Positions 1-64,000 of a stretch of DNA of 64,000 nt are shown piece after piece; within the stretch, counting starts at the first letter, position 1, and each line of letters opens with the position of its first letter. This stretch comes from Morchella semilibera (Eukaryota > Ascomycota > Pezizomycetes > Pezizales > Morchellaceae). The stretch is taken from positions 1,932,370 to 1,996,369 of the forward strand of contig WBVU01000008.1 in assembly GCA_009192285.1 (NCBI GenBank). The letters are read 5' to 3'. A program made the position numbers and the translations under genes. Under the pieces are notes generated by a model that made no database searches, was not told the DNA's origin, and saw nothing but the letters and a program-made list of their open reading frames with translations.

Positions 1-3000
1 GCCCGGAGTAAGTGTGAAGGAGAGCTGGTTGGGCGGGAAGGGAAAAAAAGAAAAGAAAAAAGATGTAAACAAATAGTAAGAACGTAAATAAATAAATGGC
101 ACAGCCTAAGAAGAAGAATACATATGTCAGCTAAGGCACACTCAAAAGAGCAGAAACCATTCGTCGAATGGTATCCACACTATAGCGGAGCTAGGGTGTA
201 ACAACAAACCTGGGAAAAGAAGAGAGAGAGAAAGAAAAAGGAAAAGAAAAAAAGGACGTATCAAAGAAGGGGGAATTTTTGTTTGTGCATGTCAAGTGGA
301 AAAGAAGCAGGAGTGGATGGCTTTTTAAACCTGCAAAGCTGCTCGCAGCGCCGGATGCATCGACAGTTGGATGTTAATACCTGGCAGAAGTGGAAGCGAA
401 TTCTATTCGCTACCAGAGCACTCTGCGACACGGATGTGCAGTAAAATCGTGTCAGACAGTTACTGCCTGGTGCGAATGGGTTGTCTACCCCACAGTGGGA
501 TTGGTGCCGGGTGTGGCGTAGTCCCAAATGAGTTTAATTTTTTGGCAGTATCCAAATAAACGAGCCCAGGTGAGGATGGAGGTGTTACAGCACGCGCGCG
601 AAAACGGAGGCGCCCACCCAAAACTAGGTCTATCCACTTGAGAAAGAAGACCCAATACCAAACTATTTACCCAAGTTAGTTACCAGCTAGATGGTAATTC
701 TATATAGCTATCCGTGTAGGTAACAGATTGTGGGAATAATTTATATATCTTGAGTAACTAGCTTGCGTGGCGAACTTAATTGTGTGAAGCCTTATATATC
801 CTAGAGCCTCACCAGAGGCTGTGCAGCGCACAAACCTGTAACAATATCAACACAGACGTACTCTACATATGCATTCCGGTCAGCAATCGCGGAATTCAAG
901 GGGCGCTGTAGAAAGGTACATGTAGTCCTCTTGGAAAACTTATGTAAATAGTGAATAAGCGTCCATGCACCTCATAGGCGAATATCTTTCACCGATATCT
1001 CTAGTCCATAATTATATATATAATATAACCTGGGTAGCATCCGAAAGGAAAAAATCGTAAAGTCTATAAAAGGAATACACTAAATTCAGTGCCTGCAAGA
1101 GTAAAAGTACTTCTTCCACCGATTCGACGTGGACGCATGCAAGCTCATCGCTTCCATTCCTACCACGTTTATTTCTGGCCTGCAAAAATCAAATACACTA
1201 CTGCAGTCAATGGTCTCTCCCGAGCAATGTCTCGCCTATAAAAGACGGAAGCTAATTAAGATCAAGGGGCCCTGAAACATATTTCCGGTAAATGCACAGC
1301 GCTGGTTAGCTGCTTATTGGCCGAGTTTTGATATTTGACGTTTCCACTGGCAGACCTTTACCATTGATCCAATCTTATCGATTGATATTTTTTCCCCCCC
1401 TTTTCCCCTCCCAACTGTGACGTACTTGGAAGTTGAAAGCGCACCTTCTCAACAAGAGCTTTTCTGCCCACTTATTGGAATCGCGAGATGGCGCCGTTTT
1501 CCGACGAGAAAAAAAAAACGAAAGTTTAGGGGTGCGGCGGTTGCACATAATCCGGGGTTTGACAGCTTGCGTAATATGAGGCTTATTTTCTGCACACGGG
1601 TAGGCAATCTGCATTTATGATCACCATAGGTAAATTATCGCGACGTTCGATTGAAGCCTATGTCTCCCGCGATCACCGACCGCGCTTGTGCAATAATGAA
1701 ACATGGGTGATAACCGCGCTACACTACACGATGAAAGATGAATAACCCCACCGAACCTCAACGCGCGCGTATTTGAGACACTTTCAAGGTAAGTAATAGC
1801 CGTTACTGACCCTGACATGACGATCTCTCCATAATCTTGTTTCAACTCCATCTCTTCTGTTTGTTGGTGTTGGTCTCAAGGGTGTAAACATTGAGACATC
1901 TGGAATATTCGTGAGACCAGTTCTGGGAGGATGATGAAATACGTTGGGACCAACAAAACATCTACCTTGCGACTACTGTCCAATTATCTCTTGACACCGG
2001 AAGTTTGTAGCTAGTGTACCCCTTGAAGTTGCAAACCATCTAGAAGGATCTAGGTAGCGCTCATGTATGTGCACCAGATTGAAATCCGCGAGTAAGTAAA
2101 CTTGCAATTGAGCTCAGTTGTGTTCCGGATCCCGTTCACAGAGGTACCGGGGTACATGTAGTTGTTAGCCAGCCGGTTGCGCACAGGGGCGGTCTTGGCA
2201 TTAAGATCCTAGGCCACAAAATCTCGTCTTCCCACGTTGCTCTGTTTCTCCCCCCATAAAATGTGAGATTCAGCCCACTTCAGAAGATGCGCATTGCGCG
2301 CCATAGGGGAAAATCATAAGAGAAAAAAAACTATTGGCTGCCTCTGTTTGCGGGAATCGGAACGTCGCCCGACCACGTTTTACGCGCCCTTTAGGCCAAG
2401 AAATGATATGATGTGGCTATTACTGCAACACCGCTCTACGATATCCCAAATGTATATGTAGGATCGATATATGTACAGGTACACTGGGTACATGTATGTA
2501 AACAGAAGGAGAGCATCAGTGAAAAAAAATAAAGAAAGAAAAAATCTGCTGGCAAATGTACTACCGTCCCTAGGCATGGTCAGTCATTATCGGCCCCTCA
2601 CGCAATAATTATCGAGTCACTTACTTTGCAGCAAGCTACGTGTGAATGACACTAGGCTGGTAACTGCAGAGAAATTCCCCGAGGCTGTTAGCCGAGTCGC
2701 CGTCGGTAAACATCACGGGAGATGACGCAGAATCTATTGTCGAGAGGCCCAACCAGATACGAGTGTATTTGTTCAATGAACTGCCGTACCGGTGCTATTT
2801 GAAACACTGGCTTGGCCAGACCCGGCTGGAATTCCTATACGAACTCTGAGTTCCTATGTACATACATGTATGTAGAAACTGCAGCATAAACTGAATTTGA
2901 GTGAGGATCATCCATGAACTTATGACCGGATGCATGCACTGCAGATGGTTGATTACGTTAGTTATCTTATGACAGCTTTTATTTTTGGCTCTTACGAAGA

Positions 3001-6000
3001 ATTCAAATGTGGGTCGAAGCAAGTAAGCAGTTTCGTCGAATAATGATGAGGCCTGGACGACGAATCGCTAGATCTCCCTATCAGCGTGGATTAGTGCTTT
3101 CATTCGCCAGAAAACGCTGAAGAGGCGCCCAAGATAGGCAAAATCGAAATATTTGGTTCTAAATCCCCGCAATCTCCCCAGATCCGTTGAACGAGTTGAG
3201 ATCACTATACCATATTTGTGCATCATAATATATCACTCGATCATGATTTATGATAAATCGCTCAAGAAGTTTGCTTGATTATTGATTTAACCAAGGCTTA
3301 GTCCCAATCCAGCAGTTATTGCATGGAGTAACGAAAACCTGTCCCCAATTGGTTCTGTATTACCTTGGCCGCGGTTTATGCACTTGGTCAGGCCCTGGCT
3401 TTGCCATTGATGATCACAAGTCAGTGAAACGTCACCACGTTTGTGGTTCTGCACCGATAGTAGGACAGGACAGTTATTCTACCTGTCAAACGAGAATTAT
3501 GTGACTTCGCGAATTCGTGTATTACCCCCCGATGAAAGAATCTGGAAAAGCGTACCACCTAAAAATCGTCAATAGTTCTTTCCGGGTCACAGTTTCTCAC
3601 TCTGCTTGTGGCGAGCCCACGTTCAAATGGAATATATAGGCAATCATTCTCCGAGTACCTTTTCACCGACTCTGAGTCTCAGCCCCGTGGCGGGAAAGGT
3701 TGCTGTTTCACCCAAGTCTCATGTTACGGTCTCAGGCGAGTTGCGGCTTGGCGCAACCTACGCCACATCCGTTTCCAACGTTCTGTATTACAGGTCATAT
3801 GCCGAACCACGAATTTGCACTTGCGGATAGAAAGAGGGCAGAATCTCCTTACTAACTTGATTCACTCGGGGGTTTCATTTAATCGCTCAGTCTGCTAGCA
3901 CAGCTACAAGTGCACGATAGACGTTCGTGGAGCACATTGGGAAGACTAGAAGGATATCAGGACACCTGGAGAGCGGGGTACACACATCTATTTATCTACC
4001 TCGTAACATAGTAGTAGAAAATTATCCAGCTGTCTTCTACCACCAGTAGGTATTCATGTTGATCACCAAGTGAGAATGTGATACACGAATTACGCGGATT
4101 TGGATTTCCCCGCAACTAGATCTTCTGGAGGAAGAGATCCACTGCATGTATGGGGCTCATTCAGCGCCTCCAAGCTTGTGGGTCAGTCCAGACCAGGGCT
4201 TCGTGGGTTGGTCAAGTCAGTATTAAAATTCCAGAGGTTAGGTAGGGTCAGGCTTCACTCGTGAATTGATCTGGATGGGAGCGACATTCAAACCAACAGA
4301 ACCTAAACTCAGTGAGCTCCTTGAAGATAAAAGTTCACTACTGATAATTTCCAGGGGAAAGATGTACGTATCCGTTCTGCAACAAGACAGTGATGTAACA
4401 CATTCAGCACCTGACATAGAATAAAGCCTCATTTCTCGCAACCCAAGGTACTTACTCGCCACAAATGACAAGAATCGAGACAAGATGGACTCCGAGATCC
4501 GAATTCTGTAACAGATTGAGCTTGGGCCCCTAGGCGTACCCCGCGCTGTGATGAGACTTCTCGTTTGATGCCCGCCTCCGCTGGTAGCTTTCCTTTGGAG
4601 GATGATCAGGTGTGTGGGGGATCAAGAGGGCCACCCCTGTGTGCCCCATACTGACTAGCTTTTGACACAGCCTCCCGGCTAGCGCTGTATCGCCTAAAAT
4701 CAAACTCCCTTTCCTACTACCCTCCCACAACTGACTATGGATCTGGCGAGCGGTTCAAGTTCCTGTTTGAAACCCATGTAACGAATCAAGCTTGAGTTAC
4801 ACTTGACAATGAATACTGAATGATAACTTGGGTCTCACATGATCATTAAAAATTTCTGAGGGGGGGGGCATGTTGACAGCAGTTTCGAAATAGACTGCAT
4901 TGTTAATTGGGTCGGTATTGATTTGCTACCACAGAAGATTTGGCAAAGCTTGCAGTTACGATTACGTTAATTCAACAGTTATGGCTGGCTTCCATGGAGC
5001 GCTGTTCTTGCAGTACTAACTCATGCCAATCAATATTTAGTTAATTCCCAATATTAGGAATCCGGGCTGTTTCGCGCTACTCTATTGGACATTTTCTCAG
5101 AGCGGGGATCTGTTACTTCGTGGCTAGAAGTACATACATAGCCAGGTGAATATTTCGATTGAGCCCGCTGAACCGTGCTTGTTAAAATCTTCTGTTTAAC
5201 ACTTGGAGGAGCTCAGGAAGCTAGGTGTCGTGTATGGAGCTGAACACTAGAATTGATTCACTTGTATAGGAACGTCCTCCCATGTTATTCAAATACATCT
5301 ACCCCCATTAATTTGGCAAACCATGATTGGTGCGAAAATCTGTTCGTGTGCGGAGACCAGTTGCGGTGTTAATATTCTTCAACCTCCCGTTAGTTGTCTG
5401 GATGGTACAGCTGAGTAGTGGTCAGGAAAAGCAATACTGCTCAGCTCTCTGGTGCCGCCATAGAGGTTTCAGCCTGTCTTTCGTACAGTACTAGTACTTA
5501 GTAGGCTGGGGAAGTCTAACAATCGTTACGACGCATGCACCAATATCTACCCCGCACTGAACTACCACCAGAAGTACAAAAAGAGGAGAGGCTACCAATT
5601 AGGTCGGGTGGCAATTAGTATCAGTCGCTGTATAGCTATATTAGCTAGTGATCAAACTTGTTGCGCGCATATCCTCCTGTATCAAAACCAGGACTTACCA
5701 ATGTACTTAAAAGAGATTGAAGTGGAAAGAGAGAATATTCAATGTCAGGGAACCTATCCGACGTTTGTCCCAACGCTTAAGGGACCTCAGGACAATATTG
5801 TGCCGCTCTTGGCACCACGTCTTCTCTTTTCTTTCTTTCTTTCTTTTTTTGAATTATTTACGTATTGATTCATTCTAGCTCAAAGCTGGTGGCTTCATCC
5901 AGCGCGAAGTACCCGGCCGTACATTGAAAACACTATGTAGTAGCTGGGTACATGTAGTAGGTCAGGCGAAAAAAAGAAACCGTGGAAACTTATCTATCAA

Positions 6001-6956
6001 TGATACAGATGCTATAGCCTACTCAGGGTCTAGGAATATTCATCAATGGGCTAAGTTTATCCGGGAAATCGAATAGAATTCCCCTGTCCATATATATGGA
6101 AACGAAAGCTTGCATGGACGTATCTTTGAACGCCGTAAAAGACCGCAGAACACGTAGCTGTACTGTACATCATGTAAACCGCGCGGCACTCTACAGCTAA
6201 TAGGGCTTCGAGGCCTCTGGGAGCAAAGTATTCCTTGGTAGAAATACTTAGAATCTATTGGACCCCACCCCCTCGTCTAATTGATCGCTTATTATGGGCA
6301 TCATATGACTATCTCAGCCTCAGGATCCAGTGAACAATGGAGCCGTTCCATGTTGCAGTCATTCATGCGTGGAATTGATCACGAGAAACACTCAGTATAC
6401 CGTGAGTTAAAAACTCTCGTGTAATAATTGACATGAAGCAAAATTGGGGTAAACTAACCTAATCATAAGAAGTTAAAAGTTCCCATTTATCACCACTTGC
6501 AATCTCGAGACATCTTATTGTCCTGGTATTAATGGTTTCACCAGGGCTAGGCCTGAAGTTCATATTGGTGCTCTTCAAAGCAGTATTGTCATATACTTAG
6601 CCGTTAATAACACTATAAATTAAACTATGAGTAACCTGAGAGTTGAGTAGAATACATATAACATCGATTAATTTCAGATGCATGTAGTACACGTACGTGC
6701 ACACCAATGATCGATAGCGTTACGAGATATCGAAAAGATATTTGGTCAAAGTAATTAATTATTCCCCCACTATATGCAATTCATGATGGCCTATTGACAT
6801 AGCTAGCTAATAGATAAATATCTGTATATCTTTAGCTATAGGTCTGTAGGATCGATTGCGCTTTCTTTTAAGAACGGTCGATACTCTAACAAGACCTTTC
6901 CCATGTATATTCCCACCCGTATCTATTATATATTCCCGGATCGATATTATATACTA
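1..6956. other. gene-poor intergenic DNA
   Basis: I see no convincing gene here. The open frames are short, lack recognisable domains and have no splice-linked continuation. The first 260 bases include purine-rich stretches. A CTTT microsatellite lies near 5823-5850. TACATGTA palindromes occur at 917, 2153, 2489, 2863 and 5949. The remainder is AT-rich without evident structure. Confidence 0.6.
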
Positions 6957-7655
6957 CAGCGAAAGCTCGCTATAAGGGTACTGACTATATATAAGGGTAA
7001 TCTCTTTATTAGGGTACCGCCTTTGGTCTCGTTTTTTCCTGGTGGGTGCGGAGGATGAATTTGCTATAAGAATACCCATTGACCTATATATATAAAATGT
7101 TTTGCTGGAGTACCTTTATATAAAATGTAGGGTTAGGTATTTTGAGGAGTTTTCAGCTAATTTTTGTAGTTTATATCACTCCATAACTTCAATGGTATAT
7201 ATGACCCACTCTTAGCGCCAACCATCATGCCATACTATTATTGTACTTATGTATCTGCAGTTCACTTTGGACGAGCCTAATATTCCCCCTATGTACCCCG
7301 GGGGTCCTCAAAGTGATGCAACGGCGACAAAAACCACTAGTGGCTTCACAGCTACCGGCCACCATACCCAAAAACTAGGAAGCAATTCATATATATCAAG
7401 TTACATCAGGCAAATCTATATAATAATAGTAAATGGAAATACAAATGAAAAAAATTGACTGGGTCTAGCTTTGATGGTGGTCGCGACACCAGAATATTGA
7501 GTTTGTTGCATCACTTTAAGGACCCCCGGGGTACATGTAGTCACACTGATGTACCTACTGATAAATATTCCCCCCTTCGCTCTCTAAAAGGGTAAGCTTC
7601 CTATAAGGGTACCGGTTTTCGGTCCCGAGCGCACCCTTATAAAAAGCTTTCACTG
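6957..7655. mobile_element. pogo/Tigger-like non-autonomous TIR element
   Basis: The left end begins CAGCGAAAGCTCGCTATAAG and the right end is its imperfect inverted copy, ending CTTTCACTG. Both ends are flanked by TA (6955-6956 and 7656-7657), the target duplication of Tc1/mariner/pogo elements. The CTCGCTATAAGG core of the TIR is typical of pogo/Tigger ends. No transposase frame is visible in the 699 bp, so this is a deletion derivative or MITE. Short ATAAGGGTA motifs recur just inside both ends. A second inverted repeat is nested inside. Confidence 0.65.
7292..7535. repeat. inverted repeat nested in the pogo-like element
   Basis: The arms at 7292-7322 and 7505-7535 are near-perfect inverted copies of about 31 bp, including GGGGGTCCT and GTGATGCAAC. 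They enclose about 180 bp with a short open frame of no recognised function. This may be a second element inserted into the 6957-7655 element, or an internal subterminal repeat of it. Confidence 0.5.
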
Positions 7656-8209
7656 TAGTCACTATAATTTAAAGCAGAAAATTGGGTCTCCGGTTAAGGC
7701 CTAGAGCATAGAGATTAATAGTGTTACTTGGTAGCTAGCTATAGTACCTCCAAGAGAAACATCCGAAAGATTTCTACCTTACACTTCTCCGCCCCCGAAC
7801 CTTCTGTAACTGCTATACTAGGTGGGAAAAGCCAAATCAATACACATATCCAACACCCACCGATGAATCAGGAAATAGAGTGATCCTTCACGACCCAGCG
7901 TGTAGGTACATGATTCCTGAGAGCGAGTGATACCTCATGACTCAGTTTTGTCTTTTTATATACCCCTTTAACTCACATGCCCTTCTACAGTTCGTAGAAA
8001 CACCTCTGTTTTCCGGGCCGAAGGGATACATAGCACTGGGCGCGAGCCATAGAGGTGGGTTGGGAATACGGCCGGTCCATATACTTAGCAGGATTATTAA
8101 GCCGAGACCAGGGGATCCGGGCCATATATAATTGTCTGCGCCCAGCTTTTTGGCCAGCCGGCTGAAGATCTCTTCGGAGATTATTAAGGCAAGGCAAAAT
8201 TACTGCACA
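7656..8209. other. intergenic DNA between TIR elements
   Basis: No gene is supported. Open frames near 7937-8131 (+) and 7985-8335 (-) lack known motifs, and the latter overlaps an inverted-repeat element. Confidence 0.5.
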
Positions 8210-8351
8210 TTCCGGTAGAATTATTGCAAAGGTTAGAGTTATAAAAGAGTGGTTTTCTTTATCTGCGCTCGCAACAAAAAACACTTTCAGGGCAAATGGG
8301 ACTGCGGCTGTCGGCCATGGGGGACTCGCTTTCACAATAATTCTACCGGAA
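8210..8351. repeat. short TIR element (MITE-like)
   Basis: Perfect 17-bp inverted arms, TTCCGGTAGAATTATTG at 8210-8226 and its reverse complement at 8335-8351, enclose about 108 bp. No clear target-site duplication is visible, so the boundaries are approximate. Confidence 0.5.
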
Positions 8352-8426
8352 ACTGTATATTCATGCTCGGCTTTGACTGACCAGCTGAGGTTATCGCTAT
8401 GAAATGTGTTCGTTTTGCGGCGGTTG

Positions 8427-8570
8427 CATACAGACCGTGTGCACCTGTGCCGAGCATGTACCTGTGCCCAGCATCTTATCTAAACCACATAATAAAGGTA
8501 GTAGATCCTTAGAGGTCAGATAAGATGCTCGGCACAGGTACATGCTCGCCACAGGTGCACACGGTCTATG
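8427..8570. repeat. long hairpin with about 55-bp arms
   Basis: The arms at 8427-8481 and 8518-8570 are inverted copies with only a few mismatches, separated by about 36 bp. Each arm contains a short internal duplication built on CCTGTGC.GAGCAT. It could be a foldback MITE or a hairpin RNA precursor if transcribed. Confidence 0.6.
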
Positions 8571-8655
8571 TAATATTAGGCCTAGCTGGGCGCCGCAAGA
8601 CATACATGTAATGTAGTACGAACTTTTTAAAACACCATTATCCTTTAATTAGAAA

Positions 8656-8766
8656 TCAAATTCGCGACCTGGTCCGTGCTTCTGCTGAAACTGGCAACTT
8701 TCCTATTATCGAGATTGTTGCCTAAGGCGGATATGATATAAAATTTTGGTTAGGTCGCGAATTTGA
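8656..8766. repeat. short TIR element
   Basis: TCAAATTCGCGACCT at 8656-8670 is matched by its perfect inverse AGGTCGCGAATTTGA at 8752-8766, spanning 111 bp. The interior has no coding potential. Confidence 0.45.
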
Positions 8767-8770
8767 CTAT

Positions 8771-10306
8771 TTTATACTACTATAGGGATAGGCATTTAGC
8801 TCGACCAGGAGATCCTGTCAAAATCTTCTTCTAAGAATATCGCTCAAGTTATCGAGTCAGGCAAATTTTGTTTGATTTTGGAAGATAATTCGCCCTACGT
8901 GTTGCGGCACTCCTCTAAGTCGAAATTCTATCTGCGTCTTTTATTGTAATTTTGCCGACTAGCTGAAATCGGCTGTACGGTTGTCTTCATACTGTGTTTA
9001 TTTAGGGTCTCTAGCGCCCTCTTCTCATCATAAAGGGTGAAATCAATCCGATGGTAATGGAGGATATATGGGGCTGTAAATTCTGCTAGTTCACAGGTAG
9101 CATCTGAAGTAGGGACTCAGGAGCGGTGGGAGGTGATGTGTACTGATCGTGGTGAGAGATCGAGAGCCGTAAGAGAATACCTGTTTCGATCAGGAAGATA
9201 AGGTGTTGGGACACGCGATAGGGCGGTATCTAGACTCAATAGTGTCAAGAGTAAGAATTGGTGGATAGAGCCGAGTCGAGCTCGGGCAGGTATCTAGACC
9301 TCAATGTCTCAACACCTTAACGCCTTAGTGATTATGTGTAACGGTGACAACTCAGTTGGCAGGAAGTGCATTTTTCTTTGGGAAATAAGGTATCGAATCG
9401 AGTGAGTATTGGTGTTGGGAGAGTGTTGGGGTGAGTATGATTGGGTCTCGAGTGAGAATTGATGTTGAGTTATATACTAGATGGAAACTGAGGAAACTGG
9501 GCGCACCGCCAGTGGGAATCAATTTCGAGTATTTGGAAAAGGGCACAAATCACAACTGCATAGTTACTTCATGTAAGTATACAAAATATGCAAGGCTAGA
9601 GAACAACTGGCCACTGAATAACAGAGTCGCACAAGTTATACTGAACTACCAACACCTTAGTTTTCCCAACCTCGTTAATAACTACATGTAGGCAACTAAT
9701 CAGCAATTGCATTTTTATTCGATCTTCACCCATCAGTCAATGCAGGCCTCACAGCTCAACGTTGCTTATGTCTCGTCTCAATTATAATGTCTCGGAAACG
9801 CATAGCAAATTAACAGTATACATATCTTGGTTTTGATACGTATGTACCGTCGAACTTCAATTCAACTCTAATTCCATCAATTTCAATACTAGCACTACAA
9901 TACTGTAAGCCCCCGGCCCCCCCCCTTTACCTCTAACTCTCCTTCTAAAAACCGCAATCCAAATTTACAATATTAATCTCGTGACGTCATAACCCGGTTG
10001 CCGCCAAGCATTACTTATACCGGAACGCTCCCATCGCGTGTGAGACATACACATGGCAAAAAAGGGGATGGGGTACATGATGGAATGTCCCTTTTTTGAT
10101 GTCTCGGTAGCGTAGGCGTTGATATGGCAGGCAGACATACCGCGTAACAGCCAAAGAAGCACACAAGACACGATCGAGAACCTGAGTCCTTAGCCATGGG
10201 GGGGGGGTCAGACAGAATGTGGCAAAAGCATTCTCCCAGGAAGTAATGCATGGAATAGGTGCTAGGACACTTGAGCTCGGTGATCATATTAATAGAGATT
10301 TCAATA
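8771..10306. other. intergenic DNA
   Basis: No gene is recognised. Small open frames on both strands near 9352-9691 have no motif or splice partner. One TACATGTA lies at 9683. Confidence 0.5.
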
Positions 10307-10471
10307 TAGTCGACGTTCACCGTCGCTCGACGAGTATTTGCCGCCTGGTTGACGAACAGGGGTTCGAAGAAGCACGAAAAAAAAAAAGAACAGCCAAGCT
10401 AACACTACTAATTTCTATTGGCCGACGCTTGTTCGTCAATAAGTGTAGTATTCGTTGACGGTGAACGACTG
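10307..10471. repeat. TIR element with TA duplication
   Basis: The ends are imperfect inverted copies of about 45 bp sharing GTTCACCGTC and TTGACGAACA blocks in the same order. TA flanks both sides (10305-10306 and 10472-10473). An A-rich tract lies in the middle. Tc1/mariner-type non-autonomous element is the simplest reading. Confidence 0.5.
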
Positions 10472-10849
10472 TAGGATTCAGGGAGGTCCTGCTAAGATCG
10501 ACGGAGTTGGAGCTCTATTATTGCCTAGTCATCTCCATGGTCCATTTAAGCTGTCCCCCTAACAGCATCCATGGTACCCGTACCGCATATCTCTACCCCA
10601 ATTTCGCTCCAGCCTAACCGCACCGGGTAGCAACGACGGGCGCTGATTGGCCAGGTTCCGACCCGGAAATCATCGTTCTGACATGAAAGCATGGACCATC
10701 AACAGGAACCAAATTGCGAACGACAATGCGTAATTTGCGCCCCCATTATCTAGTCTTTGCTAGGGGAGATGGCTAGCCAGTGGTAGTTTGGCCTGGGTGG
10801 GTTGGACAGCACAGACATTACACGTAGTTAGGAGTTGTGCTATGATGTG

Positions 10850-10870
10850 AGATCTATATAACTCCCTCAA
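10850..10870 (+). promoter_or_regulatory. TATA box region of the CAP gene
   Basis: TATATAA at 10855 is followed by pyrimidine-rich DNA (about 10864-10945), about 160 bp upstream of the CAP-protein start codon. This is the usual fungal core-promoter layout. Confidence 0.4.
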
Positions 10871-11020
10871 GAAGTCCTACTTCGATCCTCTCCCTATTTT
10901 GTAGATCTTTCCCGCCACTGTCATTACCTGCCCTTATTCCAACTAAATTCATCCTTCTATTACACTCCTTCATCAATATTCAGATAAAATACAGAATAAA
11001 CAATAGCATATACAATCAAA

Positions 11021-11772
11021 ATGCATTTCCACCCGCTCCTTGCCACCCTCCTCGCTCTTCCCTTCAGTCTTGCCGCCCCCGCTCCCTCTCCGTTTAAAAA
11101 CGAGCTCCTAGCGCCCGTCCGCGTCGCCGCCGCCGAGAGTCCTAGAGATATCCTTCCTCGCGACACAGACCCCTCCTACAGCGGCGACGAAAACTTCCAG
11201 TCTGAGATCCTTGCCCACCACAACCGCCTCCGCAGCGAACATAACACAGGCCCGCTCTCATGGGACCCGAAGCTTGCAAGCGCGGCCGCTGATTTAGCGA
11301 ATAGATGTGTCTTTCAGCACTCGGTAAGTTCGAGTCATTATTTGTGATGCAGATACTTTCAACCCCTCCCCAACAATAAATAACCCTGTCCAAATATCAA
11401 CGTCTACCACCAATGATTATAACCAAATACCCAATCCAAAAGAAAAACCAACTAACAATGATTCAGGGTGGCCCATACGGCGAGAACATCGCGATCGGCT
11501 ACCCCAGTGTGCGCGACACCTGCTACGGATGGGGCGAGAATGAGCGCAAGGAATACAGCCCGGGCGAGTACGACAATCCAACGTACAACATGAAGACAGG
11601 CCACTTCACCCAGATGATCTGGGCCGAAACTAAGAACGTGGGATGCGCACGCAAGTATTGCGACGGTAGGTGGTTCGTGGTCTGCGAATACGTCGCACGC
11701 GGAAACGTTCGCGGCGGCGAGTACTACCGCAAGAATGTGTTGAAGCCAAAAGAGGGTGTGAGGGTTGACTAG
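11021..11772 (+). CDS. secreted CAP-superfamily (PR-1/SCP-like) protein
   Basis: Two exons, 11021-11323 and 11467-11769 plus stop, are joined by a phase-0 GTAAGT...CAG intron of 143 bp and give 202 residues. The start opens with a signal peptide (LLATLLALPFSLA, then Ala/Pro-rich). A probable propeptide ends near a Pro-Arg. The CAP domain starts around residue 63 with ILAHHNRLRSEH. The splice restores the conserved HS-GGPYGENIA join. Later the first CAP signature GHFTQMIWAETKNVGCA and the second VVCEYVARGNV follow. The family's His and Glu pocket residues are present, as are the Cys pairs of this fold. Fungal CAP proteins are extracellular and several bind sterols or fatty acids, but the ligand here is unknown. 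No neighbours suggest a pathway. The gene looks intact. Confidence 0.9.
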
Positions 11773-13705
11773 GGGGTGTAAAATTTAGAGTGGATTTTTT
11801 TTTTTTTGAGAATACGAGGGTTTTCTTGATTTTGGGGGTTATATTACGCTTTGGGACGGCCTTGGGTTTTTGGCTTGTGAATTATTTCTTCTTCTCCGTT
11901 GGGGACTTTAGGTTTGCAGATGCGGTTTATAGATAACTTAGTTCCGATGCACATGTTATGACTTTTATGTCCCGCCAGACAGGTATGTGAATTTAATACA
12001 CTTAGTTGCTTCTAGATATCAATAACACGCTACTACAAACGAAAAAAAAATCAATTTTAAATACTTTATGAATCAAAAGTAGGGTACAAACCCGTAGTTT
12101 AGCAGCTACCAGCCCTTTCCAGATACACCCTCCAGAGTATAGCCACAGCTCTAACCCTAGACAAAAGTCCAACTACTGTCAAGCCGTCGGCCATGACCAG
12201 GAACGGAAGTCTGTATGCCTATGCCCTGAATGAAGTTCAAGGTTATGGGGGCGAGAGTTTATCTTGCTCTCTTGTTTGCTGGTCTATATATATCGAGATA
12301 TATATAAACATGGACGCAGAGATTCCTAATATAAAATATTAGTTGATTAGATAATTAAATATATCAGTGAATCATGGTAGAGGGGTAGCCCCTCCTTGCC
12401 AGCTTGAGTATCGCGCCACCGATGTGGGCTTCTAATTGCGAACTAGGAGACTCTGAAAACCAAAATCTTCCATGTTTCATTCAGGGCATATATATGACCA
12501 CCCCGCACAAAGTAAGTTGGGGCCAGAGGTTTGGGGTTAAAGGTATACTGAGCACGTATACGTACGATGTACAATTTAAACTATATGTAAAGGATGTAAG
12601 CAGCCGAGTTCGAGAGGGTTTTCTTTTTCCCCTTTCGATCCTTCCGGAAAGATCGGCCTACACTGAACTTGTGTAAGTTGATAAATGTTTTGAGTCAACC
12701 AAACCTGGTAACAGATTTTTTGTGATTTAAATTATTAATAAGGTACTATTTTAAGTTGTGCCACTTCCCGCCCCCCCCTCCGAGAAATGCTTGTAGATAG
12801 TGGTTTTTCGGTCTAAAAATCGCTTAGTAGATTTAAAAATTCCTATTATATGTAAGCTGCAATTAAGGCAGCTGAGGGGCTCAGTTTGGTGTAGGCTTTT
12901 ACTAGTCGCGAATCACAGGGTGTTACCATTTTCAGGCTCTTATTACCTGACCCAAGTATACTATACCAGGAGCTGGGGGGCTAGAGATCGAGAGCGGTGA
13001 TATAAAGCAGAGATAGGAAGCAGAGAAGGGAAAGCAGGGGATTAAGGGTGGGAATTGCTTGGGGTATATAAGTTTATTGGCCATGGGGGATCCGGGAAGC
13101 TAGATGATTGAATAATTTTCTGCTAGGTATTATTTTAGAGTGTGGTATATATATATTGAGATATTGAGATAGATATGGGGTGCTGGGTATATATAGACCG
13201 ACCCTAACCGCACCAATGAATATCGCTCGATCAAATAGTTTTGTCAAAAAAGTAATCGAATATACACCTCCAGCCTCTCCTCGTAGCCGCGTGCTATAGC
13301 TCGTACCTCGGGGCGCCGCCGCTCTCTCTTAACTAAACTCTACTAGCTTCTTTTTGAATTTAACAGCGCTCTATTATCTTCCCTATCAGGCCCCAGGAAA
13401 GTGGGAGGGGGGGGCACTAATAAGTAAATTACTAGAAAATATATGGACGAGGGAGCTGTAAGGTATAAAATAATTTCCTCGCATTAATGTTACTCATTTA
13501 ATCCTTCGTTTTCTGCATCTATAGAAGAACTTGAATATTTTCCCACGCGTATGAATAGATTGACCGGGTGATATCCCATGACGCTACGCGATCCAACATC
13601 CGTTCGCAAGACATACATGTACTTACATGTGCAAATGCGATATCAGTAAAGGACCCAACAATGCTCTCTCAGCCACGTACCCAAAATGAATAAAAAAAAA
13701 GATTA
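11773..13705. other. 3' flank of CAP gene and AT-rich intergenic DNA
   Basis: The T-rich stretch at 11797-11811 probably belongs to the 3' untranslated region. After that there are AT-rich blocks, including a small palindromic CTATATATATCGAGATATATAT near 12285-12306. No gene is supported. Confidence 0.5.
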
Positions 13706-14137
13706 TGGTTGGGGACTCCTGTAACCTGACCACTTTCGAGGGTCAACTTCAACCGTTAATGACTTTCCCCAACCACACCCTAAATTATTTTTCTCTCTAT
13801 TGGGTGATATAACTGCTTCTTTTCTACAACTTAATAGAGCCAGATAAATTCTATCTTTTGTTGTGGTGGAGCTATTAAATTTCTAAAAGTTGGGTTTTTG
13901 GTGGGGAGCCAAACGAATGTCACACCAGTAATTGCCTATTTTGGACAGATATATTCCCCGATCTGGACTTATTTATCCCAATTGGACAAGCTCAATGGGT
14001 CTACAGCTCCCGAATCATAGTCTTGGCACATCCTGGCGCATAATCTCGGCCTAAAATCATTAAATAATTACCCGATTAGGGAAGTGATCTTCGGAAATCA
14101 ATGTCACAAATGCTCCGGTTACAGGTGTCCCCAACCA
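13706..14137. mobile_element. 432-bp TIR element, TA-flanked
   Basis: The left end TGGTTGGGGACTCCTGTAAC and the right end (inverse of TGGTTGGGGACACCTGTAAC, 14117-14137) are 21-bp TIRs with one mismatch. TA occurs directly outside both ends (13704-13705 and 14138-14139). There is no transposase frame. It fits a Tc1/mariner-class non-autonomous element and lies 49 bp from the 3' end of a tRNA gene. Confidence 0.6.
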
Positions 14138-14186
14138 TATCCCCTAGACCTCACTCAATACGGAGCTGGCTAGAGGGTCTAGATCA

Positions 14187-14260
14187 TGATTTCGCCCGGG
14201 CTCGAACCGGGGACCACAAGTGTGTTAGACTTGTGTGATAACCAACTACACCACGAAACC
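14187..14260 (-). tRNA. tRNA-Val (anticodon AAC)
   Basis: Read on the minus strand, the 74-nt sequence folds as a complete cloverleaf. The acceptor GGTTTCG pairs with CGAAATC and the discriminator is A. The D-arm contains TAGTTGGTTA. The anticodon stem-loop CAAGT-CTAACAC-ACTTG reads AAC, and the T-arm is CCCCGGTTCGAGCCCGGG. A 3' oligo-T terminator is not seen nearby: the first run of four T on this strand is about 130 nt downstream, beyond the end of the adjacent TIR element. It is identical to the copy at 26238-26311. Confidence 0.92.
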
Positions 14261-17200
14261 ATTAGTAAGCGTTGTAATAAATAAATTATGAGCTACTTAG
14301 TTTCCGATCGGCTAAGTCACGAAATTCTTTTCCGGCCGATCCAGGTCGAACCTTAGTTACGTAATAGTTCAGTTGTTTTCTCGGCAACGGTGGACGATAC
14401 GGTTTGGATACGGTCTTGGCAATAACGGGTATAAAAAGATGCGGATTTTTCCCTTCCCCGCCCTCAGTGTCTCTTCCTATCTGCAGCTAAAGGTCGAGAC
14501 TCATAGAAAGTGGTAAGTGGTGATAAAAAAAAACCCGCCCCCCACATCCCCCGCACAATCAACACATGAAGAATCGAATGATGAATACACTTATATCACC
14601 GATTTCCATGAGGAAAGAAAAAATGCTCTAGAATTATCCTGACTTCATCTTCATCTTATCTACCTGATTTCATCATCTGTTTATCTATTAGTGTATTTGC
14701 TAATCGGTGCGGTTTTAAACCTAGGTTGATGCTTAACGGAATCTGGAGTGTAACTGCGGTCGGCGGTTCAGGTTTCGGTTACTGGTCAAGTTCTTTGTTA
14801 AATTAAAAAGGTTATGTGTACGCTCATACACGAACTCTCACTCGATGTATTCTGCAAAGAAACTGGGGCATGCCTACCTGTTTTATTTGCTATTCTAAAC
14901 TGTGACGCCTATCAATTTTAAGTCTCCAATATACTTTACTCCTTGTAGGCTACCCCCATAGCGATTGTCTCGGCTTTCTCATCCCATGACACAAAAAGGT
15001 CCACCTCTACCTAATCGGATAAACCAGCATACACAGCGGGGGTTGCCGGCGCGGCTCCCGTGTGGGGAGCGTTGAATGTGCCTGCCAGACTCCCCACCCC
15101 TGATAGCCCCACCCACTCAATCAGATCCCCCACAAAGCGGCCCTCTTTAGGTGTTGCACGGTTGGGAGTTTGCACCCGTCAAACACACGATTGTGTCTAC
15201 GTTCAAAAACAATTTCCTTACTGGGCCGTCTTTCGAGTCGCCGCGGAGCCAATCAAACCGGGCCCGCAGGAGGTTTGAGTCGGTTTATTCCGTTTTGTTA
15301 TTTTTTTTCCCTTTCAAAGATCACTAAACCAACCAACCACCCTACTGTGTACGTCTTAGGATGCCTGTGGATAGAACGATATTTTCTGCTCTGGAGTCGC
15401 CCGGAAAGCTAACATGAGACTCTAGATGTTTCAATAACATTTCTCCTGGTCCTAGTCCCGATAGAAATATAGTGCAATCCCCCCCTCCAACGCCGATCTC
15501 AAACTAGAGTGTATGAAGTAGGTGTAATTGTAATTTTTAAACTAAAGATGTATCTCAGCTTACTTAAATAGTTTTATGTGTTGCTACAGCTTTTATATCA
15601 AGTGCAAGGCGTCACTCACTATTACGTATATATACGAACTAACGGAAGTTGCAATTCGGGTAAAATGAACGGATACGACAGGTGTGGCGTAGTTGATTAT
15701 CATAAGGACTTAACACTCCTCTGGTCCCCGGCTAATATATGTCGATTCTGATCGGATTTCTTGATCGGTACTGTCGCTCTTGCGCCCCCTGGAGTGTCTA
15801 TAATGGCTAGGGAATGTATATTGGTGAACGTACCTAGCTATAGCTACATGGGGATAAGAATCAAGGCGGACTGGAGGTGCAAAGGTACAAATAGATTTGA
15901 GGTGTCCCAAATGAGTTTGATTCCTTCTAGTTCTTCCCCACTTATCTATATGAAAAACCAACGGGACTTATGAACAAGGCGGGGTTCTACCGTTGTTTAA
16001 AGGATTGTTGGTTTATCTAGGGCCCGGAGCCCCACCGACGGAGATCATATCGACTGGGTTAACTATATACATGTAGTTAGCTCAAATCGAATGATATTGA
16101 TGATTGATTGGCTGGTTTATTCATAAAATAAAGTGCAGCGGTACTAGGTAATAAGTGATGGAACGGGTTGAGACAGAGTGATAACTGTTTTGAGCAAAAC
16201 GCCACCAACATACGGTGTTTGCGGATATAACTGTATCTCAAGGTGCTCCGTCACTTATTATCTATCGCCGTACATACAACAGCTGGTGCATATCAATTTA
16301 TTACACACATATATACCAGAGTTCTACAGCCGTAGTTACTAGAGTACTGTGGGTTGATCTAAACCAGCGAGATCCAAGCATCGCGATAGATAATTTGGGC
16401 CCGCTCGGAGAGGCACGGATTATATTGATGGATTATTCCAAAGTGCTGATTATCAACGAGTTGGTGAAATAATTCAAATAAGCAGAGCTTGATCAGTGTA
16501 ATCTCATATATATATTGATCAGTACATCGCAATATATATTAATACTACGATTATCACAGTTGAGAAGCTCAGTGTCGCTGAAGAGAAGAAGGGAGAGAAA
16601 AATAATCACCTCTCGAGCTAATTATTTCTTGGCAGATTATTTGAATAAGCAGAAGTTAGAGAATATAGATTATTCACTCCCCCGCACACCTCTACTCATT
16701 ACAATACTCCAAAACTCTATAATCCGTCGGATTATCGTCAATAATTGCGATTACCAGACTGTCCAAACAGGAATTAATTGTTAATCTTTACGACCCATAT
16801 TGAAACCATGCAGCGCTTCCGGGGAAATACAATATCAAAAAATATATATATATTTCCTTGATCTGGACGTTGACGACGTCCCAGAGTGAAGGACAATGCA
16901 TACTCAGACGGCTTGACTGGTAAAGTCTGTTATATGTATATACATATATACTCGGGCTTAGTCCGGGACTCATAACCAGACATACATGTACAGCACATAA
17001 GTATTACCACTCGCTTGTACTCTATCGAGGAAGAGGAGGCCCTGATACCGCTGAGCCTCCCGGGCTTAATGCCAAAGAACAAAGAAATAGGTGGTAGCAA
17101 AACGGAAAGCAACGGAAAGCAACCAAAAGAACAGCCCACTAGGTTCAAAGGGTCAAATCTAAGCCATCTGATTGAGGGCTGACGGTACATAAAGATAACA

Positions 17201-20200
17201 CGTACAACGTATTTTAAAGTTTGATTGACGTGATACCGCTTCTACATTACAGTGATGGCTCCTGATATCGGGAAGAATTTTTTCCATGCACGCATGTATG
17301 CATGTATGAAGTATCAGTCAATCAAGAATTTTTTCCAAATGTGAAAGCTGTGCGAGTGAGAACTCATGACGGAATCCTAATTAACGAGGTACTTACTTAC
17401 ATAATTAAGATGTATCAATATCACCTGCTTATGACTATACATGTTTCATGATATCCAAATCATTGATATTTTATTAAAGCCATTTATCTCCAAAAAGGTC
17501 TGATATCATGTCTTACAAGCCTTTTGTCCTCTCTGGAGCCGCCAGCGCTACATGTATTTCATCTCATTTACAAATCATATGCCATACTAGGGGCGACCGG
17601 ATAACTAAGGTTTTTTGCGCGTCGTATACGTATACCTTAGACCTGAACACGCATGCAGGGAAGACGCGCTAGTTCCTTTACATGCGCTGACATCACCATC
17701 ATCATATACTTTATCATCAGACTCTTGAGCTGAGCAACGACACCCCAAACACCCCACCACCCAACAGACTTTCGCCCACCATCATCTATAATAAAAATAT
17801 CCACCAGTTCGAGAAAAAAATGATTATGTGTGATCATTTAGGGATTCCTATGGAGCATGCTTCCAAGATGCACGGTGTATGACACCCGCACAAGAGCAGG
17901 ACGGCCGGATGTCATATTCAAAAGGACCTTTGTCTAACTGGTCACCTTCAGCATCTCCGTAGTACATTAGTGTCACCGAGTAGCAATAACACTCACCCTC
18001 ACACGCACACAGGGTGTCTCCTTAAGCCGCACGCCCACCAAGAACCACCTTCGCCGCTTATTACATAGACATATCGTATTACACTTGTGATCAGATATTG
18101 TTATCGATATTCAGAGAGACCGATTCTGATGCTCTCGATATTTGCTGCATAGAACTCACGCCTTATGCAAGGCTCGAGTCTGTCCCAAGAGTACACAAGC
18201 GAGAGACGCAACCAACCTGGCGGGAACACAAAACACCCAATTCCTGCGTGCATGTAGGGGTGACCCTGAACACATGCTCCCTATATGTGCTGCAGAACAA
18301 TTCTATGTGGGACTATGGTAATACGGAGATCATAATGAATTAATAACGGAAATTACCGGTTTGGGGGAAGGGGTGTTTGGCGAAAATATGCTGGGGGTTT
18401 GGATGCGTGAGTATATTTCTTGTTTAAAAAGCTAATTACAGGGTTACTTGCGATTTCAACCCTAAGTTTTACGAGGACAACCCGAGCGACTGCATAGGCT
18501 GATGTTGAGCCATAATATGGAGAGATTTAGGGTAGTTATTAAAGACCTCCCTAAGTAATTGCGTACCTATAAACGTCGTAGGGTCAGTGCAACCATGCGA
18601 ATGACGCATTTATCGCTGAGATTTTATGAGCCAAAAGTGTTTAGATCAAAGCTAATGTGAATCTTTGGGACTCTTTTAAGTGGAGATCGGGTTAGTGTCA
18701 CATCCGGTTTTTGAGTTTGCCCGGTTGTACTAAATTGTACTGAATGCGCAAGCATACAGTTTCCTATTCTAGATACTTCAACTAATATTTATTACAGACA
18801 GCTTCGTCCAATAAATATCCTCCTTGGCGCAGTTTACGCATGACTTGGATAGTTATCACCGGTTCATTAGTCATGATCATATGTTCACTCCAGACATTGC
18901 CGAACACTCTCTAGAGACCCTAGCGGCAAGGGCGGGGGCTTGACCAATAGCAGATAAACCTGAGCTTGGCTATTCTTTTGCCAGCATCTCGTGAACTGGT
19001 ATCTCCAGGCTTAGACGTCAAATACCTTGCAGAATAGAGCTGTTTGGCACAAAACTTAGTCTATATTCCGCTACTACTATAGCAGTTGTAAGAAAGGGCT
19101 TCTGAACTAGAACTTGAGTGTCCTCTAGTTGGACCTTCAACAGGTATAGAAGTCCAGAGAATAAATAGGCGTCCGACCTCGATCCAGGTGCAACGAGTGA
19201 GGATTCATGATTGTGTAGGTCCCTTGACGCAACGCACAGGCGCTGTGTTGGAAAAAACATCGTGAGCCGGACGGATACCTCCATTAATCTGGAACTAGCT
19301 AAGAAACCCGAGAAATCGTTTTTTCACCTTTATCCTTCCCTACATAGGGCTTCGCTTGTCACGTCACTCACGTTATACAAGGCCGGGCAGCCGTCGAAGC
19401 GGTGGGTCCCTTAATTCCTACGATGACGATGATGATTCAATACTAATTTGAGGAGTATGAATAGCGCTCACCTTTATTATTACTAGCCAACATATAGAGA
19501 GTATATACAATATTCAATCTATCCGACAAAAAGGGATGAGGGAAACATGCAAAGCCCCGGATATCGGTGTTCCCGAGGTGTTACTGCCTTGAAATTTCTG
19601 GAAGGCAAAAAGTCACGATCTTCATGCTTAGCTCCTTCGCGTACTATTAATTCTCATAATGTCCAAAGTGGTGGACACCCTTCTGCAAGGGATGGATGAT
19701 CGTGATGATAAAAATAGCGGATTTACATACATATTCCATTAATTAGGCAAAAACAGACAAGGTGGTCGACGGGCACTTCCAACCAACGGGAAAAAAATAT
19801 TTCAAATACAGGGTCATCATCAACATAGCCATGACGCTCATACCTCCATAATTTACCAATTGCTGCGAGACAGTACCCAAACCAAATTACAAAATCCAGG
19901 AGATCAAAATAGCGCCCGCAAAGCCATATCTTGGCTTCTAGAAGACCGTGGGTTGAGTGATATGATCACAAACATTTTCTCGAGAAATTAAATGTTTCAG
20001 CGGTTCCAATTTCGGCGCAAAACAAATGTTTAAACTCACGGGACGTGCGATGCTCGGGAGTGGCACAGCCATCACACCCCAACATCCCAGCAGCCCGATT
20101 CGACCTGTAGCCGCCGAAGCTATTAAAGGTGTGTCTGAAAATAGTGCCACGACAGCCCATGTCCATCCCGACACACTGGGTCTGGCGGCAGGAGCCTCAA

Positions 20201-20805
20201 CTTGCTTGACTGCTTTGAGCCTATGCCCCCCCCCCCTGGTTCTCTTTTCTAGGAGATGAGGAAGGGAGATTAAAGCGGCGGTTTTGAAAAAAATGTTGTA
20301 TACCGGTACCCCGGACATGTGAATATGATATCAATATAAACAAAACGAAGAAGCAAAAGATAATCTCGGTAGAACCGATCAAGGATGAGATACTCAGGAG
20401 TGGACAGGCGATTGGAAAACGCCTTAATCAGAGATTGTACACAGGCCTCTGCCCCCTTGCAACTAGAAGAACAATATACATACAGAAGAGGGCGCAACAA
20501 AAAGATGTAAAACTACCACCATACCAGTAAAATAAGGGTTTACCAGGGATCATTTGATGAAGGGAATGATAAAGCAGGAAAAGTCGATCGCGCAAACCCA
20601 GCTCAGCGGGAACAACCCCCGCCCACCCGTCGCAATAAAAAGGAAAAAAAAGAAATATACGCCATTGCAGAACCCATCGAAGGAAAAATAAAGAGAATGG
20701 ACAAAAGCTAAAAGGATGGACGCCGTGCCTAACAAAGTAGCCAGAAAAAAAGGAAAAAAAAAAAGGAAGGAAACATTTATTTCACCTAATCAAACAGTCA
20801 CTCAA
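14261..20805. other. long gene-poor intergenic region
   Basis: No gene is supported in 6.5 kb. Open frames such as 15710-15961 (-), 16215-16784 (+) and 19938-20318 (-) lack known motifs. TACATGTA occurs at 16068, 16983 and 17549. Direct copies of AAGAATTTTTTCCA flank a small CATGTATGCATGTATG palindromic patch near 17273-17338. The AT-rich tract at 16495-16550 is low complexity. Confidence 0.5.
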
Positions 20806-21351
20806 TTACTCAATCCGTCTTCTCTTCCCCTTGGGTGCAGGCATAAGGCTCATTCGTGGGGTGAAAGTAACAGTAGTCGTCACGACCTGTTTCACCGTCA
20901 CTCGGGGTCCTGTTCGGGGACTCCTAGATTCCACTTCGGTCTCCTCTTCCGAGGACCGCGAAGTTGCGGACGCTGGTGATTCAGTAGAAGGAGAGTAATT
21001 GGCCGCAGAGGCGGGTGACGAAGGAATTCGTAGGCGTCTGGCAGCTGATGTCGGTGGTAGGGAATATGGTGTTGTGGGCGTATAGTAGCCCTGAGTATTC
21101 GCTAGTAACGACTTTGCGGAATTCGGGGGGAAGAATGCAGGCGATTTGCAGAGTGCCGGGCTATTGGCAGTGTTCCTCAGAAAGTCGGTATATGCCGCTG
21201 GCGGGGTTATAGGTGTCTTTAGGCACTCCTCGTGGCTCTTTAAAGAATCAAAATGGCCGATTATGGGGGTTCGTGGAAGTTCTGAGGGGAGAGGGGAGAA
21301 TGGCCCTCTGGAGGTGTGGGTGGTCTTGATCTTGAGAGTTGGTGCCGACAT
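20806..21351 (-). CDS. conserved Ser/Pro-rich ascomycete protein, probably nuclear
   Basis: Single-exon 181-residue protein. The N-terminal half holds LKTPITPPAAYTDFLR, a Thr-Pro-rich motif I recall from uncharacterised ascomycete proteins. The middle is Ser/Pro/Thr-rich and predicted disordered, with many SP and TP dipeptides that could be proline-directed kinase sites. The C-terminus has a Val/Thr-rich strand (VTVKQVVTTTVTFTPR) and ends in a basic patch, APKGKRRRIE, resembling a nuclear localisation signal. A likely 5'-UTR intron at 21489-21418 (GTATGT, TACTAAT branch site, CAG) supports transcription from this strand. The function is unknown; the nuclear role is inferred from composition only. 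Confidence 0.75.
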   Translation of the reverse strand: MSAPTLKIKTTHTSRGPFSPLPSELPRTPIIGHFDSLKSHEECLKTPITPPAAYTDFLRNTANSPALCKSPAFFPPNSAKSLLANTQGYYTPTTPYSLPPTSAARRLRIPSSPASAANYSPSTESPASATSRSSEEETEVESRSPRTGPRVTVKQVVTTTVTFTPRMSLMPAPKGKRRRIE

Positions 21352-21499
21352 CTTCGTGGTATAATTGAGTGGGGTGCTTGAAGACTTGTGTTTGGTATTT
21401 GTGGAGACCTTTAAACACTGAATAATTAGTATGAATGAGAGTGGTGGGGGTGAGCCATTATTAAAGAAAATTCCATAGTGAGTACATACCTTGTCTGCA

Positions 21500-24400
21500 G
21501 AAAGACTTGCGATGAGAGAGATGCGCAGTGAATGAGGAAAGTAGGCGAGATGCTACACTAACGTTTCCAAAACCCGGACGTGCCTTTCTTATACAAGGGG
21601 AAAGGATGAGGAGGGGGGGGGTCTAGATGTTATGTGGGAGCGAAAATGGGCTTTGGAGGGCTCAGTGAATGAATGGTTGCAGCACCAACAGCGAGGATCG
21701 CGCGTAGGTTGTCTGCGGGGATGGCTATTCCAGGACACACCGTGCAGCTTTAAAAACGTGGTTGTCGGGGGGGGCTAGCAGCACGATCGAAGCGGATGGC
21801 TACAACGAATGGGGGGCGGCTGAACGATAGGGGGGGTGTGAAGCGCAGGCAGGGATTAGAAAAGCAAATAGTAGGATGTGTGGTAAGGGTAGGTTAACAC
21901 GAAAACCCTCAATTCTTTTCTATGCCCACGAACCTGTTGCTCGGTAACGGAACGAAGGATGAGAAGGTGTCAAAACAAAATTTTACACTACTGATATTTG
22001 TTTGGTCTGTACTGGCGCTCTTGTTTCCCCTGAGCGGTTAGGTTGGAATTACAAGGCAATCAAGAGCTTACGGGAAGGCAGGAACGGGAGACAAGGAAAG
22101 AGATAAAAAAAAAATGAGCGAGCGAATGAATGAGAGGGGCAAAATAAAGGCAGGGAATATCCATTTACCTACCCCAGAAGAAAAAAATAAAAAATAATCC
22201 TATGTATGTACCTCCATAGTAGGTATGTATCTATTGGGTACACATATCTAACTAGCTATCACTAGGAACATGGGGGGCGCGACGGTATTTGTCGGCGCCA
22301 AAGTGTGTGAAGACCAGCGCGCGGGAGTACTTCTTTGTGAATATATATGAATTGATCGACAACAGCTGATTGGCACTTCGCATCCCAAGGAGACAGATCA
22401 GGTTAGACACAAGTTGTGCTCATTGCGCAACCCTCGTTATCACTGGTTTTGTGAGCCACCACCGAATGAGCCGGGAATTTTTTGTGGTGTGCTTACAATA
22501 CCGCGCGCCTACACTAATAACGGTAACGAACCAATGCGCGCGGTGCTGGTACTGCATACATACATGCTTGATCTGGGCTCGCTTCACAATATCTTGAATA
22601 ATTAATTTCCTTTCTTTCACGAGTGCATGGGTACGTTGGTGAATTTCAGTAAACTGATGTTGTACTGAAGGGAGAGCAAAACACTTCTGGATGGCACTTG
22701 GAAATGGAAGATAATTATCATTACTCTAGACGGAATTACTACCTGCCGGTCCGGTCACATTCGTGGTACAATACATATATTTGATTTTGTACCACCGCGA
22801 AAAAAAAAATGTATGTACCTACACTGCCTACGAAACCAAAGTGGGAAACCACCCCCAAGAATTTAAGGATAGGGATTCAAAGGAAACATATGTCATGTGT
22901 ACATACTCATAAACCTACACCTAAAAAGTACACCGTGGCCCGATAGATGATCCTTTCTTCCATGATCGCTTCTGCACCAACTGCTTTAGTCAGTACCAAG
23001 ATAACTCAACGCCGCATGGCTGAGTCTCGCTTCATACTATCAGTACGCCATATGCAGTTTTTCGAGCCTCACAACGACATCATCATCATATGGGCAAAGC
23101 AAGAATTGTGATTCAAACCTTACCGCGGCCTTCGCCAATAGCAGCGCCAGCCCGAGTGCGTAATATGCAATGGAAATCACATATATGGATTCATCGGAAC
23201 CGAAAGGTGACTGAAACAAGCGACCGACCCGCTTGAATGGGTAGGAAGGGACCAAACAAAACACGTGGGGCCTTGACTAGCTTATACTAGCACGGATCTG
23301 TCTTTAACTCGAGGGCACGGTGTACGGTGCTTCGAAGACTTGATCAAGATCCAGTTTCACGCTGATCAATATGAATTGAGCGCGTATGCACTGGGGCAAA
23401 GTCGGCAGCACTGCAACAACGACTGTTTCTTATGCACTGGGGAAGTATTGTTACAACTATCGTTTCCTCATATCGCGCGGTATTTTATTTTTATTTTTAT
23501 TTTTATTTCAAAAAATACATTTTTAGGCCGATGGGCCTCCTGCTCCGCTCAGACATGGTGGCCTGAACCCGGGCGGTTCCCAGAAGGCTTTTCACCATAA
23601 TAGCAGAAAATCCGGTGAGTAGATGTTTCTTTGTCGGCAAGTTTTACTTTATTCCAGATATTTTAATGTAGATTGCTGCCTTGGTTGGGCTTAGATATAT
23701 ATCAGCTGTCAATCAAACCTTGTTGTAGCGTGCATGTATGTGTACATGTGTTAGCCTGTGACTTGCGGCTGTACCTACGGGTACCTTCAAGAAAAAAACA
23801 CCCCCCACTCGATTGATCAAATTGGGAGCATATTTTACGCGGTTTAGTCGTCTATATTGCTCCGGGGGTAGGAGCGTAGCGCGACCATTACTCAAAATCA
23901 CCCTTATTAAATAATATACTGGTTTGGGCGAGAATCAATAGCAGTTCCAGTTTCGAGTCGGGATATGGCTTGCTTGATAGTGTAAGTACATTTAGGTCCG
24001 GAGCGTTTAAACGGCACCTAGACCACACGTTATGGTGTAAAGCCTAATTAATGCAACCAGGGCCAGGGATTTCAATAGTATATTTTCTGGGTTTGATACA
24101 TGCGGGTACAGGAAATGTCGGCTATGGATACTGATTTATACAGCGGTAGTTCACGACTTCTTGTGAATGACTTCATTCTGGCTATTTGCCTACCTCACGT
24201 CCCTTGGTTTTTAATCAAGCCTTACAGCATGTGGCTGGGTATATAGTGATAACTGAGTCCCAATATGTAAATAATGACCGTTTCCAGCATAGGGATTAAT
24301 ATTAGGGAGCTCTAGCACCGATTTTGGCCCCCACGACAAACGGCTGGCATGTCTTGACGGATTGGGAGCTAGCTTGGCGCCCATGCCCCTAATTCATGCA

Positions 24401-26237
24401 GGTAAATATATATAGGTTTTCCGAATCATTTCTTGTGGAAATGATATTTGCACGCTAGAATGAGCGTTTATTTAGAGTACATACATGTGCGTATGTATCC
24501 CTCACCCTGATGATATTCGGACTAGTTTCCAGCTGCACAATGACAAATGCCTACCTCGAACAAAAGAATAGAATTGATTTTTTCAACTAAATCCCTTGCT
24601 GGTATTCAGTAGCCTGGGGATCTGAATATTGGCAGTAATCGATCAGTGGTTCGATACGGAATTCCTTGTCAGCGCGTGTATGACTTAGGTCAAGTGATGA
24701 AGCTGTTTATCTGAGGCTTTATGGAAATCCCTGGACCACACCCCCTGCTGCACTTGGTTAACCGTCCATCAGATCAATCTCTATGATGTCAAACGAAAAA
24801 AGAATTGAGGAAGTACAAATACCAAATTCACCTAAATGCACTTTGGAGTATTCACTAGATATTCCCAACTCGTATATGAAATGAGCTTCCATATCAAGCA
24901 ATAGCCCAGGATGACTCTTTTAGTCTAGATATTCAAAATTGTTTTGAAGGAACCTGCAGGGATATTTCAATTAGGTCTAACCATTTCTCCTCACAGATCA
25001 CTATCTCATAGGAGGTTGATGACATGAGGTACGTGCATATGCCACTATCCGCCCAGGAAAAGTACATGTAGTGCGGAGTGTACTGCCTAAACACACCAAA
25101 GCCGTGGCGGCCACATTACACAACCACACAAGATTCTTACTCAGTCCAGCTTTGCAACCAGAGACATGATCACAATATATCACTCGCTCATAGCTCCAAG
25201 ACCAACTGCCAGCGAAATTACCCGTGACTGTGCAGGCAAAAAAAGGAATCATATTAATGTAAAGCGGCTAGCTTTCCAAAAGCAATTCTCAGTGCACTGG
25301 GCGATTCCACGGCGGGTAAATTTTTCACATGCTGTGCCGTTGCTCTACGTTGGAAGGGAAAGGTACCAATAGAATTAATTTGGAACCGAACATTGAAAGC
25401 CGATCTTCCATAGGACTCTCTTTGAGAGGTCCAGCCCTAAGAATTGCGTCACATACATTCCCACACAAGCGGTCTTAGGTAGATAGCAAGATAGCTAGCT
25501 GAGAACACGAACCTCTGATCTGATGTGCTGCATACTGTACTGGTTGGACCCGCGGGCGGGGTAGAGACCTTCCCTCGTAGCCTAGCTAATGTGTTCCTTT
25601 TTTTTTTTTTTTCCTTCCCCTTCTCTCTTCCTCTTTCTTCCAATGTTGCCACATCATCATGGGCGGAACTTTTTTTAATGGAGTGTGGGCAGCACCTTTG
25701 GCTTTGGATCAATCATAATTATCTACGAGCCGCCGGGCCTCGTTCTTTTTTTTCCCTCCTTCCCCCATTGAAAAGGGGATGTCATGTGATCTCGGCGGCA
25801 CCGTGCATATGTGGTGATATATATGCAATCTTTTTTTTGAGGGAATCAAATATGCAGCCTGATAATCCCTCGTAAGAAATATTTTTTCATAGTGCCTCTA
25901 AATTTTGGGGTGGTGTGCTGTGAGGGAATGGGTATTGATAGGATTGGATGTAGGAATTGAGGGGTAAAATGAAGAGAATTCTGTGATGGATTGATGTGGC
26001 CTAAGATGATCACATTTCGCGAACAAAAGTGCTATTATTAAACGAATGATTGCTCATGACTCGCTACATGATATATACTTGGTATTTGGAATGCCTAGCA
26101 TTAAGCTTCGCGCCGCTGGACTCTGTAACGGCCGATGTCGGAGTATTAATTCTTGTGTGGTGTAAGCGCATACGACCCCCCAAAAAACAAAAAAGGTGTT
26201 TAATTAAAAACGAGATCCAATGATCCCCATAATAAAA
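21500..26237. other. intergenic DNA
   Basis: No gene recognised. G-runs occur near 21610 and 21770, an A-run at 22109, and a TTTTA microsatellite near 23487-23512. TACATGTA lies at 25063. A pyrimidine tract at 25600-25640 could be a promoter element, but no gene follows it. Confidence 0.5.
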
Positions 26238-26311
26238 TGATTTCGCCCGGGCTCGAACCGGGGACCACAAGTGTGTTAGACTTGTGTGATAACCAACTAC
26301 ACCACGAAACC
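26238..26311 (-). tRNA. tRNA-Val (anticodon AAC), second identical copy
   Basis: All 74 bases match the copy at 14187-14260, including the AAC anticodon loop and the CCCCGGTTCGAGCCCGGG T-arm. Downstream on the minus strand a TTTT tract follows immediately, the normal RNA polymerase III terminator. The flanking sequences differ from the first copy outside the gene, so this is a dispersed tRNA family rather than a recent long duplication. Confidence 0.93.
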
Positions 26312-26972
26312 ATTTACAAGGATTAGCAAAGATGTTAAATTAAACATTTATTTGACCTTCTCGGGTAGGTCTGGCAGGACGGATGCTGGGTTGTGGGGCT
26401 TTGGGTTTAACACCGGGAAAATGATCATCACCATTGGAATCGAACCCTGGCCTTCTATACAACATTAGATATCACTCGGTCATACTACATTAGAAAATAA
26501 TCCCCTGTTGACAAAGTGCTGTTGCCAAGATCGATCATTTGTGCAAAAAGTTGCCAAGACCACAAAATCAACCACACTACCGAGGTCCGAGTGATACTTG
26601 ATGTTTCAGTGAAGGAGTGGAGTGACAGCGGCGAAGGCTCAGGTGTGTTTTTCCGGGTTAGAAGGTTTCAAGACTTTAAGTATTTGTTTTTATGGAAGCA
26701 TTTCTTGCATATAGATCCATTCTCACAAAGGGAGACGTGTAGTATCCCACCCTGAGTGAGATCCTGGCGCAATCATGCTTTTTGATGCCGATTTAATTAC
26801 AGTAGCTATTGGCATTAAATAATTTGTTATAAAAACTGATTTATAGTACCATATCTGTAACAAATGACGGTAAAGATTGAGGCGAACGCTATGCAGCTCA
26901 AATAACCCAATTAGTCTTAAGAGTGCCGTTAGCCAAAGTACTTGCATAACAACCCTCTGCCGAATAAATCGT
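26312..26972. other. intergenic DNA
   Basis: No gene supported. A tRNA-like GGTTCGATTCC string on the minus strand near 26440 lacks a pairing T-stem and cloverleaf. Confidence 0.5.
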
Positions 26973-28668
26973 CTATATCATAGATTTTGGCCTCCACTTA
27001 ACATAAGGATGTCCAGTAGATTCAGGAACCAAATGATCAATCATCGCTGTATTGACAAATCCCGGATGAACCTGTGATAGGCTTGTTACTCCACACATTC
27101 TCATTGTGGTCTCCAATTCATCATTCAGGACTATCAGAAGTGGTCAGTGATTGACAGCTGATTGAAATAGTATGTGGAAAAACCCACTTTGTGTTAGATG
27201 TGATATGCCCTCAGCCCCATAGCTCAGAGCATAGAGATAGGGTCTTCCAATACCAACAGCCTTGGCACCTAGACAAAGCGCCTTGAAGATGTCGGTGCCG
27301 CGACGAATACCGCCATCAATGTAAACTTCTAGATGGTCGAATACCTCCGGGCAGACCTTATGAAGCTCTAGAAGAGTAAAAAATAGAAGGTGGGGAACTA
27401 AGCTGCCAAATTAGCTTCCGGCAACCGGCGGGGCCCATCTTGACGTACGTATCCAAAGATCTCCCACCATGGTTCGAGAGTACAATTCCCTGAACCCCAT
27501 ACTTGAGCGCCAATTGGGCATCTGCCGCGGTCTGAATACCCTTAAGAACAATAGGCAAGTCCCCGCACACACTTTTGAGCCATGGTATATCCTCCCAGTT
27601 GAGAGTTCTGTCAACATACAGGCCCATCAGTCTTCCCATACCACCGCCCTTTTTATCGTTGTGGCTGACAGCGCCGCTGACAGCACTTTTGACTGGGACA
27701 TCAACCTTCAATCTTTCGTCCGCCTCCCGCTTCCCAGCAAGGTGTGCATCAACAGTCACAAATACAGCTTTGACACCTGCCTCTCTTGCAGTTTTGAGGA
27801 GGGCCATGGTCTTTGTGCGGTCCGTGTTTACGTAAAGTTGGAGAAAATGGGTTTGTTTTTCTGGGCCCAGGCCGGCTGATATGATATCTGCAATTGGAGC
27901 TGAGGAGTTGGTGGAAATCTATAAATTGATTAGCTAGCCATTATATTATTCTGTGGACAACCGTCTGCCCCACTTACGATATGAATAATACCCTCTGCAC
28001 CAGCGCCCCTCGATACCGCCATCTCCCCCTCCTCGTGAATCATCTTTGCCATCGCCGTGGGTGCCACAAAGAATGGCGACCTTGTTCTCACTCCTAGTAT
28101 GGTTGTCGCCCGTATCGACGTCCTTGTTATTCCTCATCACCCTTGGCCTCAATAACACGCGGTCAAACGCCTCTTTGTTCAATCTCATAGATATGAGATC
28201 TGTCGCTGCAGAGGAAAAGAACGCCCATGCCTTAGCGCTACTAGTCTTTTCCGCAACGGCCTCAAAGTCATAGGTATTAATTAGTGATTCTAAGGGCGGC
28301 TTTACGCTGGAGTCTTTGAGAACGCCAAGGTCTACTGCTATAGGTACACTTTGGGGGTCGATGGGGCCAAGGTTTTTTATGCTCGCTGGAACATCCTTCT
28401 CTAGAAGTTCGGGGTGTGTGCACAGAGTCATAGGCTCCCGTAGCATCAGCGCCGGCATAAGCTAGAAGCACTATGGGGATGAATTAGAGCTTCGATCGAT
28501 TAACGAGACCAGGGATATGGGCTTGTTTGTTTGTTTACCCTGAGGCCCTCCAGGATGTTGCTGTAAGAATTCGGTGATATCATAGACAGTACCGCGGACT
28601 GTCATCCAGCAGTCGCTTTGAGTGTTGTGTTTGGAAACATCACCGGTGGTGAGCATCTTCTTGGTCAT
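26973..28668 (-). CDS. CYB2: flavocytochrome b2-type L-lactate dehydrogenase, frame broken three times
   Basis: Family role: FMN-dependent oxidation of L-lactate with electrons passed through a cytochrome b5 domain to cytochrome c. Exons are 28668-28539, 28470-27978, 27918-27449, 27397-27188 and 27130-26973, all with GT-AG introns of 51-68 bp. The b5 domain carries heme ligands in FLQQHPGG and AYDSVHTP. The FMN barrel has [22 protein letters not shown], the catalytic-His motif [10 protein letters not shown] and DGGIRRGTD. The end is VKWRPKSMI. Three extra single bases interrupt the frame: a C4 run at 28411-28414, a GGGC site near 28107-28111, and a T6 run at 27378-27383. Without them the length would be about 485 residues, normal for the family. 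Start ATG 28668 places the b5 domain at the N-terminus with no mitochondrial presequence; an in-frame upstream ATG is at 28740. It may be a decayed gene or contain sequencing errors. Confidence 0.85.
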
Positions 28669-28740
28669 GGTGTCATGGGGGAAACTGTGTAGCCAGTTTT
28701 CACACGTGTAAGGAGGCAATATAGAGGAGTAGTGGTCCAA

Positions 28741-29047
28741 AAGACAACATATTTCTCCTAGCTATAGATACACGTCTCCTGGGTTTCGGTAAGATTAATT
28801 GGTCTTCGGTGTAAACCCCGGTTATCGACACGCGGGGATGTGATATGGTCGGAGATCGGGGCAATAGGGTACGAAGGGTTCTGTGTGCAACCCACCAGAA
28901 ACCAGGCCTAAGCCCTAATGCAGATCTCCCGCAGTGAATTAGGTTTCTTGCATGTGATCTACATATGGTCTTAGGGCTGTTGGCATTTTTAGCTGCATAT
29001 TACTTTCTTCCCCCAAACAGGCGCCTCTGGAGGTATGTATTAATAGG
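28741..29047. other. 5' flank of the lactate dehydrogenase gene
   Basis: No gene and no obvious TATA box. This is the likely promoter region for the minus-strand gene. Confidence 0.4.
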
Positions 29048-29156
29048 GACTTTGCGCGAATGGAGCAAGCTCTATATTTCTTATCTGATTGGCAGGCTAT
29101 TGATCGGCATCAATCGGGTTACCGGAAAATAGAGCTGGCTCCATTTGCGCAAAGTC
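29048..29156. repeat. 109-bp inverted-repeat element
   Basis: The arms at 29048-29075 and 29129-29156 are 28-bp inverted copies with two mismatches, beginning GACTTTGCGC and ending GAGCTCTAT-like. The 53-bp loop is non-coding. It looks like a compact MITE or foldback sequence. Confidence 0.55.
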
Positions 29157-29158
29157 GT

Positions 29159-29424
29159 GAAAACGCCAAGTTTTTAATGACTTCTCAATACAGTACAATC
29201 TCGCTATAAGGATATCTGCATCCAAAAATATCCTCATAGGCCATTTATCCTTATAAGAAGTGCCTAGTTCACCCAAAGCAATCCCTATTGGGACTCAAGA
29301 TATATCCTTATAGGCTGAATATCCTTATAAACAATATCCTTATAACGAGATTGTACTGTAGTGATAGATTAGTATACAAGAATGTTGTGGTCGTCTTGCA
29401 AGTTATTAAAGACTTGGCGTTTTT
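29159..29424. repeat. outer inverted repeat enclosing a MITE
   Basis: AAAACGCCAAG.TTTAAT blocks at 29159-29181 and 29403-29424 are inverted copies. Removing the 168-bp pogo-like MITE inside leaves a roughly 100-bp foldback element, so this appears to be an older element invaded by a younger one. Confidence 0.5.
29191..29358. mobile_element. 168-bp pogo/Tigger-type MITE
   Basis: The ends are CAGTACAATCTCGCTATAAG on the left and its inverse, with one mismatch, on the right. TA duplications at 29189-29190 and 29359-29360 flank it. Multiple TATCCTTATA repeats fill the interior. The TIR shares the CTCGCTATAAGG core with the element at 6957-7655. No transposase is encoded, so it would need one in trans. 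Confidence 0.75.
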
Positions 29425-31480
29425 CTAAGTATGTACCTGTACCTTTAAGACTGGAGTAATACCTTACACATGAATCGTGCTCGACCCCGTAGAAAGAGCA
29501 TTTTTTGGCTCTTGAATTGGAAGACTACGAAAGGTCCCTCGATCCCCTTCCTCTTCTTCCTCTTTTTTTTTTGCTTTTTTTTTTACGCAGAGCTTCGATA
29601 TGTTAAAATCTAGCCCAAACGCCGCTTGTTGGGACCACGTGTCGTTTTCTTGAGAATTTTCTTTTAAAACGCCACTCTTTAATCTTCCTTTTCACGTAAC
29701 ATTTCATGGACTTACTCAAAGATTCAACTGATCTCCGCTTCCTAACTGTTCCTGGATGGAATCCATCGATACGTCAAATCGCCATAGCGCTCCCTATTCT
29801 CACATTCACGGCCTCTCCTCTGTTTCTGGGTCTCTCAAGATTTTTGCCGTGAACTCTCGGTGCAGGAAGCCCTCTGGGGATCTAGAAAATTTTTGGCGAG
29901 TGGCACACGATCAGTCTGGCTGTAGGCCTAAAAGGCCATGGATTTGGTGTTGGGAGAGTTTGCAGCGGAAGTCTGTCTTTGAGGACGGGGTGCCAGTTCG
30001 GACTGAATTGGGTTGAGCTCGCATTAAATTGATCTTTATGTTTCATGGGTCGGCTGGGGTGGGGGCCGGTGGTGGTCTCTGGGTTGTGAGAACATTTCGA
30101 ACTCAAAAGTCGATTTCCAGGATCCATTTCCCGGGTTTCCCGAATACCCCTTAACTTATCACTTACTAGACATCCCTTGAGCTATGGCTACAGTTTCTCT
30201 TTGTTAAAGAACAGTCTTGACAAAGAAAATCGTTCTGCTGGCTAGATCTAGCTTCTTTCCCAATCAGAGTGGTTCCTTCATCCATCAGTCCTCCAAAACC
30301 TATACTCAAGAACTGGGCATAAGGTTCTATGCATGCCCTTAGCGGAACCAGTAGCAGCCGCAAGCAGCGTCAGCAGAGGTTTTGGTCCAAAGAGTGGATG
30401 TGAGGTGGTCGATAAAAATACTAACTACATAGCGGCAATCGATGTCATGAGATTTTGACCTTCGAGGAAAGAACTCCTGCCGGCCGAGTATCACGAAAGC
30501 TTTCTAGCCTCCATGCTTTATCACACTAGGCTCAGTTAGGCATTTTATTGGCGGCTTGGCAACCTTAGGTGAATGACGTCAATATAAGTACTGGGGGCTC
30601 TGGGGCAAATACTTACAAAAGGGTCAAGTTGGTTAGGTTGGCCTGGCCACCTCATCGCCTGGAACATGCTTCTTTGAGCCTCAAAACCTATCGGATTTTT
30701 CTACAGTGAATCTGCGAGGAGAAGCTACCCAGTTAATTCAATCAAGGCTGCAAAATCGGCCTCAACAGGTACAGTGTTATTGGAGACTGCATCCTGATGC
30801 AGGGACTCTGGGATGGTCCTAATGCATCTTTATAACTACCATGGCTTTATCTTCGGGATTCCTATAGCCGGGTTACGGGGATAACGGGGGAACCTCCGGC
30901 CGGAAAAAACTGGCACACCAGTCCTTTGAACTTCCAGTCCTAAAGCTCAACAAGTCATCGGTTCGGAAAGAGTTTTTATTTTAAAGTTTAAGTTCTGGAC
31001 CCTTTACCTATGCGCCACTGAGACTGGTCTAATGATTTCCGGAGGGTGGACTATGGCCATGTGTTAAGTCTGGAACCAAACTATGTCAGAGTTTACAAAT
31101 GAGAGAGCTTCGATTCTTCTATCAGGGGATTCTAGGAGAGAGTTCAGTAAGGAGCTTGGTTGCTAAATCCGTAGAAGGATTGTATCGGACTCTATCCCCT
31201 CCGTTGTTTTCAAGGTCTTTTGTTATAGATACTCGGTAGGCGGGAAAATCCTCTGAGGTTGTAAACCTTTTGGCAGGTGCTAACACGCCGGTTAGTCACG
31301 GACCAAAAGACCTGCGAAGGGCTTGGGGCGAACTGGGGGATGGCAACTCTAGAGTACTGTTATGGGCCTGCCAGTATGTAGGCTCCCCACTCAAAGATAC
31401 ATTACCTCGCCTGATATCATGAATGGAGGAACTTGAGAGGGAGTACGTAATGTTAAAGGCAAGGAAAAATACTCAAATTC
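29425..31480. other. intergenic DNA
   Basis: No gene is recognised. The sequence has T-runs at 29563-29584 and a scatter of short open frames. Nothing on either strand carries a family motif. Confidence 0.5.
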
Positions 31481-31486
31481 ATTTCT

Positions 31487-31675
31487 TATTTAAACCCCCC
31501 GTTTCCCCTCTCCACCAGCCATCCCCTCCTCACCATCCTTCTCATACACCTGTCTTTTCATCATTCGTTCATCCTTTTCACTCGTTACAACATAAAGGCC
31601 AACGTAAGTCTACCGTTCTCCGAGGTCCTTATAATTCGACTGTGCCCTGACTTTATAGGAAAATAAACTTTCAAA
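31487..31675 (+). promoter_or_regulatory. core promoter and 5'-UTR intron of the KEX2-repeat gene
   Basis: TATTTAAA at 31487 is followed by a long C/T-rich tract to about 31570, a fungal core-promoter pattern. GTAAGT at 31604 to TAG at 31658 delimits a likely 55-bp intron ending 17 bp before the start codon. Confidence 0.45.
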
Positions 31676-33583
31676 ATGCAAATGAAAATCCCACACAGCC
31701 TCGTTGTCTTGGTTGTATCCCTTGGAATCTTTGCTACCGCAAGCCCCACAGGCGTCGGTACCATTGGAACCGCGGGATGCACCGAGAGGATCGAGGTCCC
31801 GGTTGAGATTGTCAAGACGTGCCCTCAACCGCAAGTCATCAGCATCAGGACCGTCTACAGAACTGTCAAGGAGATTGTCCCTGACTGTGGCTGCACTGAC
31901 GATTTCACGGACTTTGCCAACGTCCAGCTCATCGCCGATACCGCATGCCGCAATGGGCTTGTCTTCCTCCCCGACGGGACGACTAAGAAAAGGGGCATCT
32001 TTGAGCGTTCTCCAGCTTGCCAGAGCTTCTCTATCGTAGATGGGCCCAGCCCTGCTGAATTGAGGAAGCGTTATGAAGCTCTGAGGAAGCGCCATGAAGG
32101 TAATGACTGTAGTGGCGGATGCGACAGTGGGGACCTTTCAGGCCACATCCACGACAAGTTCGATCAAGTCAAGAACACCTTCAAGCACAATCTTAACCAG
32201 AACATCAACAATAATGATAACACCAATCTAGATGATGACAATGTCGCTGGCGGGTTCGGCGGGTTCAAGGCCAAGCGTCAGTTTGGATTCGGAGGTTTCC
32301 AGAGGTTTCCGAGGCTTTGGTGGCTTCGACGGTGACTTGAGCGACAATGATAACCAGAACATCAACCAAAATGTGAACGCCAACCAGAACCTGATGGCCA
32401 ACCTTGGAAAGTTCAACAGCTTCTTTGGCACCGGCAACGGTCATGGTGATTCCACCGGGGACGGGGGCGCAGCTGGTGCCGCCGCGGCTGGCCTAAACGG
32501 GTTGGCTTTCGGAATCAATGATAACACTGACTTCAATGTCAACAACAATGTTGCCTTTGAGGACGATACCTTCTTCAAGAAGATGAAGCGTAGTGCTCAG
32601 TTTGGGTTCGGTGGCTTTGGCGATGGCGGCTTTGATAACAGCGATAACCAGAACATTAACCAGAACATCAACAACAACCAGAACTTGAATGAGAACTTCT
32701 TCAAGGGAGTCTTTGGCGGCGGCGGAGACGACTTTGGGGGTGTCGGCATTATTCCCTTATTCCCCGGCTTCATCGGCGGCTTTGGCGGCTTTGGCGGCTT
32801 TGGCGGCTTTGGCGGGTGGGATGGCTTTGGCGGGTTCGGGGACGGCTTTGGCGGATTTGGGGATGGAATGAACGAGAACTTCAACGTCAACCCCAATACC
32901 AACATTGAGACATTTGGTACCGGTTTCGGCGGCTTCAACAAGGTAAAGCGCTGCGACTCCGGTGACTGCGGTTACGGCCTTGGTGGTGGAATTGGCGAAA
33001 GCTTCGCCTCCGCCTCCAGCAAACAGCAACATTAACTACAACTCCGTAAGTAGCTCATCCATGACATGCATCATCATCCCACCCAATAATAGTAAAAAGC
33101 GCTAACAGCGAGCGCTACCACTAGAACACCAACTACAACAGCAATGACGTCGTTGAGGCTGCCCCCGTCGTCGAGACCGTTGTCGAGAAAGTCCCCGTTA
33201 TCGAGACTGTCTACCAGCCCGTAGTCGAGTATGAGACCGTTGAGGTCGTCGAGAAGGTCCCCGTCGTCGAGACCGTCTACGAGCCCGTCACCGTCATCAA
33301 AGAGGTAGTCCCTGCTCCCGTCTGCAAGACCCCTGAGTGTGTCGTCCCTGTTGCCCCTGTTCCCGTCTGCAACACCCCAGACTGCCCACAGAAGAAGACT
33401 ATCACTACCGAGACCACCGTCATCGAGCCTGCCGTTGAGACCGCCGAGGTCGTCCAGCCCGTTGAGGTTGTCAAGCCGGTCGAGGTCGTTAAGCCCGTTG
33501 AGGTCTATGCCGTCTTCTTCACTGTCACTGGATGTGGTGTCCCGAACTACCCTTCATACTCTTATGGATCTTGCCACAAATAG
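31676..33583 (+). CDS. secreted KEX2-processed Gly-Phe/Asn-rich repeat protein, two frame lesions
   Basis: The start gives a signal peptide (PHSLVVLVVSLGIFATAS). A Cys-containing domain follows (CTERIEVPVEIVKTC, DCGC). Lys-Arg sites of the KEX2 protease type occur at TKKR, LRKR twice, KAKR, MKR and KVKR. Segments after KAKR and MKR are related: each has an FGFGGF block, then an Asn/Gln-rich DNQNINQN block. Exon 1 (31676-33045) joins exon 2 (33125-33583) by a GTAAGT-TAG intron. Exon 2 encodes Val-Glu-Thr/Val-Lys-Pro repeats and a Cys-containing end (TGCGVPNY, YGSCHK). Two lesions break the frame: a 10-bp tandem duplication at about 32297-32316 and one extra A near 33020. Without them the precursor would be about 605 residues. 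KEX2-processed repeat proteins include surface-active fungal peptides, but this architecture is not one I can name. Products could coat hyphae. Confidence 0.7.
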
Positions 33584-34388
33584 AGGTTTGATCGGGTTCG
33601 CGGGGGGTAGTGTATATTGCCGGTCCTCTGCTGCTGTCAGATGATTGTGAGATATATTAGATGGTGGTTTTATTTCTCTTCCCTATAAAAAAGCTACATA
33701 ATCATAATGTTTTTGGAGGTTAATGATGACTTTTTTATAATCTCCTTTGCCGCCGCGTGTGGGCGGTTTTTTGGACGGCGGGCTGCATGTCGATGGTGGT
33801 AGTTTAAAAGGACGTGTATAATAAAGTTAAATTAAATCCCTCCTCAATTGCTGTGTCCTCTCACTTCTCGGGCCCCAGCTAAATGTGTGACTATCAAGTG
33901 TGTTGTGGGGTGTGGTTTGGTGGTGCATGCAACAAAACAGGGGTGCGTGTGCGGTCTAGGTTGATCATGAACTGTCACTCGGTTGCTATTTCTGCGCTAA
34001 TCCGGTTTAGGATTGATCAATTGATTGAATGATTGATAACTAATCCGGTTCGGGATAGATAAATACTTTGTTACTTTTCCGCTGGATACATCATCATGTT
34101 TACGCCTAGTCACTGTACCTATTTATATCTCTTCCTCTTTGCCTCAGAGGCAAAGAGCAATGTAGCTATAGGTATGTACTTACTTGGCGGTGCACTATCT
34201 ATGGACAGACCGGGCGGGACCACTAACATTGAAGTAACTACATGTGGCTCGGGGACTTGACTCGGCATATTCATAGCTACATATATGATCGAAGATACTT
34301 GTATGTAGACAAGATAGCCTTAGATCCCACCATGAAACCAACAAAAAAAAAAGTTTTTTATCTCCCAGAGTATCTGTACCCGTGCGCC
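33584..34388. other. convergent intergenic region
   Basis: Lies between the 3' ends of the KEX2-repeat gene (+) and the AA9 gene (-). It holds two imperfect copies of CTAATCCGGTT.GGAT.GAT (near 33998 and 34041) and a perfect-stem hairpin, CTCTTTGCCTCAGAGGCAAAGAG, at 34135-34157. Confidence 0.5.
34135..34157. repeat. 23-bp perfect hairpin
   Basis: CTCTTTGCCT and AGGCAAAGAG are exact inverted halves around a 3-base loop. It sits between two convergent genes and may be a 3'-end structure, though fungal polymerase II genes do not need hairpin terminators. Confidence 0.4.
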
Positions 34389-35370
34389 CTAACCAGACCA
34401 GACCGGGCCCCCCGGGGGGGTATAGTCTGGAGCTGAGGGCGTGATCCGCCACAGCTCGACCAAGATCTACACACACACACGGTCAGCACACGCCCACTAT
34501 ATATATCTAGTATCAGGCAGGACACTCACGCCCGGGTCTGTAGGCACATATGCTCCCGGCAGGGCCACACCCGTCGGGTTCGCGCTTCCGCCGCCCGTAA
34601 CCGTAATCTGCGCACAGCTCCTACCCGCAACCGTTAGCACCACCACCACCACCACCACATGTACACCCCACTAGCTAGAGCGTCGTAACGTACGGGTAGA
34701 ACTGCGCGCCCATGAGCGTCCCCGCGACGTGCAGGCCGAGGATCTCATGGCGGAGGAGGTACTCGCCGTTGCTGATGCTGGCGGGGATGGTGACGGTCCA
34801 GCTGGCGCCGAGGGACGCGAGCTTGTCCGAGCCCCAGGCGGGCGTCTCGGTGGGCTTGTAGCCCCATTGGTCGATCTTGACCCAGACGGCGCCGGTGTCG
34901 CCTTTGAAGGTGCTGCAGCCGTTCGGGCACTTTGCGATGTAGGTCATTACGGGGCCTGAGTGCGAGGAGCCCCATTGGTCCCATTGGAACTTGCTGGTGG
35001 GTGTTAGTGTGCAGGGCGGAAACGGGGGGTGGGAGGGGGAGGGTACACTTGGGAGCCGGCCGTGACGGGGATGTTGTTGGTGATGGGGACGTTGCCGCCG
35101 ACGTTGCAGGTGATGTTTGTGGTGGTGAAGTCCTGTGCTTGGCTGTGAGCGGGTGGTGGGGGAGGGGGCGGGGGTAAAGATACGTACTGGGACGGGCCCG
35201 TTGTCTTTGTAGGTGCGTGTGTACCGCACGGGGGTTGGCGTGATGTACGGGTCTGAGAAGGGCGCCCAGCCGGGGTAGCTCACGCCGTCGACGATGATGC
35301 TCTGTAGGTATCCATGCGCCTGGACATAAGCCGGCGCGAGAAGGAGGAGGGCGGCGGCGGCGATATGCAT
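34389..35370 (-). CDS. AA9 lytic polysaccharide monooxygenase
   Basis: Copper enzyme that oxidatively cleaves cellulose or related glucans outside the cell. Exons are 35370-35188, 35132-35047, 34993-34694, 34620-34530 and 34466-34389, with GT-AG introns of 53-73 bp, giving 245 residues. The signal peptide ends AYVQA, leaving His1 of HGYLQSIIVDG as one histidine-brace ligand. The second His is in GSSHSGPVMTY and the axial Tyr is in GAQFYPSCAQI. Cysteines TNITCNVGG and ISNGEYLLRHEI-type strands fit AA9. The C-terminal part reads PGAYVPTDPG, then YTPPGGPVWSG. No carbohydrate-binding module follows. A TATAAAAA-type box lies 67 bp upstream (35437-35444). All exons join in frame. Exon 2/3 could also splice 2 nt earlier and 4 nt later, but the chosen junction restores AGSQVKFQW. 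Confidence 0.93.
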
Positions 35371-35436
35371 CTTTGGCTAGCTGTGTCGAGAGAGGTCGAT
35401 CGTGGTGAGGAGGAGAGAGGAGATGGCCATGGGGGA

Positions 35437-35444
35437 TTTTTATA
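35437..35444 (-). promoter_or_regulatory. TATA box of the AA9 gene
   Basis: TATAAAAA on the minus strand, 67 bp upstream of the AA9 start codon. Confidence 0.5.
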
Positions 35445-36011
35445 TTCAGAGATAGGGCAGTTAGGGAGCTGGAATCAATGACTGATGGTGAGGGCCTAGA
35501 CCATGGGCTCTGCAGGGGCAGATCAGAGGGTGTGCCATTGTGATCGAGGGTGAGGACACCCGGTGCCGGTGCTCTGCTTTACAGCTCGTCGGGGGTGCAC
35601 TGGTGGGGTGAACTGGGTGAGGACTTTGATTTTGGTATGTATTTGACCTTGGCCTCTGGGCTGTCAGGTTGGTTAATTAGGAATCATCATCAAACGTCCC
35701 CGGGCCCTAGATCCAGGTATACGGTGTGGACAGCGCAGCGCCATATATATTGTTTAATTGTATATACATGTACCCGCACGTTAATTAATTACAAGTCCTG
35801 GGAAACGGTGACGTTAATGTGCAACTCAAAGGCGACCACCCCGGCATTAATTATAGGGAAAACTACAAGAGAGATGGAGGCAACCTGTATCCTGGCTGGA
35901 TATTATATATTCAGTTCGCATCATCTCTATAATGGATTTGGTAATCTTTGCGTTGCGTTGCGTTGAGTAGTGCTGGCCCGGGTGATACTTCTCAGGACTT
36001 GGTTAACGTGC
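35445..36011. other. upstream flank of the AA9 gene
   Basis: The open frame 35550-35966 (+) has no recognisable domain and lies in the likely AA9 promoter region. I do not call it a gene. TACATGTA is at 35763. Confidence 0.45.
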
Positions 36012-36099
36012 GTAGGTAATCAGTCATCGGACGGAAGGCCACCAAAATAGAATCCGCAGGCAAAATTATCGCTAGGTCGTCCGATGACTTATTACCTAC
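36012..36099. repeat. 88-bp TIR element
   Basis: GTAGGTAATCAGTCATCGGA (36012-36033) and its inverse with one mismatch (36078-36099) form 22-bp arms around a 44-bp centre. It is non-coding and MITE-like. Confidence 0.6.
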
Positions 36100-37008
36100 C
36101 ACTGTACAGGAAAACACCTTACTAGAGAGCTAGCCGTTATCCCTTAGCCCGCAGCTGGCAATGCTGACCCCCCTATAGTAGAGGAGTTAATTTTGTATTG
36201 GAGATCTATTATCTGACAAGAGATACAAGATGATTTGCCAGCAAAGCCGCACAAACTAAACATTTGCTTTTTGGGGGAGGGGCCGGGGGATCGAGCTCAG
36301 GGATGCTCGAAAACCATCAGACGGACCATCTCCCCGCCTTGGGGCCCACAAAGATCGCCGTGCCAAGAGGGGGGCTGATGTCAATTTATGCTTGTTTTGC
36401 GCGGGGTGTCAAGGTGCCGGACCGGAGGGGTTTAATTTGCGGTGCCCAGGGCGGGGTCGGCCCGACGGAGCCGTAACGTATCCCTGCGTGGTTAGACGTC
36501 GTTTGAGGTACATTGTCGGGGTGCTATATATCGGCCTCGGCGGAGAGGGGTGGGATGGGGTGATATTAGTATATATAATAAGAAGAGGTGTATATAATAG
36601 CTGGGAGATATATGGTATCCCATGGTCGACCCCCCTACAGTAGGGGGCTGATGGGTATGAGTAGGGGGCTGATGGGTATGGGAGATTATGTCTATTGTTA
36701 ATTGATAGGAGAGATACTTGGCAAGATCTGTTAGTAGCGCCACTCTCTATGAGGGGGTCGGCGTTTTACTGACGGACTATATAGTGGTTCGCCGTCGTTG
36801 TGTGGGGTGTACGTCCGGGTGGGCCGGGGCGTTATAATAGAAGAGCCTAACTGTGGGGATTGAACCATGAGGGGGGAGAGAGGTAGTTGGGGACTGTTCT
36901 AGAGCTCGGGGTTAATTGTTAAGAGACGTGGGGTCACGTTAAAGTTAAGGTTGCATGTCGGTATCGATATGACCGATGGATGCAGGGTATTATTGTACAT
37001 GACATGTA
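36100..37008. other. GC-shifted intergenic DNA
   Basis: No gene supported. A 21-bp unit, AGTAGGGGGCTGATGGGTAT plus G, occurs twice in tandem at 36639-36680. Confidence 0.5.
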
Positions 37009-37314
37009 TGGAGCGGTAAATGTGTCAAAAGTACAACGGTGGTATAAGCACTGAATTTCAGTCCTTGTTCCAGCATAAATGCTGACTTTCAGTCTTTATT
37101 CTGCATTATCACGTACTAATACCAACAGTTTCACACCGGTGGTAAAATAGCTGCCACCGGTGGTGAAATTCCCTATTGGCGGACAATGTTCGTATATAGC
37201 CCCTTTTGACCAAAAGATCTATGCTTTTATCCATTTTAGGGTATATATAATTAAATGCTGGTACTATTTTCACCACCGGTGGTAAAAATCACTTTTGACA
37301 CGTTTACCGCACCA
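37009..37314. mobile_element. 306-bp TA-flanked TIR element with ACCGGTGGT repeats
   Basis: The ends TGGAGCGGTAAATGTGTCAA and the inverse of TGGTGCGGTAAACGTGTCAA form 24-bp TIRs with two mismatches. TA flanks both sides (37007-37008 and 37315-37316). Three copies of ACCGGTGGT sit inside, one within a perfect ACCACCGGTGGT palindrome near the right end. No transposase frame is present. Confidence 0.65.
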
Positions 37315-40300
37315 TATTGACATGCCTCTACTGACTCGTATAACAACACTATGCTCTTTGTGACACCAGAAAGGGATATGACCCGGGAGTTGGTTACTAC
37401 TATAATCATACTTGAACTCTCAACTCGTGGTGTGAACTTGTCCGTACGTACCCCGCCTCTACTTCAAGGTCCCCCATAGCCTCACATAGCTGACAAACTC
37501 CTAGGTACCAGAACCACTCGACCCAGAACCACTCGACCCAGTCATTTTTAATGAGGGGTGATGGATTTATCCAGACTTGTACTAAACAGTTGCACCCAAA
37601 CCCATGATATTCCCTATTCAACTTGTGTCATGTTCCCCGTGCCATTTTGGGCCTTTGCCAGTACATCAAGCTTACATGTGATATAAGTATATAATACCAA
37701 GATATTTCTAATTTGACCTACGTACATGTCTGTGACCTGGGCTCCTCTTCCTTACCGTCCTGTGTATTAGACAGTAGCGCAGCACCACCCGATACATCAC
37801 ACTAATAACACCACCCACCAGTCCCTCCGCTGCGTAGACTTGGTTTGAGATCCTACCATGTACCAGCTAAAGCGCCCACCACACACGGGCACCGAAAGAC
37901 CCTGATGGCCCATCGCCCCAGTACGTGCCAAGCTAGATGCGCCCTTATGACAAACTCCCGGCAGGAACCCCGTATCCAACGGCGCCGGCGACATGTCCCC
38001 GGCGCGCAGGGCAGGGTGTAGCCGGGTCGACCGAGCGTGACTAGCTCTGCAGCTCCAGCCGAAGAACCGGTTGAGTCTTGTTCCACCCCTTAGGTCGTTA
38101 GTTTCTGCCCCCCTTAACAGAGGGCGGGAATTTGCATGGGTGATCAACTGTTTGGTAAGGGAGATAACAGGATCTGTTACCAACCTTTGCTTTTTTCTGG
38201 GGGGTAGTATTTACCGACAAGCTAGTTAGGGGATACACACGACCGACCGCCCGGGCGCGCGTGTGGCACCATTACAGTTGGATCTCTGGGCGGTACGTCA
38301 GGGCTAGATTGGTACCCTATAGGGAGATTCGAGTACTGTAGCGACACACACTCCCTCCCTTCCCCCTGGTGGGCTACCCGTCCGTTGGTGTGAGGGCTGG
38401 AGCACAAATATACTCACCCACCATACTAAGAGTATGGGCATGCAGGTCTGCTGGGGCGGATGGGGCGTATCTCTATCTACCTAGCCCCGTTCCCGGCCGG
38501 CTGTGTCTCTTAATGGCGGTACACCTATATGGTGGGCGTTAGGTATCGCCGCCGGGACGCCCCACACATCTCTCCGCCCAACGGACCCCCCCGGCGTTGC
38601 AGATCAAGCGGTTCTTTCCTATGCCTATAAGGAGCCTTAACCCCCGGAAGGCGGGGCCTCTTTTCGGAGAGAGGCGGGGAAGGGGGGACTGGCCGGCCAT
38701 GGGTTTACCATTGACAAGAGGGTGGTGCTACACAGGACAGCCATATTATGCGCGCGTACGTACCGGCCCTAGACACTACGGCTGACACTTCTCGGTGAGT
38801 GGCCGTGATGCAAGCAGCAGCACAGGTGTGGTTGGTGCACATTCAGCTGGGGGCGGGGCGGGTCACCGCGTATCACTCGGTGGGGTCAATGATCGCCCGC
38901 GCAGGAAGTTATGCTGGGGTAGGCGCCAGCCGCTGCAGTCGATTGAGCCGGCGAGCCAGGTAGTCCGGGGGGGTGGGACGGACTATGGTGGACTGCAGGC
39001 AGTGTTTCAGCCAAGACAGACAGTCCGTCTAAAAACTGCGGACTGCATAAGTATACATTTTGGGTATTCGGATTCACAGCAGGGTTGGATACCGGGGGGA
39101 TGAGTTTTTCGCAAAAGCCACACACATGTCATTCAATGAAGATGCCTCCCGCACAGCAATCAGTGCAACATATCACAATATCTGGGATTATATATACCAA
39201 GCCGTAAGTGTTTCCAACCTATGTAGTAACATCCCCGCCCCGCCCCGCCCAATAGTCCCGACTACAGCCCAAAGCCTTGACTGCAGTCCTGTTGATCGGC
39301 CGGGCGCGTAGAACTGGGGTTGGGTGGGCCTGGGAGGTGCGCGCAACAGGGACAAACATGCAGCCCTGTAAGTCACGTCGGCCAGGACTGGGTGGATGGT
39401 GAGCCCGAAGCCTATCATACAGGGCCGGCTCCGCCATGCGGGGTTACCGGAGGGTCTTAGTTTACTTCCGGATTAAAAATATATGTTGAGCTGTAACCAG
39501 GCAGTCCAGTCCAATATAGGGCTGCCCAGTCGGACTGAACCGCTGCCGTAGGACAACTGCGGTAAGGCGCACGCCCGCTCTGTTCCGCTCCGCGTGGGTA
39601 GGTCCCCTGTTTGCTGTGGGCGGGCGGTACGTAGCTAGCTGGGGGCGGGTACGTGTAGTGTTGGGCCGCTACCTACTGCTGCCTGGGGTTTGTGGGGTAT
39701 ATATGGCTGGCCACTAGCTTTCCGGAAACCTTGAGGGACGGGCACAACAGTAACCTATAGCTATGTAGCCCCGGCAAGACATCCGGGCTATTATGTATGT
39801 TTCTTCTTTTTCCCCCGGGTGGTTGGTTGGTGGCTGCGTGGAGCGGGTACCGTCGGTTCTGTATGGCAGGTGGGAGTTGTGTACGTACGTACATGGACGT
39901 ACGTACCAGATCTCTTTGTCAAGTGCCTGGACGTACGGTACGGTGGTGGGCCAATCGCAGCTAAGTCGCCGGGCGGCTGTTGTGTTGTGTATAAGGCTAG
40001 GGCCCCGGTACCGCTGGCATGGGGGTACCGGTTTAGTTTCACGGGTGTTGGCTGGTCGTGGGGGGGTGCTTGTATGGTATGGACATTTATATAATTTACA
40101 TGTAGTTTATACCCCAGGTGTCCTGAACGCCCGCCTTGGCCTTTCTCTTCATCTCTCGTACTGCATGATGGGGGCTTATTCTCTTCTCCGGGCACGTCCA
40201 TGTGCAATTACCTGCCGTCGATATGGGATAGCCCACCATGGCCGAGATCCGTGCGTGCCATAAAGTACCAGATATGCAGTAATTAATCAAGACCACCATC

Positions 40301-40545
40301 GGTCACGTGACACGACGGACCTTGAAAGCGAAATCATTGACAGGTCGGTACCTTTGTCTGTCTGTGTCTCACAGGAAGTAGGATTTCATGTCCCAGATAC
40401 ACCACCACTTGAAACAGCGCAACATTCAAGACCGAGACTAGCTAGCTAGCTACTATATGTACACGACCCAACCCATGCAGCATCCAGTCTACAGATCCGA
40501 CCCCGAACACGCTACAACACGCTACACTGATATACACTACAAACA
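37315..40545. other. GC-rich region without a confident gene
   Basis: The open frames here (for example 37797-38183 on minus and 39793-40263 on plus) have arginine/proline/glycine-biased composition expected from GC-rich non-coding DNA, and no known motif. A 15-bp tandem duplication, CCAGAACCACTCGAC, lies at 37508-37537. Several AGTCCG/CGGACT-type motifs recur between 38935 and 39560. TACATGTA is at 40097. Confidence 0.5.
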
Positions 40546-40968
40546 ATGCCCCAGCGCTACAACCTACTCGCGCGCCTCCTGTGCCTCCCCGTCCGCAGCC
40601 GCAGGCGCCGCAGCCGCCCACAGATCAGCAGGCCCTTCAACGCGCAGGCCGGGAACCTCTGCTCTTACCGCCGCGCCCGCTGCTCGTCGAGCTTTGTGTG
40701 TGTGGGCGTCCCTGAAGAGGAGGAGGAGCCGCTGTCGCCGGCGTGGACGGTGGCGGCGTATGAGCGCGACTCGTTCTGTCTGGTTATGGAGGAGGTGGTG
40801 GCGGCGGAGGAGGAGGTGGAAGAGGTGGAGGTGGACTCGCCGACGCTGCCCGCCCGGTGCGGCAGCTGTACGCGGCCGAGGGTCTCGAGGGAGAAGGAGG
40901 TGGAGGTGGGGAGTATCGATTTTAGTGGCAGCTATTATGGCCGGCTGGGGAGGGAGTGGGTTTCGTAG
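40546..40968 (+). CDS. possible small acidic/basic hypothetical protein
   Basis: A 140-residue open frame with a favourable start context (ACAAACAATGCC) after an A/C-rich leader. The N-terminus is Arg-rich (RSRRRRSR). A Glu/Val-rich segment follows (EEEVEEVEVDSP) and there are a few Cys residues. I recognise no family. The DNA is GC-rich like its surroundings, so an accidental open frame is quite possible. Confidence 0.25.
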   Translation: MPQRYNLLARLLCLPVRSRRRRSRPQISRPFNAQAGNLCSYRRARCSSSFVCVGVPEEEEEPLSPAWTVAAYERDSFCLVMEEVVAAEEEVEEVEVDSPTLPARCGSCTRPRVSREKEVEVGSIDFSGSYYGRLGREWVS

Positions 40969-42625
40969 CGCGTTGGATACGTATATAATATAATATAGTG
41001 GTCATGATATGATATGTATAGACCGGTTGCTATGACTATATGCGTGCCTATATAAATTACATGCAACAGCACCACGTGCGCCGAGTGACCGCCCGTGACC
41101 GTCGATCATGACCCCCGGGCCCAGGAATCACCATTGGGCGGAAATCTAATTCCTTCCATACCCCCACCCGGCCGGGCCCGGGCGCGCGGGGGGCAAAACG
41201 GAGCGCGCACGAAAAACCTGCCTATGGTATGATGATGGTGGATATTATGGCTAGGGTTAGGGTTTGGTGGGTGGGGTGGGTTTTGTCACTAGGCTTTTAC
41301 TTTGTAGTGACGGGGGAGGCGTTGGATGGAGTTTCTCGGGGACTGGACCCGTGCCTCGATGGGCTGGCAGGCTTTGCGCTGTGGTCTACGCGGCTAGCTA
41401 CGGATATGGGAAAGGCCCTCGCTGGTTGGAGTGTATAATAGTGGGGTGTCGGGCTTGGATCGGGAGATGATCTGATATGATTATCGGATAGCAACTGATC
41501 TCTCGGCACGCTACTATTTCCGTTCGATCAAGATTAGCGGGACGCACCACACATTAGTACTACCGCCCAGCCAATCAGCGCGCCCGAGCCGCAATTGTTG
41601 ATATATGTGCACGACGTCACTTACTCGAAGCGATGCGCGCGACAGGGGGCTTGTAGATATAGACGCTTTCCGGCCAAGGGCTTACCTTACAGAATCATCA
41701 AGTCAGCACCCCCCCGGTTGGTGATGTACTCCCCATTGGCTGGGGATGTCTCGAAAGTCCCACTAACTGCCGGGCGGCAGATAAAGACACGACCGGGTAT
41801 CGTGTCCGTGTGGTGGGGTTGGGCAGAGGAGAGGTTGCTTGTACGGGGTGGGCGTGGAGAGACTACGGTGTTGGATTGTATGTAGGTAAATACATGCTCG
41901 GGGAGAGCCGACCACAGGTGCCGTGCTCCCGCCATGCACCATATGCCAGAAGCAACATGGAGGGACATGCAGCCAGGCTTCCCCACGCCGCAAAAGCGCG
42001 TACCTGGCATATCGAGTAATGTACATGCATGTATGTACATATGTAATCATCTTGGGATGCCCGATCAATAATTGTAGCTACATGTATTCATCTCCCGGCT
42101 AATGCGTTCTGTGCCACTACATGTAGTTGCTGTATTGCAGCACGCCGACGTCTCTGCCGCAACATGGGACGGATGCCTGGCGGAGGGGGGATGGCTGGCT
42201 ACATGTACTTGTACCATGTATGCTTACCCACCTGCCCCCCAGCACCTCCATCGATCCGAGAGAGAGAGAGAGATATCTCTGCGTCATGATCAGCCCGTCA
42301 GCAGCCAGCAGGAATGCAAGCAGCCTAGCTTGATCTCGTATTTGCAATAAGTCCCCCCCCCCCCCCGCCCCCTCGATGGCTACCTACATGAGCTAAAACC
42401 CCCAGGACCCACCCACCCAAGGCGCAGAGTGGATCGCACATACGGGGTTCGAGTCGCAACCCGCGGGGGGGGGGCCCGTCTGCGCGCCGTGTAACCCCCG
42501 GAGGGAGGGGAGAACGGGGGGACCGGTAATGGGCCAATCAGTCGCGCCCGGAAGAGACATGGCCGGTAGGGCTACCTGCCACACGTGGCTCTGGAGGGGG
42601 GGGGGGGGGTTGTGCTTTGCTTGCT
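40969..42625. other. GC-rich upstream region of the GMC gene
   Basis: No gene supported. A C14 run at 42353-42366 and a G14 run at 42596-42609 face each other about 230 bp apart, just upstream of the GMC promoter. TACATGTA occurs at 42079, 42118 and 42200. A GTACAT-ATGTAC palindromic patch lies at 42018-42046. Confidence 0.5.
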
Positions 42626-42631
42626 TATAAA
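42626..42631 (+). promoter_or_regulatory. TATA box of the GMC gene
   Basis: TATAAA, 67 bp before the GMC start codon and just after the G14 run. Confidence 0.5.
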
Positions 42632-42697
42632 GTGGGCCTGTCCTGTCCTGGGCTCTCTAGCACTTAGCAGCTAGCAGCTACAGCAACAGACGCAACG

Positions 42698-45234
42698 ATG
42701 CTCCTACTACTACGCTTTGCGGTTGGGTTGTCGGTCACGGGGGGCGCCTTTGCGGCGCCGTTCTTGGGGCGCATCTTGGAGAGGCAGGAGCAGGTTAATG
42801 GGACTTATGATTATGTCATTGCGGGCGGTGGGACTGCGGTATGTTGGGCTGGCTAGCTAGTCTTCTCCCCCTCCTCCTCCTCCGACGGTGGCCAATTGTC
42901 TAGTGGTGATGTAGCTAACATGGACAAACCCCCAGGGCCTCGCCGTCGCCAACCGCCTCACCGAAGACCCAAAGAGTAAGGACCCCCCCCCCCCTCCCCC
43001 CAGAACGACCGACTGACCCCTGCGTAGTCAGCGTGCTCGTGCTCGAGGCCGGCGTGCCCGACCAGAAGGAGTGCGCGGCCATCCTGCAGCGCTGCCTCGG
43101 CGACACAATGCGCACAAGGTACGACTGGAACGTGACCACGGAGCCGCAGACGTTCCTGTCTGGGCGGCGGCAGAACCTGACTGTTGGGCGCGCGCTCGGC
43201 GGCAGCTCGATGCTCAACGGCATGATGTTTGACCGCGGCTCGCCCAGCGACTACGACATGTGGGAGGAGCTCGGGAACCCCGGGTGGGGGTGGGAGGGCA
43301 TGCTGCCGTACTTCAAGAAGGTTTGTCACTGCTCGGTTTGTTTGGGGCGGGGTGCATGCTGATGCGGCGGACGTAGAGCGAGACGTTCACGCCCCCCAAT
43401 GAGCACCTGGTGCGCGAGTTTGGGATCACGTATGATCCGGAGGTGCACGGGGACAGCGGGTACATCCAGAGCGGATATCCGAACTTTATATTCCCCCAGA
43501 ACAGTGCGCCCCCCCCCCCTCCGGGGCCCTACGTGTTACTTACCGGCGCTGACTGCATGCAGAGAACTTCCAGGAGGCCATGATGAGCCTTGGGATCGCG
43601 CAGTCGCGCGACCAGGCCGGGCGCGCCATCGGCACGTTCTGGTCGCCAAACACCATCGACCCGCGCAACATGACGCGCTCGTACGCGCGAAGCGCTTACT
43701 ACGATAATTACACGAACAGGACGAACCTGCACGTCCTCACGTCGCGGCATGTCACGAGGCTGCTCGTGGCCGGCGACCGGGTCACGGGGGTTGAGGTGCG
43801 TTGTGTGTTTCCTACCGGGGGGACTGGGGCTGACACTTTGGTTGGGAAGTACATCGAGGTGGGCAGGAATACGACTTACACGGTTGCGGCCAGGAGGGAG
43901 TACATCCTCGCGGCCGGCACGGTCCATACCCCGCAGCTCCTGCAGCTCTCCGGTACGGCCCTCGCCATACATATCCCGTGCTATTCTAACCAACCCGGCC
44001 ACCACAACAGGAATCGGAGAAAGAAGCCTACTGGAGCGCCTCGGGATCCCCGTGGTCGTCGATCTGCCAGGAGTGTAAGTCGCCCCGAAAAGCCGTAAAA
44101 GGACGTGCCACTGATATGGATGTTTTTTAGTGGCCAGAACTTTCAAGATCATCCATGTAAGCCACAACCCTAACCCTGGTAATGATCGGAAAGCCGGTTA
44201 ACTGACGGGTACGCAGTTGCCACAATGTCGCTCAGACGTATGTCCTGATCCTCCGGAGGGAGAAAACCCCGACTGACATGTAAAACCCTAGTTGACAATG
44301 TCGAGCACTCGCTCTGGGACCTTGACCGCAACGCTACATACGACGCCGAGCAAAAGGCCCTCTTCTACTCCAGCCGCGAAGGTAAACCCCCCCACCACCC
44401 ACCCACCCACGCAACGCACCCCACCAACTAACACCCACACAGGCGCGTGGACCACCGGCGGCCCCAACTCCGTCGCCTTCCTCCCCCTCACCTCCTACAC
44501 AAACCAAAGCACCCCACTCCTAGCCGACTACGCCGCCGCCTCCCCCGCCGCCCACCTCCCCCCCACCACGCCCCCCACCGTCCTCGCCGGCTTCGCCGCC
44601 CAACGCAACATCCTCCTCCCCCACCTCGCAACGCCAAACACAGCCGCAATGGAATTCATCTGGCAGAGCGGCGCCGCCCGCCGCTACCAACTCCCCTTCT
44701 CGGTCTCCGTGCAACACCCCTCTCGCGCGGCCACATCGCAATAACCAGCGCGGACCCGCTCGCCCCGCCGGCGGTCGACCTCCGCACCGGCTCCAACCCG
44801 GTGGACTTGATGCTCCTGGTCGAGGCGTTCCGCTACGCGCGCGCGGTCGTCGAGACGCCTGCTATACAGCGGTTGCTGCCGACCGAGCTCCTGCCGGGGC
44901 TGAACGTCACGGCCGGGGCCGACCTCTTGCGCTATGTCAGGGGCGCGGCGTCGACCATGTTTCATCCGGCGGGGACGGCGGCCATGATGCCGAGGGGGTT
45001 GGGGGGCGTGGTGGATCCGTGGTTGAGGGTTTTATGGGGTGCGGAATTTGAGGGTTGTGGATGCGAGTGTTGTGCCGTTGATTCCCGCGACGCATATTGT
45101 GTCGACGGTTTATGCGGTTGCGGAGAAGGTATGTCTGGTTTTTCTTTTTTTGGGCTTGGTTGTTTGGGTCAGGTTTGCTAATTTGGGTGTGGCGTCATCT
45201 ACAGGCGGCGGATCTGATTAAGGCTGCGCAGTAA
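42698..45234 (+). CDS. secreted GMC-family flavin oxidoreductase (AA3-type), two 1-nt lesions
   Basis: FAD enzyme of the glucose oxidase/aryl-alcohol oxidase/choline dehydrogenase group; exact substrate not deducible. Eleven exons: 42698-42838, 42936-42975, 43028-43320, 43377-43503, 43563-43952, 44011-44074, 44131-44156, 44217-44237, 44292-44381, 44443-45128 and 45205-45234, about 635 residues. A signal peptide precedes the FAD motif DYVIAGGGTAGLAVANRL. Next come GRALGGSSMLNGMMF (GMC signature 1) and AAGTVHTPQLLQLSGIG (signature 2). The catalytic His is in TMFHPAGTAAMMPR and the second base in PATHIVSTVYAVAEK. Exon 10 carries a missing C in the CACCCCTCTC run near 44720 and an extra T in the GTTTTATGG run near 45031. 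The two offset each other in frame but scramble about 100 residues between them, including the catalytic His region. Either sequencing error or decay. Confidence 0.88.
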
Positions 45235-45445
45235 CTTATGTTTTCTTCTCTGCAGTCTTGTGATTTATGTATCTCCTTTATGTGTATTTTAGGCAGTTTT
45301 TTATAAACGAATTCAATTCCTTTTTTTCTCTCAAAACAAAACAATCCTGTCAGATGTCCAACTAGCTACAGTACAGTATACATATATAGGTCCCGGCCTT
45401 ATACACTTGCCCGCCGTACAGTTACAGGCGTCCACGGGCTCCCGA

Positions 45446-46714
45446 CTAGATACTGATACCAACCGAGATGGTGGCGATGACACCGTCGGCAATGGTGCTT
45501 CCAATAAGCTCAGTGGTGGCAATCGCTATCAACCACACACCCACATATCAGCACCATTCGATCACCGGCACAAAGGGGGGGGGGAGGGGGCACAAACCGT
45601 CGTATCCAGTATTCTGTTGGTTAAAGATTCCATCTGCGGTATTGGTGGTCAACTGGTTCCTGTTGGTCGTGTACGGCGAGACAGTCCCGACGCTGCTGAT
45701 GAGACTCTGTTCGTAGAAGACCTGGCCAATGTGCGGGCGGCTGCCGCCAACATATTTATCGCCGCTGACGGTGCCGCCGTAGTGCGCGAGGATGTGCGTG
45801 TGCACTGCACGTCCTTGGTACCAGCCGGGGAAGATTGTGGTGATGTGTGCAACGCTGTGGGGTTGCGTGTTAGCATCATGGATTATCACCCGGGATTGGA
45901 TAAGTGGCGTGGGAGAGGGGGGTTTGTTTTTGTTGATTCAGTAACTGGTAGGGGGGGAGGGGAGATATACCCGTTAGAGTCGGTGGGTTGAAGACCACGG
46001 AGTTGGGTTTCGCCCTGGGAAGGGGGTTAGTTTTTTTGGTCTCCTGTTGTGTGTTTGTGAGGAGAGGTAGCTTACGAGGGTCCCTTCGACTTGAAAGCCG
46101 GAGTAGACGCCGGTAGCGTTTGCGTGCCAGGCGTCAATGTAGAGGTTCGGGATGACCTGGCAGGTCTTGACCTGTGTGTAGCAGGTTTTTCTCAGCACCG
46201 GAAATCAAGAAGGGTAACGGCTGCAGAGATACATACATTGACAAACTCGAGCTCAAGGAGCATCTCGACACCGGGCTCGCCCTCGCGGTTGTCGACACGG
46301 ATGGGCATGCCATCGAGGTAGTAAGGTCCAATAGTGACCTCCGGGGCAAGAATACCTGTAGATCCCGCGGTCAGTTTCCGTAGCCATTGTCTTTGATCAT
46401 GGTGGTTATATTGGGCTGTAGGTCTGGTACTCACAAGAAACCGCTGCGGAGCTAGTCTGCCTCTTTGTGAACGGGACACTGCGCCGAGTGATTCCGCGCT
46501 TCTCAACAAACTCGTTGATCCAGGCTTCACGCTTCTGCATCTTGTCTGTGTCGTCACGAGCACGGAGCTTGTGTGCGCAGCTCTCGAGGGAGCGGCGGGC
46601 GGCCTCGACGTGCTTCTCGCGGGCAACGAGCTGCTCGAAGGTCTCGTCGTGACCGAGGGAGGCGCCGAAGAAGAGAGTTCCTAGGAGGAGGAAAGTGGGC
46701 TTGAGGAAAAGCAT
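45446..46714 (-). CDS. secreted intradiol ring-cleavage dioxygenase
   Basis: Non-heme Fe(III) enzyme family that opens catechol-type rings between the two hydroxyls. Exons are 46714-46435, 46355-46237, 46171-46076, 46014-45971, 45854-45598 and 45525-45446, GT-AG introns of 61-116 bp, 291 residues and no frame lesion. A signal peptide (LLLGTLFFGASLG) shows export, as in the extracellular fungal branch. The substrate-entry region has ILAPEVTIGPYYLDG. Iron ligands are the Tyr in IDAWHANATGVYSG, the Tyr in FPGWYQGRAVHTH and the two His of the same stretch. The tail is IATTELIGSTIADGVIATIS. It converges on the GMC gene with 211 bp between stop codons. A TATTTAAA box lies at 46839-46846. The substrate may be lignin-derived phenolics, which is inferred from the family. 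Confidence 0.93.
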
Positions 46715-46838
46715 GTTTGCGGGTTTGTCTGAGTTTCCTAGTTTTAGCTTTTTTTATCTCTTGAGGAGGTATGAGTTGCTCGAGGTGTTGCTGGCTGGTG
46801 AGAGGATGAGGAGGAGAATGGAGGAAATTGCCTCCCTT

Positions 46839-46846
46839 TTTAAATA
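46839..46846 (-). promoter_or_regulatory. TATA-like box of the dioxygenase gene
   Basis: TATTTAAA on the minus strand, 125 bp upstream of the start codon. Confidence 0.35.
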
Positions 46847-46849
46847 TTT

Positions 46850-49800
46850 TCCATTTGTGCGATGGGGAGCTTGAGGTCTCCCTTGTTAATTGGACTTTGT
46901 TGTCTGTAGAGTCTATACAGTCTGCTTGGCGTGTTTGCGAATATCAACCGTCGGCCTCTCGGAGTAGCGATCCTGTATTGCCAAACTGCTTAGCTACTCA
47001 GTACGTACTGCATGCAGTATCTGCGCAAGCCTTCTAGTAGAATAGTATACTACTATGTGATCAATGATAGATTAAGCTTAATTCCTTAATGCTATTGCTA
47101 GATCTGCACTCTATAGAGCCGAATTTGCAAAACCACGCCAGGGGGGTATATAGTAAGCGTTCAACAATTAACGGACGTATATTAATTATTGAGCTCTGCA
47201 GCTGCAGCTGGCGATGCATCGATGCCAAGGCCGACAAAGAGCTTAAATCCATGTCCAAGAACGTACACGCGTCGGTTAGATCCGAGAAAGCTGTCAAGAA
47301 CTTCTAATCGACACGGTAGCAAGGATCCACATTCAGGTACAGCACCGGCCACTTAATTCATAGTAGCGAGTCGACAGGGACCGGCTTGGGGCCGGCCGGG
47401 GTAACCCCCCCCCCCCACTTTACCATGGGAGAACTGCATGCAATTCTCTTGACACTGAAGAAACGCGGGGTAGACCGAGGGTAGCTATAGTGCCGTTAAG
47501 GAGGGCTGTCGGATAAAGGGGGAAAGACGTCGTAAGCTTGTTTAATTGCAATCTAATTGGCAGCGCAGCAATGTAGCTGGCTGGCTCCACCGTGACTGGG
47601 TTTGCAGTCCTGCGAATCAGCTTTACTCTATTGCATACCGACGACTGATCATGGGGAGGGCAGTTTTTTCCATTCGGATAAACTCTATAGGAACGTGGGT
47701 GCTTACTTACTGGATTCCCCCCCCCTCCAAAAACTTCCTGACTTTGTAATAAAGCCAGCCTGGAACCAAAACAACATGGGTTCAAGTTTTAACTCTCGCG
47801 AAGTGTCGATCAATGCCCTAGTCGTCTGCGGGAGTGTCTCTACCAAACTGGAAAGAATTCTTGGCAAATATATTTGACATGACCCTGCGTATGCAGCCGG
47901 GCATTGTGGATTGTTGACCGCCGGTGGTTTCGGCGAGTCCACCGAAATAATGTGGTGGAGTTACTCAAAATTCGGCAAAGCTTTTTTGCGTGCTTAGAAA
48001 TCGCGCTCTCTTGTAGAAATAACTGCCCGTAGAAATAACTGCCCCTGGATGGGCCTCAAGGGGATCTTGCGCCCTACTGATGCAGATACCTCCATGTATA
48101 TCGTGGTTGCGATGGCAACGGTGTGTCGAGTGATGGTCCGTGATTCCAGTTATACCTCGCACGAAGATGCAATCTGACTAAGGGGGAGAAATTAGTAGTT
48201 TTTACTCGAAGTTTCAGCTATAAAACTAGTACTATGAATCACAAAGCTACAAGATTTGCCGAATATTAGCGACAGGCCGGCCGGAAATGAACAGCAAGCT
48301 TTTGTGCTTATGGTTCGGATGCCCAAACCGAGGTTGTGACGATGTGGCTGGATGCTTGATGTTTACCGCGATGACTTAGACCCGGTTCCATTATAGATCA
48401 AACTAAGGGGTCTTCCAGTGATTGTGTAATTCCTGTCCCTGAGCTGAAAGACGTTCGGAAGAGTCTCTGGGCATCCGGAATTCATTGTGGGGTTGAGCCG
48501 TGACAGCAGCATGCATATATCAACAGTAGTAGAAACACTTCAAGTCTACCGACATATATGCATATCCCGGGCCACATACCGCACTTTCATTTATTAGAGA
48601 TCGTGAGTAGGTTGCAAGGATAAAATTTAAGCTTGGCGAACCTGCGGAGTTTATTCCCATGTCAACCTGCACAACTGGTAGAAAAGGCCCTCAACTAGAA
48701 TTCATGTTTTTTAAATTCTGTAATTTCCTGAGCGATTATTAGCCGGTAAATTTCTAATTCGAGCTTTGTGATTGGATAGCTGCCAGAACTGAGACTTGGC
48801 ACTTAGTATCGTGCCTACGCGGCCTAGGCAAGGGAGATACCTTTTAAGATATATGCTAGTTTTTATGACTCGATCATTCGAGTAATTTGCCTGCATTTGT
48901 TGCGTTGTTTATCATTGATTAAATGGGTAGAGTGACCCAGACATAAAGGTGCCGAACCCAGGTGCAGTACTCCGCGTTCTTTCCCCATCAAAGGCGTAAA
49001 ATTCCAATCCCTTATCTGTACCCCGGAGCTTATTTCTTGCTTTAAGTACTATATCGAATTCCTACTATGTTTCAATGTGTATGGGAAGGCAATTTTGATG
49101 AGCTCTGCGCACAGCGGGATTTCCCCACTTTTTTTTTTTTAGAGAGGCATTGCTACTCGAGGGAATTATCATAGAGTGTCAATCTACCGCTATAGTCGAC
49201 ATGTGTTGTAGTAGATTTATTTCGACCTACCACTTGTAGCTGCAAAATGCGAGTAGATTTGCAGCGAGAAATACCCATATACCGACCCCAAAGCCGAAAC
49301 GAGTGATAGGTTAGGCGGTCCGAAGTGGCCCCTTGGATGTAAAGAGGGAACTTGGACTAGAATAGGTTATCCTGCTGCGTGGTCGTATTGATCAGCGCAG
49401 AAAGTTCATGCTCTGTTTGACTGTTGGGGCTTTCTTTGAAGAAATCATGTTCTTAAAAAGAAGGTAGCTTGCTTCGTTGTAATTGGGAATAGTCCAACTC
49501 AAAAACCAATATTCAATAATGATGAAATTCAGAGTTGACTTTGGGCCGTCCTAAATTTCGCACATATGGGTTTAACCTTTATCGTAGTTGTAACTTTAAT
49601 TATTAATCTTTCCTATGCTTACGGTTTTGAAGCCGTCGCATCATAGTTGGCCATATGTGCGTGCTTTTCAATCATGGGGTCACGATTCCCCAATGATCCC
49701 CCAGTTCATGTATGTTATACTGAGACGGTGGTTTCCCGTTAATACCGAGTCCTATTCTTTCTATGTGTGTACTATCGTGGTACTGTCCGGCCTTGCTGCA

Positions 49801-50220
49801 TTTAGAGCTGTCGTAGAAGTGTCGGTACTTACCGCTTTCAAAGTGCTTGGGTCATTGAGTGTGCCTCTGGAAGCAAGGATGCCCGGAACCCGCACCTAGG
49901 ACCGGGAGTTTAGCGGCTAGTCTTGGCATCAATAAGATGATCCTACAGCCGGCCCCGGTAAGGTTGGGGGGTATGTACCTACATGTAGCCACATACTCGC
50001 CTTAACTAGTGCCGAGATATCACAAGCTGAGAACAGAGACAGGTCGGTGACTAAAGACGCCGATGAGAGCTGCAGTCCGCCCACCTTTTAGTATATCCAA
50101 CACTGCACGTGAAGGCCAGCTAGTCTAACTAGCTAAAGGATCGGGGATTTACGATGATACTTACCAGAGAAGCCCCCTCAAGTTGCCGGGTTGTTGAAAG
50201 TAGGAGTTAACCTCTCAGTG
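46850..50220. other. intergenic DNA
   Basis: No gene supported in 3.4 kb. A 12-base C run lies at 47405-47416. GTAGAAATAACTGCCC occurs twice in tandem at 48013-48044. TACATGTA is at 49980. Short open frames lack motifs. Confidence 0.5.
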
Positions 50221-50314
50221 TACTTGCGGTGAGAATAGGTTTCTGCCAAGTTTGTGTGAGAAAACACTGTTGCAACATAGAAGTGGCGGCAGAAACTTAT
50301 TCTCACCGCAAGTA
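50221..50314. repeat. 94-bp TIR/foldback element
   Basis: TACTTGCGGTGAGAATA..TTTCTGCC at 50221-50247 is mirrored at 50288-50314 with one mismatch. The arms are 27 bp and the centre 40 bp. It is non-coding. Confidence 0.6.
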
Positions 50315-51896
50315 TAGGATGGGCAAGGGTTCTCTCGACCCGGGATGTGAGAATACGCCTATTTGAAAGAGAAAAGATCATTCAGCGAGGGATATCTTAG
50401 GATCGGAACTTGGACACGAACTCACCAAGTGAAAAGTAGGGCATCTGTGAGCCTTCAAGATTACCATTAGGACAAGCACCGCCAAACGGAATTTTCCTAC
50501 TCTTTTTCATTGGTAGATTTCCGACTTTCTATCTATGTGGCTACTTGGAGAGACAAATTTTATGTGTACCTTATTCTTGACCTATGATCTCTTCCCTAGG
50601 ACTTAACCCAACATCGGGTTTACGTTTGCGAGTGATTTCGTATGAGCAAATGACCAGGATGTGCTGAAATAAATATCACACCTACAAGCTAGTACGACCT
50701 AGTATGAATTCAAAAGACCCACGCTGTGTGTAATGGCTATGTATAGAGTTGGGTAGGTTCGCAATATGGCATCCCACACATGTCACCTGTATGTTTCTTA
50801 TCCGACTTTGTCCGAAAGGGATGTGAGGCTGACCCCGTAGAAGAGAGAACTACAAACAAACCGCGACAGATGCCCTCAATCGCGGTCATTAAGTTGATTC
50901 CAACTATTAACTGAAGTTCGGAGCCAACGCGAGGAGGAATTCATCAAGTTTCTCACTAATTTTAACACCAGATAAAGTTTTTTATGCCTTGTATCGGCTA
51001 AGCTCTGCGGTCTGCCGCGCCTAGCACGAAGTGTAAGTATACGGTGGGAGGTTTGGTGTAAATACTTTCTCTATTCAAGAGGACGATCATAGCACTACAT
51101 GTAGTAAGTAAATGTGGTTTTTTTGTGGGGGTAGCTAATGACATTAACTCGGAGTTAGTAAGATATTAAATTTGTAGTCTAAGAGATACCGGCCCTGATA
51201 TTTTGGCAGTAACACTAGAATATTCACCTGACAAAATATCAAAATAGCTGGGTTTTGACATCCTCATAATAATTGGAGCGGATTGACCCTCGTGTCAGTA
51301 GAACCCGCTCTCGTCTCCGGAGAAAGTGCGTATACAAGAACGAGCCGGGCCTTTATTAACGGGGTTATAGTTCGATTATAAGATCCTTTCGGATAATTCT
51401 TATTTTCACGTACTATTACGTCGTGGAGTAGCGTGACGGCCCGTTAGATCTCGTAAGCTTTATGAAGAACTCGATGAGATTTCCGGGTATAGGATCTGTT
51501 TCTTTCCCCCAGGGCTCAGCGGGGTGCGGTCGGGCCATCGTTCGGGTTTTGTTGGTTCAGGGTGTTGAGGGGAAATACATGAACAGGTATTAGGAGGATG
51601 AGATTTTCTTTATCTTGGGAGTTTGTGGGAGAATACCCGGGGGAGGACACATTTCAAAGGAAATGGAGTTTGGCTCCCGATAAACACACGAGAGAAACCG
51701 TTGCTGAAAATTTGGATAGTTCAATTTGGCCAAATGAGTAGGGCCCTTTGGCTAGAATTGATTTCTTGGCACAGGGTTAAAAGCCTAACAGGTAGGTGTT
51801 GTGTAGCCCGTAGCTACATACTTAGGTTGGATGAAATTGATCGATCGATTGATGGCAAACCCTCACCTCTCCATACTGGAGGCAGGGCAAATACAA
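50315..51896. other. intergenic DNA
   Basis: No gene supported. TACATGTA lies at 51096 within the longer perfect palindrome ACTACATGTAGT. Confidence 0.5.
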
Positions 51897-51988
51897 TGTA
51901 CTTTGGGTGTAGGGGTAAGTGAGAAGACACCACTCTACCATGGCTGCGTGAAGGGTGTCTTCTCACTTACCCCTACACCCGAAGTACA
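51897..51988. repeat. 92-bp near-perfect hairpin
   Basis: 35-bp arms (51897-51931 and 51954-51988) are inverted copies with one mismatch around a 22-base loop. The arm core is GTGTAGGGGTAAGTGAGAAG. Such a structure would form a dsRNA-like stem if transcribed. Confidence 0.65.
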
Positions 51989-52798
51989 TGGAAGATGTAT
52001 ACATGTGGATTTATTGCCCTGGAATTTACAGTATGGAATATGACTATGTACGTAATCTAGTGACGAATACCGAACTAAACAGGAAGAGTACTGTACTATA
52101 CCGTATTCTCACTGTAGTAATCCCACCCCTCTTTTTGGTAATAGTTGAGCGGATATATGCATTAAAACCTCTGATTATAATATGTATATATTAATACATG
52201 TAGTACATTACCAGCTGACAATTATATTGCTCTACCGATTTTGTGGGGTCAAACTTGAAAATTACTCTGAATCGGCACAGGTTGTGGGGCCTGGCTGTGA
52301 GTGTTGTACTTCGTTGGTTTATATTCTGATTCAGTTAAGCAAGCTGCTTTCAGTACCCTTAGTAAACATAATTGTGAGGTGCTGTGGATGTGTCGAGAAT
52401 AACTTTGTTATACACAGCATTCCCGTCCTGTCATGTCCTAAATGTTTGTTTCCTAAGGCTGCGTCGGTTCAGGGCCGGGCCTTGCTAAGCGCAGTGTATC
52501 TAAAGACTTCTAAAGTACGCCGGCCTCTCGTGGTCCCGCGGCGCTTAAACCAAGAACCAGACGGGGCTTTTTATCTTGAAACATAACAGTTACACGACAT
52601 GGCCCGGCCGGTTATTGTGTTACCGCCTGAGTCAGCCCCGCGATTACAATCGCATTATGATATTGGGTTCTGGAGAGGCTGTTCTGTAGTACAGTGCATT
52701 TCCCCTCATGCCAGATACCTTCCAACAACGCGTACGTCCTCCGTGTGTACTATCTCCTGGACTCTGCTTCCTCGTTAGCCTTATCTAATTATATTAAA
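51989..52798. other. upstream region of the kinase-ankyrin gene
   Basis: The open frame 52182-52586 (+), 134 codons and Cys/Leu-rich, has no recognised domain or splice link and is not called. TACATGTA is at 52195. The kinase frame is open upstream to an ATG at 52694, but ATG 52799 is preferred because its TTAAAATGAG context is better and the intervening residues do not resemble the family. Confidence 0.45.
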
Positions 52799-55196
52799 AT
52801 GAGCCAAGACACAACACACTTCCTTGATGCCACGATCCCTTACAAGGTTAAAACAGTATTTCGGGAGGATGGCGTGGAGCATATCGGTATTGGAGAGGAT
52901 GTGGTGAAGGGCAATTCGCGCCCTGGGGTGGATGGTATTCTTGGACGATGGATAGATATTCGACGTATCGGCCAAGGAGGATTTGGCGCCGTTTTTCTAC
53001 AAAAGGAGGCAGTTTCTGGGAGTGAGAGGGCTGTAAAGAGGATTCTTCGGGATAGAACGACAGAACAGAGTTTTTCACGCGAGCTTCTTTCGATGATAAA
53101 AGTTAGGGATGTAAGTTGCTGAACCAGAAAACATTATATTAATAGGTGTATTTTGTAGCTTCCTGCAGCTGAAGCTAACGAAAAATTCAAACGCTAGTTC
53201 GAACACATTGTGAGGCTTTTCGCCTGGTATGAGAGTCCGGATTTTTACTTCATTGCTATGGAGTATGCCAAATACGGAGACTTGGACCAGTATCTTAAAA
53301 ACTCGGAACCGAGGCTAGAGTTAGGGATTGCGGAGGAAATCATTCATCAAATTATCAAAGGGCTTGTTGTACTTCATAATAAGGATATATGCCACCGGGA
53401 TTTGAAGCCACAGGTCTGTAATTAACTTTCAAAGTAACGATTAGTCCAGGGCTGTGTGCTAACAAATATATATACAGAATGTCCTTATTACCTCATTGAA
53501 ACCCATTTGCGTCAAACTTGGCGATTTTGGTGTATCCAAGGCTTTTGAAGGCACCGAGCTCAGAACCATGATAGGGACACAGGGTTATCTAGCTCCTGAG
53601 ATCCTTGGGACCCTTCCCCCAAAATTCCGTTCAAGGGGATCAAACTCATACACTAAAGCAGTCGATATATGGGCTCTGGGTTGTCTTGTCCATAAGATCC
53701 TCACCCGAGAAGCCCCATTCCTTTCCACGGAAATTCTTGGGGAAGATTCGGCCATGTCCGTATCCGGGATCCATGAATATTCCACAAGGCAAACTGATAT
53801 TAACCTCATTTACCAATTCTGTCACGGCAAAGCAGATATTCTTACTAGTTCTTTGCAGAGGCTTGGGCTGGGCGAGATGGATATTAGGTTCATAAAAAGG
53901 CTATTAGTCGTTGATCCTAGGGTTAGAATTTCTGCCGCAGCTGCTCTTGAAGATATGTGGTTTCTTCCATATATTACCAACCTCAGTGAAGTGGGTAAAT
54001 TTTTGATTGAAGCAGCAAAAAATGGTGATTTGAGCCTTCTTTCCCGCTTATTGACAAGTGGAGCGAGCCCCCAGGCGGAAGACAATAACAAAGACACCCC
54101 AATGCATTTTGCTGCTTTGAATGGCCATAAAGACGTTGTGCAGCTTTTGCTAGAAAATGGCGCAGACTTGAGCGGGGCGAACAAGGACGGAAACACACCA
54201 ATACATCTCGCCGCTCGGTTTGGCCGTAAAGACGTTGTGCAGTTTTTGCTAGAAAAGGGCGCAGACTTGGGCGGGGCGGACCAGAACAGGGATACACCAA
54301 TACATCTCGCCGCTCGGGCTGGCCATAGAGACGTTGTGCAGCTCTTACTAGAAAAGGGCGCAGACTTGGGCGGGGCGAACAAGGACGGAGACACACCAAT
54401 ACATCTCGCCGCTCGGTTTGGCCGTAAAGACGTTGTGCAGTTTTTGCTAGAAAAGGGCGCAGACTTGAGCGGGGCGAACAAGGACGGAAACACATCAATA
54501 CATATCGCTGCCTGGGAAGGCCATAAAGACGTTGTGCAGTTTTTGCTAGAAAAGGGCGCAGACTTGAGCGGGGCGAACAAGGACGGAAACACATCAATAC
54601 ATCTCGCTGCCTGGCAAGGCCATAAAGACGTTGTGCAGATTTTGCTAGAAAAGAGCGCAGACTTGATCGGGGCGAACAAGGACGGAAACAAATCAATACA
54701 TCTCGCTGCCTGGGAAGGCCATAAAGACGTTGTGCAGATTTTGCTAGAAAAGGGCGCAGACTTGATCGGGGCGAACCAGAACGGAAGCACACCAATACAT
54801 CTCGCTGCCTGGCAAGGCCATAAAGACGTTGTGCAGTTTTTGCTAGAAAAGGGCGCAGACTTGAGCGGGGCGAACAAGGACGGAAACACATCAATACATC
54901 TCGCTGCCTGGGAAGGCCATAAAGATGTTGTGCAGTTTTTGCTAGAAAATGGCGCAGACTTGAGCGGGGCGAACAAGGACGGAAACACATCAGTACATCT
55001 CGCTGCCTGGAAAGGCCATAAAGACGTTGTGCAGTTTTTGCTAGAAAAGGGCGCAGACCTGAGCGGGGCGAACCAGAACGGAAGCACACCAATACATCTC
55101 GCTGCCTGGCAAGGCCATAAAGACATTGTGCAGTTTTTGCTACAAAACGGTGCAGGCCCAGGGGGCGACGAAAATCTGTTGAAAATGGCAGAGTAA
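52799..55196 (+). CDS. protein kinase-ankyrin repeat fusion
   Basis: Exons 52799-53110, 53198-53413 and 53478-55196 join in phase 0 to give 748 residues. The kinase domain (about 50-340) has IGQGGFGAVF (57-66), the VAIK-type Lys in AVK (80), CHRDLKPQN (catalytic Asp about 172), DFG (192-194) and GTQGYLAPE, so it looks catalytically competent as a Ser/Thr kinase. A degenerate capping repeat (FLIEAAKNGDLSLL) begins about 348. Then 11 ankyrin repeats of exactly 33 residues run to about 735. Repeats are near-identical (NKDGNTSIHLAAW.GHKDVV, then Q.LLEKGADLSGA). Changes are concentrated at a few positions, for example the E/Q/K after AAW. Ankyrin arrays bind proteins; here they may select the kinase's target or sense a ligand. 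No transmembrane segment or signal peptide, so probably cytosolic. The pathway is unknown. Confidence 0.9.
54086..55170 (+). repeat. 11 x 99-bp tandem coding repeat (ankyrin)
   Basis: The 99-bp period encodes one ankyrin repeat per unit. Copies from about 54180 onward differ by only a few bases each. Even synonymous positions are conserved, for example CATAAAGACGTTGTGCAG recurs almost unchanged, pointing to recent duplication or gene conversion rather than protein-level constraint alone. Confidence 0.9.
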
Positions 55197-56210
55197 AAGG
55201 GAAACGGCTTTAGCTAATACTACACCACACTATACGGCTCCGGTACGTACTACATGTACCTGTTTATTTCCTAAGCACTCATTTCGCTTTATTGATCTAT
55301 GTAGCTTTTATTTATCAAATTGTATGCCAGTCATCCATAAAATCCCAGAACGCACAGTCGATTCGGAGATCTTACAAGAGTGACCGTTTAGCAATTTGCA
55401 AAATAGTTCTAACTTCCCTCTTATGTAGTAGCTACATGGATAAATTTTAAGACCCCATATAAGTAGGCACATACTTGTAGCTTTTCATTTTGACAAACGT
55501 ATGCTAGCGCCGCGCACCCCATTGGGCCGGCCAATGATTTTTCCTGCATGAAACAAGCTTGAGGCTGCTTTTCTTGGCGCTACCCCAAGTATACAACCCG
55601 ACGCCGTTCCCCGTCCGCCGCCCGCCCTCCCGCCCCGTCTACTGCCCTAGCTTGAGTTATTGGTAGGGCCACCTTAACCGATCGATCCTATACCTCTAGA
55701 TCTGTCAACGGACTACACTGACCTGGCATGCGCCATCTACACATAGCTACAGCTATAGCTAGGACCCGATACCGACCCACGCGCCCAGCCCCTCGACCAT
55801 CTTGAACGTCACCACGCCCTCCGGGAGCACCCCGGTCACAGCCGGAAGGTCGCGTCTGCTCTAACTGCACGAGTCATGGGGTATGACTCGGTCAGCCCGG
55901 GGAAGGTGCGGTAATCACATTGTGGTAGCGGGGGTGGCCATGTCGGACAAATGTGCCCAGGACTGGTTAGATGTCTGGGTTGTGTCTGTTATTGATGGGA
56001 AGATTAGAGGGTACTGCTTTTTTTGTAGGAGTGGTCGGGTCAATGTTCTTCGTGTATCAAAATATACAATATCCAACTTTTGTAGTCCCTGTCGTATAGT
56101 GATGCGGCATAAGCACATTATATCTAAATTTACTACAGAGGATTTCAATTTCAATCTGTTCTTTTTACAAAAGGAGATTCATTCCAATAGCCATATATGA
56201 ACCCCGACCC
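55197..56210. other. convergent intergenic region
   Basis: Between the kinase-ankyrin gene (+) and the P450 (-). The open frame 55883-56200 (+) has no known domain. TACATGTA is at 55251. Confidence 0.5.
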
Positions 56211-57901
56211 CTACTTCATCTTTACCCTCAACCCCTCCCTCGGCACCATGCTAAGGGTGACCTTATACCTCTCCTCCCCCACCTCCCCCACCCCCTCCAT
56301 CTCCCCAAACGCTTGCAGCACCCTCACAAGCACATACCCCACCTGCGTCAGCGCCATCTGCATCCCCAAACACACCCTCGGCCCGCCATTAAACGGAAGC
56401 CACGCCCACACCGCCTTCAACGCCGCCGCCGCCGCCTCCTCCTCCCACCTCTCGGGCCTAAACGCCCCCGCATCGGGCCCATAGATGTCCTCGCGCCTAT
56501 GGAGCGCAAACACCGAATAGAAGATTCTCTCGCCCTTCCGCACAACAATGGGCGCCTCCCCATCTGCGCCGCCGCCGTGCGGCAGCGTCGTTGTGCGCAG
56601 GGCGCTGCGTGAGTTGATTCCGACGGGGGGGTACATGCGGAGCACCTCGTGCAGGAAGTGGCGGAGGTATACCATCCTGCGGAGGTCCGCCTGTGTTGGG
56701 GGGCGGGTGCCAATGGTTTCTAGAATCTCCTTGCGGAGCTTCTGCTGTACCGTGGGGTGGCGGGAGAGGGCGTGGAAGGCCCATGTCATAGATGATGCAG
56801 TGGTGTCACGGCCAGCTATTATGACGCTGAGGAGCTGGTCCTGGAGAACCTGTGGGTCCTGGGTCTGGTGGGAGAGGGCGTCGAGGAAGATGTATTTCCC
56901 GGAAGTGGAGGACTCTTTGGTGTAGGGTCTGTCCCCTCCGCCGCCGCTGTTGCTGTGCTTCTGGAGGGCAAGGGTGACATAGTGGCCAACGAGTTTGTGG
57001 ACAGTCTTTTTAGCGAGGACGAAGCGTTTGGGGTTCACGATCCAGTAGAGCTCGTGCAGTATGGAGCGGGTAGAGATCACATCTTGCGATATGTCGAAGG
57101 CCTCCGAGAACGACATTTCGCCTTCAACAGACGCCTTCCCTTCCTGTGCGCCGATGGGCGAGCCAAAGAGGAAGTCTGTAGCCGCGTCCATTGTCAGCTC
57201 GAGAAGCAGTGCCTGCAGATCAACCTCACGGTACCCATCGCTACCCGCGGTGGCGTTGATTTTTTCAATCATGCGGGTGACGAATATCTCTAGAGCGCTG
57301 AGGTCGGCGACGCTTGCCCGGTCGAAGGAGGGCCTCAGGAGGGCGCGGGAGGCCTTCCAGTCGGCGCCGTCTTGGGTGAAGATCCCCTGGGTGCCGAGAA
57401 GAGCATTGAGGGCACGACGCCCGTGGGCTAGGCCGAAATCTAGGGGGGTTCCATTGTATATAAGCTTCCATTATCTTATGGGCCACTCATAAAGTGGCTT
57501 ACCATCGAATTGTAGGGCGAGCATGGCCTGTATGTTGCGGTGATCGCGCGTCACGATGGAGCGCACGCCAAACACATTAGTACCGAAGGTGTGCCCGTGC
57601 TCATTGAGGAGGTCGGTGAGGAAGAGAGGAAGCCGGCCGGCGAATTTGGCCTTGATGGCGTGGATTATATCGTAGATACCGAGGATATAGGGGTCTTTTC
57701 GGAGGCGGAGGGGCTCGCAGGCCCGGCCTTTAAAGGAGGTTGGGACGGGCTGTTTTGGGCTTGTTAGATGGTTTATTGGAGGTTTACGTGGATGAGTGTA
57801 TATTTGTAACGGTTTATGGATAAACTTACCTCTTGTTTTTTCGACAGAACATGGAGAAATACTAGCGTAGCCAGAGCAACTCCTACCCAGATGAAAGCCA
57901 T
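56211..57901 (-). CDS. cytochrome P450, CYP52-like
   Basis: Heme monooxygenase of the microsomal class; CYP52-type relatives hydroxylate alkanes or fatty acids, so a lipid substrate is a reasonable guess. Exons are 57901-57830, 57749-57503 and 57439-56211, giving 515 residues with no lesion. The N-terminal membrane anchor is WVGVALATLVFLHVL. Then FGTNVFGVRSIVTRD and LQFDDFGLAHGRRAL, followed by QGIFTQDGADWKASRALLRP, match the N-terminal block of this clan. The I-helix oxygen-binding motif AGRDTTAS is at about 315-322. The ExxR motif (EVLR) is at 371-374, with FRPERW after it. The heme loop FNGGPRVCLG is at 456-465, with the Cys ligand at 463. The C-terminal sheet region is GC-rich. It converges with the kinase-ankyrin gene, and no redox partner is nearby. 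A TATATATA run abuts the start codon. Confidence 0.93.
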
Positions 57902-58660
57902 ATATATACTCTCTGCGCGGCCTGTGGATACCTAAGCCGGAATATCGCTAAGTCCGAGTAGAAGTACGATGGCAAGATATTGATTTGTGGTGGGAGCAGT
58001 GTTAAGGCGAGAGTGTGGTTTGAACACATGCATATGACCTTAAGTGCAATGGTTGCGCGAAGTGTGCTGCTGGGGTTCCAGAGACAGTGGTGGGTTTTGA
58101 TCGCTTTATATATATATATATATGATTTCTAAATCCACGTGCCGAGGCCCTAACCAAATTAAAGTTGGTCCTGAGGTTTGAATACCCTTAGTACAAGTAG
58201 CAATGCCCTGAAGTTTACTTCAGGGCTAAGCAGGCACTGGACACCAGGCATTGCTTAGTCACTTCATTTAGTCATCATCCTGCTTGCTCTCAATCATTTC
58301 AGGGCAGCCGCATCTATTACTTAGGCGAGCTCAGTTGAGGTTTGGCATGAGATTACATGTGGCCACCAACCTCACCATTTCCTTAAGCCGGATTAAATAC
58401 TTAACTTTACAGCAAGTAGTTGATACTCGAATTTAACATAATCCTTCATTGCAGAGCAAAGCTGCAAGGCGAGAAAGGAGCGCTTGTAGAAGAAGTAATA
58501 TTTTACTAGAGTCAACTAGCTTCAGGGCGTTGCTAAGCGTAGCGCAGCTCCAGTACATACATGTACATGTAGTAGAGCACCCCTTCGCTGACTCATCCCA
58601 TAGAAACCCGTAGTCATCCATTGACTCAGAAGAAACCCCACCCGAAACATCGCTCCTAGA
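57902..58660. other. P450 upstream region
   Basis: A TA microsatellite lies at 58106-58123. A hairpin, GCCCTGAAGT-TT-ACTTCAGGGC, is at 58205-58226 inside a wider CAATGCC...GGCATTG inverted pair (58201-58253). Overlapping TACATGTA motifs are at 58558 and 58564. No gene seen. Confidence 0.5.
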
Positions 58661-59513
58661 CTATATAGAGCGTTGGAGGATCTGGTTCGTACCTCCGTCT
58701 CGCCCTACCTCCACCGTTCCAGGTGTTCTAAGGATAGCTCGGCAGCGCAAGTTCGAGCCCAAAGACACCGGTCCCAAGACGACGCGAGAACACAATGCTG
58801 CCGTACCCTCCGAATAGCAGTAGCCAAGGGGGCAATGGGATGTCCCAAAGTCACACACCTTGTCAGCTCTGTGGCGAGGACATTCCAAACACAATGAAAA
58901 CCATAAAGTAAGCTATTAACCCCGATAATAGTTAAATTATCTCACAATCTTAGGAACCACATAAAACGACTCCATATCAAGTCTCGGTAGTGGGAGTGTG
59001 ATTGTTGCGGGCTGCGCTTCGGTGTTATGTATGAGCTCAAGCGTCACAGGGATAAAGCTGAATACGAGAAAGCACTGCATGATCTGCCGCCGCTCACAGC
59101 GGCTGATAGACAGATTATCGCCCATCACGAGAGAGTTGATAAGTGTAAAACCAGGGAAGAACTTGATAGGGTTCTAGTTCGCGACGAACCGCAGGGGTAC
59201 GGTGGGGCCATGCCGCCCTTAGGGGGTATTAATGTTGGTTATATATGGTGGGATGTCCGCTTTGGGGTCGATGTTTGGTCCTGAAGAAAGTAGGCCAAAC
59301 CCGTCCATTTCTGACTTTACTCAGTTAACTATACTCTTTCAAATTAGATTTTATTAAAATTATGAATACTTACGTCATTATAGTGCTTTCTACTCCTGAA
59401 TCTACTAGACGAGACTATACATCTATTTACCAGGTCGTGATGAATACGACGATGAATATTTCGAGAATGTTCTAGGCCCTCTGTGCGAAACCAATGAGCT
59501 TGGTTATAATTGA
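58661..59513 (+). pseudogene. degenerate C2H2 zinc-finger protein gene
   Basis: Pieces in several frames read as one protein. ALEDLVRTSVSPYLHRSRCS (58668 on) shifts near 58740 into a Pro/Ser-rich stretch (SPKTPVPRRREN), then CQLCGEDIPNTMKTIK. A 46-bp GTAAGC...TAG intron (58908-58953) joins this to NHIKRLH, completing a C-x2-C-x13-H-x4-H finger. A TAG stop at 58988-58990 interrupts the linker. After it come WECDCCGLRFGVMYELKRH, a second finger with canonical spacing to its first His, and a helical AEYEKALHDLPP...REELDRVLVRDEP. A further shift near 59240 leads to FGPEESRPNPSISDFTQ, and an acidic end GRDEYDDEYFENVLGPL stops at 59513. Probably a dead transcription-factor-like gene, unless the lesions are sequencing errors. 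The fingers are the firm part; the 5' end is unknown. Confidence 0.5.
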
Positions 59514-60099
59514 ACGGCGGGTTTAGTTTTGAAATACTACAGCCTCTTGTGTCGTCGAATGTTGGTTTATCGTAGGATGGAGATGGTTATGTGTATATCA
59601 ACTTCCTTATTAAATTTGTTTTTTCATCAGGATATGTTTAGGGACTATCTCACAATCTCCATTTATTTGAATTAGTTGTGAATTAATCTAGGGTGAAAAA
59701 TTGCTATATATAAAGATACATACCTCTTAATGTATCTGACGTCAGCTGGCCCTGGCTGATCAACTAATATATAATATATTATTTAGCAAGGGTTCGATCC
59801 AACATAACTTTCAAGAGGGTATTAAATGAATACCCCAATTGAGGCCTATACCTACATTACCGCCAGTCCATATAGAAATATCTGACTGATTTTAAGACCC
59901 AGGTCTGATTAGAGCGGCGTGATATACTGTAGATGCAGAATCACCCTCAATCTTTCCTGATTGGGCTAAAATTAATATTTGGGGCCTATTCATATATCAG
60001 TCAGGCTCAATTAGGGGTCCTTTTGAAGTGAATCATTCACAGAGAAATCGGATGATCAAAAATGTCAGTGGGAATGTGGGTTAGGGTTGGGTACTTGGA

Positions 60100-60137
60100 G
60101 ATATATACTATATACTATATACTATATACTATCTACT
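60100..60137. repeat. ACTATAT heptanucleotide microsatellite
   Basis: About five tandem copies of ACTATAT. Confidence 0.8.
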
Positions 60138-60220
60138 ATTGCACCATAAATACCGAGAACCCCCATCAGGAAAAAATAGGTTTCCCCAAGACGAATCCTG
60201 TCGGGTAATAAGAAGTCCTC

Positions 60221-60282
60221 GTCTGGGTGCGTCTGGGTGCGTCTTGGTGCGTCGGGTGCGTCTGGGTGCGTCGGGTGCGTCT
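60221..60282. repeat. minisatellite, 8-10 bp GTCTGGGTGC units
   Basis: Six to seven tandem copies of GTCTGGGTGC and its shorter GTCGGGTGC variant. Confidence 0.8.
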
Positions 60283-61311
60283 TGAAGAAAAGAAGAATCA
60301 AACGTGCACTATATGGTGGGGTAGGATGCTCAGTTTTGCGACCCAGTCTGTGCTGCCAACGAGGCTGTTTCAGCAGCTGTCTCGGCGCGACCCCATCTGG
60401 CCTGCTGCGAGTAAATAGGACTCTGGGCTCGGAAGTATCGATCTCCCTACGTAAAGAACCCTTTGACACGGAAGACTTGTAGTTGTAGCTGAGGTGCTAC
60501 GTTAACGATCAAGAGTCACTTATATATATCTCGACGTGACTGCGTGACAACGGGGGTTATTAACCGCCTCGCCTAACCGGGGCTAAAACATACCGGTTTC
60601 ATGTATCGAACCTCAAATACTATTTTACATAGAATGATGTAGAGCTGATACCCCACACTTACAATGCCCCCCACCCTATCCTCTTTATCACTAGCTCATC
60701 AAGTCCTAATTCCTCTACAAAATAAAGGTAAAGAAGAGTGTTGACAGGTGAACATATATAAGGGTTCGACCCGTCCACCCATCAACTGCCAGACCACGTC
60801 CTAGACCGCATGGAGGCTCCGCCAACGTATTGATTCCTGGGGATAAACCTCTACAGTTAACACCCACTACTAGCAAGAGCAGCATGATCCAAAGAGTATT
60901 GATCCCCCGAGTGACAGGCCATGAATCTGTAAGGCTGCGTCTTGGCACCCCCACCGCCCGGATCCCACCAGTTCCGCGCATAAGCCAACACCACCGAGTT
61001 TAAATATGCGTACTCTCCATACTTTACGTACGTACATGTAGGCATACAATTTTTTAGTGTTGCACAATTAACCACGGTCATTGGTATTGGCGTTAGAGGG
61101 CCAACCACAGCAGGGCAGGGGGGGAGGTCGTTGGTTGGTACGTATGACAACACGGATGACCGCTGTTCCGAGTGATCCGGGAAAGAAGAAAAAAAAATGA
61201 GGCCTTCCCCGCCCTCGCTCGGTGGATTTCAAAGCAGGTCATGGTCTGACTCAGTCAAGTCCTTATGTATGTTATATATGAGGACTTTCCCTCTCCCTAC
61301 ATGTAGTGCAT

Positions 61312-61404
61312 GCACACACACACACACAAAACACAAAACACAAAACACAAACCCCACCTCCCCTCTCACCCTCACTCTCACCCACTCTCACTCTCACTCC
61401 ACTC
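61312..61404. repeat. compound CA / ACACAAA / CTCACT microsatellite
   Basis: (CA)n passes into AAACACAAAACAC units and then CTCACTCTCAC units. Confidence 0.8.
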
Positions 61405-64000
61405 TTAGACATACATGGGCGGCTAGCAGCTGCTGGATGGAGTACCTACTCAGGAGTGTCTGTCATGGCTTTAATTTGATATTTACCTCAAGATACAGTC
61501 CTTTATATCATGTCCAAAGAGGGAGTGTGGTCCCCTGACCACACAGCCGCTCCTCAACGGGCATTCGGACGCTCCCCAACTAACTATCGAGTACCATGAC
61601 CTGACCCGACCCGACCCAACACCCGCTGTATCTTTTACCCGCCGGGGAACTAACCACACCACACCTCAAGGGAGGGGGGAGGGGGACGACGGATATTGAG
61701 GATTGCTGCCCCCCTTCCGCTGAGTTCGCACACATAGGCTGTAATATACTCGTCTGTCTAGGGACGCTTCTGATACCCGTGTGGTCCTGTAGTGTGATAA
61801 GCGCGGAAGAAGCGACGAGATATGGCATCTTCTCGATGGATGTTGGTGTTGGCCAACACGGGTACTTTGTTATCCCCCGACGTCGGGGGCTGGTCAATTA
61901 GACGAGGGGCGGGGATAGGTTGCGGAGGACGGGCCCATGTATGCAGCGGAGGACGAACGGGTGGAACGATAGGGAATTGGGACGAACGGCATACAGCATG
62001 GCTGCGGGATGTCACGTACCAGAGGCGGGATGAAGGAGCAGAGAGAAAACAAAGATATGGAGGGGAAGGAGGTGAGGGGAAGAAGAAAAAGGCTCTTTGG
62101 GAGGAGACGTCTTGAGGCCGGCACAAGACAAGGGACTGGAATAATATTTTAGAACGAGAGGGGGTGAAAATGGCAAGCCAGGAGGCGGGGGGGGGGGGTA
62201 CTATCGATAGAAGTAGGCCGGGTGTTCTCTAACCCTCAGGCAAACAAACGGAAAAAACGGCGCAAGAAACGGCAAAACCAGCCCCCCCACAACCTAGACC
62301 GGATCAACCCACGAAGATCCCAATCTAAGCTTTCTGCAGTGTCCAGGGAGGGGTGGGGGGATCCAGCATCCACCCCCCCCCCTTCCTCCCCCCACGGAAC
62401 CATCGGAACACCACCACGGATAAACAATTCTCCTTATACATATACCCAGCACAGTGCAGTGCAGTGCACAATTAAACCCCCACTCCCTCCCCCAAAGTAA
62501 AGTAATCCTACCACATAAATTACATGAAGAAAGGGCGCGTAAAAAAACAAAAACAAGGGTAAGAATCACACGCCATCACTCGGCCTCAAATCGTACCTGC
62601 ATACATACGTCACACCTACCGTGCGTGCGTGGGCGGCAGATACAGGCTTAGCTAAGCTTTCATAGCCCAGAGACAGTCTGTCAGTCAGTCAGGCAGGCAG
62701 ATGAGGAGGCACTACCGCACTAGGCACATCTGTCATATATGTATGTAGCGGCCCACAGTCCCAAACTCTCTCTCTGTGTGTGTTGGGGGGGGATTAATGG
62801 CGTACGTGAAAAGAAAAGAAACATCTCCAGATTTTGATTCAAGGGGGACGCATTTGGGGGGGTGAATATGTAATCAACAATTAACGACGTTCCTGATCGC
62901 CGCCCGCCCCGGCCCCCTGCTGATCCTAATCCCGGAGGAAGGAAAAGAAAAAAAAAATACAAGTAGAGTAATTTCGCATTGCAGACGGACAGACACACAC
63001 ATTTGTACCTACATACATGATCTCCTACACATACATGAATAGCAGGGTAAAAAAAAAAAAAGGTACTCTACTCTATAGAAGTACTAGTACACGAGCCAGC
63101 TTCCTTGGCCTACATAATTCTATAAACCCAGCGCCCTGGTCTGTTCACGTCGCAGCAACACTAAATCACGGCGAATCGGCGCCCAGCGTGCAGTGGGTAG
63201 GGAGAATTAACCGTACGCGTGGCGTGTCGCAACTCGACTCGTGAGGTCATCAAACAACCCCCTCCGCTCCTGGAAGAAAAATGCGAGACACAGAGACAGA
63301 GATAGGGAGAAAACTACCCCCATGGATGTAAATATGTATGTAGTTAGTAGCTGTTTGTCCGACACCTACCTGCCTACCTACTTCCTAGCTAGCTTGAAAA
63401 AAGAAAAAAAGAAAAAAGAAAGAAAGATAAACGCCGTCCACCAATAGTAAGAGATATGAACTACTGCCTTAACCTACCATAATCAAAGAGTACTGGCCAG
63501 AAATAAAAGATAAGAAAATAAAGAAAAGAAATAAAAACAGCTTTTCCCCCTGCTTCCCTCCATCCCTCCGTACAAGATAGAAAACCCAGCGCAACCATCG
63601 ACTAAGAAAAGCAAGACCCAGGACATGAAGGGATATAAAACTATAGCAACCACACACGAATCCAAAAAAAAAAAATACCATAAGAAAAATATAGCCCTGT
63701 GTGTGGTGCGTGGTGGTCAGAAGAAAGGGGGGTAAAAAATGTACAAAATCAAATTACTCAAAGAAAAAGAAAAAGGATAGACCGGAATTCCAAAGCCCCC
63801 GTCTCTAGAAGAAGTAGAAGAGTATAAAGAAAAGAGGGAAAAGAAGGTGACACCCGTACACAACGCGTAAAGGTCTACATACTTATAGACAGTACATCCC
63901 TCCTCATATATCACATCCGTGACAAAAAAGAAAATTAAAAAAAAAAAAGAACTCCGTAGACATCCACCCCACATCCCACATTATCTTCCGCTCCCCGCTG

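Follow-up and report, generated by a model that had tools for sequence, protein, structure and literature searches.

The kinase-ankyrin locus

The window, the whole 64,000-nucleotide stretch of Morchella semilibera DNA analysed here, corresponds to C22:1932370-1996369 of a 56.76 Mb assembly in 23 contigs. Its plus strand carries, at positions 52799-55196, an intact three-exon kinase-ankyrin gene whose spliced model encodes a product of 748 aa. The ATG at 52799 and the stop codon that ends at 55196 agree with the limits given in the first-pass annotation, which had not mentioned the two introns. Both introns are predicted; their splice sites were read by eye and the joined exons were translated to a single open frame. 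Exon 1 (52799-53110) encodes a short N-terminal extension and the start of the kinase N-lobe, including the glycine loop GQGGFG and the lysine motif AVK. Intron 1 (53111-53197) runs from GTAAGT through CTAAC to TAG, and its flanking exons are open under the splice. Exon 2 (53198-53413) encodes the middle of the kinase and ends with HRDLKPQ, which intron 2 (53414-53477, GT...AG) separates from NVL. Exon 3 (53478-55196) encodes the kinase C-lobe with DFG and APE, a linker, the ankyrin array, a short tail and the stop codon.

The protein kinase domain (Pfam PF00069) spans residues 54-338, encoded by 52958-53963 with the introns inside this span, and the Ser/Thr kinase model scores 184.3 bits (E 3.6e-54, cut-off 31.7). 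The ankyrin array, defined by Pfam, TRF and translation, comprises 11 tandem 33-residue repeats at residues 378-740 (54081-55169), and Pfam Ank (PF00023) marks 11 stretches in the model. The gene had been described as a complete kinase fused to ankyrin repeats that lacks a NACHT or NB-ARC domain, and both parts of this description hold, as neither domain is listed in the Pfam scan of the full 748 aa at E 0.001. The signatures of an active kinase are all present (GQGGFG, AVK, HRDLKPQN, GDFG and APE), and judging from these motifs the protein is probably catalytically active. The top solved chain for the window kinase is Rad53 (E 3.5e-32, 115 bits), the yeast counterpart of CHK2. Calcium-dependent kinases follow it, and the best 60 of 2732 matched solved chains further include calmodulin-domain kinases, STK17A, CDK2/3 and CHK2, and no RIPK is found among these 60. 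On the minus strand, long open frames at 53822-55213 and 53983-55209 (463 and 408 aa) extend over the array and are probably a by-product of its repeat composition.

A MITE-like foldback element with 36-nt arms that are 97% complementary lies 0.8 kb upstream and outside the gene (51896-51989), and has dozens of genomic matches across many contigs. Short dispersed elements with many genomic matches are also seen at about 29041-29156 and 29188-29360 of the window, the first matching on both strands. On the minus strand at 56211-57470 is a cytochrome P450-like frame, recognised by eye from FNGGPRVCLG, which is single-copy apart from a weak 67% match. A NACHT-ankyrin pair is located about 32 kb past the kinase-ankyrin gene on C22, as judged by coordinates.

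Several contigs of the assembly form near-identical pairs, namely C21/C22 and C12/C13, for which 3-kb samples are 98.6-100% identical; C9/C10 are judged to be paired from the parallel coordinates of their hits only. The hits on C21 and C22 run parallel to about 1.53 Mb, with one pair of fetched stretches identical over 3094 bp (L017/L018) and another at 98.6% (L014/L015). The window nevertheless has no match in 110 kb of C21 at the collinear place, and no full second copy of the array, the kinase part or the neighbouring P450-like gene is present in the genome. The partnerless part of C22 around the window is a rearranged or hemizygous region, or else an effect of assembly. Across the genome there are two HET-domain hits and 22 NACHT rows, 18 of them above the cut-off, and some of these rows are duplicates between paired contigs.

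A uniform array with a few variable positions

TRF reports the array as 10.7 copies of a 99-bp period with a 90% match and a score of 1613, the top score among the window's 18 rows and thus far beyond chance. All 11 units are exactly 33 residues (99 bp) long. Averaged over all pairs of the 11 repeats, 74% of residues (range 55-94%) and 86% of nucleotides are identical. Mean protein identity rises to 80% within repeats 2-10 and to 84% within repeats 4-10, and the most deviant units are 1, 3 and 11. Repeats 2 and 4 differ at 2 of 99 nucleotides and repeats 5-10 differ mutually at 3-8 of 99. The term "near-identical" applied in the first-pass annotation therefore suits the core (repeats 4-10), not the 11 repeats as a whole. 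The same annotation misleads where it extends this near-identity to synonymous sites: with a pS of 0.155 and a pN of 0.130 over the 11 repeats, such sites have no special conservation in the array.

Neighbouring repeats are the more similar ones, with mean differences of 10.3 at distance 1, 20.0 at distance 9 and 29 at distance 10. Repeats 2-11 contain 13 two-state columns, and a four-gamete test on these finds all four combinations in 25 of 78 column pairs. This mixing of columns, taken together with the effect of distance, is in line with rounds of unequal exchange or conversion at short range and suggests reshuffling among the repeats of the array, to which recurrent mutation could also have contributed in part. 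At the DNA level the window array has no match elsewhere in the genome and no interlocus exchange was detected. The lag-33 identity of the array is 0.85 over its best 132 residues in the sense frame. This value lies at the border of what the available text of PMC4986451, with a method of its own, counts as highly conserved repeats of fungal NLRs (identity above 85% across 100 aa or more), and the all-pair identities of 84% for repeats 4-10 and 74% for all 11 fall below that figure.

Variation within the unit is concentrated. Position 14, which follows AAW, is the most variable (2.41 bits, six residue types among the 11 units), followed by positions 5, 31, 22, 13 and 2. Position 22, before LL, alternates between F, I and L (1.31 bits), and positions 2-3 alternate between NKDG and NQNG, while A11, A12 and G15 are invariant over the 11 units. 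The three variable places noted earlier (14, 22 and 2-3) are thus confirmed; positions 5, 7, 13 and 31, absent from that account, vary too.

In designed ankyrin proteins the target-binding positions are, by the numbering assumed here, 2, 3, 5, 13, 14, 26 and 33, and position 22 would be a framework place. The assumed binding positions carry 8.56 of the 19.34 bits of variation in the array (permutation p 0.0006, 11 units), and the enrichment persists without units 1 and 11 (p 0.007, repeats 2-10). Positions 7, 22 and 31 are variable though they lie outside this set. The idea that the variable sites occupy the binding face is supported for the set as a whole and not for position 22, where F, I and L are conservative hydrophobic exchanges at a framework place. 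Designed ankyrin proteins bind through their concave side, a location that the accessible part of PMC8229355 gives in general terms, without position numbers.

A nonsynonymous excess, which the first-pass annotation proposed to look for at the variable positions, is not seen across the unit. The pN/pS ratio is 0.84 for all 11 repeats, 0.87 for repeats 2-10 and 1.33 for repeats 4-10, and minimal changes among repeats 2-10 amount to 23 nonsynonymous and 6 synonymous (p 0.51). Positive selection in the array is not demonstrated, and the enrichment at exposed places is compatible with selection for binding diversity and also with relaxed constraint.

A pN/pS near 1 without an excess is also what speaks for a rival view, in which the gene encodes a scaffolded signalling kinase of an ordinary kind, like the filamentous-fungus kinases termed Ffk; in this view the similarity of the repeats would stem from recent slippage and the surface residues would vary because they are unconstrained, with no recognition involved. 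The small differences among repeats 5-10 (3-8 of 99 nucleotides) mark that part of the array as young, and deletion of the ankyrin Ffk genes has no phenotype listed in the available text of PMC3591445. Set against this explanation are the six residue types at position 14 beside a fixed A11, A12 and G15, the enrichment of the binding set (p 0.0006), and the mixed columns, which suggest more than a single simple expansion. It is a realistic alternative, though less likely than not.

A family of kinase-ankyrin genes

When the window kinase is used as a protein query against the genome it returns 131 matches, including the three exons of the window gene itself. Sixteen of the matching loci were fetched (L040-L055), eight of them picked for adjoining ankyrin hits. 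Ankyrin repeats lie on the same strand and 3' of the kinase in 15 of the 16, that is in all eight chosen for them and in seven of the eight others, and 11 of these 15 have at least one repeat that shares the kinase exon's open frame. In the other four (L046, L048, L049 and L050) the repeats are in another frame or past a stop. Among 20 further loci down the kinase list, for which about 1.1 kb of downstream sequence was inspected, two have ankyrin repeats (L056 and L069), and two more kinase and ankyrin hit pairs are indicated by coordinates (C1:3979 kb and C11:1021 kb). The genome therefore holds at least 20 kinase-ankyrin genes including that of the window, 18 by sequence and two by coordinates. 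This tally is a lower bound from which L066, with its single weak ankyrin hit on the opposite strand, was left out. One more kinase match, L029, reads by eye as an ordinary MAPKKK-type kinase and is without ankyrin hits.

A frame break right after HRDLKP, as at intron 2 of the window gene, is found in 13 of the 16 fetched paralogs, the exceptions being L047, L049 and L050, and HRD and DFG are kept in all 16. The kinase tails are strongly diverged, the window kinase reaching a top identity of 38% to any row of the kinase tree, and the tree itself is little resolved, with one of its 17 inner branches starred and 11 open. The family of which the window gene is a member is old and diverged, and many of its kinases have ankyrin arrays. 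The view of the gene as an unusual receptor layout is not sustained given at least 20 such genes in the same genome, published kinase-ankyrin proteins of fungi and animals, and published PKinase domains of NLRs. The family, rather than the single gene, is the broader point of interest, and what may be novel is its size, found alongside just two HET-domain hits in the genome.

Some members of the kinase family show other domain combinations. Two of them (L055 at 670-1881 and L062 at 2-598) have a downstream SH3 domain in place of ankyrin repeats. L077 (C21:146200-148900) appears by eye to contain two same-family kinase domains in one gene. The first is pseudokinase-like, with HRN and GGFG replacing HRD and DFG, and runs in a single open frame into the N-lobe of the second. 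On this open frame Pfam recovers only the first kinase, and L077 is possibly a tandem kinase.

The closest relative of the window kinase, and the sole one at the DNA level, is at C14:1228750-1231150 (L076 and L066), with 70% identity over about 320 bp. Its kinase is broken across frames and the next 1.1 kb contains no same-strand ankyrin repeats. This broken relative, and the four paralogs with repeats outside the open frame of the kinase, would be in keeping with the window gene being a paralog in decay that still reads open by mere chance; against this stand three open exons, canonical splice sites and intact kinase signature motifs, which make decay barely credible.

A further explanation is that the kinase half is an integrated decoy that mimics a checkpoint kinase targeted by intruders, and that the array holds or senses it. 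Rad53 is the best solved match of the kinase, and CHK2-like kinases are part of nine T-NACHT NLRs in Sordariales, for which a decoy role is proposed in the available text of PMC12258605. The window protein, however, lacks a NACHT or NB-ARC domain according to Pfam, its kinase is N-terminal and from a large family that retains HRD and DFG in all 16 paralogs L040-L055, and the similarity to Rad53 amounts to just 115 bits. A decoy function is thus very unlikely.

The uniformity of the arrays was compared in sense frames, with lag identity computed from the best 132 residues of each locus, for 17 kinase-ankyrin paralogs and for loci found by ankyrin search alone. Among the paralogs L040 reaches 0.77 and L043 0.71, and the remaining 15 of 17 do not exceed 0.51. 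L050, in which TRF detects a 209-bp unit (2.7 copies, 90%), is missed by the protein measure. Of the arrays found by ankyrin search alone, those in four of seven loci are as uniform as the window array (L001 0.83, L002 0.84, L003 0.87 and L005 0.88). Each of these four consists of some 10 to 25 nearly uniform units, 99 bp long except in L005, where the unit is 198 bp; L006-L008 give 0.20-0.23, and L004 overlaps L002. No kinase and no NACHT domain is found by Pfam in the 3-kb stretch of L003. Homogenised repeats do not go hand in hand with a kinase, and equally uniform arrays at L001, L002, L003 and L005 are a further point for the ordinary signalling kinase. The unit consensus varies from gene to gene, with 33 residues in the window array and 35 in L040 and L043, so the arrays were probably homogenised separately, gene by gene. 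The bias of variation towards binding positions was tested in three other 33-residue arrays; it is present in L002 (17 units used, p 0.015) and in L003 (23 units, p 0.002) and is not seen in L001 (6 units, p 0.15).

Overall, the preferred reading, which has a probability of about one half, is that the window gene encodes a soluble Ser/Thr kinase with an ankyrin arm that binds a partner and whose surface is varied through repeat exchange. The C-terminal ankyrin solenoid would form the target- or ligand-binding arm of the kinase. Unequal exchange or conversion of a local kind would copy and reshuffle its repeats within this one gene, a process that may hold the framework uniform and recombine a few surface residues at the end of helix 1 and the tip of the beta-hairpin. 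Binding of the partner would in turn regulate or direct the kinase. Counted against the reading are the overall pN/pS of 0.84 with no nonsynonymous excess, the lack of the binding-position bias in L001, the variation at positions 7, 22 and 31 outside the assumed binding set, the diverged repeats of most kinase-ankyrin paralogs (15 of 17) and the failure to find DNA-level exchange with other arrays, as well as the viable FfkA-C deletions, for which the available part of PMC3591445 lists no phenotype.

If the kinase does have a varied binding arm, the partner itself may vary. By analogy with the repeat arms of fungal NLRs it would most plausibly be a cue of nonself or of interaction. A nonself role is attractive because of the two HET hits, the 22 NACHT rows and the use that NLRs make of ankyrin arms, and given the varied arm its chance would fall slightly short of even. 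More broadly, the kinase-ankyrin genes, at least 20 in number, could constitute a recognition repertoire parallel to the NLRs, in which a kinase head replaces the NACHT-controlled effector and the ankyrin arrays, some of them reshuffling, serve as the variable arm. This wider proposal is speculative and rather unlikely; were it true, the members with SH3 or second-kinase-like domains would represent further outputs of this repertoire. Allorecognition is poorly explained in fungi with few HET genes. In Pyronema confluens any incompatibility is thought unlikely to use the proteins of Sordariomycetes (PMC3778014, in its available text), and in Morchella importuna homologues were found for only some of the known het genes (PMC8940278, likewise in part). 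Should its arrays vary between strains, the kinase-ankyrin family would be a concrete and testable candidate for allorecognition, and with no such variation the window gene would be an ordinary lineage-expanded fungal kinase.

Comparison with known systems

The titles and abstract openings surveyed contain no report of kinase-ankyrin genes with homogenised arrays and no expansion this large. Fungal kinase-ankyrin genes go unmentioned in the available text of PMC2838846 (where "ank" and "ankyrin" occur 0 times) and of PMC6001611 ("ankyrin" 0 times), in the outline and abstract of PMC3937382, and in the accessible part of PMC9815663.

The repeat arms of fungal NLRs offer a parallel to the array. 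According to the available text of PMC4986451, these proteins are characterised by ankyrin, TPR and WD repeats of high conservation and hold 60-70% of all such repeats in dikarya; 30-40% thus belong to other proteins, as is the case for the window gene. The same text describes reshuffling and repeat-number polymorphism of the ankyrin repeats of Podospora NLRs, assigns their positively selected sites, one excepted, to the inner helices and hairpin of the concave face, and tabulates PKinase among the N-terminal domains of fungal NLRs. NLRs of the Podospora Pa_3_8560 type resemble the window gene in their uniform 33-34-residue ankyrin repeats and in variation at the inner helix and hairpin; unlike them, the window gene has no nucleotide-binding domain and its kinase directly precedes the array. 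The T-NACHT fusions of Sordariales likewise place a CHK2-like kinase within a repeat-bearing receptor protein, but in them it forms the C-terminal portion of an NLR with three parts, whereas the window protein has no NLR core. In Tuber melanosporum a NACHT-ankyrin family is said to be expanded (PMC3689799, available text) and the HET count is two (PMC3778014, available text); its agreement with the count here carries no weight as evidence.

The animal proteins RIPK4 and ANKK1 combine an N-terminal kinase with about 10 C-terminal ankyrin repeats, human RIPK4 being 784 aa long (PMC9573974, as far as its available text extends). They match the window gene in the order of kinase and array and in similar length; no RIPK is among the best 60 of the 2732 solved chains matched by the window kinase. 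Their common layout is probably convergent.

Fungal counterparts in layout are FfkA, FfkB and FfkC of A. nidulans, ankyrin-repeat kinases specific to filamentous fungi, and related kinases of other filamentous fungi that likewise carry ankyrin repeats. Their distribution across species is patchy and no yeast orthologue is listed in the available text of PMC3591445, from which these descriptions are taken. Like the window gene they join a kinase and ankyrin repeats in one protein, a likeness of layout. They differ from it in that homogenisation of their repeats is unreported in that text and in number, since A. nidulans has three members with ankyrin repeats and the present genome at least 20 such genes. 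The kinase-ankyrin layout is thus already known in part, from filamentous fungi and from animals.
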